Below are positions 1-64,000 of a stretch of 64,000 bases of DNA, piece after piece. Source of the stretch: Massilia atriviolacea (GTDB lineage Bacteria; Pseudomonadota; Gammaproteobacteria; Burkholderiales; Burkholderiaceae_D); assembly GCF_003953935.1 (NCBI RefSeq), contig NZ_RXLQ01000004.1, forward strand, positions 372,001 to 436,000. Reading direction: 5' to 3'. A model generated the notes under the pieces. That model did not search any database and was not told the DNA's origin. It saw only the letters and a list, made by a program, of their open reading frames with translations. Position 1 is the stretch's first letter; every line of letters starts with the position of its first letter. The position numbers and the translations under genes are program-made.

Positions 1-1143
1 GGCGCAGGGGCAGGCGATGACCAGCACCGCCACCGCGTTGAGCAGCGCCGCGCTCCAGTCGCCGTTGGCCAGCCACCAGCCGCAGAAGGTCAGCAGCGCG
101 ATGACCACGATGGCCGGCACGAACACGGCGCTGACCTTGTCCACCAGGCGCTGGATCGGCGCCTTGGCGGCCTGCGCGTCCTCGACCGCGCGGATGATGC
201 GTGCCAGCACGGTTTCGGCGCCGATGGCGCTGGCGCGGGCCAGCAGCAGGCCTTCGCCGTTGACCGCCCCGCCGATCACGCGCGCGCCCACGCCCTTGCT
301 CACGGGCAGGCTTTCGCCGGTGAGCATCGATTCGTCGGCATGGCTGGCGCCCTCGATGACCTCGCCATCCATGGGAATGCGCTCGCCGGGGCGAATGACG
401 ACCTCGTCGCCGACCTTGAGTTTGCTGATCGGAATGTCGCTCTCCACGCCGTTGCGGCGCACGCGCGCCGTTTCCGGACGCAGGGACTGCAGGGCGCGGA
501 TCGCTTCGGTGGTCTGGCGCTTGGCGCGCGTTTCCAGCCATTTGCCCAGGCGCACCAGGGTGATCACCACGGCGGCGGCCTCGAAGTACAGGTGGGCGCC
601 ATGATGCTGGGGCTGGCCCAGCCACTGGTACAGGCTCAGGCCGTACGCGGCCGAGGTGCCGAGCGCGACCAGCAAGTCCATATTGCCGCTGCGGGCCAGC
701 AGCGCTTTCCAGGCCGAACGGTAAAAGCGCGCGCCGATCCAGAACTGCACGGGCGTGGCCAGCAGCCACTGCACCCAGGCCGGCAGCATCGCGTCGATGC
801 CGGCCGCCGCCAGCAGCATGGGCGCAACCAGGGGAATGGTAAGGGCGGCGGCGATGGCGATTTCCAGCGCTTCGGACAAGCCGCGCGGCGTGGCGGGCGG
901 CGCCGCTGTCTCGGCCGGGACGCTGGCGCTGTAGCCGGCGCGCTCGACGGCGGCGATCAACTGGGCCGGATCGAGCGAGGCGCCGGTCACCAGCGCCTTC
1001 TCGGTGGCCAGGTTGACGGTCGCGCCCTGCACGCCGGGGATGGCGCGCAAGGCTTTTTCGACCCGTCCGGCGCACGAGGCGCAGGTCATGCCGCCCACCT
1101 CGAGCGAGGTTTCGAGGGCGTCCTTCATTGTCGTGGTAGTCAT
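1..1143 (-). CDS. copA: Copper-translocating P1B-type ATPase, N-terminal 381 residues (runs off the left edge)
   Basis: Inner-membrane ATPase that exports Cu(I) from the cytoplasm. The visible part starts with a heavy-metal-associated domain carrying GMTCASC (about residues 18-24). Several membrane segments follow, then the actuator-domain TGES motif, and the fragment ends exactly at the transmembrane CPC metal site (about 378-380). The phosphorylation domain (DKTGT) and the ATP-binding domain lie outside the window. The frame stays open to base 1. The start at 1143 is the first ATG downstream of a CueR-like promoter; an alternative ATG lies five codons further in. It is divergent from a copper chaperone gene, which supports Cu(I) as substrate over Ag, Zn or Cd. 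Confidence 0.93.
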
Positions 1144-1172
1144 TGCCAGCTCCTTTACATCCGTATGCCGCC

Positions 1173-1203
1173 ATGATTAAGCTTCCCATTATAGTAAGGT
1201 CAA
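1173..1203 (-). promoter_or_regulatory. CueR-type promoter/operator for the copper ATPase
   Basis: On the minus strand a TTGACC -35 (1203-1198) is followed by a 19-nt spacer and an AT-rich -10 (about 1178-1173). Inside the spacer is an imperfect dyad, CCTTAC-N7-GGAAGC. MerR-family activators such as CueR use just this stretched 19-bp spacer and a CCTTCC-N7-GGAAGG operator. The call rests on the pattern; no cueR gene is in the window. Confidence 0.7.
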
Positions 1204-1216
1204 GCGAAAAAAACGC

Positions 1217-1247
1217 TTGACCTTCCCACTGTGGGAACGTCGAGAAT
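1217..1247 (+). promoter_or_regulatory. CueR-type promoter/operator for the copper-resistance operon
   Basis: TTGACC (1217-1222), a 19-nt spacer holding TTCCCACTGTGGGAA, then GAGAAT (1242-1247). The TTCCCAC/GTGGGAA arms form a clean dyad centred in the over-long spacer, the signature of a MerR/CueR promoter. It reads towards the chaperone gene at 1282 and mirrors the site 20 bp to its left. Confidence 0.75.
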
Positions 1248-1281
1248 GGCCCTTGTTATCTTCACCAACAGGAGTGTTGCC

Positions 1282-1479
1282 ATGATCAAGCTGCGTATTC
1301 CCGAGATGAGCTGCGGCCATTGTGCCGGCATCATCAACAAGACCCTCAAGGAACTCGACCGCGATGCCGTCATCCAGATCGACGTACCGGCCCGCACCGT
1401 CGAGCTGGACACGGCGGCGGCCCAGGACGAGGTGCTGGCCAGCCTGGCCGAGGCCGGCTATCCCGCCAGCGTCGCTTGA
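1282..1479 (+). CDS. copZ: Small heavy-metal-associated (CopZ-like) copper chaperone
   Basis: A 65-residue single HMA-domain protein with the Cu(I)-binding loop MSCGHC at residues 9-14. It is cytoplasmic and probably hands Cu(I) to the ATPase HMA domain encoded divergently. The start at 1282 follows AGGAGTGTTGCC; an upstream in-frame ATG at 1231 would fall inside the CueR operator and is unlikely. It is the first gene of a rightward copper operon. The His inside the CxHC loop is slightly unusual; most CopZ proteins have Cys-x-x-Cys with Ala, Gly or Ser inside. Confidence 0.85.
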   Translation: MIKLRIPEMSCGHCAGIINKTLKELDRDAVIQIDVPARTVELDTAAAQDEVLASLAEAGYPASVA

Positions 1480-1523
1480 CGCGCCCGGCGCGCGCCCGAT
1501 TTTCCATGTGCTAGACTTCGCCC

Positions 1524-1877
1524 ATGAAGTGCTTCCGAACATTGCTGGTATGGCTGATGCTGCTTGCGATCCCCTTGCAGGGCTTCGCCGCGGCATCGTC
1601 GGCGCTGTGCGGCGCGGCCGCCGCGCCGGCCGCCAGCCATGCCGCCGCCAGCATGGACCAGGGCCACTGCGCTACGCCAGACCAGCCCGCTCCGGACACC
1701 CCCTACAAATGTAGTCACTGCGCCTTCTGCTGCGTGGGCATGACCATTGCCCCGGCCTTTGCCGCGCCGGCCGCCGCGCATCCGCTCGCATCCGAACCGA
1801 TCGCCTACGCCGCCATGCACGTGACAGCCCATATCCCGGGCGGCCTGGAACGCCCCCCACACTCCCCGATCGCCTGA
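1524..1877 (+). CDS. Secreted Cys-rich small protein of the copper operon
   Basis: A 117-residue protein with a clear signal peptide (charged start, hydrophobic stretch, FAAA cleavage region near residue 23). The mature part carries several Cys and His residues, notably the cluster KCSHCAFCC around residues 62-70, and a hydrophobic Ala/Pro-rich segment after it. The gene sits 44 bp after the chaperone gene and 56 bp before another small secreted protein, so it is probably co-transcribed. The composition suggests metal binding in the periplasm or at the membrane. It resembles the loosely defined DUF2946-type proteins often found beside copper genes, but no function is assigned. Confidence 0.65.
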   Translation: MKCFRTLLVWLMLLAIPLQGFAAASSALCGAAAAPAASHAAASMDQGHCATPDQPAPDTPYKCSHCAFCCVGMTIAPAFAAPAAAHPLASEPIAYAAMHVTAHIPGGLERPPHSPIA

Positions 1878-1933
1878 ATGCCCCTGGTCCGTCCACGGAC
1901 CCGCGTCTTTTAACCAACACGATTGAGGTTGTC

Positions 1934-2266
1934 ATGCATTCCCTTCGCCTGATATGGCCCCTGCTCGCCTGCGCCGGGCCGGCGCTGGCGCAAACGCCGC
2001 CCGCGGCGCCCGCCTACGACTCGGCCTTTGCCGGTTACCGCACCTACCGGGAGCCGCAAGCGGCCTCCTGGAAGGACACCAACGAACAACTGCTCAAGCG
2101 CCCCGGCCACATGGGGCACATGGGGCACGCCATGGGAGCCGCCAAGCCTGCCGGCACGCCCAAGGCCGACGATCCCCATGCCGGCCACGACATGGGCAAG
2201 ATGAACCAGAACCCCGCGCCGGCAAAAGAGAAGGCCGATCCGCACCACGGCCAGCACAAGGAATGA
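1934..2266 (+). CDS. Periplasmic His/Met-rich putative copper-binding protein
   Basis: A 110-residue protein with a signal peptide (cleavage after ALA near residue 20) and a C-terminal half rich in His and Met: HMGHMGHAMG near 59-68, then HAGHDMGKM, and an HHGQHKE tail. Such ligand-rich low-complexity tails bind Cu(I)/Cu(II) in periplasmic copper-tolerance proteins. The stop overlaps the start of the next gene by 4 bp (ATGA at 2263-2266), which shows translational coupling to the outer-membrane lipoprotein. No enzymatic domain is visible. Confidence 0.7.
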   Translation: MHSLRLIWPLLACAGPALAQTPPAAPAYDSAFAGYRTYREPQAASWKDTNEQLLKRPGHMGHMGHAMGAAKPAGTPKADDPHAGHDMGKMNQNPAPAKEKADPHHGQHKE

Positions 2267-3678
2267 CGATGCGACGATTCTCTACTCCGCTGCGCCGCAT
2301 CGCGCTCGCCAGCCTGTGCGCCACCGCCGCCGGCTGCGCCTCCTTCGCGCCGGACGGCGGCTACGCCGAGGTGCGCCAGCTCGCCCAGCAACGCACCGGC
2401 GATACGATTCCCGCCACCGCACCGGGCGCCGGCAGCGCCGACCGGCAGCTCCGGACACTGCTGGCCAGGCCCCTGTCGGCCGAGGATGCGGTCACCATCG
2501 CCCTGCTCAATAACCGTGGCCTGCAAGCCGGCTACGCGGAACTCGGCATCGCCGAAGCGGACCTGGTGCAGGCCGGCCGCCTCGCCAATCCGGTGCTCAG
2601 TTTCGGCCGCATGAAAAGCCACGAGGGCATCGAGATCGAGCGCAAGCTGATGCTGCCCGTGATCGGCCTGCTGACGATGCCGGTCGCCACCCGCCTCGAA
2701 CGGCGCCGCTACGAACAGGCGCAGCTGCGCGCCGCCGGCGCGGTGCTGCGCACCGCCGACGCCACCCGGCGCGCCTGGTACGGCGCGGTCGCGGCGCGGC
2801 AAAGCGCGCTGTACATGGAACAGGTGAAGAACGCGGCGGAAGCGAGCGCCGAACTGGCGCGCCGCATGGCCCTGGCCGGCAACTGGAGCAAATTGCAGCA
2901 CGCGCGCGAACAAGCCTTCTACGCCGATTCGGTGGCCCAGCTGGCCCGTGCGCGCCAGGCCCGCACCGTCGAAACCGAAAAACTCACGCGCCTGCTGGGC
3001 CTTTCCGGCCCGGACGCGTTTACCCTGCCCGAACGCCTGCCCGACCTGCCGCCCGCCCCGCGCGACGCCGCCGGCGTCGAAACGCAAGCCATGAACAACC
3101 GGCTCGACCTGCTGATGGCGCAAAAGGAGCTGGCCGGCCTGGCTTCCTCGCTCGGCCTGACGCGCACTACCCGCTTCGTCAACCTGCTCGACCTGAGCTA
3201 CCTGCGCAACACCGGCGAGACCGGCGAGCGCGCCACCGGCTACGAGATCGAACTGCAGATCCCCCTGTTCGACTGGGGCGGCGCCAGGGTCGCCAAGGCG
3301 GAGGCGATGTACATGCAGGCCGTGCACCGCGCCGCCGGGCTGGCCGTCGACGCGCGCTCGCAGGTACGCGAAAACTACGCCGGCTACCGCACCGCCTACG
3401 ACCTGGCGCGCCACTACCGCGACGAGGTGGTGCCGCTCAAGAAACGCATCGCCGACGAACAGCTGCTGCGCTACAACGGCATGCTGATCAGCGTGTTCGA
3501 ACTGCTGGCCGACGCGCGCGAGCAGGTGGTCAGCGTCAACGCCGCCATCGAAGCGCAGCGCGACTACTGGATCGCCGACGCCGCCCTGCAGGCGGCACTG
3601 ACCGGCAGCGGCGACGCCGCGCCAGCCACGCCCCGCGCCGCCGGCGCAGCGCCAGGCGCCGCCCCGGCCCAACACTGA
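2263..3678 (+). CDS. TolC-family outer-membrane lipoprotein of the copper operon
   Basis: A 471-residue protein with a lipoprotein signal (Ala-Ala-Gly-Cys, Cys25). Long amphipathic helical stretches rich in Ala, Arg and Gln are typical of the TolC/OEP periplasmic barrel. It should form, or contribute to, an outer-membrane exit duct. No RND pump or membrane-fusion protein is visible in the window, so it may work with a pump encoded elsewhere or with the adjacent multicopper oxidase; single TolC-like genes next to copper oxidases are common in betaproteobacterial copper islands. The start at 2263 gives the ATGA overlap; an ATG two codons later is possible. Confidence 0.85.
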   Translation: MTMRRFSTPLRRIALASLCATAAGCASFAPDGGYAEVRQLAQQRTGDTIPATAPGAGSADRQLRTLLARPLSAEDAVTIALLNNRGLQAGYAELGIAEADLVQAGRLANPVLSFGRMKSHEGIEIERKLMLPVIGLLTMPVATRLERRRYEQAQLRAAGAVLRTADATRRAWYGAVAARQSALYMEQVKNAAEASAELARRMALAGNWSKLQHAREQAFYADSVAQLARARQARTVETEKLTRLLGLSGPDAFTLPERLPDLPPAPRDAAGVETQAMNNRLDLLMAQKELAGLASSLGLTRTTRFVNLLDLSYLRNTGETGERATGYEIELQIPLFDWGGARVAKAEAMYMQAVHRAAGLAVDARSQVRENYAGYRTAYDLARHYRDEVVPLKKRIADEQLLRYNGMLISVFELLADAREQVVSVNAAIEAQRDYWIADAALQAALTGSGDAAPATPRAAGAAPGAAPAQH

Positions 3679-3691
3679 AAGGAACTGCAGC

Positions 3692-5086
3692 ATGGTCTCA
3701 CGTAGAAATTTCTTCACCGGCGCGGGCGCGCTCGCCGTCAGCTCGGCGCTGGTCTCGCGCGCCGGCGCCGCCTCGCTGCCGGAAGCGGTCATCATGGACA
3801 AGGCGGCGACCCAGCCGCCCCTGAACCCGCCCAACGGCCGCCCGTACAACCCGGTGGTCACCCTCAACGGCTGGACTTTGCCATGGCGGATGAAGGACGG
3901 CGTCAAGGAATTCCACCTCGTGGCCGAGCCGGTGGTGCGCGAAATCGCGCCCGGCATGAAGGCCAACCTGTGGGGTTACAACGGCCAGTCGCCGGGACCG
4001 ACCATCGAAGTGGTGGAAGGCGACAGGGTGCGCATTTTCGTCACCAACAAGCTGCCCGAGCACACCAGCGTTCACTGGCACGGCCAGCGCCTGCCGAACG
4101 GCATGGACGGCGTGACCGGCCTGACCCAGCCCGGCATCGACCCGGGCAAGACCTTCGTCTACGAATTCGTGGCCAAGCGTCCCGGCACCTTCATGTACCA
4201 CCCGCACGCCGACGAAATGACGCAGATGGCGATGGGGATGATGGGCTTCTGGATCACCCATCCCAAGGACCACAACTTCATGCGGGTCGACCGCGACTTC
4301 TGCTTTCTGCTCAACGCCTACGACATCGATCCGGGCAGCTACACGCCCAAGGTCAACACGATGCTCGACTTTAACCTGTGGACCTTCAACAGCCGCGCCT
4401 TTCCCGGCATCGACCCGATGGTGATCGCGCACAACGACAAGGTGCGCATCCGGGTCGGCAACCTGACCATGACCAACCACCCGATCCACATGCACGGCCA
4501 CGAGTTCACGGTCACCGGCACCGATGGCGGCTGGACCCCGCCGGCCTCGCGCTGGCCGGAAGTGACGACCGATATCGCGGTCGGCCAGATGCGGGCGATC
4601 GAATTCGTCGCCAGCGAACCGGGCGACTGGGCCTTCCACTGCCACAAATCGCACCACACCATGAACGCCATGGGCCACGACGTGCCGACCCTGATCGGGG
4701 TCGACCAGCGCGAAGTGCTCGGAAAGATCAACAAGCTGGTGCCGGGCTACATGGTCATGGGCGACAAGGGCATGGCCGACATGGGCGAGATGGAGATGCC
4801 GCTGCCGGACAACACGCTGCCGATGATGACCGGCTACGGCCCGTTCGGCGGCATCGGCATGGGCGGCATGTTCACCACCATGAAGGTGCGCAAAGGGCTG
4901 GCGCGCGGCGACTACAAGGACCCCGGCTGGTACAAGCATCCGCCCGGGACCGTGGCGTACGAGTGGAAGGAAGGCGGCATCGCCAGGCCGGAAGCGGCGC
5001 GCGCGCCGGACGCCGACAGGATGGCGGCAAAACCGGGCGAGAAGGTGCTGCAAGTGACCAAACCGGGCAAAAATCATGCACACTGA
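3692..5086 (+). CDS. Tat-exported multicopper oxidase
   Basis: A 464-residue periplasmic oxidase that probably converts Cu(I) to the less toxic Cu(II). The N-terminus has a twin-arginine signal (SRRNFF, residues 3-8). All four copper-ligand blocks are present: HWHG (128-131), HPHAD (170-174), HPIHMHGH (263-270) and HCH-x3-H-x4-M (317-328), so both the type 1 site and the trinuclear centre look intact. After the type 1 site a Met-rich segment (about 353-400) resembles the methionine-rich region of CueO-like cuprous oxidases, although there it lies elsewhere in the chain. The gene lies 13 bp after the lipoprotein gene and belongs to the same operon. Confidence 0.93.
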   Translation: MVSRRNFFTGAGALAVSSALVSRAGAASLPEAVIMDKAATQPPLNPPNGRPYNPVVTLNGWTLPWRMKDGVKEFHLVAEPVVREIAPGMKANLWGYNGQSPGPTIEVVEGDRVRIFVTNKLPEHTSVHWHGQRLPNGMDGVTGLTQPGIDPGKTFVYEFVAKRPGTFMYHPHADEMTQMAMGMMGFWITHPKDHNFMRVDRDFCFLLNAYDIDPGSYTPKVNTMLDFNLWTFNSRAFPGIDPMVIAHNDKVRIRVGNLTMTNHPIHMHGHEFTVTGTDGGWTPPASRWPEVTTDIAVGQMRAIEFVASEPGDWAFHCHKSHHTMNAMGHDVPTLIGVDQREVLGKINKLVPGYMVMGDKGMADMGEMEMPLPDNTLPMMTGYGPFGGIGMGGMFTTMKVRKGLARGDYKDPGWYKHPPGTVAYEWKEGGIARPEAARAPDADRMAAKPGEKVLQVTKPGKNHAH

Positions 5087-5114
5087 CGCTTTTTTCGATC
5101 ATTGAAAGAAGCCG

Positions 5115-5543
5115 ATGCGCCAATTCGTTCTGCTTGCCGTCCTCGGACTGGCATCGCTCCAGGCCTGGGCGGCGACGCCCGCCGAGACGCTGGCGGCCTA
5201 TCACGCCGCCCTGCACGCGGGCGACGAGGCGCGCGCGATGAAGCTGCTCAGTCCCGAAGCCGTCATCTACGAGGCCGGCCATGTGGAGCGTTCGCGCAGC
5301 GAGTATGCGGACCACCACCTGGCCAACGACATCGCCTTCGCCAGGGCGACCACGCGCCGCGTGGTGCGCCATAAGGAGCGCCTGGAGGGCAATCTGGCGA
5401 TCCTGCTCGACGAGGTCGAAACCAGAGGCGCCTTCAAGGGCAAGACCATCAATGCGGTAAGCACCGAAACCGCCATCCTCGAGAAAAAGGGCGACGGCTG
5501 GGTGGTGCTGCATTTTCACTGGTCGTCGCGCAAGGCGAAGTAG
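5115..5543 (+). CDS. Secreted NTF2-like (SnoaL/DUF4440-type) protein
   Basis: A 142-residue protein with a signal peptide (cleavage after AWA near residue 19) and a cone-shaped NTF2-like fold pattern: an N-terminal helix (ETLAAYHAALHAGD), a strand with EAVIYEAGHVERS, and C-terminal strands ending WVVLHFHWSSR. Members of this superfamily are binding or small catalytic domains with very varied roles. It is 28 bp downstream of the multicopper oxidase and probably the last gene of the copper operon. Its 3' end overlaps the convergent acetyltransferase gene by 28 bp. The function within copper tolerance is unknown. Confidence 0.75.
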   Translation: MRQFVLLAVLGLASLQAWAATPAETLAAYHAALHAGDEARAMKLLSPEAVIYEAGHVERSRSEYADHHLANDIAFARATTRRVVRHKERLEGNLAILLDEVETRGAFKGKTINAVSTETAILEKKGDGWVVLHFHWSSRKAK

Positions 5544-6052
5544 TCCAGCGCGCGCCACATGTGGACCTTGGCCAGGTAGCGCTCGCCGAGCGCGATGGCG
5601 CAGGGCTCGACCCCGAACGTGGCAAAGCCGAGCCGCTCGTACAGGCTGCGGGCTGGCGCATTGCCTTCGGTGACCGAAAGCTGGATGATCTTGGCATGCG
5701 CACGGGCGCCGGCGTAGTCCAGCGCGGCGTTCAACAGTTGCGCGCCCAGGCCCATGCGGCGGCAGCGCGGCGTGATGTACATGCCGAACAGGGTGACCTT
5801 GTGGCGCCCTTTTTCGCGCGCTTCGAACGACAGTCCGGCGGTGCCGACCAGCGCGCCGCCGGCATCGAAGGCGCCGAGCACCACTTCGTTCGATTCCGGA
5901 TCGGGATCGAGGCGCGCTTCCCACCATGACGCAGGGTTTGCCTCGCGTTCCTGCGCGCTGGACGTGTAGGCGTCCGGATGCAGGGCCAGCGCTTCGAGCG
6001 TGATGGCGCGGTATGCCGGGGCGTGCGTGGGGTTCAGGCGTTCGATCTTCAT
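5516..6052 (-). CDS. GNAT-family N-acetyltransferase
   Basis: A 178-residue cytoplasmic acyl-CoA-dependent acetyltransferase. The acetyl-CoA pyrophosphate loop RRMGLG is at residues 98-103, preceded by the motif A strand (VTLFGMYITP), and NAPARSLYERLGF (131-143) is the typical C-terminal motif B. The substrate cannot be told. The gene follows the lactonase gene by 40 bp on the same strand but is not obviously part of sugar catabolism. Its last bases overlap the convergent gene at 5115-5543. Confidence 0.88.
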   Translation of the reverse strand: MKIERLNPTHAPAYRAITLEALALHPDAYTSSAQEREANPASWWEARLDPDPESNEVVLGAFDAGGALVGTAGLSFEAREKGRHKVTLFGMYITPRCRRMGLGAQLLNAALDYAGARAHAKIIQLSVTEGNAPARSLYERLGFATFGVEPCAIALGERYLAKVHMWRALDYFALRDDQ

Positions 6053-6092
6053 GCCCCCATCTTAACCAGAAACCGGGCCCGCAGGCCCGGAT

Positions 6093-6986
6093 TCATGCGC
6101 GAAACGCCGTCTCCGGCATGCCCTGCACGCCAGGGCGCACCAGCAGCAGCGCGCCCGACTCGGTATCCTCGGGCAGCCTGCCGGCCGCGATCGAGGTGAC
6201 CAGCAGGGTATCCATGTCCGGACCGCCGAAGCTGCACATCGAGGGTTTAAGCAGCGGCAGGTCGATGCTGCGATCGAGCTTGCCCTCGGGTGTGAAGCGC
6301 AGCAGGCAGCCGCCGTCGTTCCCGCAGATCCAGTAGCAGCCGTCGACATCGACCGCCGCGCCGTCGGGACGGCCGCGCTGCCCGTTCATGTCGACGAACA
6401 CGCGCTGCCTGGTCGGCGTGCCGCTGTCGGTGTCGTAGTCGAAGGCCCAGATCGTCTGGCGCGAGACGTGCGAGTCGGACAGGTACATGGTGCGCCCGTC
6501 AGGCGAAAAACCCAGGCCGTTCTGCACCACCAGGTTCGACACCAGCGGCGCCGAAAATCCCTGCTCGCGCGTGTAGCGGTACAGGGCGCCCTCGGCGCGC
6601 AGTTCGGGCTGGTCGAGGACCAGCGTGCCGCTCCAGAAGCGCCCCTGGCGGTCGCAGCGGCCGTCATTGAAGCGCATGCCGGTCTTCAGGCCGGGGAGCG
6701 CGGCCAGCAGCGAGGCCTGCGCATGCTCCCCGGCGTCCAGCGTGAGCGCGAACACGCCGCTTTCCATCGCGGCGACCAGGCCGCCGCTCTCGGCGAGCGC
6801 GAGGCAGGCCGGCATTTCGGCAGTCGACCAGATGCGCTGCTCGCCGCTGGCGGCATCGAGGCGCCAGACGCGCCGGCCCAGGATATCGACCCAGTACCAG
6901 GCGCCCTCGCGCGCGCTCCACAGCGGGCTTTCGCCCACCGCGCAGTGAACGCCCGGTATTTTTTCGATGCTCGCTTGCGTGCCCAT
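6093..6986 (-). CDS. SMP-30/gluconolactonase-family sugar lactonase
   Basis: A 297-residue six-bladed propeller enzyme that hydrolyses a sugar lactone to the acid. The metal-site residues of the family are in place: Glu19 (GESPLW), Asn107 (RFNDGR), Asn156 (VQNGLGFSPDG) and Asp208 (GRPDGAAVD). In this operon the likely substrate is an aldarolactone made by a uronate dehydrogenase, feeding aldarate dehydration and then KdgD. No uronate dehydrogenase gene is in the window, so L-arabinonolactone or another lactone remains possible. It lies 7 bp after the permease gene. Confidence 0.88.
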   Translation of the reverse strand: MGTQASIEKIPGVHCAVGESPLWSAREGAWYWVDILGRRVWRLDAASGEQRIWSTAEMPACLALAESGGLVAAMESGVFALTLDAGEHAQASLLAALPGLKTGMRFNDGRCDRQGRFWSGTLVLDQPELRAEGALYRYTREQGFSAPLVSNLVVQNGLGFSPDGRTMYLSDSHVSRQTIWAFDYDTDSGTPTRQRVFVDMNGQRGRPDGAAVDVDGCYWICGNDGGCLLRFTPEGKLDRSIDLPLLKPSMCSFGGPDMDTLLVTSIAAGRLPEDTESGALLLVRPGVQGMPETAFRA

Positions 6987-6993
6987 GGTGTCC

Positions 6994-8361
6994 TTACAGA
7001 TCGGTGATTTCGCGGTAGCGCGGCACCAGTGTTTTCATCATCGCCCATGCCGCCAGGTAGGCCAGCGCGCAGATCGAGAACATGATCATGTAGCCGGTGC
7101 TGATCTGCCCCATGCCGCCATAATAATCGAACAGCCAGCCACCGAGCTTGGTCAGCAGGACGCCGCCCATGCCGCCGGCCATGCCGCCGATGCCCACCAC
7201 CGAACCGACGCTATGTTTCGGGAACATGTCGGAGACGGTGGTGAAGATGTTGGCCGACCAGGCCTGGTGCGCGGAGGCGCCGATGCCGATCAGGAGCACC
7301 GGCACCCAGAAGCTGATGTAGCCGAACGGCTGCGCCAGCAGCACCACCAGCGGAATGAAGGCGATGCACAGCATCGCTTTCATGCGGCCGTCGTAGGGGT
7401 TGTCGCCCCGGTTGATGAAGTAGGTCGGGAACCAGCCGCCGCCGATACTGCCGACCATGGTCATGCTGTACAGGACCGCGAGCGGCACGACGATGTCGGT
7501 GCCTTTCAGGCCATAGGTCGCGGCCAGGTACTTGGGCAGCCAGAAAAGGAAGAACCACCAGACGCCGTCGGTCATGAACTTGCCGAGCGCGAAAGCCCAG
7601 GTCTGGCGGTAGCCGAGCAGCTTGAACCAGGAGGTCTTGGGCTTGACCACACCGGGAACCGGCTCGGGAACCACGGCGCAATCGCTGTTGATGTAATCGA
7701 GTTCCGCCCGGCCCATGCGCTTCTGCTCGGCCGGGACATCGTAGAACACCATCCACAGCGCCATCCACACGAAGCCGATGGCGCCGATGATGATGAAGGC
7801 CATCTGCCAGCCCCACGCGGCGGCGATCACCGGTACCGTCAGCGGCGCCAGGATGGCGCCGACATTGGCGCCGGAGTTGAAAATACCGGTGGCAAACGAG
7901 CGTTCCTTCTTGGGGAAGTATTCGGCGGTGGCCTTGATCGCGGCGGGGAAGTTACCCGCTTCGCCCAGCGCCAGCACCGCGCGCGACATCATGAAGCCGG
8001 CGATCGACACCGGCACCGCCGTCATGCCGAAGGCGGTCAGGACGCCGTTGATGCCCTCGCCCACGCCGATGGCAAAGGCGTGCATGATCGCGCCGAGCGA
8101 CCAGACGGTAATGGCCAGCACGAAGGCGCGCTTGGTACCGAGTTTGTCGATCACGCGGCCGGCGAACAGCATCGAGAACGCGTACACGAACTGGAAGGCC
8201 GCCGTGATGTTGGCGTAATCGGTATTCGACCAGCCGAATTCCTTGGACAGGTCGGTGGCTAACAGGCTCAGGACCTGACGGTCCAGATAATTGATGGTGG
8301 TGGCGAAAAACAGGAGGGCGCAAATGGTCCACCGGTACTTGCCTATGACTTGCTGGTTCAT
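6994..8361 (-). CDS. MFS transporter, anion:cation symporter (hexuronate/aldarate type)
   Basis: A 455-residue, 12-helix inner-membrane permease. The opening NYLDRQVLSLL matches the TM1 signature of the ExuT/GudP family of organic-acid symporters, and TM4-5 holds the RAVLALGEAGNFPAAIK block typical of that family. Predicted cargo is galacturonate, glucuronate or an aldarate. The start at 8361 gives an AAGAAG ribosome site and the expected short N-terminus; a longer form from 8421 is unlikely. It sits between the dehydrogenase gene (89-bp gap) and the lactonase gene (7-bp gap). Confidence 0.92.
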   Translation of the reverse strand: MNQQVIGKYRWTICALLFFATTINYLDRQVLSLLATDLSKEFGWSNTDYANITAAFQFVYAFSMLFAGRVIDKLGTKRAFVLAITVWSLGAIMHAFAIGVGEGINGVLTAFGMTAVPVSIAGFMMSRAVLALGEAGNFPAAIKATAEYFPKKERSFATGIFNSGANVGAILAPLTVPVIAAAWGWQMAFIIIGAIGFVWMALWMVFYDVPAEQKRMGRAELDYINSDCAVVPEPVPGVVKPKTSWFKLLGYRQTWAFALGKFMTDGVWWFFLFWLPKYLAATYGLKGTDIVVPLAVLYSMTMVGSIGGGWFPTYFINRGDNPYDGRMKAMLCIAFIPLVVLLAQPFGYISFWVPVLLIGIGASAHQAWSANIFTTVSDMFPKHSVGSVVGIGGMAGGMGGVLLTKLGGWLFDYYGGMGQISTGYMIMFSICALAYLAAWAMMKTLVPRYREITDL

Positions 8362-8450
8362 CGGTCGCTTCTTCTTTATGGTTGTTTTCAGAAACAGCGC
8401 GCTGCCGCCAGGCGTCTCCACACCTTGCGTCGACGGCAGCGCGACCAGCC

Positions 8451-10031
8451 TTACTTCGCTTGTTGCATGCCTCCGTCGACGAGGCGGGTCAGGCCCAGGG
8501 GATTATGGTCGGCGAGTGCCTCGGGAAGCAAGTCCGCCGGCACATTCTGGTAGCACACCGGGCGCAGGAAGCGGTCGATGGCGGACGCGCCGACCGAGGT
8601 GCTGCGGCTGTCCGAGGTGGCCGGGAACGGGCCGCCGTGGACCATCGCATGCGCCACTTCGACACCGGTCGGATAGCCGTTGAAGAGGATGCGGCCGGCC
8701 TTGCGTTCCAGGACCGGCAGCAGCGCTGCGGCATGGGCGCGGTCGGCGGCCAGCGCGTGCACGGTGGCGGTCAGCTGGCCTTCGAGGTGTTCGGCGACCT
8801 GCTGCATCTGCTGCGCATCGCGGCAGCGCACCAGCAAGGCGCACGGACCGAAGATTTCGGATTCGAGCGCGGGAGTGGCCAGGTAGGTGGCCGCGTCGCA
8901 CACGTACAGCGAGGCTTGCGCCGCGCAGCCGGCGCCATCGTCCTTGCCCTTGGCGACCAGGGTCACGCCGGAGATGGCGGAGAGCTGCTCGACGCCGCCC
9001 AGGTAGGCCTGGTGGATGCCCGGGGTGAGCATGGTGCCGGCGCCCTTGGCTTGCAGCGCGCTTGCCGCCGCCTCGACGAACTGGTCGAAGTGCTCGCCCT
9101 TCAGGCCCATGACCAGGCCCGGGTTGGTGCAGAACTGGCCGACGCCCAGGGTCAGCGAATCGACGAAGCCTTGCGCCACGGCGGCGCGGTCGCTTGACAA
9201 GGCCGCCGGCAGCAGGAATACCGGATTGATGCTGCTCATTTCGGCGTACACGGGAATCGGTTCCGGACGCAGGGCCGCGGTGCGCATCAGCGCCAGGCCG
9301 CCCTGGCGCGAGCCGGTGAAGCCGACCGCCTTGATGGCCGGATGGTCGACCAGGCGCTGGCCGATCTGGCGGCCTTCGCCGAACAGCATCGAGAACACGC
9401 CTTGCGGCAGCTGGCAGTCGGCCACCGCCTGTTGAATGACCTTGCCCACCAGTTCCGAGGTGCCGAGGTGGGCGCCGTGCGCCTTGACCACGACCGGGCA
9501 GCCGGCGGCCAGCGCCGAGGCGGTGTCGCCGCCGCCGACCGAGAAGGCCAGCGGGAAGTTACTGGCGCCGAACACGGCGACCGGTCCCAGGGGGATCTTG
9601 CGCAGGCGCAGATCGGGACGCGGCGGCACCCGTTCCGGCAGGGCCGAATCGATGGTGGCGTCGATGAAGTAACCGTCGCGCGCGACCTTGGCGAACAGGC
9701 GCAGTTGATTGACGGTGCGGCCACGCTCCCCTTCCAGGCGCGCGGTCGGCAGGCCGGTCTCCAACGCGGCGCGTTCGATCAGCGTCGGGCCGAGCTTGAG
9801 GATGCCTTCGGCGATGGTCTCCAGGAAGACCGCGCGCTGCTCCAGCGTGGTGTTGCGGTAGGCGTCGAAGGCGCTTTGCGCCAGGGCGCAGGCGGCATCG
9901 ACATCGGCATCGGTGGCCAGGCCGAAGTCCGGGCCGATGGTGTCGTTGCGGGACGGGTCGATCGCGCGCACCACGCCGGCGGTGCCGACAAAGGTGCGCT
10001 GGCCGATGACCATTTCTCCGTTGATGTTCAT
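8451..10031 (-). CDS. 2,5-dioxovalerate (alpha-ketoglutaric semialdehyde) dehydrogenase
   Basis: A 526-residue NAD(P)-dependent aldehyde dehydrogenase with catalytic Cys301 (GQFCTNPG) and general base Glu264 (YAEMSS). The [25 protein letters not shown] block is characteristic of the group that oxidises 2-oxoglutarate semialdehyde to 2-oxoglutarate. Position supports this: it lies 20 bp after kdgD, whose product is this semialdehyde. The two steps together turn 5-dehydro-4-deoxyglucarate into a TCA-cycle intermediate. Confidence 0.93.
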
Positions 10032-10051
10032 ATGCGCTTCCTCGATCCGGA

Positions 10052-10963
10052 TTATTGGGCGCCCTGGGCGGTGATCAGCTTGAGCAGCATCGCGTCTTCT
10101 TCGGCCGTCATGTCGGTCAATGGCGCGCGGACCGGACCGGCCGAGTGGCCGACCAGGCGTGCGCCGGCCTTGACGATGCTCACTGCGTAGCCGGCCTTGC
10201 GGTTGCGGATCTCGAGGTAAGGCAGGAAGAACTGGTCGAGCAGGCGGTTGGTGGTCGCGTGGTCTTCGGCGGCGACCGCGTGGTAGAAGTCCATCGCCAT
10301 TTTCGGCATGAAGTTGAACACGGCCGAGGAGTACACCGGCGTGCCCAGCGCCTTGTAGGCCGCTGCGTAGACTTCGGCGGTCGGCAGGCCGCCCAGGTAG
10401 CTGAAGCGGTCGCCCATGCGGCGCCAGATCTGCACCATCAGTTCGATGTCGCCGATGCCGTCCTTGAAGCCGATCAGGTTAGGGCAGCGCGCGGCCAGCT
10501 TTTCGAGCGAGTCGGCGCTCAGGCGGCACTGGCCGCGGTTGTAGACGACGACGCCGAACTTGACGGAAGCGCAGACCGCTTCGACGTGGGCGATCAGGCC
10601 ATCCTGGCTCGCTTCGGTCAGGTAGTGCGGCAGCAGCAGGATGCCGTGGGCGCCAAGGCGCTCGGCTTCCTGGGCCAGGGCGATCGCGGTGCGGGTCGGG
10701 CCGCCGGCGCCGGCCAGGATCGGCACCTTGCCACGGCAGGTCTCGACCGCGGTGCGGATCACGTCCGCATATTCGGTCGGGGTCAGGGAGAAGAACTCAC
10801 CGGTGCCGCCGGCCGCGAACAGGGCGCTGGCGCCGTACGGAGCCAGCCATTCGAGGCGCTCGGCGTACGTACGCGCATTGAAATTGCCCTGCTCGTCGAA
10901 GTCGGTCAGCGGGAAGGACAGCAGGCCGGACGACAGGATGTGTTTGAGTTCTTGCGGATTCAT
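10052..10963 (-). CDS. kdgD: 5-dehydro-4-deoxyglucarate dehydratase
   Basis: A 303-residue class I aldolase-superfamily (DapA-like TIM barrel) enzyme that dehydrates and decarboxylates 5-dehydro-4-deoxy-D-glucarate to 2,5-dioxopentanoate. GGTGEFFSL (52-60) is the substrate-carboxylate loop, Tyr141 (VVVYNRG) the proton relay, and Lys167 (IGFKDG) the Schiff-base lysine. It is the first gene of the operon kdgD - semialdehyde dehydrogenase - MFS - lactonase. A GntR-type regulator gene lies upstream on the same strand, and its presumed operator sequence recurs before kdgD. Confidence 0.95.
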
Positions 10964-11011
10964 GGGGTCTCCAGAGAGGTAGGCGGGTTGTTTGGCGCTA
11001 GTGATACGTCA

Positions 11012-11020
11012 TCGTACAAC
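11012..11020. promoter_or_regulatory. Putative GntR/FCD half-operator upstream of kdgD
   Basis: The 9-mer TCGTACAAC occurs here, about 50 bp upstream of the kdgD start, and again in opposite orientation at 11948-11956 next to the regulator start. The match suggests that one repressor controls its own gene and the kdgD operon. The site is short, so confidence is moderate. Confidence 0.4.
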
Positions 11021-11168
11021 CAGTCTTCGACATAAGCAAGCACAACGTTAAAGCCGTCGGCGCAGCCCGCGCAGGCGGACATCGGGGAGGAGCTAGGGGA
11101 GGAGCAAGGGGGGATTGGCGGGAGCGCTGGCGCTGCGCCCCCGTATGCGGGATCGGTCGGCGGGCCTG

Positions 11169-11930
11169 TCAGGCCCCGTTCGACTCCAGCTGCTGCTGGG
11201 CCTGGCGCAGGCGTTCGCGGCTGTTGCTGAGGTGGGTGCGCATGGCGGCGCGCGCCGCTTCCGGATCCTTGCGCAGGATCGCGTTGAAGATGTCTTCGTG
11301 CTCGCGGTTGACGCGCTCCAGGTAGGCGGCCGGATCGTCGTGCCCCAGCTGCGGCATGTTGACGCGCGCGCGCGGGATGATGGTGGTGCCCAGCTGGCTC
11401 AGGATGTCGACGAAATAGCGGTTGCCGGTGGCTTGCGCGATCAACAGGTGGAACTGCACATCGGCGTCGACGGCGGGGCTTCCGCGCGCCACGCTGCGCT
11501 GCATGGCGCCCAGCACCTTGGCCAGTTCGGCCACCTGGGCTTCGCTGCGGCGCGCGGCCGCCAGCCAGGCCGCTTCGGCCTCCATGCTGATGCGCAGCTC
11601 CAGCATCGCCAGCACGTCCATCACGGTGACGATGCTCTCGGCGTTGATCGCCAGGCCGGCGTTGCTGCGTTCGATGACGAAGGTGCCGATGCCGTGCCGG
11701 GTCTGGGCCCAGCCGGCCGCCTGCAGGTGCGAGATGGCTTCGCGCACCACGGTGCGGCTCACGCCATGCTGCTCCATGATGGCCGATTCGGTCGGCAGCT
11801 TGTCGCCGGGCTTGAGGACGCCCTGCTGGATGCTGCCCGTGATGTGCTCGACCACGCCTTGGGCAAGGGTGCGGTGTTTCTTGCGGGGTGGCGGCATCGC
11901 CTGGGCAGTGTTGAGAGATGTCATGCTCAT
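11169..11930 (-). CDS. GntR-family (FadR/FCD subgroup) transcriptional regulator
   Basis: A 253-residue repressor with an N-terminal winged HTH (GDKLPTESAIMEQHGVSRTVVREAISHLQAAG) and an all-helical FCD ligand-binding domain. The FCD metal ligands appear as D...H (DADVQFHLLIA) and the later ATGNRYF and HLSNS regions. It probably senses a uronate or aldarate intermediate and controls the downstream kdgD operon. The start at 11930 is an ATG; a TTG three codons upstream falls in the operator dyad, and a second ATG is two codons downstream. The 205-bp gap before kdgD holds that operon's own promoter region. Confidence 0.88.
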   Translation of the reverse strand: MSMTSLNTAQAMPPPRKKHRTLAQGVVEHITGSIQQGVLKPGDKLPTESAIMEQHGVSRTVVREAISHLQAAGWAQTRHGIGTFVIERSNAGLAINAESIVTVMDVLAMLELRISMEAEAAWLAAARRSEAQVAELAKVLGAMQRSVARGSPAVDADVQFHLLIAQATGNRYFVDILSQLGTTIIPRARVNMPQLGHDDPAAYLERVNREHEDIFNAILRKDPEAARAAMRTHLSNSRERLRQAQQQLESNGA

Positions 11931-11934
11931 ATTA

Positions 11935-11956
11935 TACAACCCGAATAGTTGTACGA
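11935..11956. promoter_or_regulatory. Dyad operator at the GntR gene start (probable autoregulation)
   Basis: TACAAC (11935-11940), 7 bp, then GTTGTA (11948-11953) form a 6-bp inverted repeat ending only a few bases upstream of the regulator's ATG. The right arm extends to GTTGTACGA, the reverse complement of the 9-mer upstream of kdgD. The placement fits autorepression. Confidence 0.5.
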
Positions 11957-12021
11957 CATCTTATGATTTGATGGGGTGTATACTGAGGCGATGTATGACT
12001 TACCGACAGAAATGAGATGGC

Positions 12022-12288
12022 ATGAATTGCCGTGACAATTGCGGCGCCTGCTGCACCGCCCCTTCCATCACTAGTCCGATTCCCGGGATGCCCAATGGCA
12101 AAGCGGCGGGCGAACGCTGCATCCAGCTTGGCGCGGACAAGCGCTGCCTGATTTTCGGCAAGCCGGAACGGCCGGCCTTCTGCGGCGGCCTGCAGCCGTC
12201 GCTGGAGATGTGCGGCAGCAGCCGCGAACACGCGATCCAGTGGCTGGGCGAGCTGGAGCGCGCGACCGCGCCGGCTTGCAACGCCTGA
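12022..12288 (+). CDS. YkgJ-family cysteine-cluster protein
   Basis: An 88-residue protein with the N-terminal cluster C-x3-C-x2-CC ([10 protein letters not shown]) and further Cys at CIQLG, RCLIF, FCGG and MCG, the pattern of the YkgJ/UPF0153 family of predicted zinc- or iron-binding proteins. It is cytoplasmic and its biochemical role is not established. It is divergent from the GntR gene and convergent with the unknown gene that follows, with a 15-bp gap. Confidence 0.85.
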
Positions 12289-12303
12289 TATTCAATCGCC
12301 TGC

Positions 12304-12837
12304 TCAAGGTATCGCGGGACTCGCATCCTTTACCGACACTGTCCACCCTTCCTGCGCCAACCCGATCCTGAGCCGCCAGCCACCGGGATAGCCGGCGATG
12401 ACAATCTCGACCTCCGCGCTTTTTGCTGCGTGGGTCGACTCGCCGATGAAGAGCGCATCGATGTCGCATCGTGTACTGGCGCTGATCGTGTCGTCGACGT
12501 CGAAAAACGCTCCCTCAAAAGGTGCTTTGTACACGATCTGGCTTGCAGTCCATTCAATTCTCTTGACGCGTGTGAATCGCAACTCGCTATTCATGTCGTT
12601 TAGTTTGGGTGGCGCCGTGCCGTCATGCCATTCACTGCGTTGACGGCGCAGGGGAATGACTAAACTCTGCTTCTCATGCGTGATATCGCCCAGCGTAAAA
12701 CTCGCGTCCTTGACTAGGCTGTAAACAAAATGAATGTCGTGCTGAAAATTCGAATCGCTCCGCACTTTGTAATGAATACCCGCCGGGCAGTCTTTGAACG
12801 TGTCAAAAAACAGTCTGTTGAAATCCGGTTGTTTCAT
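12304..12837 (-). CDS. Hypothetical protein in the accessory patch
   Basis: A 177-residue soluble protein with no recognised motif, no signal peptide and no membrane segment. Alternating hydrophobic/charged patterns (for example SELRFTRVKRIEW and SAEVEIVIAGYPGGWRLRIG) suggest a mostly beta fold. The start at 12837 follows a GGGAG site; an ATG 17 codons upstream is possible. Base composition is less GC-rich than the flanks, suggesting acquisition. The C-terminal WRLRIGLAQEGWTVSVKD looks like a final beta-hairpin. No function is assigned. Confidence 0.6.
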   Translation of the reverse strand: MKQPDFNRLFFDTFKDCPAGIHYKVRSDSNFQHDIHFVYSLVKDASFTLGDITHEKQSLVIPLRRQRSEWHDGTAPPKLNDMNSELRFTRVKRIEWTASQIVYKAPFEGAFFDVDDTISASTRCDIDALFIGESTHAAKSAEVEIVIAGYPGGWRLRIGLAQEGWTVSVKDASPAIP

Positions 12838-12937
12838 CGGCACCGTTGCTCCCTTGCTTGATAACGGAAAATAGCGCAAGCCTAACATGGTGAGATGACG
12901 GGACTCCAGGCGCGATCAAGCACCGCTGTTCCACTCG

Positions 12938-13235
12938 TCATGCATATCGACCTCTGGGGGGATTTCTCGGCTTACGCTTGAACGCCATCGCATCCCGTCT
13001 GGCAATGGCAATGGCATTGTTATATTCCTGATCCAATAACAGATGCTGGCCTTTAGGGAGGAACCATCCCTCCACACAAGCAGGATCGGGTAAGTGCTTT
13101 TGCCGCCTCCTGTCGCGACAGCGCATACGGTTCAGGCTGTACGGACTTCGTTACCACCGACGGAATTCGGACAGGTAACGGCGCGTTCCCAGGGGCAGCG
13201 ACATTTTTTATCTTCGGTTTCAGCGCTTTCATCAT
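12938..13235 (-). pseudogene. Possible frameshifted small gene (unknown family)
   Basis: Two overlapping minus-strand frames join into one sensible protein of about 98 residues if a single-base shift is allowed near 13090. The first frame begins MMKALKPKIKN and reaches ALSRQEAAK; the second continues HLPDPACVEGWFLPKG and ends RGRYA. The join falls in an AAAAG run, a common slip site. The protein is Lys/Pro-rich at its start and has no recognised domain. It could also be two chance reading frames. Confidence 0.3.
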
Positions 13236-13399
13236 GCATTCCCGGACACCACGATCGATGCGGCAAAATCAAAAACCCTTGCCAACATATGCAGGGGAGC
13301 CTATTCCTGCAGTTAGACCTGGTCAATAGCAGCTGGTTCAAACAATATTCAACTTTTTGATTTGATGGTGGACGGCGCATTCACACCTATCGTATCCCT

Positions 13400-13420
13400 G
13401 TTTAGTAAATCCCATGAAAC
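13400..13420. promoter_or_regulatory. LacI-type operator-like site upstream of the TonB receptor
   Basis: CTGTTTAGTAAATCCC (13398-13413) matches 15 of 16 bases of CTGTTTAGTAAAACCC (23100-23115) beside the LacI regulator gene. As a dyad it reads GTTTAG-N9-TGAAAC, a degenerate form of GTTTAG-N9-CTAAAC. It lies about 190 bp before the receptor start, so the receptor is probably in the same regulon. Confidence 0.5.
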
Positions 13421-13608
13421 TCCACCCCGTTTCCGGGAATCGTTTGACCCTCCATTTTTCCGAATGCAATACTCGATTCAGTCGATTCGTCCATACACGC
13501 AATGCTGCATCGCTTGCCGCAGTTGGCGCGTCGCCACGGTGCTGCACATCAGCGCAAAGCGGGCTCCGCAAGCCGCGCGCATATTCCAAACGGAAATCAG
13601 GAGACAAG

Positions 13609-16284
13609 ATGCGATTCACAACGACACGGACTCTCATGAGCCTGGCGGTCGCCAGCGCGTTCGGCTGTGCGGTCCTGCCGGGCCACGCGCAAACCGCCGG
13701 CAGCGCCAGCGATCCCGCGCCCCCCGCCAACAACGACCCGAACCAGATCCAGGAAGTCAAGGTCACCGCCACCCGCCATTCCACCTCGCTGCTGCGCACC
13801 CCGCTGGCGGTCACCGCCCTGAGCCAGGACCAGCTCACGCGCAAGGGCGCCACCAGCCTGCGGGACCTGGCCGGCGACATCCCCAACGTCGTCATCCAGA
13901 ACACCGGCCTCGATTCGGCGGTGCAGATCACCATCCGCGGCATCACCTCGACCAACTTCACCGAAACGGGCGACCCCGCCGTGGGCTTTCACGTCGACGG
14001 CCTGTACTCGCCGCGTCCGCAGGGGGCGCAGGCGCTGATGTTCGACATCGACCAGCTCGAAGTGCTGCGCGGCCCGCAAGGCACCCTGTTCGGCCGCAAT
14101 TCGACCGGCGGCAGCGTCAACGTCATCTCGGCCAAGCCTGACTTCAGCGGCAACTACGGCAAGGCCAATCTCGAACTGGGCAACTACAACAGACAGCAGG
14201 CCAACATCGTCCAGAACCTCGTCGTCAACGACATGCTGGCCCTGCGCGCCACCTACATGACAGTGCGGCGCGACGGCTACGCCAACCAGCTGCGCGACCT
14301 GAGCGAAGCGAACGCGCCGGCCTACGGCTGGATCCCGGATGGCATTCCCGATGTCGACCAGCGCTTCAACCGCAAGGTGGGCAAGAAGGACTTCTATACC
14401 AACCAGGACCAGTGGGCCGCGCGCGTGGCCGCCGCGCTCAAGATCAACAAGGACCTCACCGCGCGCCTGGCGTACGAACAATTCCAGGACTCGGGCGCCG
14501 GCTGGTCGAATTTTCGCGACTGCGACGCGGGCGCCGGCACGCGCTACGCCTGTAGCGGCGGCAAATGGGACATCAACGTCAACGTGCCGGGCATGACGGA
14601 CCTGAACATCCGCACCGTGCGCGCCGGCGTGAACTGGAGCCTGAGCGACACGGCAAGCGTCGACTACAGCTTCCAGGTCGCCGACCAGCGCCGCAAGGAG
14701 ACCACCGACGACGACAAGGGCATGCAGCACCCCGCCCCGTTCCAGATCAACGGCAGATACCCGAATATGGCGGGCGGCGACTGGGGCACCTGGCCGCTGA
14801 CCGACGTCTTCCACCGCACCATGGATTCGCGCTACCTCTCCACCGTGCACGAAGCGCAGCTCAAGCAAACGCTCGGCCCCGTGCAGTACGTGGCGGGCCT
14901 GTTCTGGATGCACGAGCGTAACCGCATCGACTACGAAATGACCAACGTGATCCAGAAGCCCTACGGCGATCCGGGCAGCGTGCTGTATCACCAGCCGAAC
15001 CGCCAGGTTGATGCCAAGGCCGCCTTCGCGCAGGCCGACTGGAAGTTCATGCCCGGCTGGACCGGCACCCTCGGCGCGCGCTTTTCGTCCGACAGCAAGG
15101 AAGACAAGGGCGGCGAAGTGTATGGCCGCAACTGGATCGGCGACACCGCCTATTACCGCGGCTGGTACAACCGCGGCATCCCCGGCACGCCGGGCTTCCG
15201 GGTCCACAACGGCACCGACCTGTCGACCGACATGGGCGCCGGCGGCGGTCTTGGCGCCTACGCCGGCTACGCGGCGCCGACCTCCAACGACCACAAGGAA
15301 ACCTGGAAGAAGACCACCTGGCGCGCCGGCCTGCAAAAGCAGATCAACCCCAACCAGATGGCCTACGCCTCGGTGTCGACCGGCTACAAGGCGGGCGGCT
15401 TCGCCGACAAGACCGACTCCTGCAATTACCGCCTGTGCGCCGACGGCAAACCGGGCGTCGAGACCTTTTTGCCGTACGATGCGGAGACCGTCACCAACTA
15501 TGAACTGGGCTACAAGGGCAAGTTCCTCGACAACCGCCTGAACCTGTCGGCCACCGCCTTCTTCATGAAGTACAAGGGCATGCAGCTGACCGGCACCTAC
15601 TTCATCAACCAGATCATTCCGGAAAACGGCCTGCCCTGCCCCGCCGACCAGCCCAAGTGCGATGTGTACGACGCCTGGCGCACGATCAACGTCGGCAAGG
15701 TCGATATTCCCGGCCTGGAGATCGAAGCCGACTGGCGGCCATGGCGCGGCGCGCGCATCGGCGGCGGCTTCGCCTACATCGACACCGAGGTGCACGACTT
15801 CAGGGAGTTCAGCGACGAGTACCAGTGCGGTGAGGTGCGCGCGGAACTGGGCATCGAACCCTGCCCGGCCATCTACAACGGTCCCGACAAGGCGCTGATC
15901 GGCCGCCGGCTGTACAACATCGACGGCAACCACCTGCCCAACACGCCCAGGTTCCAAGTCAACCTGAGTTTCTCGCAGGAGTTCGAACTGGCAAACGGCT
16001 ACCGCCTCACGCCCTACCTCAAGGTGAACTGGCGCGACAAGGCCTACTTCGACTTGCGCAATTCCGAGTTCGCGCATATCGGCCGCTATCAGAAGGCCTA
16101 TGCGATGGGCGACGCCTCGGTGCGGCTCGATGCGCCCAACGACAAGTGGCATGCCGAAGCGTTTGTGCGCAATGTCGCCGACAGCCACGCCAAGACCAGC
16201 GGCGACTCGGTGTTCGGCGGCTTCATGCAGGCCAGCTTCGTCGAACCGCGCATGTTCGGCGTGCGCGTGGGGATGAATTATTGA
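13609..16284 (+). CDS. TonB-dependent outer-membrane receptor (probable mannan-oligosaccharide importer)
   Basis: An 891-residue receptor with signal peptide (cleavage after GHA near residue 27), a TonB-box-like EVKVTATR (49-56), a plug domain (LRGPQGTLFGRNSTGG about 159-174), and a 22-strand barrel ending in the aromatic-rich GVRVGMNY. The start at 13609 has the ribosome site CAGGAGACAAG. It lies convergent with, and 5 bp from, the five-gene glycoside hydrolase operon, so it probably imports galactoglucomannan oligosaccharides rather than siderophore. An operator shared with the LacI gene supports that. Confidence 0.92.
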   Translation: MRFTTTRTLMSLAVASAFGCAVLPGHAQTAGSASDPAPPANNDPNQIQEVKVTATRHSTSLLRTPLAVTALSQDQLTRKGATSLRDLAGDIPNVVIQNTGLDSAVQITIRGITSTNFTETGDPAVGFHVDGLYSPRPQGAQALMFDIDQLEVLRGPQGTLFGRNSTGGSVNVISAKPDFSGNYGKANLELGNYNRQQANIVQNLVVNDMLALRATYMTVRRDGYANQLRDLSEANAPAYGWIPDGIPDVDQRFNRKVGKKDFYTNQDQWAARVAAALKINKDLTARLAYEQFQDSGAGWSNFRDCDAGAGTRYACSGGKWDINVNVPGMTDLNIRTVRAGVNWSLSDTASVDYSFQVADQRRKETTDDDKGMQHPAPFQINGRYPNMAGGDWGTWPLTDVFHRTMDSRYLSTVHEAQLKQTLGPVQYVAGLFWMHERNRIDYEMTNVIQKPYGDPGSVLYHQPNRQVDAKAAFAQADWKFMPGWTGTLGARFSSDSKEDKGGEVYGRNWIGDTAYYRGWYNRGIPGTPGFRVHNGTDLSTDMGAGGGLGAYAGYAAPTSNDHKETWKKTTWRAGLQKQINPNQMAYASVSTGYKAGGFADKTDSCNYRLCADGKPGVETFLPYDAETVTNYELGYKGKFLDNRLNLSATAFFMKYKGMQLTGTYFINQIIPENGLPCPADQPKCDVYDAWRTINVGKVDIPGLEIEADWRPWRGARIGGGFAYIDTEVHDFREFSDEYQCGEVRAELGIEPCPAIYNGPDKALIGRRLYNIDGNHLPNTPRFQVNLSFSQEFELANGYRLTPYLKVNWRDKAYFDLRNSEFAHIGRYQKAYAMGDASVRLDAPNDKWHAEAFVRNVADSHAKTSGDSVFGGFMQASFVEPRMFGVRVGMNY

Positions 16285-16289
16285 TCCGC

Positions 16290-17333
16290 TTATTCCCAGC
16301 CGGTGACGGCGCGCAGTTGCGGCAGCAGTTCGCGCGCCATGGCCGCGTGCTGCGCTTTGGTCGGGTGGGCATCGGTAGCGTCGCCCGGATGGTGCTGCGA
16401 TGCGGCGGCATGCACGCGCGCGCTGCCGACACGGCCGATGGTGGCGGCGATGTAGCGGCGCAAGGCCGCCTTGCGTGCGCCATCGAGCATGGCGCCCTCG
16501 GTCAGCACGATCTGCGCGCGCGGATGATTGCGCAGCAAGGTGCGCACCAGTGCCGCGTAGGCGTTGACGTAAGCCGCACGGGCGGGAATGCTTGTACCGA
16601 AATCGTTGGTGCCGATCGCGCTGACGATCAGGTCCGGATCGTAGGCCGCGTGGTCCCAGCGCACCGCCTGGCCGTCGGTGGCGATGGCCAGTTCGTAGAA
16701 ATCGGGGAGGTTCTTTTCGTCGGTGCGGCCGTTCCAGCTGCGTACCAGCCCGCGCCCGCCATGGCAGACCAGGTGGACCTGCGCACCGAGCGCCTGCGCC
16801 GCCAGCATGCCGTAGGACGCGCGCGGGTTCCACCACGACGAATCGTTGTCAGCGCCGCGAACCCGGTCGACGGCTTCGCCGCAGGTGACCGAGTCGCCCA
16901 GAACGAGCATTTTGCGCCGTGGCAGCGCCGGCGCGGCAAGCAGTGCGCCATCGGTGGCGAAGCGGGCCAGGGTGACGACGCCTTGCCAGCTTTCGGTCCG
17001 GTGCAGGATCTCGACCCGGTGCACGCCCGGCTCGGGCTCGTCCACCAGATTGATTGTGCGCGATGCCGGCGACAAGCGGATCGTGCGCGGCGCGCCACCG
17101 TCGACGGACACGTCCAGATAACTGCGCTCGCCGCTCGCCGCCGCATCGACCGCCAGCGCCCTGCCCTCGAACGTCAGCGACAACTGCACGCCGGGATAGG
17201 CGAAGCGCAGGCTGCCATCGGCCTGCGCCACGGTCCTGCCCATGCGCGCGATACGCGCGTCGCTCGCAGGCACGGGCGGCTCGGCGCCGGCGGCGCCACA
17301 GGCCAGCATCAGCAGCAACGCGATGCGACGCAT
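16290..17333 (-). CDS. CE2-type SGNH carbohydrate esterase (acetyl-mannan/xylan deacetylase)
   Basis: A 347-residue secreted esterase. A signal peptide is followed by a beta-sandwich domain (about 25-130) and an SGNH hydrolase domain: Ser148 in GDSVTCGE, Gly in HGGRG (about 191-195), Asn243 in IGTNDF, and the Asp-Ala-His dyad (321-323). The two-domain build matches carbohydrate esterase family 2, whose members remove acetyl groups from glucomannan and xylan. It is the last gene of the mannan operon, 6 bp after the other GDSL esterase gene. Confidence 0.85.
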   Translation of the reverse strand: MRRIALLLMLACGAAGAEPPVPASDARIARMGRTVAQADGSLRFAYPGVQLSLTFEGRALAVDAAASGERSYLDVSVDGGAPRTIRLSPASRTINLVDEPEPGVHRVEILHRTESWQGVVTLARFATDGALLAAPALPRRKMLVLGDSVTCGEAVDRVRGADNDSSWWNPRASYGMLAAQALGAQVHLVCHGGRGLVRSWNGRTDEKNLPDFYELAIATDGQAVRWDHAAYDPDLIVSAIGTNDFGTSIPARAAYVNAYAALVRTLLRNHPRAQIVLTEGAMLDGARKAALRRYIAATIGRVGSARVHAAASQHHPGDATDAHPTKAQHAAMARELLPQLRAVTGWE

Positions 17334-17339
17334 GGGGCC

Positions 17340-18077
17340 CTACTTCATCAGCTTTTTCAGGTCGGGCAGCATCGCCTCGGCCCAGATGCCGTAACCCTTC
17401 CGGGTCAGGTGCAGATGGTCGCCCATGATGTCGGTGCCGATGCTGCCGTCGGGCCGCACGAAGGAGGCGCCGTAATCGCGGAATACCACGTTGCGGCCGT
17501 CGTCCAGGGTCGCGACCATCCTGTTCAGCGCGACCACGTTCCGGCGCCGTTCGCTCTGCGCCAGCTCACCCGTCGGCAGCACGGCATTGAGCAGGATGCG
17601 CGCCGCCGGGTACTGTTTGCGCAGCGCGGCGACCACCGCCTTGATGCCCGCGAAAACCTGTTCCGGCTTCTCGTCGCACAGACCGAAGTTGTTCACGCCG
17701 ATCAGCAGCACGATCGCCTTGGGCGAGAGCCTGGCCATGCGCTTGTCCTGCAGGCGCCACAGCACATTGCCGGTATTGTCGCCGCCGATGCCGAAGTTGC
17801 CGGCCTGGTAGGCGGCAAAGTTGGCCTCCCAGATGTCGCGCGGCCAGCCTTCGGTGATCGAGTCGCCGAGGAACATCAGCGCCACATCGCCCTTGTCGGC
17901 CATGGCCAGCTGTTCTTCGTGCATGCGCGTCCAGCGTTCGATCGTCATCCACGGGTATTCCTGGGTACGCGGCTTGACGTTGACGGCGCACGACTGCGCG
18001 CCATCGGCGGCGCCGGCGTGCGCAACATGGCAGGCCAGGACGCCGGCCAGCAGGATGGGAAGAAGTCGCAGGTTCAT
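17340..18077 (-). CDS. Secreted GDSL/SGNH esterase (PAF-acetylhydrolase-like)
   Basis: A 245-residue exported SGNH hydrolase with signal peptide (cleavage after AHA near residue 21). Block I is GDSITEGW (Ser73), block II GIGGDNTGNVLWRL (97-109), block III IGVNNF (126-131), block V GDHLHL with Asp220 and His223. The closest known group is the PAF-AH beta/gamma-like family often found in polysaccharide loci, probably removing acetyl groups. It sits in an operon between alpha-galactosidase and CE2 esterase, so two different deacetylases are present. Confidence 0.85.
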   Translation of the reverse strand: MNLRLLPILLAGVLACHVAHAGAADGAQSCAVNVKPRTQEYPWMTIERWTRMHEEQLAMADKGDVALMFLGDSITEGWPRDIWEANFAAYQAGNFGIGGDNTGNVLWRLQDKRMARLSPKAIVLLIGVNNFGLCDEKPEQVFAGIKAVVAALRKQYPAARILLNAVLPTGELAQSERRRNVVALNRMVATLDDGRNVVFRDYGASFVRPDGSIGTDIMGDHLHLTRKGYGIWAEAMLPDLKKLMK

Positions 18078-18083
18078 GGTCGG

Positions 18084-19292
18084 TCACTTCACTTTCAGGT
18101 GCAGCATCGCCACGCTGTGCGAGGCGATGGTGAGGTCGAGGTTCTTGCCGGTGTCGCCCGTCTGGCCGGTCCAGGCGTCGGTCCAGCGGTAGGCGGTCTT
18201 GGCGACATCGAGTTCGCGCTTGCTCAGGTCATCGCCGATCTTGTGCTTTTTCCAGTCTACCTTGTAGTCGATGGAGCCGGCGCCCCGGTTCAGGATCATC
18301 AGCGCCCACTCGTTGCCGGCCAGCGGCTTGGCCCACAGCTCCAGCGTGCCTTCGGACAGGAACTTCCAGGCCTGTACGCCCAGTTTATCCTGGTTGATCG
18401 CGATGACGGCCTTGTTGGTCAGGATCTTGCGGGTCGCCTCCGGCATCGAGCGCAGGTCGTTGCCGGAGATGAGGGGCGAGGCCATCATGGCCCAGATCGA
18501 GAAGTGCGCGCGGTCTTCGTCTTCGCTCATGCCCATGCCGACTTCCAGCATGTCCATGTCGTTCCAGTGCCCGGGACCGGCGTGCTTGCGCAGGCCGGCC
18601 TGCTTGTCGAAGATGCGCAGCACGCCGAAGGCGGACCAGGAGCCGTGACTGATCTCGCAGTCCCAGCACGGATAAATGTCGCCCGTGGTGCGCCACGAAT
18701 GGCCGACGTCAGGGCCCCACTCCCACGGCTTGTTGTCGCCCCATTCGCACATGCTGAACAACATCGGCCGTCCGGCGCTGCGGATGGCGTCGCGCATGGT
18801 GGCGTAGGCGGCGGCCGCGTTCAGGCCCTTGGTGTCGCACCAGTCGTACTTGACGTAGTCGATGCCCCAGGCGGCGTAGGTGAGGGCATCCTGGTATTCG
18901 TGACCGCGGCTGCCCGGACGGCCGCCGCAGGTGGTGGCGCCGGCGTCGGAATAGATGCCCAGCTTGAGCCCTTTGGCATGCACGTAGTCGGCCAGCGCCT
19001 TCATCCCGGACGGGAAGCGCTCGGGATCGGGCTCGATGTTGCCGTTCCTGTCACGCTTGCCGTGCCAGCAGTCGTCGATGTTGACGTACTCGTAGCCGGC
19101 GTCCTTCATCCCGATCCGGACCATGGCGTCGGCCGTCTCGCGGATCAGTTTTTCATCGATATTGCAGCCGAACTTGTTCCAGCTGTTCCAGCCCATCTGG
19201 GGCGTGGCCGCCAGGTTCTCGAACTTCTGCGCGGCGGCGTTCGCGCCAAGCAGGAGCCCCGCCGGGATCAACAGCGTTTTGATGAGGTTCAT
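18084..19292 (-). CDS. GH27 alpha-galactosidase
   Basis: A 402-residue exported glycoside hydrolase (signal peptide to about residue 21) that removes alpha-1,6-galactose side chains. The GH27 fingerprints are clear: PQMGWNSWNKFGC (31-43), YVNIDDCW (69-76), nucleophile Asp150 in YVKYDWC, and acid/base Asp205 in SWRTTGD. A C-terminal beta-sandwich ends AMLHLKVK. In this operon it would debranch galactomannan or galactoglucomannan for the neighbouring mannanase. Confidence 0.95.
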   Translation of the reverse strand: MNLIKTLLIPAGLLLGANAAAQKFENLAATPQMGWNSWNKFGCNIDEKLIRETADAMVRIGMKDAGYEYVNIDDCWHGKRDRNGNIEPDPERFPSGMKALADYVHAKGLKLGIYSDAGATTCGGRPGSRGHEYQDALTYAAWGIDYVKYDWCDTKGLNAAAAYATMRDAIRSAGRPMLFSMCEWGDNKPWEWGPDVGHSWRTTGDIYPCWDCEISHGSWSAFGVLRIFDKQAGLRKHAGPGHWNDMDMLEVGMGMSEDEDRAHFSIWAMMASPLISGNDLRSMPEATRKILTNKAVIAINQDKLGVQAWKFLSEGTLELWAKPLAGNEWALMILNRGAGSIDYKVDWKKHKIGDDLSKRELDVAKTAYRWTDAWTGQTGDTGKNLDLTIASHSVAMLHLKVK

Positions 19293-19311
19293 GGTGGTCC
19301 TCTCGGCAGGC

Positions 19312-20649
19312 TTACTTCTGGAGTGAACGCAGCTTGCCCGCGTGGCCCTTGATCAGCGCCAGCGAGCTGGCATCGGTGTCGAACACCGAATACAGGCCCT
19401 GCTCCTCCTGCGGCGGATCGCCCATGAAGTCGTTCCCCTGCTTCCACCAGTAGTCGGCATTGGCGGCGCGGCCGGCGCCGCCCCAGGCCCAGAAGTTCCA
19501 GCCCGCGACCGGGTCGCCGGCGGCGGCGCGGCGGCCGATCAGCTCGAAAATCTCGCCATAGAAGCGGTCGCGGATTTTGGTGCCGGCCTTGATGTCGAAG
19601 GAAGCGCCATCGCGATCCAGGCCGAATTCCTCCAGCACGATGGGTTTGCCCAGGGTCTTGGCCATGTCGATGTGCGAGTTCAGGTAGTCGCGGCTCTTGG
19701 CGATCGCCCCGTCCCAGCTCTGCACCGGCTTTCTGGAATCGAACCAGCCCCAGTTCTTCGGCCACAGGTGGTAGGTCAGGTAGTCGATATGCTTCGTCGA
19801 GTGCGACGCCATGAACAGCCTGGCGTCCTGCGCCGACCCGGCCAGGCCCTCGCTGCCGCTGCTGACCAGGTGGTTCTTGTCGAGTTCATGGATGTATTTC
19901 GCGGTCTCGGCGATCCAGGTGGTGTAGATCGCCTTTTCCTTGGCGCTCGCCTTGCCGTTGCCCGGACGCGGCTCGTTCGCCAGCTGCCACGACATGATCG
20001 CCGGATCGTCGCGGTACGGCTTGCCGTTGATGGTGTTGACCCGGTGGACGATCTTCCTGATCGTGTCGCGGTACTCCTTCTGCGCGTCCTTGTTGGCGTA
20101 GAAGCGCGCCGTCTTGGCCATGTAGTCGTCGTAATCCTTGGTCACGTTGGGGTCGAGCGCCGGCGTGCCTTCGAACCAGTTCAGGTACTGCGTCATCCCG
20201 CCCGACCACTGCCAGAAGTTGTTCAGGTAAAGCACCACCGTCATGTCGCGCTTGCCCAGTTCATCGACCAGGAAGTCCAGGCCGGCCAGCAGGTCCTCGT
20301 CGTACTTGCCGGGCGCGTTGGTGGTGGCCGGGCGCACCGCGCTCGTCATGTCGGTTTTTTCGGAGACGGCCAGCACCCGCACATTGTTGATGCCGATCGC
20401 CTTCATGGTGTCGAGCTCCTTGCGCAGGCGCGCGCGCTCGCCCACGCCGGACGGCGAACCCAGATAACCGCCGTACCAGAAATTGGCGCCGGCGATGTAG
20501 TACGTCTTGCCCTTGCGCGCGAAGTGCGTCTTCTTCACCGTCACGAATTCGCTCTTGTCCGCCGCGCTCAGCGGCGCCGCCGCCGACGCCGCACCGCTCA
20601 CGAGGCCTGCCATTGCCAATGCCGCCACCACCTGGTTCATCTTGATCAT
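19312..20649 (-). CDS. GH5 (subfamily 7-like) endo-beta-1,4-mannanase
   Basis: A 445-residue secreted (beta/alpha)8 hydrolase. Signal peptide to about residue 23. The acid/base Glu226 lies in WQLANEPRPG and the nucleophile Glu341 in VLEEFGLDRDG. The start FVTVKKTHFARKGKTYYIAGANFWYGG and the two-glutamate arrangement are typical of GH5_7 mannanases. It cuts the mannan backbone and fixes the substrate of the whole locus. The gene is 6 bp after the GH3 gene and 19 bp before the GH27 gene. Confidence 0.93.
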   Translation of the reverse strand: MIKMNQVVAALAMAGLVSGAASAAAPLSAADKSEFVTVKKTHFARKGKTYYIAGANFWYGGYLGSPSGVGERARLRKELDTMKAIGINNVRVLAVSEKTDMTSAVRPATTNAPGKYDEDLLAGLDFLVDELGKRDMTVVLYLNNFWQWSGGMTQYLNWFEGTPALDPNVTKDYDDYMAKTARFYANKDAQKEYRDTIRKIVHRVNTINGKPYRDDPAIMSWQLANEPRPGNGKASAKEKAIYTTWIAETAKYIHELDKNHLVSSGSEGLAGSAQDARLFMASHSTKHIDYLTYHLWPKNWGWFDSRKPVQSWDGAIAKSRDYLNSHIDMAKTLGKPIVLEEFGLDRDGASFDIKAGTKIRDRFYGEIFELIGRRAAAGDPVAGWNFWAWGGAGRAANADYWWKQGNDFMGDPPQEEQGLYSVFDTDASSLALIKGHAGKLRSLQK

Positions 20650-20655
20650 CGCGTT

Positions 20656-22899
20656 CTACCTTTTCCGGGTTGAAGGAAGTGCTTTGCCATGCAGGTCCAG
20701 GCTGCGCGCGGGCAGGTCGACCATGATGCTGCTTGCGCCGGTGCCGGCGGCATCCTGCGCAAGTATCAGCTTGTACTTGCCCCTGGCGATGCGCCAGGTC
20801 TTGGACGGGCCATCGAGCACGGCCAGCATGCGCGGCTCCACCGTCAGGGTCACGTCGCGGCTCTCGCCCGGCTGCAGGTCGACCTTGTCCCAGCCGGCCA
20901 GGCGCCTGGGCGCTTCCCAGCGCGCGTCGAGCGGGGCGACGTACAGCTGCGCCACATCCTTGCCGGCCACCTTGCCGGTGTTACTGACCTTGAAGCGCAC
21001 CTGCAACTGGCCGTTCCTGTAGTCGCCCACCAGTCCCGAATACGCAAACTCGGTGTACGACAGGCCATGCCCGAACGGGAACAGCGGCTTGTGCTTCTTG
21101 AGGTCGAACCATTTGTAACCGACCGCCGCGCCCTCGTGATAATCGACGGTGAACTGCATCTGCGGCCTGGCCGGGTCGCCATCGAGCACGGGACGCGGCA
21201 ACTGCGCCAGCGATGCCGGGAAGGTGGCCGGCAGGTGGCCGGACGGATTGACGTCCCCGAACAGCACGCGCGCGATCGCTTCGCCGCCGCGCGTGCCCGG
21301 ATACCAGGCTTGCAGCACGGCGGCCGCCTGGTCCAGCCACGGCATCAGCACCGGGCCGCCCGTCTCCAGCACCACCACGGTGCGCGGATTGGCGCCGGCG
21401 ACGGCCGCGATCAGCGCATCCTGCCTGTCCGGCAGCGACAGGTCGACCGCATCGTTCGCCTCGCCGATCCAGTGGGTGCCGAACACGATCGCCGCGTCCG
21501 CCGAGGCGGCCAGTCGCGCCGCCGCCGCCGGGTCGGCGCCGCTGTCGAAGACGACCTTGGCGCCCGGCGCGAGTTTGCCGATTTCCGTCACCGGCGCGGA
21601 GGGGTGGTACACCACCGGTCCGGGCCAGGTGGCCGGCAGCAGTCCTTTGACGGCGCTGCCGCCGATCGGGTACACCTGCGACGAGCCGCCGCCGGACAAC
21701 ACCCCCTTGTCGGCATGGCCGCCGATCACTGCAATCGTTTTCACGTCTTTGCGCAAAGGGAGCGTGCGATGCGCGTTCTTGAGCAGGACCATGCCTTCTT
21801 CGGCATCGAGGCGGCTGACCAGGCCATGGGCGGCGAAGTCGATCGCGCCGTCCGGCTTGACCGGATGGTCGACCACGCCCTTGTCGAACATGGCGAACAG
21901 GATGCGGTACACCATATCGTCCAGGCGCGCCTGCGGCACGGCGCCGGTCTTGACCGCTTCTTCCAGCGCGCCCGCGAAGTAGGGCGACTTGTCGAATTCG
22001 GAGCCGGACTGCTGGTCCAGGCCATTGTTGGCCGATGCCACGGTGCTGTGCACCGCGCCCCAGTCGGACATGACATAGCCCTTGTAGCCCCAGTCCTGCT
22101 TGAGCACCTCGTTCAGGAGCCAGGCGTTCTCGCACGCGTACGGACCGTTGACGCGGTTGTAGGCGCACATCACCGAACCCGGATCGCCCTGTTCGATCGC
22201 CAGCTGCATGGCCAGCAGGTCGCTGGTGCGCGCGGCCACGTTGCCGATGCGCGCATCGAGTTCGGTGCGGCCGGTTTCCTGGTTGTTCAGCGCAAAGTGC
22301 TTGATTGTCGAAATCAGGCGATTGGACTGGATGCCCTTGATCGCCTGGCCCACCATGATCCCGGACAGCAGCGGGTCTTCGCCGGCGTATTCGAAATTGC
22401 GGCCGTTGCGCGGATCGCGCATCAGGTTCACGCCGCCGGCCAGCATCACGTTAAAACCCGAGGCGCGCGCCTCGTAGCCGATCATCGCGCCGCCCTGGTA
22501 GGCAAGCCTGGGGTTCCAGGTGGCCGCCGTGGCCAGGCCGGACGGCAGCGCGGTGCGCTCGCGCGGATTGGCGCTGGCCTGCGAAGCTACGCCGATGCCG
22601 GCATCGGTCTCGAACAGCGCCGGCAGGCCAAGGCGCGGCACGCCGGGAATGTAGCCGGCCGACGACGGCAGGGCCGCCGCGATCTTGATGGTTTTCTTGG
22701 GGGCGAAATCGGCGCCGAAGTAGCCGTACACCCATTGCAGCTTTTCTTCCTGCGTCATTTCCTTGAGCGCCAGGGTGGCGCGCTGCCCGGCGCCGAGGGT
22801 GCGGTCCAGCCAGGGCTTGGGCGTGTCGGCGGCGCCGGCCCACAGCGGCAGCGCGGCCGCCATCGCCACGGCCAGGGCGTGTTTGCTCAGGGTGTTCAT
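20656..22899 (-). CDS. GH3 beta-glucosidase/beta-mannosidase-type hydrolase
   Basis: A 747-residue exported exo-hydrolase and first gene of the five-gene operon. Signal peptide to about residue 23; N-terminal GH3 barrel with Lys200-His201 (KHFALNNQETGR) and nucleophile Asp279 (YVMSDWGA); a second alpha/beta domain; and a fibronectin-III-like C-terminal domain (about 650-740). Family members release beta-linked glucose or mannose from oligosaccharides. Here it probably trims glucomanno-oligosaccharides. Two LacI-type operators lie upstream. Confidence 0.93.
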   Translation of the reverse strand: MNTLSKHALAVAMAAALPLWAGAADTPKPWLDRTLGAGQRATLALKEMTQEEKLQWVYGYFGADFAPKKTIKIAAALPSSAGYIPGVPRLGLPALFETDAGIGVASQASANPRERTALPSGLATAATWNPRLAYQGGAMIGYEARASGFNVMLAGGVNLMRDPRNGRNFEYAGEDPLLSGIMVGQAIKGIQSNRLISTIKHFALNNQETGRTELDARIGNVAARTSDLLAMQLAIEQGDPGSVMCAYNRVNGPYACENAWLLNEVLKQDWGYKGYVMSDWGAVHSTVASANNGLDQQSGSEFDKSPYFAGALEEAVKTGAVPQARLDDMVYRILFAMFDKGVVDHPVKPDGAIDFAAHGLVSRLDAEEGMVLLKNAHRTLPLRKDVKTIAVIGGHADKGVLSGGGSSQVYPIGGSAVKGLLPATWPGPVVYHPSAPVTEIGKLAPGAKVVFDSGADPAAAARLAASADAAIVFGTHWIGEANDAVDLSLPDRQDALIAAVAGANPRTVVVLETGGPVLMPWLDQAAAVLQAWYPGTRGGEAIARVLFGDVNPSGHLPATFPASLAQLPRPVLDGDPARPQMQFTVDYHEGAAVGYKWFDLKKHKPLFPFGHGLSYTEFAYSGLVGDYRNGQLQVRFKVSNTGKVAGKDVAQLYVAPLDARWEAPRRLAGWDKVDLQPGESRDVTLTVEPRMLAVLDGPSKTWRIARGKYKLILAQDAAGTGASSIMVDLPARSLDLHGKALPSTRKR

Positions 22900-23025
22900 C
22901 GTGCTGTCTCCTCTTTGTATTGACCGGCTCGGCGCCTGGAAAGGTCGCCGGCCGGTTTATATGGATGAGGTGAGTGTGCATGCGGCGCATCGGCCGGTCA
23001 AACAAAAAATGGCACTTTCGACCAT

Positions 23026-23046
23026 GTTTAGCCGTGATCGCTAAAC
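23026..23046. promoter_or_regulatory. LacI-type operator 1 (perfect dyad)
   Basis: GTTTAGC-N7-GCTAAAC, a perfect 7-bp inverted repeat over 21 bp, lies about 130 bp upstream of the GH3 gene. It fits the size and symmetry of LacI/GalR operators and lies next to a LacI-family gene. Confidence 0.7.
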
Positions 23047-23101
23047 ACGCGGGAGGCCGCGCGCGGGGCGTCGCGCCCGGCGCGGCGGCCGAACCCGCCC
23101 T

Positions 23102-23123
23102 GTTTAGTAAAACCCGGCTAAAC
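23102..23123. promoter_or_regulatory. LacI-type operator 2
   Basis: GTTTAG (23102-23107), 10 bp, CTAAAC (23118-23123). These are the same arms as operator 1 with one extra base in the spacer. It lies 56 bp away from operator 1 and directly before the palindrome GTTTGCAAAC. A near copy of its left part is found upstream of the TonB receptor. Confidence 0.6.
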
Positions 23124-23271
23124 TGTTTGCAAACCGGACCAATCGTTTGACCATGGGATCATCGATATGCAAGACTCTCAGCATAAAAAGGCATCTGCCC
23201 CTGGAGAAGCTTGTGACCCATCCGACCCCGTTTTTGCAAACAGCGCTGCGGAACGCGAGCGTTCCGTTCCG

Positions 23272-24291
23272 ATGAGCGCCGCCAGCCCATCGAACGTCAC
23301 CATCCGCGACATCGCCAAGTTTGCCGGCGTCTCGGCGGGGACCATTTCGCGCGCGCTCAAGAACGAGCCGGGCCTGACCGAGAGCACGCGCCAGATGGTG
23401 CTCTCGGCCGCCCATACACTGGGCTACGATTTTGCCAACCTGCGGCGCAAGCGCATGCGGCGCCTGACGTTCCTGCTGCACCGCCAGCACAACACGGCGG
23501 CCAGCAGCCCGTTTTATTCGCCGGTGCTGCACGGCGCCGAGGAAGCCTGCCGCAAGCAGGGCATCGTGCTCTCGTTCATGGCGGTCGGTCCGGCCGACGG
23601 CGTGACCGAGCAGTTGCGCATGCACGCGCCGGACGCGGTGGTGTGCGCCGGCTTCTTCGAACCCGAATTGCTGGGCGCCCTGCGCGCGAGCGGCAAGCCG
23701 CTGGTCCTGATCGACATGAAGCTGCGCGGTTACAGCTCGGTCAATCCGGATAACTTCATGGGCGGCTACCTGGCCACCAGGCACCTGATCGGCCTGGGGC
23801 GCACCCGCATCGGCATGATTTCGGGCTCGCTCGGCCACTACAGCGTGCGCGAACGGAACAAGGGCTACCGCCAGGCCCTGTTCGAGGCGGGCATGCTGGC
23901 CGATCCGCGCCTGGAAGCGAGCCTGCCGGACGGCGTCGACCTCGAAACCGGCGCCTGCGAAGCGATGCAGTCCCTGCTGGCCCTGTCCAACCCGCCGGAC
24001 GCGGTGTTCTGCTACAACGACAGCGCCGCCCTGGTGGCGATGCGCTGCTGCCTGGCGGCCGGCCTGACGGTGCCGCACGACGTGTCGATCGTCGGCTTCG
24101 ACGACATCTCCAGCGCGGTGCTCGGACACCGCCCCCTGACCACCCTGCGCATCGACAAGAAGCAGCTCGGCGCGATGGGCGTGGAACTGCTGCTGCGCGA
24201 CCAGCAGGAGGCGCCCGTGGAGCAGGTCGCGCCGGTGGAACTGATCGTGCGCGCCAGCACCGTGTGCGACGACTTCGGGCCGCACAGATAG
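23272..24291 (+). CDS. LacI-family transcriptional regulator of the mannan locus
   Basis: A 339-residue repressor. The HTH (VTIRDIAKFAGVSAGTISRALKN) opens the protein, followed by the hinge helix and a periplasmic-binding-protein-like effector domain with the typical PDAVFCYNDSAALVAM and SIVGFDDI blocks. The start at 23272 gives the normal family length and normal distance to the HTH, though its ribosome site is weak. An in-frame ATG at 23167 would add 35 low-complexity residues and has a GGGA site, so it cannot be excluded. The effector is probably a mannan-derived sugar. Confidence 0.88.
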   Translation: MSAASPSNVTIRDIAKFAGVSAGTISRALKNEPGLTESTRQMVLSAAHTLGYDFANLRRKRMRRLTFLLHRQHNTAASSPFYSPVLHGAEEACRKQGIVLSFMAVGPADGVTEQLRMHAPDAVVCAGFFEPELLGALRASGKPLVLIDMKLRGYSSVNPDNFMGGYLATRHLIGLGRTRIGMISGSLGHYSVRERNKGYRQALFEAGMLADPRLEASLPDGVDLETGACEAMQSLLALSNPPDAVFCYNDSAALVAMRCCLAAGLTVPHDVSIVGFDDISSAVLGHRPLTTLRIDKKQLGAMGVELLLRDQQEAPVEQVAPVELIVRASTVCDDFGPHR

Positions 24292-24396
24292 AACGAGCTT
24301 CCCTCACCGACCGGTTAAACCATTTCGCAACGCGGCCTGCCGGCCCGCGTCCGCACGCTGACGAACACCCCTTTTTTTTGACAACGAGACCTGACG

Positions 24397-25605
24397 ATGG
24401 CCCCCGATTTCCGTTCACGCGACACCCTGCTCGATCACATTCGCCACACCAAACGCTTCTACGATCCGCGCTGCGTCGATCCGAGCGGCGGCTTCCATCA
24501 CTTCTACAAGGACGACGGCACCGTCTACGACGCGCAGACGCGCCACCTGGTGAGCAGCACGCGCTTCATCTTCAATTACGCGATGGCGTTGCGCCAGTTC
24601 GGCGATCCGGCCGACCGCCAGCGCCTCCTGCACGGCATGGACTTTCTGCGTGTGGCGCACCGCAACCCGGCCACCGGCGGCTATTGCTGGCAGCTGCGCT
24701 GGGCCGACGGCAAGGCCGAGGTCACGGACGCCACCAACCACTGCTACGGCCTGGCCTTCGTCCTGCTGGCGTATTCGCACGCGCTGATGGCCGGCGTGGA
24801 AAAAGCGCGCCTGTATATCGCGGAGACCTTCGCCCTGATGGAGCGCCATTTCTGGGAGCCCCAGCACGGCCTGTACGCCGACGAAGCGAGCGCCGACTGG
24901 TCGCAGCTGGCACCGTATCGCGGCCAGAACGCCAACATGCACGCCTGCGAAGCGCTGATCAGCGCCTTCGAAGCGACCGGCGACAAGGCCTACCTTCAGC
25001 GCGCCGAAACGCTGGCCCGCAACATCACCGTGCGCCAGGCCGCGCTGTGCGACAACAGCGTGTGGGAACACTACCACCAGGACTGGTCGGTCGACCATGA
25101 CTACAACCGCCACGACAGCAGCAATATCTTCCGCCCATGGGGATTCCAGCCCGGCCACCTGACCGAGTGGAGCAAGCTGCTGCTGATCCTGGAACGCCAC
25201 CAGGCGCATCTGGCGGGCGACGGCGCCTGGCTGCTGCCGCGCGCCTGCGCGCTGTTCCTGCAGGCGATGGACAAGGCCTGGGACGCGCAGCACGGCGGCA
25301 TCTTCTACGGCTTCGCGCCGGACGGCAGCATCTGCGACGGCCACAAGTACTTCTGGGTGCAGGCCGAAAGCCTGGCCGCCGCCGCCCTGCTGGGCGCGCG
25401 CACGGGCGAGGCGGCGTACTGGGACTGGTACCAGCGCATCTGGGAATACAGCTGGACCCATTTCGTCGACCACCGGCATGGCGCGTGGTACCGCATCCTC
25501 AGCCCGTCCAACGGCAAGCTGACCGACGAAAAAAGCCCGGCCGGCAAGGTCGATTACCACACCATGGGCGCCTGCTACGAAGTGCTCAACGTACTCAAGG
25601 ACTGA
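24397..25605 (+). CDS. AGE-family epimerase/isomerase, probable D-mannose isomerase
   Basis: A 402-residue (alpha/alpha)6-barrel enzyme of the N-acylglucosamine 2-epimerase superfamily. Catalytic-type His residues fall in conserved blocks: DATNHCYGLAF, WEHYHQDWSVDHDYN, RPWGFQPGHLTEWSKLL and KVDYHTMGACYE. Known activities include renin-binding protein, D-mannose isomerase, cellobiose 2-epimerase and mannobiose 2-epimerase. Because a sugar kinase follows after one base and a mannan operon is adjacent, mannose to fructose is the favoured reaction; mannobiose or glucomannobiose epimerisation is the main alternative. No signal peptide, so cytoplasmic. Confidence 0.85.
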   Translation: MAPDFRSRDTLLDHIRHTKRFYDPRCVDPSGGFHHFYKDDGTVYDAQTRHLVSSTRFIFNYAMALRQFGDPADRQRLLHGMDFLRVAHRNPATGGYCWQLRWADGKAEVTDATNHCYGLAFVLLAYSHALMAGVEKARLYIAETFALMERHFWEPQHGLYADEASADWSQLAPYRGQNANMHACEALISAFEATGDKAYLQRAETLARNITVRQAALCDNSVWEHYHQDWSVDHDYNRHDSSNIFRPWGFQPGHLTEWSKLLLILERHQAHLAGDGAWLLPRACALFLQAMDKAWDAQHGGIFYGFAPDGSICDGHKYFWVQAESLAAAALLGARTGEAAYWDWYQRIWEYSWTHFVDHRHGAWYRILSPSNGKLTDEKSPAGKVDYHTMGACYEVLNVLKD

Positions 25606-25606
25606 C

Positions 25607-26515
25607 ATGAACGGAGCGACATTCCCGATCTTCGTTGCGGCCGGCGAGGCGCTGACCGACATGATCGCCGAAGCGGGCCAGCAGCACTGGCGCAGCCAGG
25701 TGGGCGGCTCGACCTGGAACGTGGCGCGCGTCATGGCGCGCCTGGGCGTGCCGAGCGCGTTTGCCGGCGCGGTCAGCCGCGACGTGTTCGGCGACCAGCT
25801 GTGGGACGCCAGCGTGGCCGCCGGCCTGGATGTGCGCTTCGTGCAGCGCGAGGCGCGTTCGCCGCTGCTGGCGATCGTCTACCGGACCGACCCGCCCAGC
25901 TATTTTTTCGTCGGCGACGACAGCGCCGACCTGCACTTCGACGCCGCGCGCCTGCCGGACGGCTGGCGCGCGCACTGCAAGTGGGTGCACTTCGGCGGCA
26001 TCAGCCTGGCGCGCGAGCCGCTGGCGGGCAAGCTGGTGGCGCTGGCGGCCTCGCTCAAGGCCGATGGCGTGAGAATCAGCTACGACCCGAACTTCCGCGC
26101 GCTGATGGACCAGCGCTACGACGCCACGCTGCAGCGCATGACGGCGCTGGCCGATGTGATCAAGGTGTCGGACGAAGACCTGGCCGGGCTGTTCCGCACC
26201 AGCGAGCTTGAGAGTGCCTTCGCCACCCTGCGCAGCTATAACCCGGGCGCGAGCTACCTGTACACGCGCGGCGCGCAGGGCGCGTCGCTGCACATCGGCG
26301 CGGACAGCTGGCATGCGGCCGCGCCGCGCATCGCGCTCGTCGACAGCGTCGGCGCGGGCGACGCCAGCATCGCGGCGCTGGCCTGGAGCCTGTTGCACCA
26401 GCCGCAGCGCGTGCCGGCCGATCACCTGCGCTTTGCGGTGGCCGCGGGCGCGGCGGCCTGCCAGTCGGCCGGCGCGGCGCCGCCCTCGCTGGAGGCAATT
26501 GCGGCGCTGATGTAA
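25607..26515 (+). CDS. PfkB-family sugar kinase (probable fructokinase)
   Basis: A 302-residue ribokinase-fold kinase. N-terminal Gly-Gly signature GGSTWN (33-38), the DPNFR strand end (160-164), and the catalytic anion-hole motif DSVGAGD with base Asp252. It starts one base after the isomerase stop, so the two are translationally coupled. The likely reaction is ATP-dependent phosphorylation of fructose produced from mannose, giving fructose-6-phosphate directly and avoiding mannose-6-phosphate isomerase. Mannose itself is a less likely substrate. Confidence 0.87.
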   Translation: MNGATFPIFVAAGEALTDMIAEAGQQHWRSQVGGSTWNVARVMARLGVPSAFAGAVSRDVFGDQLWDASVAAGLDVRFVQREARSPLLAIVYRTDPPSYFFVGDDSADLHFDAARLPDGWRAHCKWVHFGGISLAREPLAGKLVALAASLKADGVRISYDPNFRALMDQRYDATLQRMTALADVIKVSDEDLAGLFRTSELESAFATLRSYNPGASYLYTRGAQGASLHIGADSWHAAAPRIALVDSVGAGDASIAALAWSLLHQPQRVPADHLRFAVAAGAAACQSAGAAPPSLEAIAALM

Positions 26516-26518
26516 GGC

Positions 26519-27418
26519 TCAGGGCTGCGCGCGTGCAAAGCGCGCGGGCGGCAGGCCGACGTGGCGGGTAAAGGCGACGCTGAACGCGCTGGCCGAGGCG
26601 TAGCCGACCCGTGCGGCCACCTCGGCCACCCCGCCTTCCCGGCGCCGCAGCAGATCGCTGGCCAGCGCCATGCGCCAGGCCAGCAGGTAGGCCATCGGCG
26701 GCATGCCGACCGCGCGGCTGAAGCGCTCGAAGAAGGCGGAGCGCGACAGGGCCGCTTCCTTCGCCAGCTGCGCCACGGTCCAGGGGCGGGTGATATTTTC
26801 GTGGATGCGGCGCAGCGCCAGCGCCAGGCGCTCGTCGGCCAGGCCGCGCAACAGGCCCGGCGGGGCCGCGGTGCCGGCCGAGCAGCGCAGCGCTTCGATC
26901 AGCAGCACCTCCAGCAGGCGCGCCAGGACCGGGTCGCGCGCGGGCCGCTGCGCGCGCGATTCGTCGGCGACCAGCCGCACGAGGGTGGCCAGGCGCGCCT
27001 CGCCGCGCACATGCACCAGCTGCGGCAGCAGCGACACCAGCAGGGCCGCATCGGGCGAGCCGAACACGCAGTGCCCCACCAAAAGCAGGACATCGGCCGG
27101 CGCATCCTGCGCGCCGAGCCGGACCTGGCCATCGAGCAGCGCGACCGGCGTGGTGTCGGCATCGCGCGCCGGCGGCGGCGTCCCGCTCGACATCGTAAAT
27201 CCGGACACCGAAGGGATCAGCACGAAGTCGCCCTGCGCCAGCGCGACCGGCGCGCAGCCATCGACCTGCAGGCGGCAGGCGCCGTCGAGCAGCACGCAAT
27301 AAAACGGCTGGCCCGCACCGGCGCGCCGCAGCCGCCAGGCGCCGGCGCCGCCGACCACCTTGGAAAACGGTGCGCGCGGCTGCAGCAAGGTGACAACCTC
27401 GGCGAGTGGATCGACCAT
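26519..27418 (-). CDS. AraC-family regulator with N-terminal cupin domain
   Basis: A 299-residue regulator. The N-terminal half is a cupin-type sensor (FYCVLLDGACRLQVDG, then VALAQGDFVLIPS), as in the AraC_binding/cupin_6 regulators of short-chain dehydrogenases. The C-terminal part has two HTH motifs (WTVAQLAKEAALSRSAFFERFSRAVG and VAEVAARVGYASASAFSVAFTRHVG). The start at 27418 leaves 100 bp to the divergent SDR gene. Local regulation of that SDR gene is likely, since this arrangement is very common. It is convergent with the kinase gene, 3 bp apart. Confidence 0.9.
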   Translation of the reverse strand: MVDPLAEVVTLLQPRAPFSKVVGGAGAWRLRRAGAGQPFYCVLLDGACRLQVDGCAPVALAQGDFVLIPSVSGFTMSSGTPPPARDADTTPVALLDGQVRLGAQDAPADVLLLVGHCVFGSPDAALLVSLLPQLVHVRGEARLATLVRLVADESRAQRPARDPVLARLLEVLLIEALRCSAGTAAPPGLLRGLADERLALALRRIHENITRPWTVAQLAKEAALSRSAFFERFSRAVGMPPMAYLLAWRMALASDLLRRREGGVAEVAARVGYASASAFSVAFTRHVGLPPARFARAQP

Positions 27419-27518
27419 GAACCGGACTCCTGCACATGAAAACTGGACTGGCGATTGTAGCAAGTCCGGCCCCATCCCTCTACAGTGGATGCACTGCCAA
27501 CCACCTACAGGAGTCATC

Positions 27519-28265
27519 ATGAACACCGTCCTCATTACCGGCTGCTCGTCCGGCTTCGGCCTGGAAACCGCCCGCCACTTCCTGGAACGCGACTGGAACG
27601 TCATCGCCGCCATGCGCACGCCGCGCGCCGATGTGCTGCCGCCGTCGCCGCGCCTGCGCATCGTCGCGCTCGACGTCACCAGTGCCGACAGCATCGCCAG
27701 CGCCATCGGCGCCGCCGGGCCGATCGACGTCCTGGTCAATAACGCCGGCATCGGCATGCTGGGCGCCCTGGAAGGCACGACCATGACCAGCGCGCGCGAG
27801 GTGTTCGAGACCAACACCCTCGGCACGATCGCGATGACGCAGGCGGTGCTGCCCCGGTTCAGGCAGCGCAGGTCCGGCGCGATCGTCAACGTCAGCTCGA
27901 GCGTGACCTGCGAGCCGCTGCCGCTGCTGTCGGTGTACACGGCCAGCAAGGCGGCGGTGAACGCCTTTACCGAGTCGCTGGCGCTGGAACTGGCGCCATT
28001 CGGCATCCATGCGCGGCTGGTGCTGCCGGGACGCGCGCCGCAAACCCGCTTCGGCGAGAATGCCCGCGCGCGCATGGAAGGCGCCATCCCCGACGCCTAT
28101 GCCGACCTGGCGCAGCGCGTCTTTGCGGGACGGAGCGCATCGGCGGCGGTCACGCTGGCGCAGGACGTGGCCGACGCCGTGTGGCGCGCGGCGACCGACC
28201 CGGCGGCGCCGATGCGCATCGCCGCCGGCGCCGACGCGCTCGCCCTGGCCGGATCGCAGCGCTAG
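27519..28265 (+). CDS. Short-chain dehydrogenase/reductase
   Basis: A 248-residue classical SDR with NAD(P)-binding TGCSSGFG (7-14), NNAG (74-77), the Ser in NVSSSV (about 124-129) and catalytic Tyr140-x3-Lys144. The start at 27519 follows CAGGAGTCATC. The cofactor loop has Arg after strand 2 (AMRTPRAD), which suggests NADP(H). The substrate is unknown. It is divergent from the AraC/cupin regulator, which probably controls it. Confidence 0.92.
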   Translation: MNTVLITGCSSGFGLETARHFLERDWNVIAAMRTPRADVLPPSPRLRIVALDVTSADSIASAIGAAGPIDVLVNNAGIGMLGALEGTTMTSAREVFETNTLGTIAMTQAVLPRFRQRRSGAIVNVSSSVTCEPLPLLSVYTASKAAVNAFTESLALELAPFGIHARLVLPGRAPQTRFGENARARMEGAIPDAYADLAQRVFAGRSASAAVTLAQDVADAVWRAATDPAAPMRIAAGADALALAGSQR

Positions 28266-28333
28266 CCCGGCGCGGCGGGCGCCGGTGCGCGCCGCGCTAC
28301 AATGCCTGACCGGTCCCCGAGAAAGCGCCGCCC

Positions 28334-29080
28334 ATGCCCGTCAACTACGCCAGAAGGCTTACCGCGCCAAGCCGCTCCAGCCACGCCAATGCGCACCTGG
28401 GCTACATGCTGGCGTTCGTGGCCGGCGCCATCAACGCCGGCGGCTTCCTGGCGGTGAAGCGCTACACCTCGCACATGACCGGCGTGGTCTCGGCCATGGC
28501 CGACGACCTGGTGCTGGGCGCGCACGCGCTGGTCTGGACCGGCCTGGGCGCGCTGCTCGCCTTCATGGCCGGCGCGGCCTGCACCGCGATCATGGTCAAC
28601 TACGGCCGCCGCCGCGCCCTGCATGGCGAATATGCGCTGCCCTTGATGCTCGAAGCGCTCCTGCTGCTGTGCTTCGGCCTGCTCGGCGCACGCCTGGCCG
28701 GAATCGACGGCCTGTTCGCCTCGGTGACGGTGATGCTGCTCAGTTTTATCATGGGCTTGCAGAACGCCCTGATCACCAAACTCTCGCGCGCCGAGATCCG
28801 CACCACGCACATCACCGGCATCGTCACCGACATCGGCATCGAACTGGGCAAGATGATGTACTGGAACCGCGCCGCGCTGGAACCGGTCGCCGGCAACCGC
28901 AAACGCCTGGCCGTGCTGGGCACGCTGGCCTGCTGCTTCTTTCTCGGCGGCATCGCCGGCGCCTTCGGTTTCAGCCGGCTCGGTTACGTGGCGACGGTCC
29001 CGCTGGCGCTTGCACTGATGAGCTTGGCTGTGCTGCCGCTGCTGGACGACATTAAAAATCTTGCAACACGCAAGCCTTAG
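28334..29080 (+). CDS. DUF1275 (YoaK-type) multi-pass membrane protein
   Basis: A 248-residue inner-membrane protein with about six or seven hydrophobic segments. GAINAGGFLAVKRYTSHMTG (first 60 residues) and MGLQNALITKLS...RTTHITGIVTDIG in the middle are the repeated-half signatures of DUF1275. These proteins are predicted transporters or permease-like, without established function. It stands 68 bp after the SDR gene and 131 bp before uppP. Confidence 0.87.
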   Translation: MPVNYARRLTAPSRSSHANAHLGYMLAFVAGAINAGGFLAVKRYTSHMTGVVSAMADDLVLGAHALVWTGLGALLAFMAGAACTAIMVNYGRRRALHGEYALPLMLEALLLLCFGLLGARLAGIDGLFASVTVMLLSFIMGLQNALITKLSRAEIRTTHITGIVTDIGIELGKMMYWNRAALEPVAGNRKRLAVLGTLACCFFLGGIAGAFGFSRLGYVATVPLALALMSLAVLPLLDDIKNLATRKP

Positions 29081-29211
29081 CGCGCCATCGCCAGAAAAAC
29101 GCCGCGCGCATGCGGCCCGATCATAAGACGGAGGCGTGCTCGTGGTAAGCTTCGACCCCGCACCGTGCCGTCATCCGGTCCGACTTTTCTGATAACAACA
29201 CAAACTGCTTC

Positions 29212-30050
29212 ATGGACATAACTCTCGCACTCGCGCTTAAAGCCATCATCATGGGCCTGGTGGAAGGATTCACCGAATTCCTGCCGATTTCCTCGACCGG
29301 CCACCTGATCCTTGCAGGCAGCCTGCTCGACTTCACCGACGAGAAAGCGAAAGTGTTCGAGATCGTGATCCAGGCCGGCGCCATCATGGCGGTGTGCTGG
29401 GAATACCGCGCGCGCATCGCCTCGGTGATGAGCGGGCTGACCTCCGACCCGAAGGCGCAGAAGTTCATGATCAACCTGATCGTCGCCTTCCTGCCGCTCG
29501 CGCTGCTCGGTCTGGTGCTGGGCAAGATGATCAAGTCGGCCCTGTTCAAGCCGGTGCCGGTGGCGATGGCCTTCATCATCGGCGGCTTCATCATCCTGTG
29601 GGTGGAGCGCCGCAACAGGCTCCATCCGCCGGTGGTGCGGGTCGAAACGGTGGACGACATGACCCTGCTCGACGCCTTCAAGGTCGGCTGCGCGCAGGCG
29701 GTGGCGCTCATTCCCGGCACCAGCCGCTCGGGCGCGACCATCATCGGCGCGATGATGTTCGGCCTGCCGCGCAAGGCCGCCACCGAATTCTCGTTCTTCC
29801 TCGCGATCCCGACCCTGCTGCTGGCCACCGTGTATTCCCTGATCAAGGAACGCGACGTGCTGTCGATGGCCGACCTGCCGCTGTTCTCGATCGGCTCGAT
29901 CGCGGCCTTCATCTCGGCCTTCCTGTGCGTGCGCTGGCTGCTGCGCTACATCAGCACCCATGACTTCACGGTGTTCGCCTGGTACCGGATCGTGTTCGGC
30001 ATCGTGGTGCTGGCCAGCTCGCACTACGGATGGGTCGTTTGGGCGGAATA

Positions 30051-30051
<1 letters not shown>
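29212..30051 (+). CDS. uppP: Undecaprenyl-diphosphatase
   Basis: A 279-residue inner-membrane phosphatase that recycles the peptidoglycan lipid carrier by converting undecaprenyl diphosphate to the monophosphate. Motif 1 [14 protein letters not shown] (18-31) carries the catalytic Glu pair and Ser/His, and motif 2 [10 protein letters not shown] (about 166-175) the phosphate-binding Arg. Seven to eight membrane segments. Its TAA overlaps the ATG of recQ (TAATG, sharing one base), so the two are translationally coupled. Confidence 0.96.
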
Positions 30052-31874
<1,823 letters not shown>

Positions 31875-31877
31875 AGC

Positions 31878-32765
31878 CTATTCCGTCACCGCCTGGCGGT
31901 AGCGTCCCGGCGGCGCGCCGAGCGCCTTGCTGAAGCGGTGGCTGAAGTGACTCAGGTCGGCGTAGCCGCAGGCGGCGGCAATCTGCTGCAAGGGCAGCTT
32001 GCCGGCCTTGAGCAGGACGCGCGCGCGCTCGATGCGGCGCTGCGCCACCCAGCCCGAGGGCGGCATCCCGAACGAGACGCGGAACATGCGCGCCAGGTGA
32101 AACTCCGACATGCACGCCAGCTGCGCCAGCTCGCCCAGGGTGATCGGCTGCGCCAGGCGCTGCTCGATGTAGTCGGCCAGGCGGCGCCGGACCAGCGGCG
32201 CCAGGCCGCCGCGCAGGCGCGGGTCGCGCCGCACGATGGCCTGCGAACGAAGCAGTTCGCTCAGGGCGTCGTGGGTGGTCTCGTTGGCGCGCAGCAGCTG
32301 GCCGGGGTCTTCCCACGACTGCCCGACCAGGGCCTCGCACAGCTGCACGATGCGCGGATTCTCGAAGTAGGTGCGGTCGGCCAGGGTCAGTTCGCGCGGT
32401 TCGCGGTCCAGCTCCAGCACCGCGCGCCGGGTGAAATGCTCGGGCATGAAATATACGTGCAGCAGGCGCAGATGGTCGCGCACCACCCATTCAGATTCGT
32501 GCCAGTCGGGCATGGAGCACAGGCGCTGCGGCGCGCCGTAGCGGCCCGGCACGCCGGCGCGCTCGGTGCGGTAGCCGCCGCCCAGGTAGCACGACAGGGT
32601 ATGGTGGCCCGGCTGCACGTAGCTGGTGACGGCTTCGCGCGTGTCGCGGCGCCAGATCGCCGCGGCCATGCCGTCGCCCAGCCACGCGAAACGTTCGAGC
32701 GTGGCGTCGGTGCCGTACATGGTGTTGAAGACGGCGTGCGAGATGGGCAAAGGGCGTGAATCCAT
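31878..32765 (-). CDS. AraC-family regulator
   Basis: A 295-residue regulator with a C-terminal double HTH (ITLGELAQLACMSEFHLARMFRVSFG and LQQIAAACGYADLSHFSHRFSKALG). The N-terminal half (LSCYLGGGYRTER...VYFMPEHF) resembles the sensor of AraC proteins that control efflux or metabolic genes. The start at 32765 avoids the ten-residue extension from 32795. It is divergent from an EamA permease gene about 100 bp away, which is the most likely target. Confidence 0.9.
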   Translation of the reverse strand: MDSRPLPISHAVFNTMYGTDATLERFAWLGDGMAAAIWRRDTREAVTSYVQPGHHTLSCYLGGGYRTERAGVPGRYGAPQRLCSMPDWHESEWVVRDHLRLLHVYFMPEHFTRRAVLELDREPRELTLADRTYFENPRIVQLCEALVGQSWEDPGQLLRANETTHDALSELLRSQAIVRRDPRLRGGLAPLVRRRLADYIEQRLAQPITLGELAQLACMSEFHLARMFRVSFGMPPSGWVAQRRIERARVLLKAGKLPLQQIAAACGYADLSHFSHRFSKALGAPPGRYRQAVTE

Positions 32766-32866
32766 GCTGAAAAGTCTAGCATGGCGGGCGCGCAATCGAC
32801 GCCCGCCCCTGCAAAGTGCGCAAGATCAGACAAATGGCGCCGGCCCGGCCGGGGCAAGATGGCGCC

Positions 32867-33796
32867 ATGAATATCTTCCTCTACTTCCTCACCGTCCTGA
32901 TCTGGGGTACCACCTGGATCGCCATCACCTTTCAACTCGGCGTGGTGCCGGCGCCGGTATCGATCGCCTACCGCTTCTGGATCGCCAGCGCGGTGCTGAT
33001 GCTGTTTTTGATCGCCACGCGCAAGCCGCTCTGGCCGCCGCGCAGCGCCTGGCGCTACCTGCTGGCGCAGGGACTGGCCCTGTTCTGCTGTAATTTCCTG
33101 TGTTTTTACTATGCCAGCCAGTGGGTCCCGAGCGGGCTGGTGGCGGTGGTGTTTTCGACCGCGCCGATCTGGAACGCCATCAACGGCCGCCTTTTCATGG
33201 GACGCCCGATCCGGCCCCAGGTCCTCGGCGGCGCGCTGCTCGGACTGGGCGGGATCGCCCTGCTGTTCCTGCCGCAGATGCGCAGCCACTGGAACGACAG
33301 CGGCATGCTGCTCGGCCTGGCCCTGGCGCTGCTGGGCACCTTGTGCTTCTCGACCGGGAACCTGCTGTCGTCGCGCATGCAGTCGCTCGGCCTGACGCCC
33401 TGGCTGACCAATACCTGGGCCATGCTGATCGGCGCCACCATCCTCGGTTGCGGCGCCTGGCTCCTGAACATGCCCTTCACGATCGAACCCGGCGTGCGCT
33501 ACGCGGCCTCGCTGCTGTACCTGGCCATTCCCGGCTCGGTGGTGGGGTTTACCGCCTACCTGCTGCTGGTCGGGCGCATCGGCCCGGACCGCGCCGCCTA
33601 TTCGACGGTGCTGTTCCCGGTGGTGGCGCTGAGCGTGTCGACCGTCCTCGAAGGCTACCAGTGGAGCGCCATGGCGGTCGGCGGCCTGCTGCTGGTGTTG
33701 GGCGGGAACCTGCTGGCCTTCATGCAGCCCGGCGCGCGCCGATCCAGGTCGCCCGGTGCCACAAGCGTTCCAGCGGCCCCTGGGCGTGGCGCCTGA
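32867..33796 (+). CDS. EamA/DMT-superfamily permease
   Basis: A 309-residue inner-membrane protein with ten hydrophobic helices in two EamA repeats. The first repeat opens with LIWGTTWIAITFQLG; the second with LGTLCFSTGNLLSSR. Members export amino acids or other metabolites. Divergent from an AraC regulator. The C-terminal coding sequence overlaps that of the convergent DUF418 gene by 77 bp (33720-33796), an unusually long overlap of two genes that each look complete. Confidence 0.9.
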   Translation: MNIFLYFLTVLIWGTTWIAITFQLGVVPAPVSIAYRFWIASAVLMLFLIATRKPLWPPRSAWRYLLAQGLALFCCNFLCFYYASQWVPSGLVAVVFSTAPIWNAINGRLFMGRPIRPQVLGGALLGLGGIALLFLPQMRSHWNDSGMLLGLALALLGTLCFSTGNLLSSRMQSLGLTPWLTNTWAMLIGATILGCGAWLLNMPFTIEPGVRYAASLLYLAIPGSVVGFTAYLLLVGRIGPDRAAYSTVLFPVVALSVSTVLEGYQWSAMAVGGLLLVLGGNLLAFMQPGARRSRSPGATSVPAAPGRGA

Positions 33797-34895
33797 GCCA
33801 CCAGGCGCAGAAGGCGCACTGCAGCGCCGCCAGCACCACGCCGATCAAGAGGCACACGCTGGCGCCGGTGACCTTGTACAGGCCCAGGCCGAAGCCGTAG
33901 TAGATAAACGAGCCGACGACCGACTGCGTGAAGTAGGCGGTCAGGCTCATTCTTCCCAGGGGAGCGAGCACGCGCAGCGCGCGCGTGAGCGCCCCGCCCT
34001 GGTACAGCAGGACGAAGCAGGCCACCAGCACCAGCATCAACGCCACATTCGACCAGGAGGCGACGATGGTGCCCAGCGGGCGGCGCACGGCGGCGCTTGC
34101 GACCCAGTCGGGCAGCAGGGTACGGATGGTGTACAGCGGCAGGAACAGCGCGCTGGCGGCAAGCAGCGTGCGGCGCCAGAAGCGCATGGCGTTCGCGCTT
34201 GCCGCGAACAGGCCGCGCCGCCCGGCCAGCATGCCGAGCATGAACAGCGCCACGATCTGGAAGACGCGGCCGTTTTCCCAGCTCCAGTGGATCACCGCCA
34301 GCTTGCCGTTGGTGAGGTTGCCGGCCCAGGCGCGCAGGACCGAGTCGCCCGCCAGGTAATCGTTGATGCGGCCGAAGTACTGCCACGAGACCGGATCGCC
34401 GATGAGCGCATCCGGATGGCGCAGGGCGCCGGCCAGCACCAGCCATTCGTAGGGCTGGAGCATGAGGACGGCGGCCAGCGCCAGCAAGGCGCCGTCGCGC
34501 AGGCGCGCCGCCGGCAGCAGGCACAGGCCGAGGACCGCGTAGATGGTGAGGATGTCGCCATGGAAGAACATCGAATTGAGCATGCCGAAGCCGAACAGCA
34601 CCAGCAGGCGCCAGCCGTAGCGCACCCGAAAATCCTCGCCGCGCTCCTGGCGCGCCTGCGACTGCAGGTGGAAGGTCAGGCCGAACAGCAGCGCGAAGAT
34701 GGCGTACGACTTGCCGCCGAAAAGGAAGAAGGCCACTTCCCACACGATCTTGTCGAGGGCGGCCAGCCAGGCCGGCGCGCCGGGCACGACGTAGTACAGG
34801 TCGAAATGCTCGATGTTATGGAGCAGCATGATCGAGACGACGGCGAAGCCGCGCAATGTGTCGACCACGTCCAGGCGGGGTGCATGTGAACCCAT
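33720..34895 (-). CDS. DUF418/YeiB-family membrane protein
   Basis: A 391-residue inner-membrane protein. The N-terminal RLDVVDTLRGFAVVSIMLLHNIEHF is the heparan-alpha-glucosaminide acetyltransferase-like opening of YeiB, and the C-terminal half (LGRMSLTAYFTQSVVGSFIYYG) is the DUF418 domain. About ten membrane segments. The substrate is unknown; an acyl transfer role is inferred from the related family. The 3' end overlaps the permease gene. Confidence 0.9.
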   Translation of the reverse strand: MGSHAPRLDVVDTLRGFAVVSIMLLHNIEHFDLYYVVPGAPAWLAALDKIVWEVAFFLFGGKSYAIFALLFGLTFHLQSQARQERGEDFRVRYGWRLLVLFGFGMLNSMFFHGDILTIYAVLGLCLLPAARLRDGALLALAAVLMLQPYEWLVLAGALRHPDALIGDPVSWQYFGRINDYLAGDSVLRAWAGNLTNGKLAVIHWSWENGRVFQIVALFMLGMLAGRRGLFAASANAMRFWRRTLLAASALFLPLYTIRTLLPDWVASAAVRRPLGTIVASWSNVALMLVLVACFVLLYQGGALTRALRVLAPLGRMSLTAYFTQSVVGSFIYYGFGLGLYKVTGASVCLLIGVVLAALQCAFCAWWLRRHAQGPLERLWHRATWIGARRAA

Positions 34896-35023
34896 CGGGT
34901 TGACTCCTCGTGAAGAAGCGTACCAAGAAATCGTATTCTATTTGGAAACGCTACCACCATGGAGAAAAATAATCGGCGATGCAGCCGGGTCGCCGCACCG
35001 CCGGGTGCCGTCTGGCGAGCCGC

Positions 35024-35731
35024 TTATTTTCTGGTAAACACCAGGTCCCACACGCCGTGGCCGAGCTTGATGCCGCGGTTTTCGAACTTGGTCAGCGGAC
35101 GGTAGGCCGGCTGCGGCGCGTAGCCCTCGGCCGTGTTTTGCAGCAGCGGCTCGGCGCCCAGCACCTCGAGCATCTGGACCGCATAGTCTTCCCAGTCGGT
35201 AGCGCAATGCAGGTAGCCGCCCGGCGCCAGGCGCTCGGCCAGCAGCTTGACGAACGGCGGCTGCAGCAGGCGGCGCTTGTTGTGGCGCGCCTTGTGCCAC
35301 GGGTCCGGGAAGAACACGTGCACGCCGGCCAGCGAGCCGGGCGGGATCATCTGGTTCAGCACTTCGACCGCGTCGTGCTGGATCAGGCGCAGGTTGCTCA
35401 GGCCCTGTTCGCCGATCTGCTTGAGCAGGCTGCCGACGCCGGGCGTGTGCACTTCGACGCCGATGAAGTCCTTCTCCGGCATGCCCTTGGCGATGTGCGA
35501 GGTGGTGTCGCCCATGCCGAAGCCGATTTCGAGGATCACCGGGGCCTTGCGGCCGAAGGCCTGTTCGAAGTCGAGCGGCGCCTTGGCATACGCGAGCAGG
35601 AACTTCGGTCCCAGTTCTTCCAGCGCGCGCGCCTGGGCGATCGACAGGCGCCCGGCGCGCGTGACGAAGCTGCGGATGCGATGTTCGGTCGGGTCGTACA
35701 ACATCGGGCGGTTCGGGGTATCTGCGGACAT
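35024..35731 (-). CDS. trmB: tRNA (guanine-N7-)-methyltransferase
   Basis: A 235-residue SAM-dependent enzyme that makes m7G46 in tRNA. The SAM loop [14 protein letters not shown] (about 68-81) and [16 protein letters not shown] (about 138-153), which carries the catalytic and tRNA-contacting residues, are diagnostic. TKFENRG near the C-terminus is also conserved. It stands alone on the minus strand. Confidence 0.96.
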
Positions 35732-35807
35732 GGGGATGGGGGAAGAAAAAAAGGCCGGACGACATTATATCGTACCGGCCTGCGCTACAGGCGGCGGGCG
35801 TGAGGCC

Positions 35808-36230
35808 TTACATGGGTTTGTCGGATTGGCCGTTCAGGTGCTCCATGCGCGAGATGCCGGCCGAGAGATAGCGTTCCAGCACGCGCGAGCCGCCGTACGC
35901 CGCAATCGTGATGCAGCCCGGTTGCAGCAGGAGCGGGATCTCCTGCCACGCGCACAGCGAGTACGTGACCAGGCCGGCCACCAGGGAGACCAGGATATCC
36001 TTGGCGATTTCGAGCGGCAGCGACTTGATCGTCACGTTCGGGCTGGCGATCTTTTGCAAGGTGCCGGCGGCGCCGCCGACCAGGGACAGGGTGACGGCGA
36101 CCGCCACGCCATCGAGCGGGATGCTCGACAGGTCGCTGGCGAAGCTGGTGGCGGCCGATGCGCTGGCGTCCCATGAGGCGAGCAGCCAGGTGGGGGCAAG
36201 CCCTTGTTTCAGGTTGAGTAAGGCGCGCAT
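35808..36230 (-). CDS. Holin-like small membrane protein (phage-type)
   Basis: A 140-residue protein with three hydrophobic segments (about 41-58, 76-94 and 99-115), a charged tail and a short N-terminal soluble part, the layout of class I phage holins. A perfect ribosome site AAGGAGGTCCC precedes the ATG. It is the last gene of a short leftward operon behind an XRE repressor-like gene. No endolysin or spanin follows. Family membership is inferred from size, topology and neighbours, not from a diagnostic motif. Confidence 0.6.
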   Translation of the reverse strand: MRALLNLKQGLAPTWLLASWDASASAATSFASDLSSIPLDGVAVAVTLSLVGGAAGTLQKIASPNVTIKSLPLEIAKDILVSLVAGLVTYSLCAWQEIPLLLQPGCITIAAYGGSRVLERYLSAGISRMEHLNGQSDKPM

Positions 36231-36394
36231 GGGACCTCCTTGAAGCGCAGGTGGGAATCAGGAGCGTCAGCGCCTTCCGGGCTCCGGCGTTCCAGTACAT
36301 GGGTGTTCGGTGCGCGCCCGGCGGACCGGGCGGGCTGCGGACGTGACGGTCCCGCTGCGGCGGCAACGCCGCCGGCAATGTTGGTGCTGTTCAT
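36209..36394 (-). CDS. Small ORF between the XRE gene and the holin-like gene
   Basis: A 61-residue protein, Ala/Pro/Arg-rich and without a recognised domain. It is preceded by TGAGGCACCT, a good ribosome site, lies 17 bp after the XRE gene and overlaps the holin-like start by 22 bp, which looks like operon-type coupling. It could be a translated leader or a small regulator such as an antiholin-like partner, although it has no strong membrane segment. Confidence 0.4.
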   Translation of the reverse strand: MNSTNIAGGVAAAAGPSRPQPARSAGRAPNTHVLERRSPEGADAPDSHLRFKEVPCAPYST

Positions 36395-36411
36395 AGGTGC
36401 CTCAGGTCAAC

Positions 36412-36618
36412 TCAACGGTCCGCTTTCGGAGCAAGCGGGCATTTCAGTGCGTGCAGTGCGCAGATGGCGTGAAAGGTGGCGATTTTGCAATCCGCCTGGC
36501 CATTCAGAATGCGGCTGACGGTCGGCTGGGTGCTACCCAGCGCCCGCGCGATCCGCATCTCCGTCCACCCCGTTGCTTCCTTGATTTCCCGTAACAGGGT
36601 GGAGATTTCTTTATCCAT
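36412..36618 (-). CDS. XRE-type HTH regulator (Cro-like)
   Basis: A 68-residue protein consisting of one HTH (TEMRIARALGSTQPTVSRILNGQADCK) and a short tail. It is divergent from an S24 repressor, as cro is from cI. The start at 36618 has no ribosome site. A TTGAAA/TAGACT promoter with a 17-bp spacer (36653-36625) would start transcription at or within a base of this ATG, so the message may be leaderless. An ATG two codons upstream would not fit that start point. Confidence 0.75.
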   Translation of the reverse strand: MDKEISTLLREIKEATGWTEMRIARALGSTQPTVSRILNGQADCKIATFHAICALHALKCPLAPKADR

Positions 36619-36624
36619 GTACAC

Positions 36625-36653
36625 AGTCTATACGCGCTCGGATAGACTTTCAA
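36625..36653 (-). promoter_or_regulatory. Promoter with overlapping operator dyad for the XRE/holin-like operon
   Basis: On the minus strand TTGAAA (36653-36648), a 17-bp spacer and TAGACT (36630-36625). The inverted repeat AGTCTAT-N10-ATAGACT (36625-36648) covers the region from -35 to -10, so a bound repressor would block this promoter. The dyad lies between the divergent XRE and S24 genes, where a phage switch operator is expected. Confidence 0.6.
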
Positions 36654-36671
36654 CAAGAGCACGCTACAAAG

Positions 36672-36700
36672 CTGAAAAAATCTATTCGCACGTGTATAAT
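36672..36700 (+). promoter_or_regulatory. Promoter of the S24 repressor giving a probable leaderless mRNA
   Basis: CTGAAA (36672-36677), a 17-bp spacer and a perfect TATAAT (36695-36700). The repressor ATG is at 36708, where transcription from this -10 should begin. There is no ribosome site. Lambda cI made from PRM is leaderless in the same way. Confidence 0.65.
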
Positions 36701-36707
36701 TGGCAGC

Positions 36708-37415
36708 ATGACTATCTCAGACCGCCTCACACACGCGATGGAAGAAGCCGGTTTCCAGTCGCAGAGCGCCTTGGCGCGCGCCTCCGGCGTACCGCAGCCG
36801 ACCATCAACCGCATCCTCAATCGCACTGGCACGCGCGGGCCGGAGGCGGCCACGCTGGCGGCCCTGGCGTCGGCCTGCAAGGTGGCGTTCGAGTGGCTGC
36901 ACGAAGGCACGGGGCCGATGGCGCGCCGTGGGGCCGGCGCGGACGGCTTGCCCGGGGAGATGGCGCCGGTGGTCGTGGCCGAAGACGGCGACCCGCGTTT
37001 CGTGCAGATCAAGATGGTGACCTTGCAGCTGTCGGCGGGCATCAGCGGTTTCCAGACCGATGCGGGGCACGATTCCGGGGCCACCCTGCCGCTCGACCCG
37101 GCCTGGGTGGGGCGCCACAAGTTCATCCCGGAGCGGCTGGTGGCCACGCGCGTGAAGGGCCAGAGCATGGAGCCGACCTTGTACGAGGGCGATATCATCG
37201 TGATCAACACGGCCGACAACCGGCCGGCGGACGGGGTGGTGTTCGCCGTCAATTACGAAGGCGAGGCGGTGGTCAAGCGGCTCTCGCGCGATGCGGGAGA
37301 GTGGTGGCTGGAGTCCGACAATTCCGACAAGCGCAAGTATCACCGCAAGGTCTGCCGGGGCAGCGACTGCATCATCGTGGGACGGGTGGTGCGCAAGGAG
37401 AGTGAGCGGATCTGA
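36708..37415 (+). CDS. XRE-S24 (LexA/CI-like) self-cleaving repressor
   Basis: A 235-residue phage-type repressor: N-terminal HTH (SALARASGVPQPTINRILNRTGTRG) and C-terminal S24 peptidase domain with Ser153 in GQSMEPTL and Lys190 in EAVVKRLS as the catalytic pair. A candidate self-cleavage bond is Ala110-Gly111 (LSAGISGF), at the usual distance before the Ser. It should be inactivated by RecA in the SOS response and release the divergent XRE/holin-like operon. No integrase or virion genes are nearby. Confidence 0.85.
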   Translation: MTISDRLTHAMEEAGFQSQSALARASGVPQPTINRILNRTGTRGPEAATLAALASACKVAFEWLHEGTGPMARRGAGADGLPGEMAPVVVAEDGDPRFVQIKMVTLQLSAGISGFQTDAGHDSGATLPLDPAWVGRHKFIPERLVATRVKGQSMEPTLYEGDIIVINTADNRPADGVVFAVNYEGEAVVKRLSRDAGEWWLESDNSDKRKYHRKVCRGSDCIIVGRVVRKESERI

Positions 37416-37556
37416 TGTTGTGAAAGAAGGCTGCCATGTTGAAAGCACCCGAGAAATGTGTGCGATGAAAAAATTACGTTCGGCATCCAAGCCCCTCGCC
37501 ATGGCCCTGTGCGTAGCTAACTTGGGCGCTGGCAAGCGACGCGAAGCAGGGGCCGA

Positions 37557-37838
37557 ATGAAGGCAGCCTGCATCAACGTGGGCAGGTCTGCGCTGGCAAT
37601 CGTGCTGGTCGATTCGGCCGACACCCTGCCCGAGCGCGGACCGGCAATGCTCACGCGCCTGCAGCCGCATTTTCCTACCCTGCCGATCATGCTGGTGTCG
37701 ATCGAGGACAATGGCTTTCGCGCGTACGCCACCTTCCAGACCAGCGAACTGCTGGCGCTGGTGCAGCTTGAGCATGTCGAGTTTGTCGAGATCGATGTCG
37801 ATGCCGGACCCGCTGATGCGGGCGTTTTGCCGTTCTAG
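37557..37838 (+). CDS. Hypothetical protein downstream of the S24 repressor
   Basis: A 93-residue soluble protein with alternating beta and helix patterns (ALAIVLVDSADTLPERG, PIMLVSIEDNGFRAYATF, FVEIDVDAG) and no recognised motif. Its ATG overlaps the TGA of a tiny in-frame ORF that begins MKKLRSASK (about 37465-37560), which may be a leader peptide or noise. The ribosome site is weak (GGGG about 5 bases before). The regular acidic C-terminus and codon pattern make it a plausible gene. Confidence 0.45.
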   Translation: MKAACINVGRSALAIVLVDSADTLPERGPAMLTRLQPHFPTLPIMLVSIEDNGFRAYATFQTSELLALVQLEHVEFVEIDVDAGPADAGVLPF

Positions 37839-37842
37839 CCTG

Positions 37843-38148
37843 TCACGGCGCCCCGCTTCCCTCGTGGCTCACTTGCCGGGCAAGGACAAAGGCGTTGCGC
37901 CGGCCGGGATGTGCGTCTTGAGGCGGCGCAAGGCGGCGCAAGGCGGCGAGGATCTGCTGCACGCTGTGGCCGATCGGATAGGCCATCGCATGTCCTCTGC
38001 CCTTTGGGTCGAGAAACAATACTTCGGCCACGCCTGGTCGCGGCGTGCGGTCGCAGCTGGTTTCGTCGGCCGGCACGTCCGCCGCTGCAGTGGCGGACAC
38101 GAGCAAAAGTAGCGCGAACGAGAGGCAAGCGCGGGCAAGGAGTTTCAT
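37843..38148 (-). CDS. Small secreted hypothetical protein
   Basis: A 101-residue protein beginning with a clear signal peptide (MKLLARACLSFALLLLVSA, cleavage after TAAA near residue 23). The mature part is short and includes AEVLFLDPKGRGHAMAYPIGHS. A 10-bp tandem repeat (37921-37948) lies inside the coding region and encodes LRRL-type residues; each gain or loss of one unit would change the frame for the last 30 or so residues. The start at 38148 has an AAGTCC upstream, not a strong ribosome site. Confidence 0.5.
   Translation of the reverse strand: MKLLARACLSFALLLLVSATAAADVPADETSCDRTPRPGVAEVLFLDPKGRGHAMAYPIGHSVQQILAALRRLAPPQDAHPGRRNAFVLARQVSHEGSGAP
37921..37948. repeat. 10-bp tandem repeat (AGGCGGCGCA x 2.8)
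   Basis: Two full perfect copies of AGGCGGCGCA and a third partial copy of 8 bp. It lies within the small secreted-protein gene. The unit length is not a multiple of three, so copy-number change would alter the reading frame. Confidence 0.8.
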
Positions 38149-38243
38149 GTGGACTTCAGGGATTGACGGATGCCTGCGGTGGGTCCAGAAATGCGTGGAA
38201 CCGGTCCGCTCCGGCGGCAAGTGTGGATCGGTGCCGGAGTCGG

Positions 38244-38317
38244 TGGAGCGGGTGAAGGGAATCGAACCCTCGTCGTAAGCTTGGGAAGCTTCTGCTCTAC
38301 CATTGAGCTACACCCGC
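38244..38317 (-). tRNA. tRNA-Gly (anticodon CCC)
   Basis: A 74-nt cloverleaf on the minus strand. The 7-bp acceptor GCGGGTG/CACCCGC, D arm AGCTCAATGGTAGAGC, anticodon loop TTCCCAA giving CCC, T arm GGGTTCGATTCCC, and an encoded CCA end (38246-38244). It closely resembles the E. coli tRNA-Gly(CCC). It reads GGG codons and lies 85 bp after tRNA-Arg, probably in one transcript. Confidence 0.95.
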
Positions 38318-38402
38318 GTGCAAGGCATTCTACGCTGGATCGACTGTTACCGACAAGTTTCCCTCGCCTCAAAATGAGGATGGGCAAGGCCGATTGTCTT
38401 GT

Positions 38403-38478
38403 TGGTGCGGCTGGCGGGGATCGAACCCACAACCCTTGGCTTCGGAGGCCAATACTCTATCCATTGAGCTACAGCCGC
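38403..38478 (-). tRNA. tRNA-Arg (anticodon CCG)
   Basis: A 76-nt cloverleaf on the minus strand. Acceptor GCGGCTG/CAGCCGC, anticodon stem TTGGC/GCCAA around loop CTCCGAA giving CCG, T arm GTGGGTTCGATCCCC, and an encoded CCA (38405-38403). It reads CGG codons, which are common in this GC-rich genome. Confidence 0.95.
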
Positions 38479-38525
38479 ATTCCTGGTCCGCTTCGGACGC
38501 CTGGACGACCTGGACGGTCGCAGGC

Positions 38526-38555
38526 ATTATAAGCTCCCCGCCGCCCTCTACCCAA
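38526..38555 (-). promoter_or_regulatory. Promoter for the tRNA-Arg/tRNA-Gly unit
   Basis: TTGGGT (38555-38550), an 18-bp spacer, and a perfect TATAAT (38531-38526) on the minus strand, followed by a GC-rich discriminator. The predicted start is about 40 bp before the tRNA-Arg 5' end. A GC-rich discriminator is typical of stable-RNA promoters under stringent control. Confidence 0.65.
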
Positions 38556-38757
38556 GGGATTTCGAATCCGTCGTCATCTTGCCCTCAGGATTTCGCGCCC
38601 ACCCGCCCTTTTCTCCCGGTGCGGGCCGGGCTTGCAAGCAGTCATCCCAAACTTCGGGCCGAGGCCTGCGACTTTGTCGGACCACAAACCCGTGCCAGTC
38701 GCCTGCATCGACAATGGGCCGCCGGGCTGCCGCCCGGGCCGTGTAAAGGAGAGCGAC

Positions 38758-39867
38758 ATGAGCAAGCGCTTTGCAACATTTCTCGATATGTCGCTGTGGA
38801 TCAGCGCCATGACGGCGCTCGTGTACCACGTGCGCTTCCTCATGTTCGTCGACTACGAGACAGTGCAGGCGCGCTCGTGGCTCGACCAGGCATTCTATTT
38901 CCTCAGCGGACTGGGACACGAGGCGTTCGCCGTCTTCTTCGTCGTCAACGGCATCTTCGCCGGCCTGTTCCTGCGGCGCATGCCGGCGCCGCAGGGCGAC
39001 CGTGCCCTGCTCGGCCGCTGGTGGCGCTCGCACCTGGCGCTGTTGCCGGTCCTGGCGCTGGGCGGCCTGCTCGACCTGGCCGGCGCGCATTTTCTCAACG
39101 GATCGGGCCTGTACTCGGACTTTCCGGCGTTTAGCACGGTCACCCTGAGCTGGAGTGCGTTTCTCGGCAACCTGTTCATGCTGCAACCCGCGCTGGCGCC
39201 CACCTTCGGCAGCAACGGCATGCTGTATCTGTATGCCTACCTCTGGTGGTCCTGCTGCCTGCTGGTGCTGCTGCGGCGCGCCTGGCGCAGCCACGCGCCC
39301 TCGGACGCGGCGAGCGGCGCGGCGCTGCTGCTGGCGCTGGCGCTGTGGATGCCGTCCACCTTCTGGCCCTGGCTGACGGTCTGGCTGCTGGGCGTGGCAG
39401 TGGGCCTGCGCGGACCGTGGCCGCGCCCCCTGCTCCACCCGCTGGCGGCCTGGGCCCTGCTGGCGGCGGCGATCGTGTTTTCGCGCCTCGCGGGAGCCCG
39501 CACCGACCTGTTGCCGGCTCCATGGGGAACATGGCTGATGCTGTGGAAGTACGTGCTCGTCGGCATAGGATTTGCCGCCGTCGCCAGCGTGCTCCACCAC
39601 CGCCCGATGGCCCCGGCGGCGGCCGGCGCGGCGCCCTCCCTGCTGGCCCGCCTGAACCGCCAGCTGGCCGACGGCGCCAGCGTGGCCTTCCTGTTTCATT
39701 TTCCCTTGATGATGCTGCTCACCGCACTCGGCGCCGACCTGTTCGGACACCGCCTGATGCAGCAGCCGGGGCCGCTTTGCTATGCGCTGGTGGGCGCCAT
39801 CGTCGCCCTCTGCTACGGCGCCAGTATTGCGCTGGTGCGCTGCATCGGCGTGCGCCAACTTGCCTGA
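38758..39867 (+). CDS. Acyltransferase-3-family membrane protein
   Basis: A 369-residue inner-membrane protein with about ten hydrophobic helices. The first helix carries TALVYHVRFLMF, matching the catalytic-His region of acyltransferase 3 (as in OpgC, OafA and NodX). These enzymes move acyl groups, often acetyl or succinyl, onto exported glycans. The start at 38758 follows AAAGGAGAGCGAC. No glycan genes are adjacent, so the acceptor is unknown. It ends 19 bp from the convergent UdgX gene. Confidence 0.8.
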   Translation: MSKRFATFLDMSLWISAMTALVYHVRFLMFVDYETVQARSWLDQAFYFLSGLGHEAFAVFFVVNGIFAGLFLRRMPAPQGDRALLGRWWRSHLALLPVLALGGLLDLAGAHFLNGSGLYSDFPAFSTVTLSWSAFLGNLFMLQPALAPTFGSNGMLYLYAYLWWSCCLLVLLRRAWRSHAPSDAASGAALLLALALWMPSTFWPWLTVWLLGVAVGLRGPWPRPLLHPLAAWALLAAAIVFSRLAGARTDLLPAPWGTWLMLWKYVLVGIGFAAVASVLHHRPMAPAAAGAAPSLLARLNRQLADGASVAFLFHFPLMMLLTALGADLFGHRLMQQPGPLCYALVGAIVALCYGASIALVRCIGVRQLA

Positions 39868-39886
39868 GGTCCGACCGTGTCCCGCC

Positions 39887-41362
39887 TCATGACAGCGGCG
39901 CCGCCAGTTCGCGCGCCTGGCGGAAACCGTCGACCATCACGCCGAAGGCTTGCGCCTTCATGTCCTCGCCCGGCACGCGCAGGATATACGACGGGTGGTA
40001 CACCACCACCACCCAGCGTCCCTCGTGCAGGAAGGGCTTGCCCAGCACCTCCTTGAGGGTGGCGTGCGGATTGCCGGTCACCGCCTTGAGCGCGGTGCTG
40101 CCGAGGGCAACGACCACCTCGGGCTGGACCTGCTCCAGCTCGCTACTGAGCCAGTAGGCGCAGGCATCGACCTCGCGCTGGGCCGGGGTCTTGTGCATGC
40201 GCCGCTTGCCGCGCGGTTCCCATTTGAAGTGCTTGACGGCATTGGTGAGGTAGATCGCGCGCCGGTCCAGCTCGGCCTTGGCCATGGCGCGGTCCAGCAG
40301 TTGCCCGGCCGGACCGACAAAGGGCAAGCCGGCCAGGTCTTCCTGGTCGCCCGGCTGCTCGCCCACCAGCATGATGCGCGCCGCCTGCGGGCCGACCCCG
40401 CCGACCGCCTGGGTCGCGTGCTGCCACAGTTCGCAGCGGCGGCACTGGTCGAGCGTGGTCGGCGCGTCGCGCTGCGGCTGGGCCTTGTCGGCGGAAATGG
40501 GAATGACGGTGCCGCCGCGCTGCCCCACGCTGTGGGTCTGGCCCACCTTGCGCGCCCCGGCCGCCGCCTGCGACACCATCTCGGGCACGACAGCGCCTTC
40601 GGGCAGGTTTTTCCAGAAGCGCGTGGGGATGTGCCCGTGCATCAGGTCGGCGTTCAGGCGCGCCGGGTTGAAGATGCTGCGGTAATAGGTGAGCCACAGG
40701 GCTTCGCCGGCATCGTCGATGTCTTCGGGGCCGCGCATCAGCGGGCCGGTGCTGTGCAGGGTGGCGCCGTCCCACAGCACGCTGGCCTCGGGCGTGGCGA
40801 TCATCCAGCTGACCTTGCCCATGCGGCTGGTGAAGTGGCGCGCCACCTGCGGCAGCACGTCGTGGGCCGGTTCGAACCAGGCCACGAAACGGGGCGGGCC
40901 GGCGTCTTCGCGCCGTTCGCGGAAACGGATGTAGGCATGCATGTCGTGTTCCTCGCGGTGCACCGCCTTGACCATGGCGTGCAGGCGGGCGCCGTCTTCG
41001 TCGGCGGCCGAGAGCACGTCTTTTTCGCCCTGTTGCCAGCGCCACAGCACGAGATACAGGAAGGCCCAGCGGTTCGGCACGCGGCAGCAGGCCGCGCTTT
41101 GCAGCATGTCCATCAGCTGGCGCGGAATGCGCATGGTGGACTTGCTGTCCGGTTGGACCGCATGCGCGGCCGCCGGTTCCGCGCCCTGCGAAAAAAGATC
41201 GCCATCGTCCTTGTGCGAAATCCATTGCACCGCGTGGGGCGGCACTTTGTGCGCCAGCAAGTCGCGCGCGGCGTGGCGCCATTGCTCGAAGGAATGGACC
41301 AGGACCGGACGCCCCGCCGCGGCGGACGCGGCCGCGCTTACGCCGCCTGCAATTCCGCCCAT
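39887..41362 (-). CDS. UdgX-family uracil-DNA glycosylase fused to DUF4130 (TIGR03915) domain
   Basis: A 491-residue fusion. The N-terminal part (about 18-260) is the DUF4130 'SAM partner' domain. The C-terminal part (about 300-485) is a family-4-like uracil-DNA glycosylase with GEQPGDQED (334-342), Cys pair CRRC (307-310), HPSY (456-459) and the UdgX-specific loop KRRMHKTP (386-393). His390 matches the histidine of mycobacterial UdgX that bonds covalently to the abasic sugar after uracil removal. The start overlaps the end of the radical SAM gene by 25 bp, and both lie behind a LexA box. Confidence 0.92.
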   Translation of the reverse strand: MGGIAGGVSAAASAAAGRPVLVHSFEQWRHAARDLLAHKVPPHAVQWISHKDDGDLFSQGAEPAAAHAVQPDSKSTMRIPRQLMDMLQSAACCRVPNRWAFLYLVLWRWQQGEKDVLSAADEDGARLHAMVKAVHREEHDMHAYIRFRERREDAGPPRFVAWFEPAHDVLPQVARHFTSRMGKVSWMIATPEASVLWDGATLHSTGPLMRGPEDIDDAGEALWLTYYRSIFNPARLNADLMHGHIPTRFWKNLPEGAVVPEMVSQAAAGARKVGQTHSVGQRGGTVIPISADKAQPQRDAPTTLDQCRRCELWQHATQAVGGVGPQAARIMLVGEQPGDQEDLAGLPFVGPAGQLLDRAMAKAELDRRAIYLTNAVKHFKWEPRGKRRMHKTPAQREVDACAYWLSSELEQVQPEVVVALGSTALKAVTGNPHATLKEVLGKPFLHEGRWVVVVYHPSYILRVPGEDMKAQAFGVMVDGFRQARELAAPLS

Positions 41363-42570
41363 AAATCCAGCTGCCGAGGTGAATGCTCGGCCATCGAGCG
41401 GCGCAGGACCTCGGACGCGGTGGTGTCCGAGGCCGGCCGGTAGTCGGCCGTGACGATGAAGGGGGCGATTTTTTTCATGCTGCAGCGCAGGCGGGTCAGG
41501 TCGGCGTAGCGGATGCGGCGCAGGCGGCGCAGTTCCACCAGCCGCTTGGCGTTGCGCAGGCCGATGCCCGGAATGCGCGCGATCATCGTCTCGTCGGCCA
41601 TGTTCAGGTCCATCGGGAAATGCTCGCGGTGCGCCAGCGCCCAGGCCAGCTTGGGGTCGATGTCGAGCGCCAGGTTGCCGGCCGCCGGCAGCAGTTCGGC
41701 CGCGTTGAAGCCATAGCCGCGCATCAGGAAGTCGGCCTGGTACAGCCGGTGTTCGCGCTGCATGGGCGGCGGCGCCAGCGGCACGCTGTCGGGGCTCTGC
41801 GGGATCGGGCTGAAGGCCGAATAGTAGACGCGCTTGAGCTTGTAGCTGCCGTACAGGGTTTCGGCGGTGTTGAGGATGGTCTGGTCGTCGCTGGCGTCGG
41901 CGCCGACGATCATCTGCGTGCTCTGCCCGGCCGGCGCGAACTTGGACGCGCGCGGCTCTTCGGCCTTTTCGTCGAGCTTGCGGCGGATCGAGCCCATCGC
42001 CAGCTTGATGGTGTGCACGCTTTTTTCGGGCGCCAGGCGCGTGATGCTGCCTTCGGTCGGCAGCTCGATGTTGACGCTGAGCCGGTCGGCATACTTGCCG
42101 GCGGCCGCGATCAGGGCGGCGTCGGCGTCGGGAATGGTCTTGAGGTGGATATAGCCACGGAAGTTGTGGACTTCGCGCAACTGGCGCGCGATCGCCACCA
42201 ATTGCTCCATGGTGTAGTCGGCCGACTGGATGATGCCGGAACTGAGGAACAGGCCATCGATATAGTTGCGCAGGTAAAAATCGACAGTCAGCTTGACCAC
42301 TTCATCGACCGAAAAGCGCGCGCGCGGCACGTTGGACGTGCGCCGGTTGACGCAGTACTGGCAGTCGTAGACGCAAAAATTGGTCAGCAGGATCTTGAGC
42401 AGGGACACGCAGCGCCCGTCCGGCGTATAGCTGTGGCAGATGCCCATGCCGTTGGTGGCGCCGATGCCGTCCTTGCCCTCCGACGAACGCCTGGGCGCGC
42501 CGCTGCTGGCGCAGGAAGCGTCGTATTTGGCCGCATCGGCGAGGATTTCGAGCTTGTCGGTCAGTTCCAT
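41338..42570 (-). CDS. Putative DNA modification/repair radical SAM protein (TIGR03916)
   Basis: A 410-residue enzyme with the radical SAM cluster C-x3-C-x2-C (Cys66, Cys70, Cys73 in CVYDCQYC) and a C-terminal helix-hairpin-helix (DETMIARIPGIGLRNAKRLVELRRLRRI) that suggests DNA binding. An extra Cys-rich segment lies at residues 20-54. The family is found with DUF4130/UdgX proteins and is predicted to act on damaged DNA, but the reaction is unknown. The start at 42570 is the only ATG before a stop-free region covered by the neighbouring gene; a perfect LexA box ends 16 bp upstream. Confidence 0.92.
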   Translation of the reverse strand: MELTDKLEILADAAKYDASCASSGAPRRSSEGKDGIGATNGMGICHSYTPDGRCVSLLKILLTNFCVYDCQYCVNRRTSNVPRARFSVDEVVKLTVDFYLRNYIDGLFLSSGIIQSADYTMEQLVAIARQLREVHNFRGYIHLKTIPDADAALIAAAGKYADRLSVNIELPTEGSITRLAPEKSVHTIKLAMGSIRRKLDEKAEEPRASKFAPAGQSTQMIVGADASDDQTILNTAETLYGSYKLKRVYYSAFSPIPQSPDSVPLAPPPMQREHRLYQADFLMRGYGFNAAELLPAAGNLALDIDPKLAWALAHREHFPMDLNMADETMIARIPGIGLRNAKRLVELRRLRRIRYADLTRLRCSMKKIAPFIVTADYRPASDTTASEVLRRSMAEHSPRQLDLWAELQAA

Positions 42571-42585
42571 GGGCTTGGCGCTCAA

Positions 42586-42601
42586 CTGTATATATATACA
42601 G
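42586..42601. promoter_or_regulatory. LexA (SOS) box of the radical SAM/UdgX operon
   Basis: CTGTATATATATACAG, a perfect CTGT-N8-ACAG palindrome with the alternating AT core of the strongest E. coli LexA sites. It lies 15 bp upstream of the radical SAM ATG and overlaps the TATATA sequence that would serve as -10, so LexA would block transcription directly. Confidence 0.9.
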
Positions 42602-42683
42602 TATGGTACACCATTCCCCTGGCGCGGCGCACACGCTGTGCGCGCCCTGTGCGGGAATGCGACGCCGGCCCGCGGCGGCCGGA

Positions 42684-44900
42684 TCAGGCGCGCTTGGCCT
42701 GCGGCACGCTGGCGCGGCAGGCCGCCAGCTGCGCTTCCTGCTCCTGCAGCACGTCGAGGAAGCGCCCCAGCGACACCGGATGGTGGAACAGGTAGCCCTG
42801 CATGGTCAGGCAGCCGTTCGACTTGAGGTAGCGCGCCTGCACCTCGGTTTCCACGCCTTCGGCGATCAGGTGCAGGCCGAGGCCGCGCGCGATCGAGATG
42901 ATCGCCAGGATCACCGGATAATGTCCCTGCTCGTCGTGGATTTCCTTCACAAACGACTGGTCGATCTTGATCGTGTGGATCGGGAAGCGGTGCAGGTAGG
43001 ACAGCGACGAATAACCGGTGCCGAAATCGTCGATCGCCACCGACACGCCCAGCTGGCACAGTTTGTTCAACTGCTCGATCGCGTACTGCGGATTGCGGAT
43101 GCAGATATTCTCGGTGATTTCGACTTCGATCTGGGCCGGCGAAATCCCGTAGCGCAGCAGCGCGCCGCGCATCTTCTCGAAAAAGTCGCCGCGGTCCAGG
43201 TATTGCGGCGACAAGTTCAAGGACAGGCGGATCGCCTCGCCGCCGTTCTCGTTCCAGACCAGCATGTCGCGGCACAGGGCGCCCAGCATCCAGTCCGAAA
43301 TCGGCAGCATCAGGCCATTGTCTTCGGCGAAGGGCAGGAACTCGTTGGCGGTCAGGAGGCCGCGCTGCGGATGGTTCCAGCGCATCAGCCCCTCGGCGCC
43401 GATGATGCGCCCGGTGATCACGTCGATCTGCGGCTGGTAGTACATTTCCAGCTCGTTCTGTTCGAGCGCCTTGCGCAGGCTCTGTTCGAGCGCGATCTTC
43501 TGGTGCGACACGTCGAGCATCGAGTTGTGATAAAAACTGTGGCCGTTCTTGCCCAGCGCCTTGACCTGGTACATGGCGATGTCGGCATGGCGCAGCAGTT
43601 CGTCGATCGACTCGCCGTCGCCCGGATAGATGGCGATGCCGATGCTGGCCGAAATGTGCACCTGGTGCCCATCGAGGTCGAACGGCAGGTGCAGGCAGGC
43701 CAGGAACTTCTCGGCGATGGCTTGCGCTTCGCCGCGTCCGGCCAGTTCCGGCAGCACGATGGTGAATTCGTCGCCGCCCTGGCGCGCCAGGGTGTCGCCC
43801 TCGCGCAGGCATTGCTTCAGGCGCAGCGCGACCTGCTGCAGCAGCTCGTCGCCCTTGACGTGGCCGAGCGTGTCGTTGACCAGCTTGAAGCGGTCGAGGT
43901 CGATGAACATCACGGCCAGCTCGGTCAGCTTGCGCTTGGCCTGGATGATGGCCAGCCCGAGGCGGTCCTTGAACAGCATGCGGTTCGGCAGGTCGGTCAG
44001 GATGTCGTGGTAGGCCTGGTACGAAATCACTTCCTCGGCGCGCTTGCGGTCGGTGATGTCGCGCGCCACGCCGTAGGTGCCGTAGAACTCCAGCTTCTTG
44101 ACGTCGTTGTCCGGCACATGCATGCCCATCGAATTGAGCGAGATCGTCATCAGGGTGGTGTTGAACTCGCGGTCCTGGCCGGCGCGCGCATGGCACTTCA
44201 GGCGCAGTTCGACATTGCGCGAGGCGCGCTCGTCGACGCGGCGTTCGTTGAAGGCATAGCGCGCGCGCTCCAGGTCCTCGTCGTGCACCAGGATCGTGTA
44301 GTGCTGGCCGATCAGGTCTTCGCGCGTAAAGCCCAGCAGCTGGAAGGCGCGGTCGTTGACGAAGGTGAAGCGGCCCTCGTGATTGAGGGTGTAGATGATG
44401 TCGGGCGAACTGTCGACCAGGTAGCGGTACAGCTTTTCGGAGTTTTCCAGCTGCGAGGCGATGCGCTCGTTGTCGTGGGCCAGGCTGCGCTGCTGCAGCG
44501 CGTTGCCGACCGTCTTGAGCATCTCTTCGCGGCTGTAGGGCTTGCGCAGGTAATCGTAGGCGCCGCGCTTGAGGGCGCCGATGGCCGCTTCGATGCCGAC
44601 GTCGCCGCTCATCACGATCACGTCGGCGTCGATCTCGCGCTCGTTGATGAAGTCCATGATCTCATGGCCGCTCATGTCGGGCAGGCGCAGGTCGAGCAGC
44701 ACCAGGTCGAAGCGCCGCCCGCTCAGCTGCGCCAGCGCCTCGGCGCCGCTTTTGGCGGTCACCAGTTCGAAGCCGCGGTCGCGCAGCAGCTCGTGCAGCG
44801 CCGACAGCAGGCGCGGTTCGTCGTCGATCAGCAGGATGCGCGGCAGCGCGTCGCTCCCGGCCTCGGTCGGCAACAGCGCGCTGGCAGGATGGTCGTTCAT
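42684..44900 (-). CDS. Response regulator with PAS, GGDEF and EAL domains (c-di-GMP turnover)
   Basis: A 738-residue cytoplasmic protein: REC (about 20-135, phospho-acceptor Asp70), PAS (about 150-290), GGDEF (about 305-465, intact RQGGDEF active-site loop) and EAL (about 475-730). The EAL signature reads EGL (GAEGLMRW), but the catalytic Glu and the DDFGTGYSS, KIDQSFV and EGVET motifs are kept, so both cyclase and phosphodiesterase activity are possible. No histidine kinase is next to it, so the phosphodonor is unknown. The start at 44900 has a GGCTCC-type weak site. Confidence 0.95.
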   Translation of the reverse strand: MNDHPASALLPTEAGSDALPRILLIDDEPRLLSALHELLRDRGFELVTAKSGAEALAQLSGRRFDLVLLDLRLPDMSGHEIMDFINEREIDADVIVMSGDVGIEAAIGALKRGAYDYLRKPYSREEMLKTVGNALQQRSLAHDNERIASQLENSEKLYRYLVDSSPDIIYTLNHEGRFTFVNDRAFQLLGFTREDLIGQHYTILVHDEDLERARYAFNERRVDERASRNVELRLKCHARAGQDREFNTTLMTISLNSMGMHVPDNDVKKLEFYGTYGVARDITDRKRAEEVISYQAYHDILTDLPNRMLFKDRLGLAIIQAKRKLTELAVMFIDLDRFKLVNDTLGHVKGDELLQQVALRLKQCLREGDTLARQGGDEFTIVLPELAGRGEAQAIAEKFLACLHLPFDLDGHQVHISASIGIAIYPGDGESIDELLRHADIAMYQVKALGKNGHSFYHNSMLDVSHQKIALEQSLRKALEQNELEMYYQPQIDVITGRIIGAEGLMRWNHPQRGLLTANEFLPFAEDNGLMLPISDWMLGALCRDMLVWNENGGEAIRLSLNLSPQYLDRGDFFEKMRGALLRYGISPAQIEVEITENICIRNPQYAIEQLNKLCQLGVSVAIDDFGTGYSSLSYLHRFPIHTIKIDQSFVKEIHDEQGHYPVILAIISIARGLGLHLIAEGVETEVQARYLKSNGCLTMQGYLFHHPVSLGRFLDVLQEQEAQLAACRASVPQAKRA

Positions 44901-45229
44901 TGGAGCCTTAACCGGAATCCATGGTCCGCATCCGCCCCGCGCCCTGGCCCGGCCGGCGCGCAAAACTGTGGGGCCAGGGCGCGCCCTGGCCGTGTGCGAA
45001 GATGCTTGTCCGAATGCTGCATGGTGTCGAAAACTGCCGCCAAATGGTCGATGGTTGGAGGTGGCGCACAAGCCGATGCGGCCACGACGAATGGATCACA
45101 CACCTGGCGCGCGCGCGATTTGGACAGCGTGTCAGGTTTAAAAAACGGCTATCTTAGCATATATGCACGAATGTTGACCCGAGGAACGTTACTCAAAGCA
45201 AAACTTTTATTGTCAAGTGTTGTGATTGC
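44901..45229. other. 329-bp intergenic region upstream of the REC-GGDEF-EAL gene
   Basis: No gene is seen. It holds a perfect 20-bp palindrome (44972-44991) and an AT-rich stretch (about 45138-45220) that could hold promoter elements for the minus-strand signalling gene. The flanking MFS gene ends at 45230 on the same strand. Confidence 0.5.
44972..44991. repeat. Perfect 20-bp palindrome
   Basis: GGCCAGGGCG followed by its exact reverse complement, no spacer. It lies 72 bp before the GGDEF/EAL start and could be an operator or an RNA hairpin in the 5' leader. A related GCGCCCTGG stretch lies just upstream at about 44938-44948. Confidence 0.7.
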
Positions 45230-46510
45230 TCACGATGCGAGGGCCGCCGGACGGCTGCGCCGGTACAGGCGCGAGGCCACCCACAAGCCCAGGGCGCACA
45301 AGGCAAAGCCGACCTGGCCCAGGGCCAGCCACAGCATCGAATGCGACAGGAAGGGCGCGATCACGCCCGCCACCAGCGCCCCCAGCAGGGTGGTGGCGAA
45401 CGACTGGCAGGATGCGACAGTGCCACGGATGTGCGGGAACAGGTCGAGCGCGAGCAGGGTGGCGCCGGGCGCGATCACGGACATGCCGAAGGTGTAGAAA
45501 AACATCGGCAGCACGCTCCACGGCAGCGCCGGCGTAAAGACGCTGTGATACAACAGATTGGCGGCGGCGGCCGTCAGCAGGAAGCCGAAACCGATGCCGA
45601 TCTGGCGCGCAAAGGTCATTTTGCCGGCGATGCGGTTGGCCGCCAGCGCCCCCAGGAAGATGCCGCCCACCGAGGGAATGAACAGCCAGCCGAACTGGTC
45701 GGGCCCGAGGCCCAGGTGCAGCGGCAGCGCCACCGGCGCGGCCGAGATGTACAAAAACAGGCCGGAGAAATTGCAGGCCACGATGCCGGCCTTCATGTGG
45801 AACAGGGGCGAGCTGAAAATGGCGCTGTAGTTCTGCCACAGGTAGCGCGGATTGAAGGCCTGGCGCTTCTCCGGCGGCAGCGTTTCGGGCAGGCGCCGGT
45901 AGCAGTACACGAACAGGATCACGGTGTAGGCCAGCAGCACCAGGAAGATGGTGCGCCAGTCGGCATACTTGACGATCCAGCCGCCCAGGATCGGCGCGAT
46001 GGCCGGCGCGATGGTGAAGATCATCGTCACCAGCGACAGCAGGCGCGCCGCCGGCGCATCGTCGTACAGGTCGCGGATGATGGCGCGTCCCACCACCACC
46101 CCGGCCCCGGCCGAGACGCCCTGCATGATGCGGAAGATCCACAGGTAGTGCACCGAATGCGAGGCGGCGCAGCCGAAGGTGCCGATCGCGAACACCACCA
46201 GCGCGCACAGCACCACGTTGCGCCGTCCGAAGGCGTCGGCCAGCGCGCCATGCCACAGCACCATGCCGGCAAAGGCCAGCATGTAGGCGGTCAGGGTTTG
46301 CTGGACCTCGATCGGGGTGGCGTGCAGCGAGGCCTGGATGTTGGGAAAGGCCGGCAGGTAGGCGTCGATCGAGAACGGTCCCAGCATCGACAGCCCGGCC
46401 AGCAGGGTCGCCAGCCCCACCGTCCCGGGCACTGCGCGCCGCTTCGGCGGCGGCGGCGGCACCGGCGTGACGGGATCCGGCGGCAGGTCGGGCGGCGGGC
46501 TGGGGAACAT
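45230..46510 (-). CDS. Bcr/CflA-family multidrug MFS transporter
   Basis: A 426-residue, 12-helix inner-membrane drug:proton antiporter. Opening motif LAGLSMLGPFSIDAYLPAFP is the Bcr/CflA TM1 signature; the A-loop HGALADAFGRRNV and RIMQGVSAGAGVVVGRAIIRDLY (TM4-5) are also typical. A Pro-rich cytoplasmic N-terminal stretch of about 35 residues precedes it. The start at 46510 has a GGAGTAAGC ribosome site, 2 bp after the end of the methyltransferase gene, so the two are coupled. Confidence 0.92.
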   Translation of the reverse strand: MFPSPPPDLPPDPVTPVPPPPPKRRAVPGTVGLATLLAGLSMLGPFSIDAYLPAFPNIQASLHATPIEVQQTLTAYMLAFAGMVLWHGALADAFGRRNVVLCALVVFAIGTFGCAASHSVHYLWIFRIMQGVSAGAGVVVGRAIIRDLYDDAPAARLLSLVTMIFTIAPAIAPILGGWIVKYADWRTIFLVLLAYTVILFVYCYRRLPETLPPEKRQAFNPRYLWQNYSAIFSSPLFHMKAGIVACNFSGLFLYISAAPVALPLHLGLGPDQFGWLFIPSVGGIFLGALAANRIAGKMTFARQIGIGFGFLLTAAAANLLYHSVFTPALPWSVLPMFFYTFGMSVIAPGATLLALDLFPHIRGTVASCQSFATTLLGALVAGVIAPFLSHSMLWLALGQVGFALCALGLWVASRLYRRSRPAALAS

Positions 46511-46512
46511 GC

Positions 46513-47715
46513 TTACTCCGGTTTCGGCTTGGCTTCTTCGCGCCGGTTGTAGCCGGCCACCATGTCGAACCTGAACAGGCGGCATTCGAGCGCGCCGTTG
46601 AAGAACGGGGTCTTGCGCGCTTCTTTCAGGCGCAGCAGCTTGGGCAGGCTCAGGTCGGCGGTGAACAGGAACACGGTCCAGCCGGCGAAGCGCTGCTTGA
46701 GCGTGGTGCCCAGCGCCGAGTAGAAGGCGACCGACATGTCGTCGGCCGGAATGGTGCTGTCGCCGCGCACGCCGATCCGCTCGCCGTACGGCGGGTTGGT
46801 CAGGAGGATGCCCGGCTGCTCGGTCGGCGCCTTGACTTCCTGGGCCTCGATCTGCTTGAGCGGGACGTCGAACAGGATGCCGGCGATTTTCAGGTTATGG
46901 CGCGTCATGGCCACCATGTCGCCCGAGATGTCGCTGCCGAAAATGGTCGGTTCGGCCGGCAGCGGATGCGGCTTGATCGCGTTCTTCATGTCCTGCCACG
47001 GGGCGGCCACGAAGTTGTGGAACTTCTCGAAGGCGAAACGGCGGCGCGCGCCGGGCGGAATGCCCTGCACCATCTGGGCCGCTTCGATCAGGATGGTGCC
47101 CGAGCCGCACATCGGATCGAACAGCACCGTGCCCGGCTTCCAGCCGGAGACGCGCAGCATGCCGGCCGCCAGGTTCTCGCGCAGCGGCGCGTCGCCCGTT
47201 TCTTCGCGCCAGCCGCGCTTGAACAGGGCTTCGCCCGAGGTGTCCAGGTAGACCGTGAAGTTGCGGTTGTCGAGGAAGCCGACGATGCGCATGTCCGGCT
47301 CGCGCGTGTTGACCGAGGGGCGCTTGTCGAACTGGTCGCGGAAGCGGTCGCAGATGGCGTCCTTGATCTTGAGCGTGGTGAATTCGAGGCTGCGCAGGGG
47401 CGACTTGACGGCGGTGACGTCGACCCGGATGGTGTGGTCGACGCTGAACCAGTCTTCCCAGGGCTGGGCCAGGACCAGGTCGTAGATATCGTTCTCGTTG
47501 GCGTAGCTGGCGTGCGCCATGCGCATCAGCACGCGCGAGGCGATGCGCGAATGCAGGTTGATGCGGTAGGCATCAAGCTGGTCGCCCGAGCAGTGCACGC
47601 CGCCGGGAACCTGGTTGTGCACCTTCATGGTGGTGCTGGCGAGGGCGATTTCGCCCAGTTCTTCGGCAAGCGCCGCTTCCATGCCGCGTGGGCATGGGCA
47701 GAAAAATGATGGCAT
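46513..47715 (-). CDS. THUMP-domain class I rRNA/tRNA guanine-N2 methyltransferase (RlmL N-half-like)
   Basis: A 400-residue SAM-dependent RNA methyltransferase. N-terminal ferredoxin-like/THUMP region (about 1-165); Rossmann domain with FDPMCGSGTILIEAA (about 200-214) and catalytic NPPYGERIG. It corresponds to the N-terminal half of E. coli RlmL (m2G2445 of 23S rRNA) and lacks the RlmK half, as in most betaproteobacteria. An 8-bp repeat array lies just upstream of the start. Confidence 0.9.
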   Translation of the reverse strand: MPSFFCPCPRGMEAALAEELGEIALASTTMKVHNQVPGGVHCSGDQLDAYRINLHSRIASRVLMRMAHASYANENDIYDLVLAQPWEDWFSVDHTIRVDVTAVKSPLRSLEFTTLKIKDAICDRFRDQFDKRPSVNTREPDMRIVGFLDNRNFTVYLDTSGEALFKRGWREETGDAPLRENLAAGMLRVSGWKPGTVLFDPMCGSGTILIEAAQMVQGIPPGARRRFAFEKFHNFVAAPWQDMKNAIKPHPLPAEPTIFGSDISGDMVAMTRHNLKIAGILFDVPLKQIEAQEVKAPTEQPGILLTNPPYGERIGVRGDSTIPADDMSVAFYSALGTTLKQRFAGWTVFLFTADLSLPKLLRLKEARKTPFFNGALECRLFRFDMVAGYNRREEAKPKPE

Positions 47716-47741
47716 GTGGTGAACCCTTTGTCCGTTGTGAA

Positions 47742-47773
47742 AAATCGTTAAATCGTTAAATCGTTAAATCGTT
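47742..47773. repeat. 8-bp tandem repeat (AAATCGTT x 4)
   Basis: Four perfect copies of AAATCGTT (AACGATTT on the minus strand), 27-58 bp upstream of the methyltransferase ATG. Slippage here would change promoter spacing or leader length in steps of 8 bp. Confidence 0.9.
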
Positions 47774-47787
47774 ACTGCAACCGCCCT

Positions 47788-47877
47788 CGTTCCCGCGCCG
47801 AGGCGGCCCCGGCGAGAACCCAAGTTCGTGGCTATGGCGCGGATTTACTTGGATTCCCGCCTGCGCGGGGACGACGG
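47788..47877. repeat. REP-like palindromic elements
   Basis: Two imperfect hairpins built on TTCCCGC/GCGGG motifs: one around 47788-47820 and one at 47851-47875 (TCCCGC-CTGC-GCGGGG). They sit in non-coding DNA between the methyltransferase and isomerase genes, as REP elements do. Possible REPIN arrangement. Confidence 0.45.
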
Positions 47878-47903
47878 TTTTGAAGATGGCGCGAACGGTG
47901 AAG

Positions 47904-48503
47904 CTAACTTAATGCGCGCTCCACGAAATCGAGCCGGTCCTGTCCCCAGAACCCCTCCCCGTCCACCACGTACCACGGCACCCCGAACACGCTGGCGGCC
48001 ATGGCTTCATCGGTGTTGCGGTCGTACTGTTCCTGCACGCCGGCCGTGGCGGACGACTTGACCAGCATTTTTCCATCGAGTCCGCAGGCGCTGGCGATCT
48101 GCGCCAGCGTATCCTCGTCCGAGATATTCCGGTCCTCGGCCCACAGCGCGCGCATGATGGCGCCGGTCAGCCCCAGGGCCGCATCGGCGCCCAGGCCGGT
48201 GCGCGCCGCGATGATCAGGCGCGCCGCCGCATCGGGCGGCACCGGGAAAAACGTCGGATGCGCAATCAGCGGCAAGCCCAGATGCCTGGACCAGCGCGCC
48301 AGCTCCTGCAGGCGATAGGCCTGGCGCTGCGGCGCGCGCTTGGCCAGCGGCAGCCCGCCGGAGACGCTGAACACCTTGCCCAGGTCGAAGGGCTTGATGT
48401 CGATCAGCGCGCCGCGCGCCTGCGCCATGGCCACGAAGCGCTCGTGACCCAGGTAGGCCCAGGGCGACTGCGGCGCGAAAAAATACTGAACCGTTTTACT
48501 CAT
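47904..48503 (-). CDS. 2-hydroxychromene-2-carboxylate isomerase family protein
   Basis: A 199-residue kappa-class GST/DsbA-fold protein. The opening VQYFFAPQSPWAYLGHERF has the family's active-site Ser, and FGVPWYVVDGEGFWGQDRLDFV is the conserved C-terminal thioredoxin-like end. Named for isomerisation in naphthalene degradation, though most chromosomal copies have no known aromatic substrate. No degradation genes are nearby. It ends next to hemJ in the same direction, 10 bp apart. Confidence 0.9.
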   Translation of the reverse strand: MSKTVQYFFAPQSPWAYLGHERFVAMAQARGALIDIKPFDLGKVFSVSGGLPLAKRAPQRQAYRLQELARWSRHLGLPLIAHPTFFPVPPDAAARLIIAARTGLGADAALGLTGAIMRALWAEDRNISDEDTLAQIASACGLDGKMLVKSSATAGVQEQYDRNTDEAMAASVFGVPWYVVDGEGFWGQDRLDFVERALS

Positions 48504-48513
48504 GAAGCCCCCG

Positions 48514-48924
48514 TCAGAAGGGTTTGACCACGACCAGGATCACGATGGCGGCCAGCAGCAGCACCGGCACCTCGTTGAAATAGCGGTACCAGACATGGCT
48601 GCGCTTGTTCGCGCCGTTCTCGAATTTTTTCAGGAGCGAGCCGCAGGCGTGGTGGTAGCCGATCACCAGCAGCACCAGCGTCAGCTTGGCGTGCATCCAG
48701 CCGCCGCGGAAGCCATATCCCAGCCACAGCCAGACCCCGAGCAGCACCGCCGGCACCGCCAGCATGGTGGTGAAGCGCAGCAGCTTGCGCGCCATCAGCA
48801 GCAGGCGCGCGCTGGCGACGTCGTTGGTCTCCTGCGCCAGGTTGACGAAAATGCGCGGCAGGTAAAACAGCCCGGCGAACCAGGAGGCGATGAAGACGAT
48901 GTGAAACGCTTTAATCCAGAGCAT
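48514..48924 (-). CDS. hemJ: Protoporphyrinogen IX oxidase HemJ
   Basis: A 136-residue membrane protein with four helices, converting protoporphyrinogen IX to protoporphyrin IX in haem synthesis. MLWIKAFHIVFIASWFAGLFYLPRIFV at the start carries the conserved His8 and Arg24 of the HemJ/UPF0093 family; the middle MHAKLTLVLLVIGYHH holds the conserved Lys. It follows proA by 15 bp. Confidence 0.92.
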   Translation of the reverse strand: MLWIKAFHIVFIASWFAGLFYLPRIFVNLAQETNDVASARLLLMARKLLRFTTMLAVPAVLLGVWLWLGYGFRGGWMHAKLTLVLLVIGYHHACGSLLKKFENGANKRSHVWYRYFNEVPVLLLAAIVILVVVKPF

Positions 48925-48939
48925 GACAATCCAAAGTAG

Positions 48940-50205
48940 TTAGGTGCGGACTTCGCCGTGGCCGAACACCACGTATTTGAGGGACGTCAAGCCGTCCAGC
49001 CCGACCGGGCCGCGCGCGTGCAGCTTGTCGTTGGAGATGCCGATTTCGGCGCCCAGGCCGTATTCGAAGCCGTCCGCGAAACGGGTCGAGGCGTTCACCA
49101 TCACCGAGGCCGAATCGACTTCGCGCAGGAAGCGCAGGGCGTCGCTGTAGTCTTCGGTGACGATCGCCTCGGTGTGCTTCGACGAATAGGTATTGATATG
49201 CTCGATCGCCGCGTCCATGCCGTCGACCAGCTTGAGCGCCAGCACCGGCGCCAGGTATTCGGTGGACCAGTCCTCTTCCACGGCCGCCACCAGGTGCGGA
49301 TAGCCCGCCAGCAGCGCGAACGCTTCCGGATCGGCGCGCAGCTCGACTGCCTTTTCCGCGTACACGGCGGCCAGGCGTGGCAGCACGGCCGGGGCGATGG
49401 CGCGCGCCACCAGCAGGGTTTCCATGGTGTTGCAGGTGCCGTAGCGGTGGCACTTGGCGTTGAAGGCGATCGCCACGGCCTTGTCCAGATCGGCCTTGCC
49501 GTCGATGTAGACGTGGCAGATGCCGTCCAGGTGCTTGATCATCGGAACCGTGGCCTCGGCCATCAGGCGCGCGATCAGGCTCTTGCCGCCGCGCGGCACG
49601 ATCACGTCCACGTACTCGGGCATGGTGATCAGCGCGCCGACGGCGGCGCGGTCGGTGGTGTCGACGATCTGCACGCCATCCTGCGGCAGGCCGGCGCCGG
49701 CCAGGCCTTCGGCCACGATGGCGGCCAGCGCGCGGTTGCAGTGGATCGCTTCCGAGCCGCCGCGCAGGATGGTCGCGTTGCCGCTCTTGATGCACAGCCC
49801 CGCCGCGTCGACGGTGACGTTCGGACGCGCTTCGTAGATGATGCCGATCACCCCCAGCGGCACGCGCATCTGGCCCACCTGGATGCCGCTCGGGCGGAAT
49901 TTCATGTTCGAGATTTCGCCGATCGGGTCGGCCAGCGAGACGATCTGGCGCAAGCCTTCGACCATGGTGTCGATGGCCTTGTCCGACAGCTGCAGGCGGT
50001 CCAGCATGGCCGGCGCCAGGCCGGCGGCGGCCGCCGCATCGAGGTCGCGCGCATTGGCGGCGCGCAGCAGCGCGGCATCGCGCACGATGGCGTCGGCGAT
50101 CAGCAGCAGCGCGCGGTTGCGCGTGGCGCTGTCGGAGCGCGCCATGGCGCGCGAAGCGGCGCGGGCGCGCTGGCCGACCTGTTGCATGTATTCGGTAATG
50201 TTCAT
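48940..50205 (-). CDS. proA: Glutamate-5-semialdehyde dehydrogenase
   Basis: A 421-residue NADPH-dependent enzyme that reduces gamma-glutamyl phosphate to the semialdehyde in proline synthesis. Active-site Cys in [15 protein letters not shown], upstream loop [16 protein letters not shown] and PRGGKSLI are diagnostic. It lies at the end of the leuS-lptE-holA-proA string, typical of this order in betaproteobacteria; 60 bp separate it from holA. Confidence 0.96.
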
Positions 50206-50265
50206 TGTCTCGTCCAGGTGAAGCGCATCCGTCGCGCCGGCACCATGCCAGCGTGCCGCAGCGGT

Positions 50266-51282
50266 CTATCCGCGCGTTACTTTCAGGGCCAGCTGCAGCA
50301 TTGCATCCCAAGCGTCGCCCGCAAAGCCTTTGGCGCGCAGGCCCTTGATCATCTTGTCGACCTGCGCGGCGTCGCGCATCGCGCCTTCCAGGGTGGGCAG
50401 CGAGATGCGGCGCAGCGCCGGCTCCATCATGCGTTCGCGCGGACCCCAGATGCGGTGTTCCTTGAGCAGCACGCCGAGCGGCCGTCCCTGCGCCATCCCG
50501 GATTTCAATTTTAACAGCGTCCGGATTTCTTCGGCGACCGCCCATAACACCAGCGGCAGCGCCTCGCCCTCGCCTTTCAGCCCTTCCAGCATGCGCACCA
50601 GGCGCGCGGGATCGCCCGCCAGCATGGCTTCGGACAGCTTGAAGACATCGTAGCGCGCCACGTTCAGTACCGCGTCGTGCACCTGTTCGAAGGTCAGCTT
50701 GCCCGGGTCGTGCAGCAGGGCGAGCTTTTGGATCTCTTGGTGCGCCGCCAGCAGGTTGCCCTCGACCCGGTCGGCGATGAAGTCGAGCGACTGGCGGTCG
50801 GCGGAGAGGCCGTGCGCGGCCAGGCGCGTGCCGATCCAGCCGGGCAGCTGGGGACGCTCGACCGCGGGGATGTCGATGTACACGGCGGCCTGCTGCAAGG
50901 CGCCGACCCAGGCCGCCTTGGCGGTCTGCCAGTCCAGCTTGGGCAGGGTGATGAGGGTCAGGTTGTCGGGACTGAGGTCCTTGGCGTAGCTTTGCAGCGC
51001 CGCCCCGCCATCCTTGCCCGGCTTGCCGGTCGGGATGCGCAGTTCGATCAGCTTCTTGTCGCCGAACAGCGACAGGGCCTGGTTGGCCGCCAGCAGCTCG
51101 CCCCATTTGAAGGTGCGCTCCACCGTCAGCACGTCGCGTTCGGAGTAGCCGTTGGCGCGCGCGGCGCGCCGGATTTTGTCGGCCGCCTCCAGCGCCAGCA
51201 GATGCTCGTCGCTGGAAATGACGTACAGCGGCGCGATGGTCTTGGCCAGGTGCCCTTCGAGCGCGTCAACCCTTAGCTGCAT
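50266..51282 (-). CDS. holA: DNA polymerase III subunit delta
   Basis: A 338-residue clamp-loader subunit that opens the beta clamp. N-terminal domain begins MQLRVDALEGHLAKTIAPLYVISSDEHLLALEAADKIR; the middle part has the AAA-like fold without a functional P-loop, and the C-terminal collar domain ends MLQLALKVTRG. It starts 7 bp after lptE ends, in one operon. Confidence 0.95.
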   Translation of the reverse strand: MQLRVDALEGHLAKTIAPLYVISSDEHLLALEAADKIRRAARANGYSERDVLTVERTFKWGELLAANQALSLFGDKKLIELRIPTGKPGKDGGAALQSYAKDLSPDNLTLITLPKLDWQTAKAAWVGALQQAAVYIDIPAVERPQLPGWIGTRLAAHGLSADRQSLDFIADRVEGNLLAAHQEIQKLALLHDPGKLTFEQVHDAVLNVARYDVFKLSEAMLAGDPARLVRMLEGLKGEGEALPLVLWAVAEEIRTLLKLKSGMAQGRPLGVLLKEHRIWGPRERMMEPALRRISLPTLEGAMRDAAQVDKMIKGLRAKGFAGDAWDAMLQLALKVTRG

Positions 51283-51289
51283 CGCATGC

Positions 51290-51808
51290 TCATGTCGGTT
51301 TGACCGCCACCAGGCGGCGCAGGATCTGCTGGACCAGGTCGGTCTGCATGTCGCGGTACAGCAGCACTTCTTCCGATTCCTTGCCCAGCACCTGGCTCTC
51401 GTCGAAGGTGATCGAGCGCTTGAGCGAGATTTCGGTGGCCGGCAGCAGCTCGGCGCCCTTGTTGTCGCGCAGGCGGAACACCAGCGTGTAGGTGAGCAGG
51501 TATTCGCGCACGCGGCCCTGGGCGTTGAGCGAGAGGATCTGCTTGCCGCGCGTCTCGGACAGCACGTCGAACAGGGTCTCGGCCTGGGCCGCGTCGGCCA
51601 CCACCCGCACGTCGTCGCCGCCGCGCAGGTTGCGCCGCAACTCGGTGCCGAGGGCCGAGGTTTCGGGGAACGACAGGTAGATGCTATTGAACGGCATCTT
51701 GAACTGGCCGTTCGCGCCGCGCAGCTGGAAGCCGCACGCGCTCAGGGACGCGAGCAGCACCAGCGCGGCAGTCGCGCGCAGCACGGTGGCGGAGCGAAAG
51801 GTGGTCAT
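51290..51808 (-). CDS. lptE: LPS assembly lipoprotein LptE
   Basis: A 172-residue outer-membrane lipoprotein that plugs the LptD barrel and helps insert lipopolysaccharide. Lipobox LLASLSAC followed by GFQLRG, the standard LptE opening; the later ELRRNLRGGDDVRVV and YLLTYTLVFRLRD blocks also fit. It starts 3 bp after leuS, as is usual in proteobacteria. Confidence 0.95.
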   Translation of the reverse strand: MTTFRSATVLRATAALVLLASLSACGFQLRGANGQFKMPFNSIYLSFPETSALGTELRRNLRGGDDVRVVADAAQAETLFDVLSETRGKQILSLNAQGRVREYLLTYTLVFRLRDNKGAELLPATEISLKRSITFDESQVLGKESEEVLLYRDMQTDLVQQILRRLVAVKPT

Positions 51809-51811
51809 CGC

Positions 51812-54499
<2,688 letters not shown>

Positions 54500-54602
54500 T
54501 CATTATACTGGCACATGCCGTATACAGGCACGGCCGGGGGCCGGGGGCAAAAATTCGCTGAAGTGCGCTGAACTATCCGGCGACATCGACGTCTAAATTG
54601 AC

Positions 54603-54782
54603 ATGATGAGCAATTTCGACACAGCAGGCCAGGCGCGGCAGCTGGCGTTGGCAGGTTTGCCAATACCGCAGGCGCATGCGCAAGCCCTGGCCAAGGTATT
54701 CGATAAGCTCGCCCACGAGGCGCAGCTGTTGACCCTGCAATACGATGTGCAAACAGCGAGCCGTCCGCGTACGGGAGACTGA
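54603..54782 (+). CDS. 59-residue small protein related to the N-terminus of the next gene
   Basis: A short ORF beginning MMSNFDTAGQARQLALAG and ending ASRPRTGD. Its core (FDTAGQARQLALAGLPIPQA) lines up with the start of the next protein (FDAINYAQQLESAGVPRNQA), including the F-D, Q-L, G-x-P and Q-A positions. This indicates a truncated or split paralogue of the DUF1640-type head. The stop is 4 bp before the next ATG. It has no coiled coil or membrane anchor of its own. Confidence 0.55.
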   Translation: MMSNFDTAGQARQLALAGLPIPQAHAQALAKVFDKLAHEAQLLTLQYDVQTASRPRTGD

Positions 54783-54786
54783 GGTC

Positions 54787-55617
54787 ATGACAATCGAATT
54801 CGATGCGATCAACTACGCTCAGCAGCTGGAATCGGCCGGCGTACCGAGGAACCAGGCTGACGTGCATGCCAAGGCGCTGACCGAGGTAGTCGGCGAGGTC
54901 GTCTCGACAACGGACCTGCTGCAAACGAAAAATGAATTGCAGCGTGATCTACGGCATACGGAAGAACGGCTGACGTCACGGATCGATGTAACGAAGACCG
55001 AATTGAGCGCCAAAGTCGACACCTTCAGAGGCGACTTGAGCACCAAGGTCGAGACCTTCAGAGGTGAATTCAGCAGCAAGATCGAGACCTTCAAAGGTGA
55101 ATTCAGCAGCAGAATCGAGACCTTCAGAGGCGAATTCAACACCAAAATCGACCTGCTCGACGCAAAAATAGAGCGGATACGCACTGAGCTGAGGGCCGAC
55201 ATGAAGCTACTGGAGGGAAAAATTGACAAAAACAAGACGGAGCTGGAAGCGAAAATTGATGGGTGCAGAGTTGAACTGAACGCAAAAATTGATGGGTGCA
55301 GAGTTGAACTGAACGCAAAAATCGATGGATTTCATGTTGAACTGAACGCAAAAATCGATGGATTCCATGTTGGACTGAACGCAAAAATCGATGGAATCAA
55401 AGCTGATCTGGACGCGAAAATCGATGGATTCCATGTTGGACTGAACGCAAAAATCGATGGAATCAAAGCTGATCTGGACGCAAAAATCCACGAGCTCATG
55501 TCGGGGCAGAAGGCGCTTGAGAAGGACTTCCATCGGGTGTACTGGATTTTCGGCCTACTTTTCAGTCTCATCGTCCCGATGTTCCTGAAAACCTTCTGGC
55601 CCGGACTGCTGGGCTGA
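54787..55617 (+). CDS. DUF1640/CCDC90-like coiled-coil membrane protein with two hendecad repeat arrays
   Basis: A 276-residue protein: an N-terminal helical head (about 1-50), a coiled coil built of 11-residue repeats (about 68-235), and one C-terminal membrane helix (VYWIFGLLFSLIVPMFLKTF). Repeat set one is TFRGEFSSKIE (four copies, 79-122), set two AKIDGxxVxLN (seven copies, 155-231), both near-identical at DNA level. The layout matches bacterial relatives of mitochondrial MCUR1/CCDC90 proteins. Function is not known; oligomeric scaffolding at the inner membrane is likely. It is probably co-transcribed with the short ORF before it. Confidence 0.75.
   Translation: MTIEFDAINYAQQLESAGVPRNQADVHAKALTEVVGEVVSTTDLLQTKNELQRDLRHTEERLTSRIDVTKTELSAKVDTFRGDLSTKVETFRGEFSSKIETFKGEFSSRIETFRGEFNTKIDLLDAKIERIRTELRADMKLLEGKIDKNKTELEAKIDGCRVELNAKIDGCRVELNAKIDGFHVELNAKIDGFHVGLNAKIDGIKADLDAKIDGFHVGLNAKIDGIKADLDAKIHELMSGQKALEKDFHRVYWIFGLLFSLIVPMFLKTFWPGLLG
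55021..55152. repeat. 33-bp tandem repeat array 1 (4 copies) in the coiled-coil gene
   Basis: Four 33-bp units coding TFRGDLSTKVE, TFRGEFSSKIE, TFKGEFSSRIE and TFRGEFNTKID. The unit is a multiple of three, so copy-number change keeps the frame and only changes coil length by one hendecad. Confidence 0.85.
55249..55479. repeat. 33-bp tandem repeat array 2 (7 copies) in the coiled-coil gene
   Basis: Seven in-frame 33-bp units coding AKIDG followed by six variable residues (CRVELN twice, FHVELN, FHVGLN, IKADLD, FHVGLN, IKADLD). The last four units are a duplicated pair, showing recent expansion by a 66-bp step. Confidence 0.9.
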
Positions 55618-55670
55618 ACGCCGCGACGGCACGGTAAAATACCCTCCTGCCCACTCGCCCAGCCATCCTG

Positions 55671-56435
55671 ATGGTCCTCTACCAGGAATACCCGCCCCAC
55701 CCCGCGCTGGCCCCCTATCTGGCCTGCCTGTGGACCTGCCAGGTGTTCCCGGGCGCCCGGCCCGTCACGCACCGGGTGCTGCCCGATAACTGCATGGACA
55801 TCCTGTGGCAGGACGTGGCAACGCTGAGCCGCGTGTCGGGCATGATGAGCACGGTCATCCACGTGCCCGTGCACCAGCCTGTGCGCACCATCGCGGCGCG
55901 CTTCAAGGCGGGCGCCGCCGCCCACTTTTTCACCATGCCATTGCACCAGCTGGCCGACCAGCATCCCCTGCTGGACGCGCTGTGGGATGGTGCCACGGCG
56001 CGCCGGTTCACCGACGCCCTGTGGTCGCGCCCGCTGTCCGACAGCGAGGCTGTCGCCACCGTCGAACGCCTGCTGCTGCAGCGCCTGCGCCGCGCGGCGA
56101 ACGTTGCCAGGCCGGGCCTGGCCGAGGCGGCCATCGCCGCCATCGAACGTTCCCACGGTTCCGTGCGCATCGAGACCCTGGCCGCGCAACTGGGCGTGTC
56201 GCGCCAGCACCTGTCGAGCCAGTTCCGCGCGCGGGTCGGCCTGGGCGCCAAGCAATTCGCGCGCGTGTGCCGCTTTCGCCAGGCCAGCGCGCGCATCCGT
56301 GCCGCCATCGATCCGCACCAGCTCGACTGGACCAGCCTCGCGCTCGAGCTCGGCTACTACGACCAGCCGCACCTGATCCACGAATTTCGCGAATTGTCGG
56401 GCAGCACGCCGGAATCCTTCGCAACACGGACCTGA
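55671..56435 (+). CDS. AraC-family regulator (DUF6597-type sensor)
   Basis: A 254-residue regulator. The N-terminal sensor opens LYQEYPPHPALAPYLACLWTCQV and has HRVLPDNCMDILW, the block of the DUF6597 domain. The C-terminal region holds two HTH motifs (VRIETLAAQLGVSRQHLSSQFRARVG and LALELGYYDQPHLIHEFRELSG). A VOC-family gene lies 73 bp downstream on the same strand and is the likely partner. Confidence 0.88.
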   Translation: MVLYQEYPPHPALAPYLACLWTCQVFPGARPVTHRVLPDNCMDILWQDVATLSRVSGMMSTVIHVPVHQPVRTIAARFKAGAAAHFFTMPLHQLADQHPLLDALWDGATARRFTDALWSRPLSDSEAVATVERLLLQRLRRAANVARPGLAEAAIAAIERSHGSVRIETLAAQLGVSRQHLSSQFRARVGLGAKQFARVCRFRQASARIRAAIDPHQLDWTSLALELGYYDQPHLIHEFRELSGSTPESFATRT

Positions 56436-56508
56436 GCGCCTTACATTTTTACAATACACGCGGCGCGCGCCGTGGCACGATGCTGCTTTGCACTCACAGG
56501 AGACGATC

Positions 56509-56871
56509 ATGATCAAGGGAATGCGCACTGTCTGCTACCCGGTCCAGGATATGGACGCGGCCAAGGCCTGGTTCACCGAGGTGTTCCGCACCGCCCCCTA
56601 CTTCGACCAGCCGTTCTACATCGGCTTCGAGATCGGCGGTTTCGAATTGGGCCTGCATCCGGGCGAGCCGGGCATGGCGGGCTGCGTGGCTTACTGGGGC
56701 GTGGACGATATCGAGGCTGAAGTCGAGCGCATCACCACCCTGGGCGCGAGCATCCACTCGGCGATCCAGGACGTGGGCGAGGGCATCAAGGTGGTCGAGT
56801 TGAAGGATCCGTTCGGCAACACCCTGGGCCTGATCTACAACCCGACGTTCGACCTCAAGAAGGTGCGCTGA
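56509..56871 (+). CDS. VOC (glyoxalase/bleomycin-resistance) family protein
   Basis: A 120-residue single-module vicinal-oxygen-chelate protein. Opening MRTVCYPVQDMDAAKAWFTEVF and closing VVELKDPFGNTLGLIYNP are typical, with a metal-type Glu in the final strand region. It may act as a dimer. The substrate cannot be predicted. The start at 56509 follows CAGGAGACGATC. Confidence 0.9.
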   Translation: MIKGMRTVCYPVQDMDAAKAWFTEVFRTAPYFDQPFYIGFEIGGFELGLHPGEPGMAGCVAYWGVDDIEAEVERITTLGASIHSAIQDVGEGIKVVELKDPFGNTLGLIYNPTFDLKKVR

Positions 56872-56887
56872 GCACCGGTGCGCCCCT

Positions 56888-56906
56888 GCGGGCGGTCGCC
56901 GCCCGC
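56888..56906. terminator. GC-rich hairpin between the VOC and barstar genes
   Basis: GCGGGCGG-TCG-CCGCCCGC, a perfect 8-bp stem with a 3-nt loop, between convergent genes. No T run follows on either strand, so it may be only a weak or factor-assisted terminator. Confidence 0.35.
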
Positions 56907-56931
56907 GCGCAGCGGTGCGCCTTGCAGCGCA

Positions 56932-57258
56932 TCAGCGCAATACCAGCGCCAGCGCCGGCTTCTCGCCGTAATCCTCGTAGCGCTCGTTGATGCCGGCGAT
57001 GCAGAAGGTCATCTCCTCGAGCAGGTCGGGCACGCGCTCGCGCATCGATGCCGCGTCCTTGATGACGATCTCCAGCACCTCGTTCGGCTTGAGCCGGAAG
57101 CGGGTCATGCCGTCTTCGTCGCGCAGGTAGCTCAGGCAGTCGACCCAGGCATCCATGGTATTGGCGTAAAACTCGGGAAAGCCGAACGCCGCGCGGCTTT
57201 CGGAATGAAAGGTATCCCAGCCGAGGATCGAGGCGCCATTCAGTTCGGCACTGGCCAT
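56932..57258 (-). CDS. Barstar-family ribonuclease inhibitor
   Basis: A 108-residue protein matching barstar: LNGASILGWDTFHSESRAAFGFPEFYANTMDAWVDCLSYL contains the helix and loop that plug the barnase active site, with the acidic Asp in DAWVDCL. No barnase or toxin gene is next to it. It lies 1 bp after exbD in the same direction, so may be expressed with it. It may protect against an incoming RNase toxin. Confidence 0.85.
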   Translation of the reverse strand: MASAELNGASILGWDTFHSESRAAFGFPEFYANTMDAWVDCLSYLRDEDGMTRFRLKPNEVLEIVIKDAASMRERVPDLLEEMTFCIAGINERYEDYGEKPALALVLR

Positions 57259-57259
57259 A

Positions 57260-57682
57260 TTATTTCTCCTTGTGTGGGTCGGTCACGAAGCCGAGCTTGC
57301 CCAGTCCACGGGACTGCGCCGCCGCCATGACCTGGGCCACGGCTTCGTAACGGGTGTTTTTGTCTGCGCGCAGCAGCAGTTCGGGCTGCGGCGCCCGGCG
57401 CGCGGCCTGGGTCAGGCGCGCATCGAGTCCGGCCGCGTCGACCTGCTCCTCGCCCCAGTACAGCGCGCCTTGCGCGTCGATGGCGATGGTCACCGTCTGC
57501 GGCTGCTGCTGCACGGCGCCGGCCTGCGCGCGCGGCAGGTCGAGCTTGACCGCATGCGTGAACATCGGCGCGGTGATGATGAAAATGACGAGCAGCACCA
57601 GCATCACGTCCACCATCGGGGTCACGTTAATATCGCTCATCATCGCATGCTGGCGCGATGGATCGAAGCTGCCGAATGCCAT
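57260..57682 (-). CDS. exbD: ExbD/TolR-family biopolymer transport protein
   Basis: A 140-residue protein with a short cytoplasmic N-terminus, one membrane helix (VDVMLVLLVIFIITAPMF) with the proton-pathway Asp in MVDVMLV, and a periplasmic domain (LPRAQAG...FVTDP). It works with ExbB, encoded just upstream, as part of the proton-driven motor for TonB-dependent transport, or TolR-type envelope maintenance. A 9-bp gap separates it from exbB. Confidence 0.9.
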   Translation of the reverse strand: MAFGSFDPSRQHAMMSDINVTPMVDVMLVLLVIFIITAPMFTHAVKLDLPRAQAGAVQQQPQTVTIAIDAQGALYWGEEQVDAAGLDARLTQAARRAPQPELLLRADKNTRYEAVAQVMAAAQSRGLGKLGFVTDPHKEK

Positions 57683-57691
57683 GCTGTTCCC

Positions 57692-58348
57692 CTAGTTGCC
57701 GAAGTAGGAATGCAGATCGTGGGCAAAGCCGTCGAGCTCGGCCAGGGTGAGCCGGTTCAGGCGGTTCAATCCGTTATACGCCAGAACGGCGGGAATCGCC
57801 ACCACCAGCCCGAAGCCGGTCATGATCAGGGCTTCGCCGACCGGTCCGGCGACCCTGTCGATCTGCACGATGCCGGCCGCCGACACAGTCGACAGTGCAT
57901 GGTAAATCCCCCACACCGTGCCCAGCAGGCCCACGAAGGGGGCGGTGGCGCCGATCGAGGCCAGCACGGTCAGTCCGCTGTCGATGCGGTGGGTGGCGCG
58001 CGTGATTTCCCGGCGCAGCACGCGGACCAGTTGTTCGTCGCGGCTCATGGCGCCGGCCAGGGTGGCGCCGCCGCCGGCATGGGCCAGTCCCTGTTCGGGC
58101 AAGCGCACGTAGACGCGCTCGCGGTCGGCCAGGGCGAGCAGGGCGATGCCGTCCTGCAGGTTGGGCGCGCCCCAGAAGGCGTCCAGCGCGGGCGCGGCGC
58201 GCCGCACGCGCCAGGTACTGAAGGCCTTGGACAGGATGACGAACCAGCTCACCAGCGACATCAGCATCAGCACATAGGCCACCGCGTGGCTGATGGCGTC
58301 GCCCTGTTCCCAGTAGCGCGCGACGCTGAAGTGATTCACCGGCGCCAT
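57692..58348 (-). CDS. exbB: MotA/TolQ/ExbB proton channel family protein
   Basis: A 218-residue inner-membrane protein with three helices: one at 23-43, then the pair SGLTVLASIGATAPFVGLLGTVWGIYHAL and LIMTGFGLVVAIPAVLAYNGL, the family signature. It forms the ring around ExbD. The start at 58348 has the right length for ExbB; a longer frame upstream overlaps dapB and is not real. It follows dapB by 8 bp. Confidence 0.92.
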   Translation of the reverse strand: MAPVNHFSVARYWEQGDAISHAVAYVLMLMSLVSWFVILSKAFSTWRVRRAAPALDAFWGAPNLQDGIALLALADRERVYVRLPEQGLAHAGGGATLAGAMSRDEQLVRVLRREITRATHRIDSGLTVLASIGATAPFVGLLGTVWGIYHALSTVSAAGIVQIDRVAGPVGEALIMTGFGLVVAIPAVLAYNGLNRLNRLTLAELDGFAHDLHSYFGN

Positions 58349-58356
58349 GGCGGACG

Positions 58357-59151
58357 CTAGTCCTTGAGTGCCAGCACGTCCTGCATATCGTACAAACCGG
58401 TGGCCTTGTCGGCCAGGAAGCGGCAGGCGCGCAGCGCGCCGGTGGCGTAGCTGGCCCGGCTGCTGGACTTGTGGCTGATTTCGATGCGCTCGCCGGTGCC
58501 GGCGAACAGCACCGTATGGTCGCCGATGATGTCGCCGCCGCGGATGGTGGCAAAGCCGATGGTCGAGGGATCGCGCTCGCCGGTGACGCCTTCGCGTCCG
58601 TAGACGGCGCATTCCTTGAGGTCGCGACCGAGCGCGTCGGCGATGACTTCGCCCATCTTGAGCGCGGTGCCGGACGGCGCGTCGACCTTGTGGCGGTGGT
58701 GCGCTTCGATGATTTCGATGTCGTAGCCTTCGGCAAAGCTCTTGGCGGCCAGTTCGAGCAGCTTGAGGGTGACGTTCACGCCGACGCTCATGTTGGGGGC
58801 GAACATGATCGCGGTTTTTTCGGCGGCGGCGGCAATCGCGGCCTTGCCGGCATCGTCGAAACCGGTGGTGCCGATGATCAGCTTGATGCCGTGTTCGGCG
58901 CAATACGCGAGGTGCTGGAGCGTGCCTTCCGGGCGGGTGAAGTCGATCAGGTATTCGGCGCCGGCCAGGCCGGTGGCCAGGTCGGCGTCGATCCGGATGC
59001 CGGACTGGCCGACCTGCTGGCCGATGGCCGGTGTGCCGGCCAGGCCGAGCGCCCCCGCCAGCACGGCGTCCGGGGCGGCGTCCACCGCGTCCACCAGCAT
59101 CCGTCCCATGCGCCCGTCGGCGCCCGCTACCGCAATTTTCATCTGACTCAT
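58357..59151 (-). CDS. dapB: 4-hydroxy-tetrahydrodipicolinate reductase
   Basis: A 264-residue NAD(P)H enzyme of lysine and diaminopimelate synthesis. Nucleotide loop GADGRMGR (10-17), GTTGF (94-98), catalytic [15 protein letters not shown] (149-163). It leads a dapB-exbB-exbD-barstar run, an order seen in other betaproteobacteria. 68 bp separate it from bamE. Confidence 0.96.
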
Positions 59152-59219
59152 TGTGCCGCCCCTCGTGCTACCCGCTACCGTTGTGTGAATGACTTGTGTG
59201 ACTGACTTGCGTAAACGAT

Positions 59220-59780
59220 TTACTTGTTGATCTTGATCGAGGCCGAACCGGCTTCTTCCTTCTTCGGCGCTTCCTTGGCGGCCACCTTGGACGGACCGGC
59301 GATGCGCGCGATGTATTCCTTCTCGGTCGGCAGGTTGCCGCCTTCGAATTTCTCGACCTTGTTATCCTTGAAGTAGACCGTGACCCGGCTGCTGGTCAGC
59401 TCGCCATCGCCGCGCGCCAGGTAGAACGGAAAGTCCCAGCGGTCGGCGTGGAAGATATCGGTCAGCAGCGGGGTGCCGAGCAGGAACTTGACCTGCTCGC
59501 GGGTCTGGCCGACCTTCAGCTGAGTCAGCATTTCCTGGGAGATGAAGTTGCCTTGCTGGATGTCGGGGCGGTAGGGCGAGAAGATCCACAGGACCTTTTG
59601 CAGCTTGCTCGCCTGCACAGTCTGGGCGCCGGCATCGGGCGAGGCCTTGACCGGGACCACGGGATCCTTGGCGCCGCCGAACATGGCGCAGCCGGACAGG
59701 CTCAGGACGGCGCCGGCCAGGGTCGCCACGAGCGGGGCGCGCAGGCTGAAACGGTGCAAAACGGCAGTATCGACAGGCAT
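59220..59780 (-). CDS. bamE: Outer membrane protein assembly factor BamE
   Basis: A 186-residue lipoprotein of the BAM complex. Lipobox LSLSGC, then the SmpA/OmlA domain: the [33 protein letters not shown] block is diagnostic. C-terminal Lys/Glu-rich tail beyond the usual domain ([12 protein letters not shown]). The start at 59780 has GAGGTCATCT as ribosome site. Divergent from fur, a conserved pairing. Confidence 0.95.
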
Positions 59781-59870
59781 AGATGACCTCAAATCGTTGT
59801 ACGGAAGCCTAGGCACCTCCGTCTAAAACGCTATATGATAAAGCACTACGCCAATATACGAGTAACAAAC

Positions 59871-60299
59871 ATGAGTAACAATCCTAGCGACCTCAAAGCC
59901 AGCGGCCTGAAAGCCACCCTGCCCCGCCTGAAAATCCTCGAGATTTTCCAGAACAGCGAGGTACGCCACCTGACTGCGGAAGATGTTTACAAGATTTTGT
60001 TGACCGACAATATGGATGTCGGCCTGGCGACCGTGTACCGCGTACTGACCCAATTCGAGCAAGCGGGCCTGCTCAACCGCAACCATTTTGAAACCGGCAA
60101 GGCGATTTTCGAGCTCAACGCCGGCTCCCACCACGATCACCTGGTGTGCCTGGACTGCGGCCGCGTGGAAGAGTTCTACGACGACGAAATCGAATCGCGC
60201 CAGCACAAGGTGGCGGTCGAGCGCGGCTTCAAGATTGCCGAACACGCACTGGCCATCTACGGCAACTGCGTGAAACCAGCCTGCCCCCACAAAACCTGA
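59871..60299 (+). CDS. fur: Ferric uptake regulator Fur
   Basis: A 142-residue iron-sensing repressor. Winged HTH with [17 protein letters not shown]; metal-site [11 protein letters not shown] in the dimerisation domain and C-terminal CVKPACPH. The start at 59871 gives the standard MSNNPSDLK opening; twelve extra residues from 59835 are unlikely. It shares a 90-bp promoter region with bamE. Confidence 0.97.
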
Positions 60300-60344
60300 C
60301 CGGGGGCCTCGACCCAAGCTGCTGCGCGGCGCGCTACGCGCGGC

Positions 60345-61361
60345 TCAGGAATGGCTGAGCGCGTTCGAGAGCAGCTTGGCGGTGATATCCACGATCGGAA
60401 TGACGCGCTCGTAGGCCATGCGGGTCGGTCCGATCACGCCCAGGGTGCCGACGATCTTGCCGTTGACCTCGTAGGGCGCGGTCACCACGCTCATTTCATC
60501 CATCGGCACCAGGTTCGATTCGCCGCCGATGAAGATCTGCACCCCGGTGGCCTTGCTCGAGACGTCGAGCAGCTGCATCAGCCCGGTCTTCTGCTCGAAC
60601 ATGTCGAACATCTGGCGCAGCGACGTCATGTTGGACGACAGGTCCGACACGCTGAGCAGGTTGCGTTCGCCGGAAATGACCATATCGTCCGACTGGTCGG
60701 CCATCGCCTCGCTGCCGGCTTCGACCGCCGCCTGCATCAGGCTGCCCATATCGTCGCGCAACTGGCGCAATTCGGTGGTCAGGCGCGCGCGCACGTCGTC
60801 GAAGGACAGGCCGCCGTAATTCTGGTTGATGTAATTGGCCGAACGCACCAGCTGGGCCGGCGTGTAGTCGGACTCGGTCAATAGCAGACGGTTCTGCACG
60901 TCGCCGCGCGGATCGACGATGACGAGCAGGATGCGTTTTTCGGACAGGCGCAGGAATTCGATCTGCTGGAACACCGATTCGCGCCGCGGACTGAGCACCA
61001 CGCCGGCGAACTGCGACAGCGAGGACAGCATCTGCGCCGCATTGGCGATCATCTTTTGCGGCTGGTGGGCCGGCAGGCGCAGGCGCCCCTCGACCGCGTG
61101 CTCGTCGAGATGTTGCACAGTGAGCAAGGTGTCGACGAAGATGCGGTAGCCGCGCGGGGTCGGAATGCGCCCGGCCGAGGTGTGCGGACTGGCCACGTAG
61201 CCGAGTTCTTCCAGGTCGGCCATGATGTTGCGGATGGTCGCGGGCGAGAGGTCGAGTCCGGAAATCTTCGACAGCGCGCGCGACCCCACCGGCTGGCCGT
61301 CGGCGATATACCGTTCGACCAGGGCCTTGAGCAGCGTTTGCGCGCGGGTATCGAGTTGCAT
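60345..61361 (-). CDS. hrcA: Heat-inducible transcription repressor HrcA
   Basis: A 338-residue repressor of groESL/dnaK-type heat-shock genes. N-terminal HTH region ([42 protein letters not shown]) and the GAF-like domain with [12 protein letters not shown] near the end. The start at 61361 is standard length. No CIRCE inverted repeat is seen near it. Upstream on the same strand is a HAD hydrolase. Confidence 0.95.
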
Positions 61362-61478
61362 GATTCTAGATGTGGTGCGGTAAGGGCAAATACAAGGGCA
61401 AGCACAAGTGCTGATCCGCCTATTATGCACGTTCGCCGACGCGGCGGGGACTTATGTGGCCGGCGCGCCCGGCCCGCC

Positions 61479-62195
61479 TCAATCGTGCTCGCGCTTGAGC
61501 CAGTCGATCAGTTCGTCGAAACTGCGGCAGATGGCGTCCGGCACCACGCCGTGTTCGAGGTGGCGCTCGCTGCCGGTGCGGTTGAGCCAGACCGCGCGCA
61601 GGCCGGCGCGCTGGGCGCCCTGCACGTCGAGCAGCACGTCGTCGCCCACGTACACGGCATCGGCCGGATCGACCCCGAGTTCCTCGCAGGCAGCCAGGAA
61701 AATGGCGGCATCGGGCTTGGCGCGGCCGAAGCGGCTGGCCGCCACCGAGACCTTGAAGTGGTGCGACAGGCCGATCGCCTGCAGGTCGGCATTGCCGTTG
61801 GTGACCGCGCCGAGCAGGCTGCGGCCTTTCAGGCGCAGCAGGCCGGGCACCACGTCGTCGTAGGGAATCACGGCATTGCGCGCGGCATAGAAATGGACCA
61901 TGGCCTGCTCGACCTTGGCGGCGTCTTCCCCGGCTTGCTCGAAGGCCGAGAGCAGGCCGGCGCGGCGCAGGGCGCCCAGGTCGAGCTCGAATTCGGGCTG
62001 CTGGGCCAGCAGGGCCAGGCGCGCCTGGCGCAGGGCGTCGATGGTGAAGCGCTCGGCCACCCGCGGCGCATTGCTGTGCAGCCAGGCGTGCAGGGTTTCC
62101 TCGGCTTGCAGGATGACCGGCGCGATCGGCCACAGCGTGTCGTCCAGGTCGAACAGGATGGCTTTGGGCCAGGTACGGCGCGGCGGGGTCGTCAT
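61479..62195 (-). CDS. HAD-superfamily hydrolase (pyrimidine 5'-nucleotidase-like)
   Basis: A 238-residue haloacid dehalogenase fold phosphatase. Motif I is DLDDTLW (Asp16 and Asp18), motif II around GAVTNG (Thr/Asn), motif III Lys in GRAKPDAAIF, and motif IV VYVGDDVLLD. An alpha-helical cap lies between motifs I and II. Similar to the YjjG/Sdt1-like nucleotidases, but the substrate is not certain. Confidence 0.9.
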   Translation of the reverse strand: MTTPPRRTWPKAILFDLDDTLWPIAPVILQAEETLHAWLHSNAPRVAERFTIDALRQARLALLAQQPEFELDLGALRRAGLLSAFEQAGEDAAKVEQAMVHFYAARNAVIPYDDVVPGLLRLKGRSLLGAVTNGNADLQAIGLSHHFKVSVAASRFGRAKPDAAIFLAACEELGVDPADAVYVGDDVLLDVQGAQRAGLRAVWLNRTGSERHLEHGVVPDAICRSFDELIDWLKREHD

Positions 62196-62409
62196 GGTCT
62201 TCTCGGTAGTGGGTCCGCTTCCAGCATAGCGAGGCGCCCGCCGAAAATCAACCGCATTGCCGGGCCGCCGGCGCGCCGGGGCCGCGCCTTACACACCGAT
62301 ACAAGGCAATGAGCCGCGGCGTTGACAAATGCTCTAAAATGACGTCCACCTCAGGCTGTCCGCCGGCGGCCCAGCTTCCCACCTTACCCGCATTCGTTTT
62401 GGAGAAAGT

Positions 62410-63018
62410 ATGAAAAATCTGTACCTGCGTTCCGCCGTGGCACTTGCTTGCGCGCTCAGCCTGGCCGCTTGCGGCGGCGACGATGATGGCACCATGCAAC
62501 TGGGCGGTGGCGTGGAAGGCGTGACCGTGGCCGGCCTGGTGCTGCAGAACAAGGGCGGACCGGAGCTGAAGGTCGAGCCCTTCGCCAGCAGCTTCGTGTT
62601 CCCGGACCTGATCGCCACCAATACCGAGTACGACATCACCATCAAGTCGGCGCCGTCGAACGCCACCTGCGTGATGATCAACGGCAAGGGCAAGTCCAGC
62701 ATCTACGGCGTCGGCTCGATCGGCGTGCGCTGCACCCTGAAACCGCACGATGTCAAAGGCAAGGTAGTCGGCCTGACCACCGGTCCGCTGGTGATCATCA
62801 ACGGCACCTACCGCCTGACGATTCCGGCCAACGCCACCGCGTTCAACCTGACCACCGAGTCCGAGGACAAGAAAACCAAATTCGGCCAGGTCGGCGAAAC
62901 CCAGGCCTACGGCTTGAGCGTGCTGCAGCAGCCGCCCGGCCTGACTTGCCGCATCGACAACGCGATCGGCGTCATGGGCAAGGCCGACGTCGACAACATC
63001 CTCATCACCTGCAACTGA
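62410..63018 (+). CDS. Lipoprotein of a two-domain repeat family, paralogue 1
   Basis: A 202-residue lipoprotein (lipobox LAAC, Cys21) with a short acidic linker and two related beta-rich modules of about 85 residues. Each module has a G-V/L-V-x-L/I-x-N-G start, a Phe-rich strand, a Y-x-I/L-x-V/I strand before a Pro/Cys turn, and ends in N-x-x-x-x-C. The Cys pair of each module (for example TCVMING...VRC) may form a disulphide. It is exported to the membrane or cell surface. Function unknown; a second copy follows. Confidence 0.75.
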   Translation: MKNLYLRSAVALACALSLAACGGDDDGTMQLGGGVEGVTVAGLVLQNKGGPELKVEPFASSFVFPDLIATNTEYDITIKSAPSNATCVMINGKGKSSIYGVGSIGVRCTLKPHDVKGKVVGLTTGPLVIINGTYRLTIPANATAFNLTTESEDKKTKFGQVGETQAYGLSVLQQPPGLTCRIDNAIGVMGKADVDNILITCN

Positions 63019-63026
63019 TCCCGGCA

Positions 63027-63045
63027 GCCGCCCCGCGCGGGCGGC
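63027..63045. terminator. GC hairpin between the two lipoprotein paralogues
   Basis: GCCGCCC-CGCGC-GGGCGGC, 7-bp stem, followed by GCCCTATTTT. It may act as a partial terminator or as mRNA protection between the two genes. Confidence 0.35.
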
Positions 63046-63067
63046 GCCCTATTTTCTGGAGAATTTT

Positions 63068-63682
63068 ATGAAGTCATCCGTCCTGCGCCATTCGCTGCTG
63101 CTGACGCTCGCCCTGGGCCTGGCCGCATGCGGCGGCAAAGCGACCTTCCCGGTCGAAGGCAGAATCACCAACCTGAAATACGCGGGCATGGTTGTGAGCA
63201 ATATCGGCATGAACGACCTGACGGTCGACGCCAAGGCCACCAGCTTCCGTTTCCCGAACACCATCGAGTACGGCATCCAGTACGACGTCAAGGTCAAGCA
63301 GAGCCCCCCGCACCAGACCTGTTCCGCAGACAACGGCAAGGACACCGCAGGCCGCCAGGCCTCGATCAACGTCCTCATCACCTGCCTCGACATCCTCAAT
63401 TCGATCGGCGGCGCGGTCAAGATCGTCGGCCTCGACGGCACCGTCAAGCCCTACGTCGGCGAAAACCTGGTGCTGATCAACGGCAGCAGCGACAGGATCA
63501 CGGTGGCCAAGGATTCCCAGTCGTACAAATTCGCCGGCCAGCTCGCTTTCGGCGTCAGCTATGGCGTGTCTGTCCTGCAACAGCCGGATGGCGGCAAAGT
63601 CGCATGCGAGGTCGACCGCGGCGTAGGGGAAATGGGCGATGCCGAGATTACCAACGTCAACGTGATCTGCCGCGAGAAGTAA
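63068..63682 (+). CDS. Lipoprotein of a two-domain repeat family, paralogue 2
   Basis: A 204-residue lipoprotein (lipobox LAAC, Cys21) paralogous to the previous gene: two modules, each ending with a Cys (INVLITC and VNVICREK), and the shared YGVSVLQQP strand near the end of module two. It starts 49 bp after the first copy. The tandem pair probably arose by duplication; divergence is large, so it is not recent. The function is unknown. Confidence 0.75.
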   Translation: MKSSVLRHSLLLTLALGLAACGGKATFPVEGRITNLKYAGMVVSNIGMNDLTVDAKATSFRFPNTIEYGIQYDVKVKQSPPHQTCSADNGKDTAGRQASINVLITCLDILNSIGGAVKIVGLDGTVKPYVGENLVLINGSSDRITVAKDSQSYKFAGQLAFGVSYGVSVLQQPDGGKVACEVDRGVGEMGDAEITNVNVICREK

Positions 63683-63816
63683 TCCGGCCGAGGGTTGCGA
63701 AGGTGATATTTGCGAAAGGCATAACTGATATTACAAAGATAAATTGGCCTGATATGCTGTAGCGCAGCATAATTGCACCTGTCTCCTCCAACTCTCCTCA
63801 AAAAGAATTGGATTTC

Positions 63817-63844
63817 AAGCCCGCTTCACAGCGGGCTTTTTTTT
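63817..63844 (+). terminator. Rho-independent terminator
   Basis: AAGCCCGC-TTCACA-GCGGGCTT with an 8-bp stem, 6-nt loop and an eight-T run (63837-63844). It ends the lipoprotein transcript 134 bp after the second gene's stop. Confidence 0.9.
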
Positions 63845-63865
63845 GTCCCGATTTTCGCTCCAGCC

Positions 63866-64000
63866 TCAGTTGCGCCGCTGTTCCAGCGCGTTGTGGCGCA
63901 GCGCCGGCACATAGAAGCCGGCCACCGTGTCGATCAGCTGGTCCGGCCTGGCGCCGGCCAGGTTGGTCAGGATGATCACCGCCAGGTCGTCGTCGGGATA
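63866..64000 (-). CDS. Serine hydrolase (class C beta-lactamase-like), C-terminal 44 residues
   Basis: Only the end is in the window. YPDDDLAVIILTNLAGARPDQLI followed by VAGFYVPAL is the closing pattern of beta-lactamase-related serine hydrolases, in which the final strand ends ILTN. The frame is open to the right edge. Its catalytic motifs lie outside, so exact type is not known. Confidence 0.65.
   Translation of the reverse strand, partial: YPDDDLAVIILTNLAGARPDQLIDTVAGFYVPALRHNALEQRRN

Follow-up and report, generated by a model that had tools for sequence, protein, structure and literature searches.

The window, a 64,000-nucleotide stretch of the Massilia atriviolacea genome, contains a two-gene operon preceded by a predicted LexA box (Table 1). 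The first gene encodes a radical SAM protein, P0002, which matches TIGR03916 with 542.2 bits (cut-off 343.5), and the second encodes P0001, a fusion of a DUF4130 domain (TIGR03915, 206.9 bits, cut-off 112.25; PF13566, 123.4 bits, cut-off 27) with a UdgX domain (TIGR03914, 250.4 bits, cut-off 189.95). Both the box 15 bp before the radical SAM ATG (at 42570) and the 25-bp overlap of the two genes had been described in an earlier sequence-only reading, and both are found as described. All three cut-offs of the linked NCBIfam models TIGR03914 (UdgX family), TIGR03915 (SAM_7_link_chp) and TIGR03916 (rSAM_link_UDG) are passed here. Their names already record a link between UDGs and radical SAM proteins; for TIGR03915 and TIGR03916, no reaction is given in the descriptions. 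The sequence-only reading was correct in calling the reaction of this radical SAM family unknown. We take COG4277 to be the family to which P0002 belongs.

Table 1. Features of the operon and its promoter, with positions in the window.
Feature	Position	Strand	Basis or remark
LexA (SOS) box CTGTATATATATACAG, predicted	42586..42601	.	perfect palindrome, 15 nt ahead of the radical SAM start codon
Radical SAM protein P0002, 410 aa	41338..42570	-	TIGR03916 rSAM_link_UDG
Span with three more invariant cysteines (C20, C45, C54)	42409..42513	-	putative auxiliary Fe-S cluster
Radical SAM cluster motif CVYDCQYC (C66, C70, C73)	42352..42375	-	CX3CX2C
C-terminal helix-hairpin-helix-like region, aa 304-346	41533..41661	-	weak match
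ORF overlap, 25 nt	41338..41362	-	putative translational coupling
DUF4130-UdgX fusion P0001, 491 aa	39887..41362	-	TIGR03915 + TIGR03914
DUF4130 / TIGR03915 domain, aa 23-255	40598..41296	-	profile matches
UdgX domain TIGR03914, aa 262-477	39932..40579	-	profile match
UdgX R-loop KRRMH with His390	40193..40207	-	alignment to M. smegmatis UdgX

The two proteins

In addition to the radical SAM motif, P0002 has three cysteines (C20, C45 and C54) that are present in 62 of 63 aligned sequences, the remaining sequence being gapped there. The predicted model has pLDDT below 50 around these residues, which are probably ligands of a second iron-sulfur cluster. The helix-hairpin-helix assigned to the protein by the sequence-only reading is weak: its C-terminal region scores 20.6 bits for Pfam HHH_5 (under the gathering score of 27), with E-values of 0.009-0.5 for the ComEA and RuvA chains matched there by a profile of 47 relatives. 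Among the matches listed in sequence searches of solved structures were HydG, HydE and lysine aminomutase, all with E >0.1, and a fold search listed HydE, lipoyl synthase and HydG at the top. Spore photoproduct lyase (SPL) is absent from both sets of listed matches, an absence compatible with kinship to SPL.

The UdgX part of P0001 is 46% identical to Mycobacterium smegmatis UdgX over 186 residues and shares with it (PDB 6ail, 6iod and others) the GEQPGD motif A, the R-loop KRR(I/M)H and the TNAVKHF stretch. Unlike that protein, it is fused behind DUF4130, lies in an SOS operon and has a motif B, HPSYILR, that departs from HPS(S/A)(L/V)(L/V)R at positions 4 and 5 while retaining H, P, S, an L and the final R. 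The loop KRRMHKTP with His390, singled out in the sequence-only reading, is there; its counterpart in M. smegmatis UdgX is the KRRIH loop, and by this alignment R388 and H390 correspond to R107 and H109, the pair described as the UdgX signature in the available text of PMC10359453. His390 (alignment A3), Q336 of motif A (UdgX position 53) and three candidate ligands for a 4Fe-4S cluster (C307, C310 and C401) are each present in all 35 fused sequences. A UdgX-type active site is thus a well-supported prediction for P0001.

The DUF4130 domain gave far less. The matches listed in fold searches with the fusion were filled by the UDG part, and a profile of 20 DUF4130 sequences found one match among solved chains, with an E-value (0.18) that is not credible. 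Since we know of no fold or activity for DUF4130, any role given to it is a guess.

Ten phage-collection records also match. Of four that were inspected, one is annotated and carries tRNA-synthetase and other bacterial-type genes alongside, and three are unannotated; in a set of viral contigs two relatives were found among 39 pattern matches. Anti-phage defence was considered and dropped, because no PADLOC family matched P0001 or P0002 at E <=1.

Predicted damage-responsive promoters in different clades

The box CTGTATATATATACAG is the sole match at up to three mismatches in the window, where 100 shuffles gave an expectation of 0.00. The looser pattern CTGT-N8-ACAG also has one match in the window (0.61 expected by chance), and genome-wide (7.36 Mb in 80 contigs) it occurs 38 times as compared with 20 for the reversed pattern. 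Two such boxes lie immediately upstream of lexA, represented by one gene over cut-off in this genome, and one each lies ahead of recA, dnaE2 and dinB; the host LexA therefore very probably reads CTGT-N8-ACAG. A second radical SAM gene of the genome, of the PA0069 type, also has an SOS box. The gene recN in L006 was excluded from the count of box-controlled genes since about 1 kb separates it from the box. Folding of the promoter DNA (z -1.85) added no support.

Of 145 genomes sampled from the host's family, 38 contain a radical SAM gene that scores over cut-off. An exact box was found within 250 nt upstream in 28 of 30 family loci, the genome under study included, the exceptions being L019 and L020. 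The gap from box to start is 10-32 nt in 27 of the 30 and 167 nt in L038. Box spacing in L014 is 4 nt.

For a wider view, the best 80 of 589 relatives from a scan of GTDB species genomes were taken and grouped by record title, giving 56 beta/gamma, 16 alpha and seven xanthomonad loci (Rhodanobacter and Luteibacter included) and one Akkermansiaceae locus. Among these best 80, the 46 nt upstream of the beta/gamma operons contain an exact box in 42 of 56 cases and a box with at most one mismatch in 54, as compared with 1 and 45 of 9795 control windows, respectively. The alpha loci among the best 80 carry GTTC-N7-GTTC or GAAC-N7-GAAC within 120 nt upstream in 15 of 16 cases (control windows, 2/946), the LexA motif of alphaproteobacteria. 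The CTGT box was found in none of the seven xanthomonad loci in this set, and neither it nor the alpha motif was found in the Akkermansiaceae locus (L127). A different palindrome, GTCTCA-N5-TGAGAC, stands at one fixed position in five of the seven xanthomonad loci among the best 80. As to the lexA motif of xanthomonads, six lexA genes carry it.

The shuffles, together with conservation measured against control windows, rule out a chance origin of the box, and SOS control of the operon is a well-supported prediction. The box is real and conserved, and the operon appears well placed in repair. Damage control looks as if it had been rebuilt with different motifs in each clade, the xanthomonad palindrome being a candidate motif, and the use of different motifs in different clades would imply strong selection on damage control.

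Genes that make up the unit

We searched 249 Pseudomonadota genomes for the three families and tabulated only matches over cut-off, which gave 56 genomes with the radical SAM protein, 59 with DUF4130 and 55 with UdgX. DUF4130 accompanies the radical SAM gene in every one of the 56, and three genomes (G317, G328 and G376) have DUF4130 without the radical SAM gene, the match in G317 being 1.2 kb away from the end of its contig. In G336 and G344, about 3 kb separate the two genes. A fecal contig filed as phage (L167) gave no tblastn match to DUF4130 over the 3.2 kb downstream. Among the controls, Caulobacter vibrioides passes the TIGR03915 cut-off and also gives a match to TIGR03916. UdgX is over cut-off in 43 of the 56 radical SAM-DUF4130 pairs and in 12 of the 193 genomes without the radical SAM gene, counts that, like those for boxes, are raw and uncorrected for shared ancestry. 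The remaining 13 pairs have no UdgX over cut-off; UdgX occurs without either partner in ten genomes and with DUF4130 alone in two. In 41 of the 80 loci taken as the best of 589 relatives (L053-L132), UdgX is fused to DUF4130.

The box follows the pair. Among the same best 80 loci, beta/gamma operons that lack UdgX have an exact box in 21 of 33 cases and one with at most one mismatch in 32 of 33, and those with fused UdgX have an exact box in 21 of 22; one further locus, L095, whose contig breaks off ahead of the second gene, has a box with one mismatch. Stand-alone UdgX was examined at 13 loci, from the ten genomes above and from second copies in G187, G352 and G360. Twelve of the 13 have no exact box, in a test restricted to exact CTGT-N8-ACAG, GTTC-N7-GTTC and GAAC-N7-GAAC that scores one-mismatch or other LexA motifs as absent. 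The exception is L227, in whose genome (G215) a DUF4130 remnant with a stop adjoins UdgX. Because UdgX-less operons are boxed and stand-alone UdgX is mostly boxless, the box appears to go with radical SAM and DUF4130, with UdgX optional. By these genome comparisons, the radical SAM protein and DUF4130 form the constant unit, and UdgX is an accessory module. The two-step system of the sequence-only reading, in which UdgX marks or caps the lesion prepared or repaired by the radical enzyme, is not supported as the basic unit, given the 13 pairs that lack UdgX, the ten genomes with UdgX alone, the boxes of UdgX-less operons and the mostly boxless stand-alone UdgX. That reading did name DUF4130, but gave no mechanistic part to what proves to be the constant partner of the radical SAM protein.

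Mutasome linkage and possible function

DnaE2 is over cut-off in 48 of the 56 radical SAM genomes as compared with 69 of the 193 others (Fisher p 2e-11, uncorrected for phylogeny); in the other eight it is under cut-off or absent, and one of these, G198, has dnaE2 in two pieces. In nine of the best 80 of 589 loci, titled Bradyrhizobium, Tardiphaga, Hyphomicrobiales or Rhizobiales, the operon has divergently oriented imuB and dnaE2 beside it; three relatives of these nine have less than 500 nt of upstream sequence. DnaE2 was not found within about 4 kb in the other 71 of the 80. Four genomes of one family (L238-L241), picked because dnaE2 had already been mapped beside the operon, have dnaE2 directly after UdgX and in the same orientation. 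A single base separates the UdgX stop from a possible ATG of dnaE2 in L238, UdgX is matched over part of its length in L241, and L238 and L240 have an ImuB-like gene upstream of the operon as well. "ImuB" is our label for a query from the Massilia genome that has the Pfam IMS domain and no NCBIfam match. The operon resembles the ImuB-DnaE2 mutasome in that the same type of box precedes the Massilia dnaE2, and the two are adjacent in some alphaproteobacteria. Unlike those linked loci, the Massilia operon and dnaE2 are separate, on contigs C34 and C45.

For other groups, the literature already places a UDG-COG4277 operon under SOS control: PMC8565304, in its available text, reports evidence that a COG1573-COG4277 operon of Bacteroidetes is SOS-regulated, with citations for Verrucomicrobia and Alphaproteobacteria. 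That operon is like ours in its two genes, its LexA-type regulation and the base-excision role proposed there; ours differs in belonging to Massilia and its kin and in having the CTGT-N8-ACAG box, and the same text does not mention DUF4130 or the UdgX class. A 2013 SRAP/ImuB-C paper (PMC3765255) predicts, in the text available, that DUF4130 is an enzyme related to mutagenesis and links it with SplB-like radical SAM proteins and with UDGs; relative to that text, box conservation, the comparison of UdgX-less with UdgX-only genomes and the extra cysteines are additions. In the literature searched, with most subscription journals outside its scope, UdgX treated together with a radical SAM protein was not found, and DUF4130 and COG4277 are rarely mentioned. 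UdgX appears there mostly as a tool or biochemical subject, and two UdgX papers, in their available text, give it no role in the cell.

We give about an even chance to a LexA-repressed damage operon in which the radical SAM protein and DUF4130 process lesions beside ImuB-DnaE2, with UdgX optional. Judging from the sequences, LexA on the box would repress the operon, and RecA-driven cleavage of LexA would relieve the repression. The radical SAM protein would most likely direct a 5'-deoxyadenosyl radical at a damaged or modified DNA base, its helix-hairpin-helix-like tail making the contact with DNA, and DUF4130 might be a partner in DNA handling or a second step. The sites of action may be common to the SOS-induced ImuB-DnaE2 translesion polymerase. 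UdgX, by homology, would remove uracil, bond His390 to the abasic site and so shield it. A more specific version, which we offer tentatively, is that the radical SAM protein, with two iron-sulfur clusters, and DUF4130 form a damage-induced arm of the mutasome that repairs or rewrites the base at the polymerase site, UdgX being an extra whose task is to cap stray uracil or abasic sites. A coupling of DNA-directed radical chemistry to a translesion polymerase was not met in the literature searched, as far as its texts were available; SplB-type SOS radical SAM proteins are known from these texts, without such coupling.

Direct reversal of a UV photoproduct in the manner of spore photoproduct lyase, with DUF4130 as the lesion binder, is unlikely but has several points in its favor. 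The available text of PMC3765255 groups DUF4130 with "SplB-like radical SAM photolyases", that of PMC8565304 reports SOS regulation of SplB in several species, and the PA0069-type gene has its own SOS box; against it are the listed sequence and fold matches of P0002, where other radical SAM enzymes appear and SPL, whose absence decides little, does not. Rather unlikely is the proposal, put forward in a figure legend of the 2013 paper (PMC3765255), that the pair alters bases, for example thymine, under SOS, changing coding or aiding DnaE2 bypass and restoring nothing. The position of operons ahead of dnaE2, in two cases flanked on the opposite side by an ImuB-like gene, fits such mutagenesis or modification, but the linkage suits lesion repair equally and the pair has no known activity. 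We consider improbable an obligate pathway in which the radical SAM enzyme generates or uncovers a site, uracil-like or abasic, that UdgX caps covalently. Enrichment of UdgX in radical SAM genomes and its frequent fusion to DUF4130 speak for it; as the basic unit, it is rejected by the UdgX-less pairs, the boxes kept in their operons and UdgX without either partner in ten genomes. Still more doubtful is a radical SAM substrate that is RNA or a nucleotide, with the gene merely co-induced: nearby solved folds do act on proteins, cofactors, RNA (MiaB, RlmN) and nucleotides (viperin), but the SOS-type promoters, the fusion of UdgX to the partner and the mutasome linkage point to DNA. Resolution of a stable UdgX-DNA crosslink by the pair, suggested by co-occurrence and fusion, is very improbable given the 13 pairs without UdgX and the ten genomes with UdgX only.

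Returning to lesion processing by the radical SAM protein and DUF4130, it is this pair that seems to carry the damage control, so that the earlier pathway would have to be turned round, with UdgX as the accessory. That SOS control tracks the pair rather than UdgX indicates the gene with which knockouts should begin, and UdgX-less Pseudomonas would provide a background that isolates the core function. The extra cysteines and the imuB-dnaE2 setting are the two best leads, both directly testable.

Neighbourhood of the operon

Coordinates of the genes flanking the operon are listed in the table below. The response regulator gene ends 82 nt upstream of the LexA-type box (CTGT-N8-ACAG) of the radical SAM (rSAM) operon. 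The S24-peptidase repressor, encoded 2.5 kb from the operon end, scores far below the LexA cut-off and is phage-repressor-like; two tRNA genes are found approximately 1 kb from it.

Features neighbouring the rSAM operon in the window
Feature	Position	Strand	Remark
HTH and S24-peptidase repressor gene	36708-37415	+	PF00717, 72.7 bits
tRNA-Gly(CCC)	38244-38317	-	
tRNA-Arg(CCG)	38403-38478	-	
Response regulator-PAS-GGDEF-EAL protein	42684-45071	-	immediately 5' of operon, same strand

Variation of the box and other palindromes

Among the best 80 of 589 relatives, the exact box is absent from 12 of the 33 beta- and gammaproteobacterial loci that lack UdgX. The final half-site, at the same position, reads CCAG in seven such loci (L068, L085, L087, L091, L094, L100 and L107) and TCAG in four (L097, L102, L103 and L106).

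Five xanthomonad loci (L110, L112, L122, L126 and L128) carry a different palindrome, GTCTCA-N5-TGAGAC, at a fixed position 5' of rSAM. The same palindrome also precedes uvrA, identified by its Pfam UvrA domains, in two genomes (L181 and L189). Across eight genomes, the shorter form TCTCA-N5-TGAGA was found at 1-9 sites per genome vs 0-1 for the reversed control. Within the xanthomonad group, TTAG-N6-TACTA was seen at six lexA genes and GTGTACAAATGTACAC at four lexA2-like genes.

Box-linked genes beyond the operon

The genome of the window itself encodes, at locus L014 (C74:17030), a second radical SAM protein, of the PA0069 family (472 bits), whose gene starts 4 nt past its own CTGT-N8-ACAG box. 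At locus L241, the rSAM operon and a SplB-like gene are oriented divergently, and one alpha-type box (GTTC-N7-GTTC or GAAC-N7-GAAC) lies between them. At L227 (G215:C1), an alpha-type box stands immediately 5' of UdgX, a DUF4130 remnant contains a stop, and the genome lacks any rSAM match that passes the cut-off; the arrangement looks as if a deletion had put UdgX behind a former SOS promoter.

Plasmid and phage records

The rSAM-DUF4130 pair also occurs in CAKLQH020000003.1 (L165), a record named "Acinetobacter phage MD-2021a", where glyS, glyQ and further bacterial-type genes adjoin it; this is probably a bacterial contig catalogued under a phage. Relatives of P0002, the rSAM protein of the window, are encoded by 158 of the 72,556 records in the plasmid collection (E up to 1e-20), with Phaeobacter and Paracoccus frequent among them and 142 of the 158 typed as non-mobilizable. 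In several genera, secondary replicons carry the operon.
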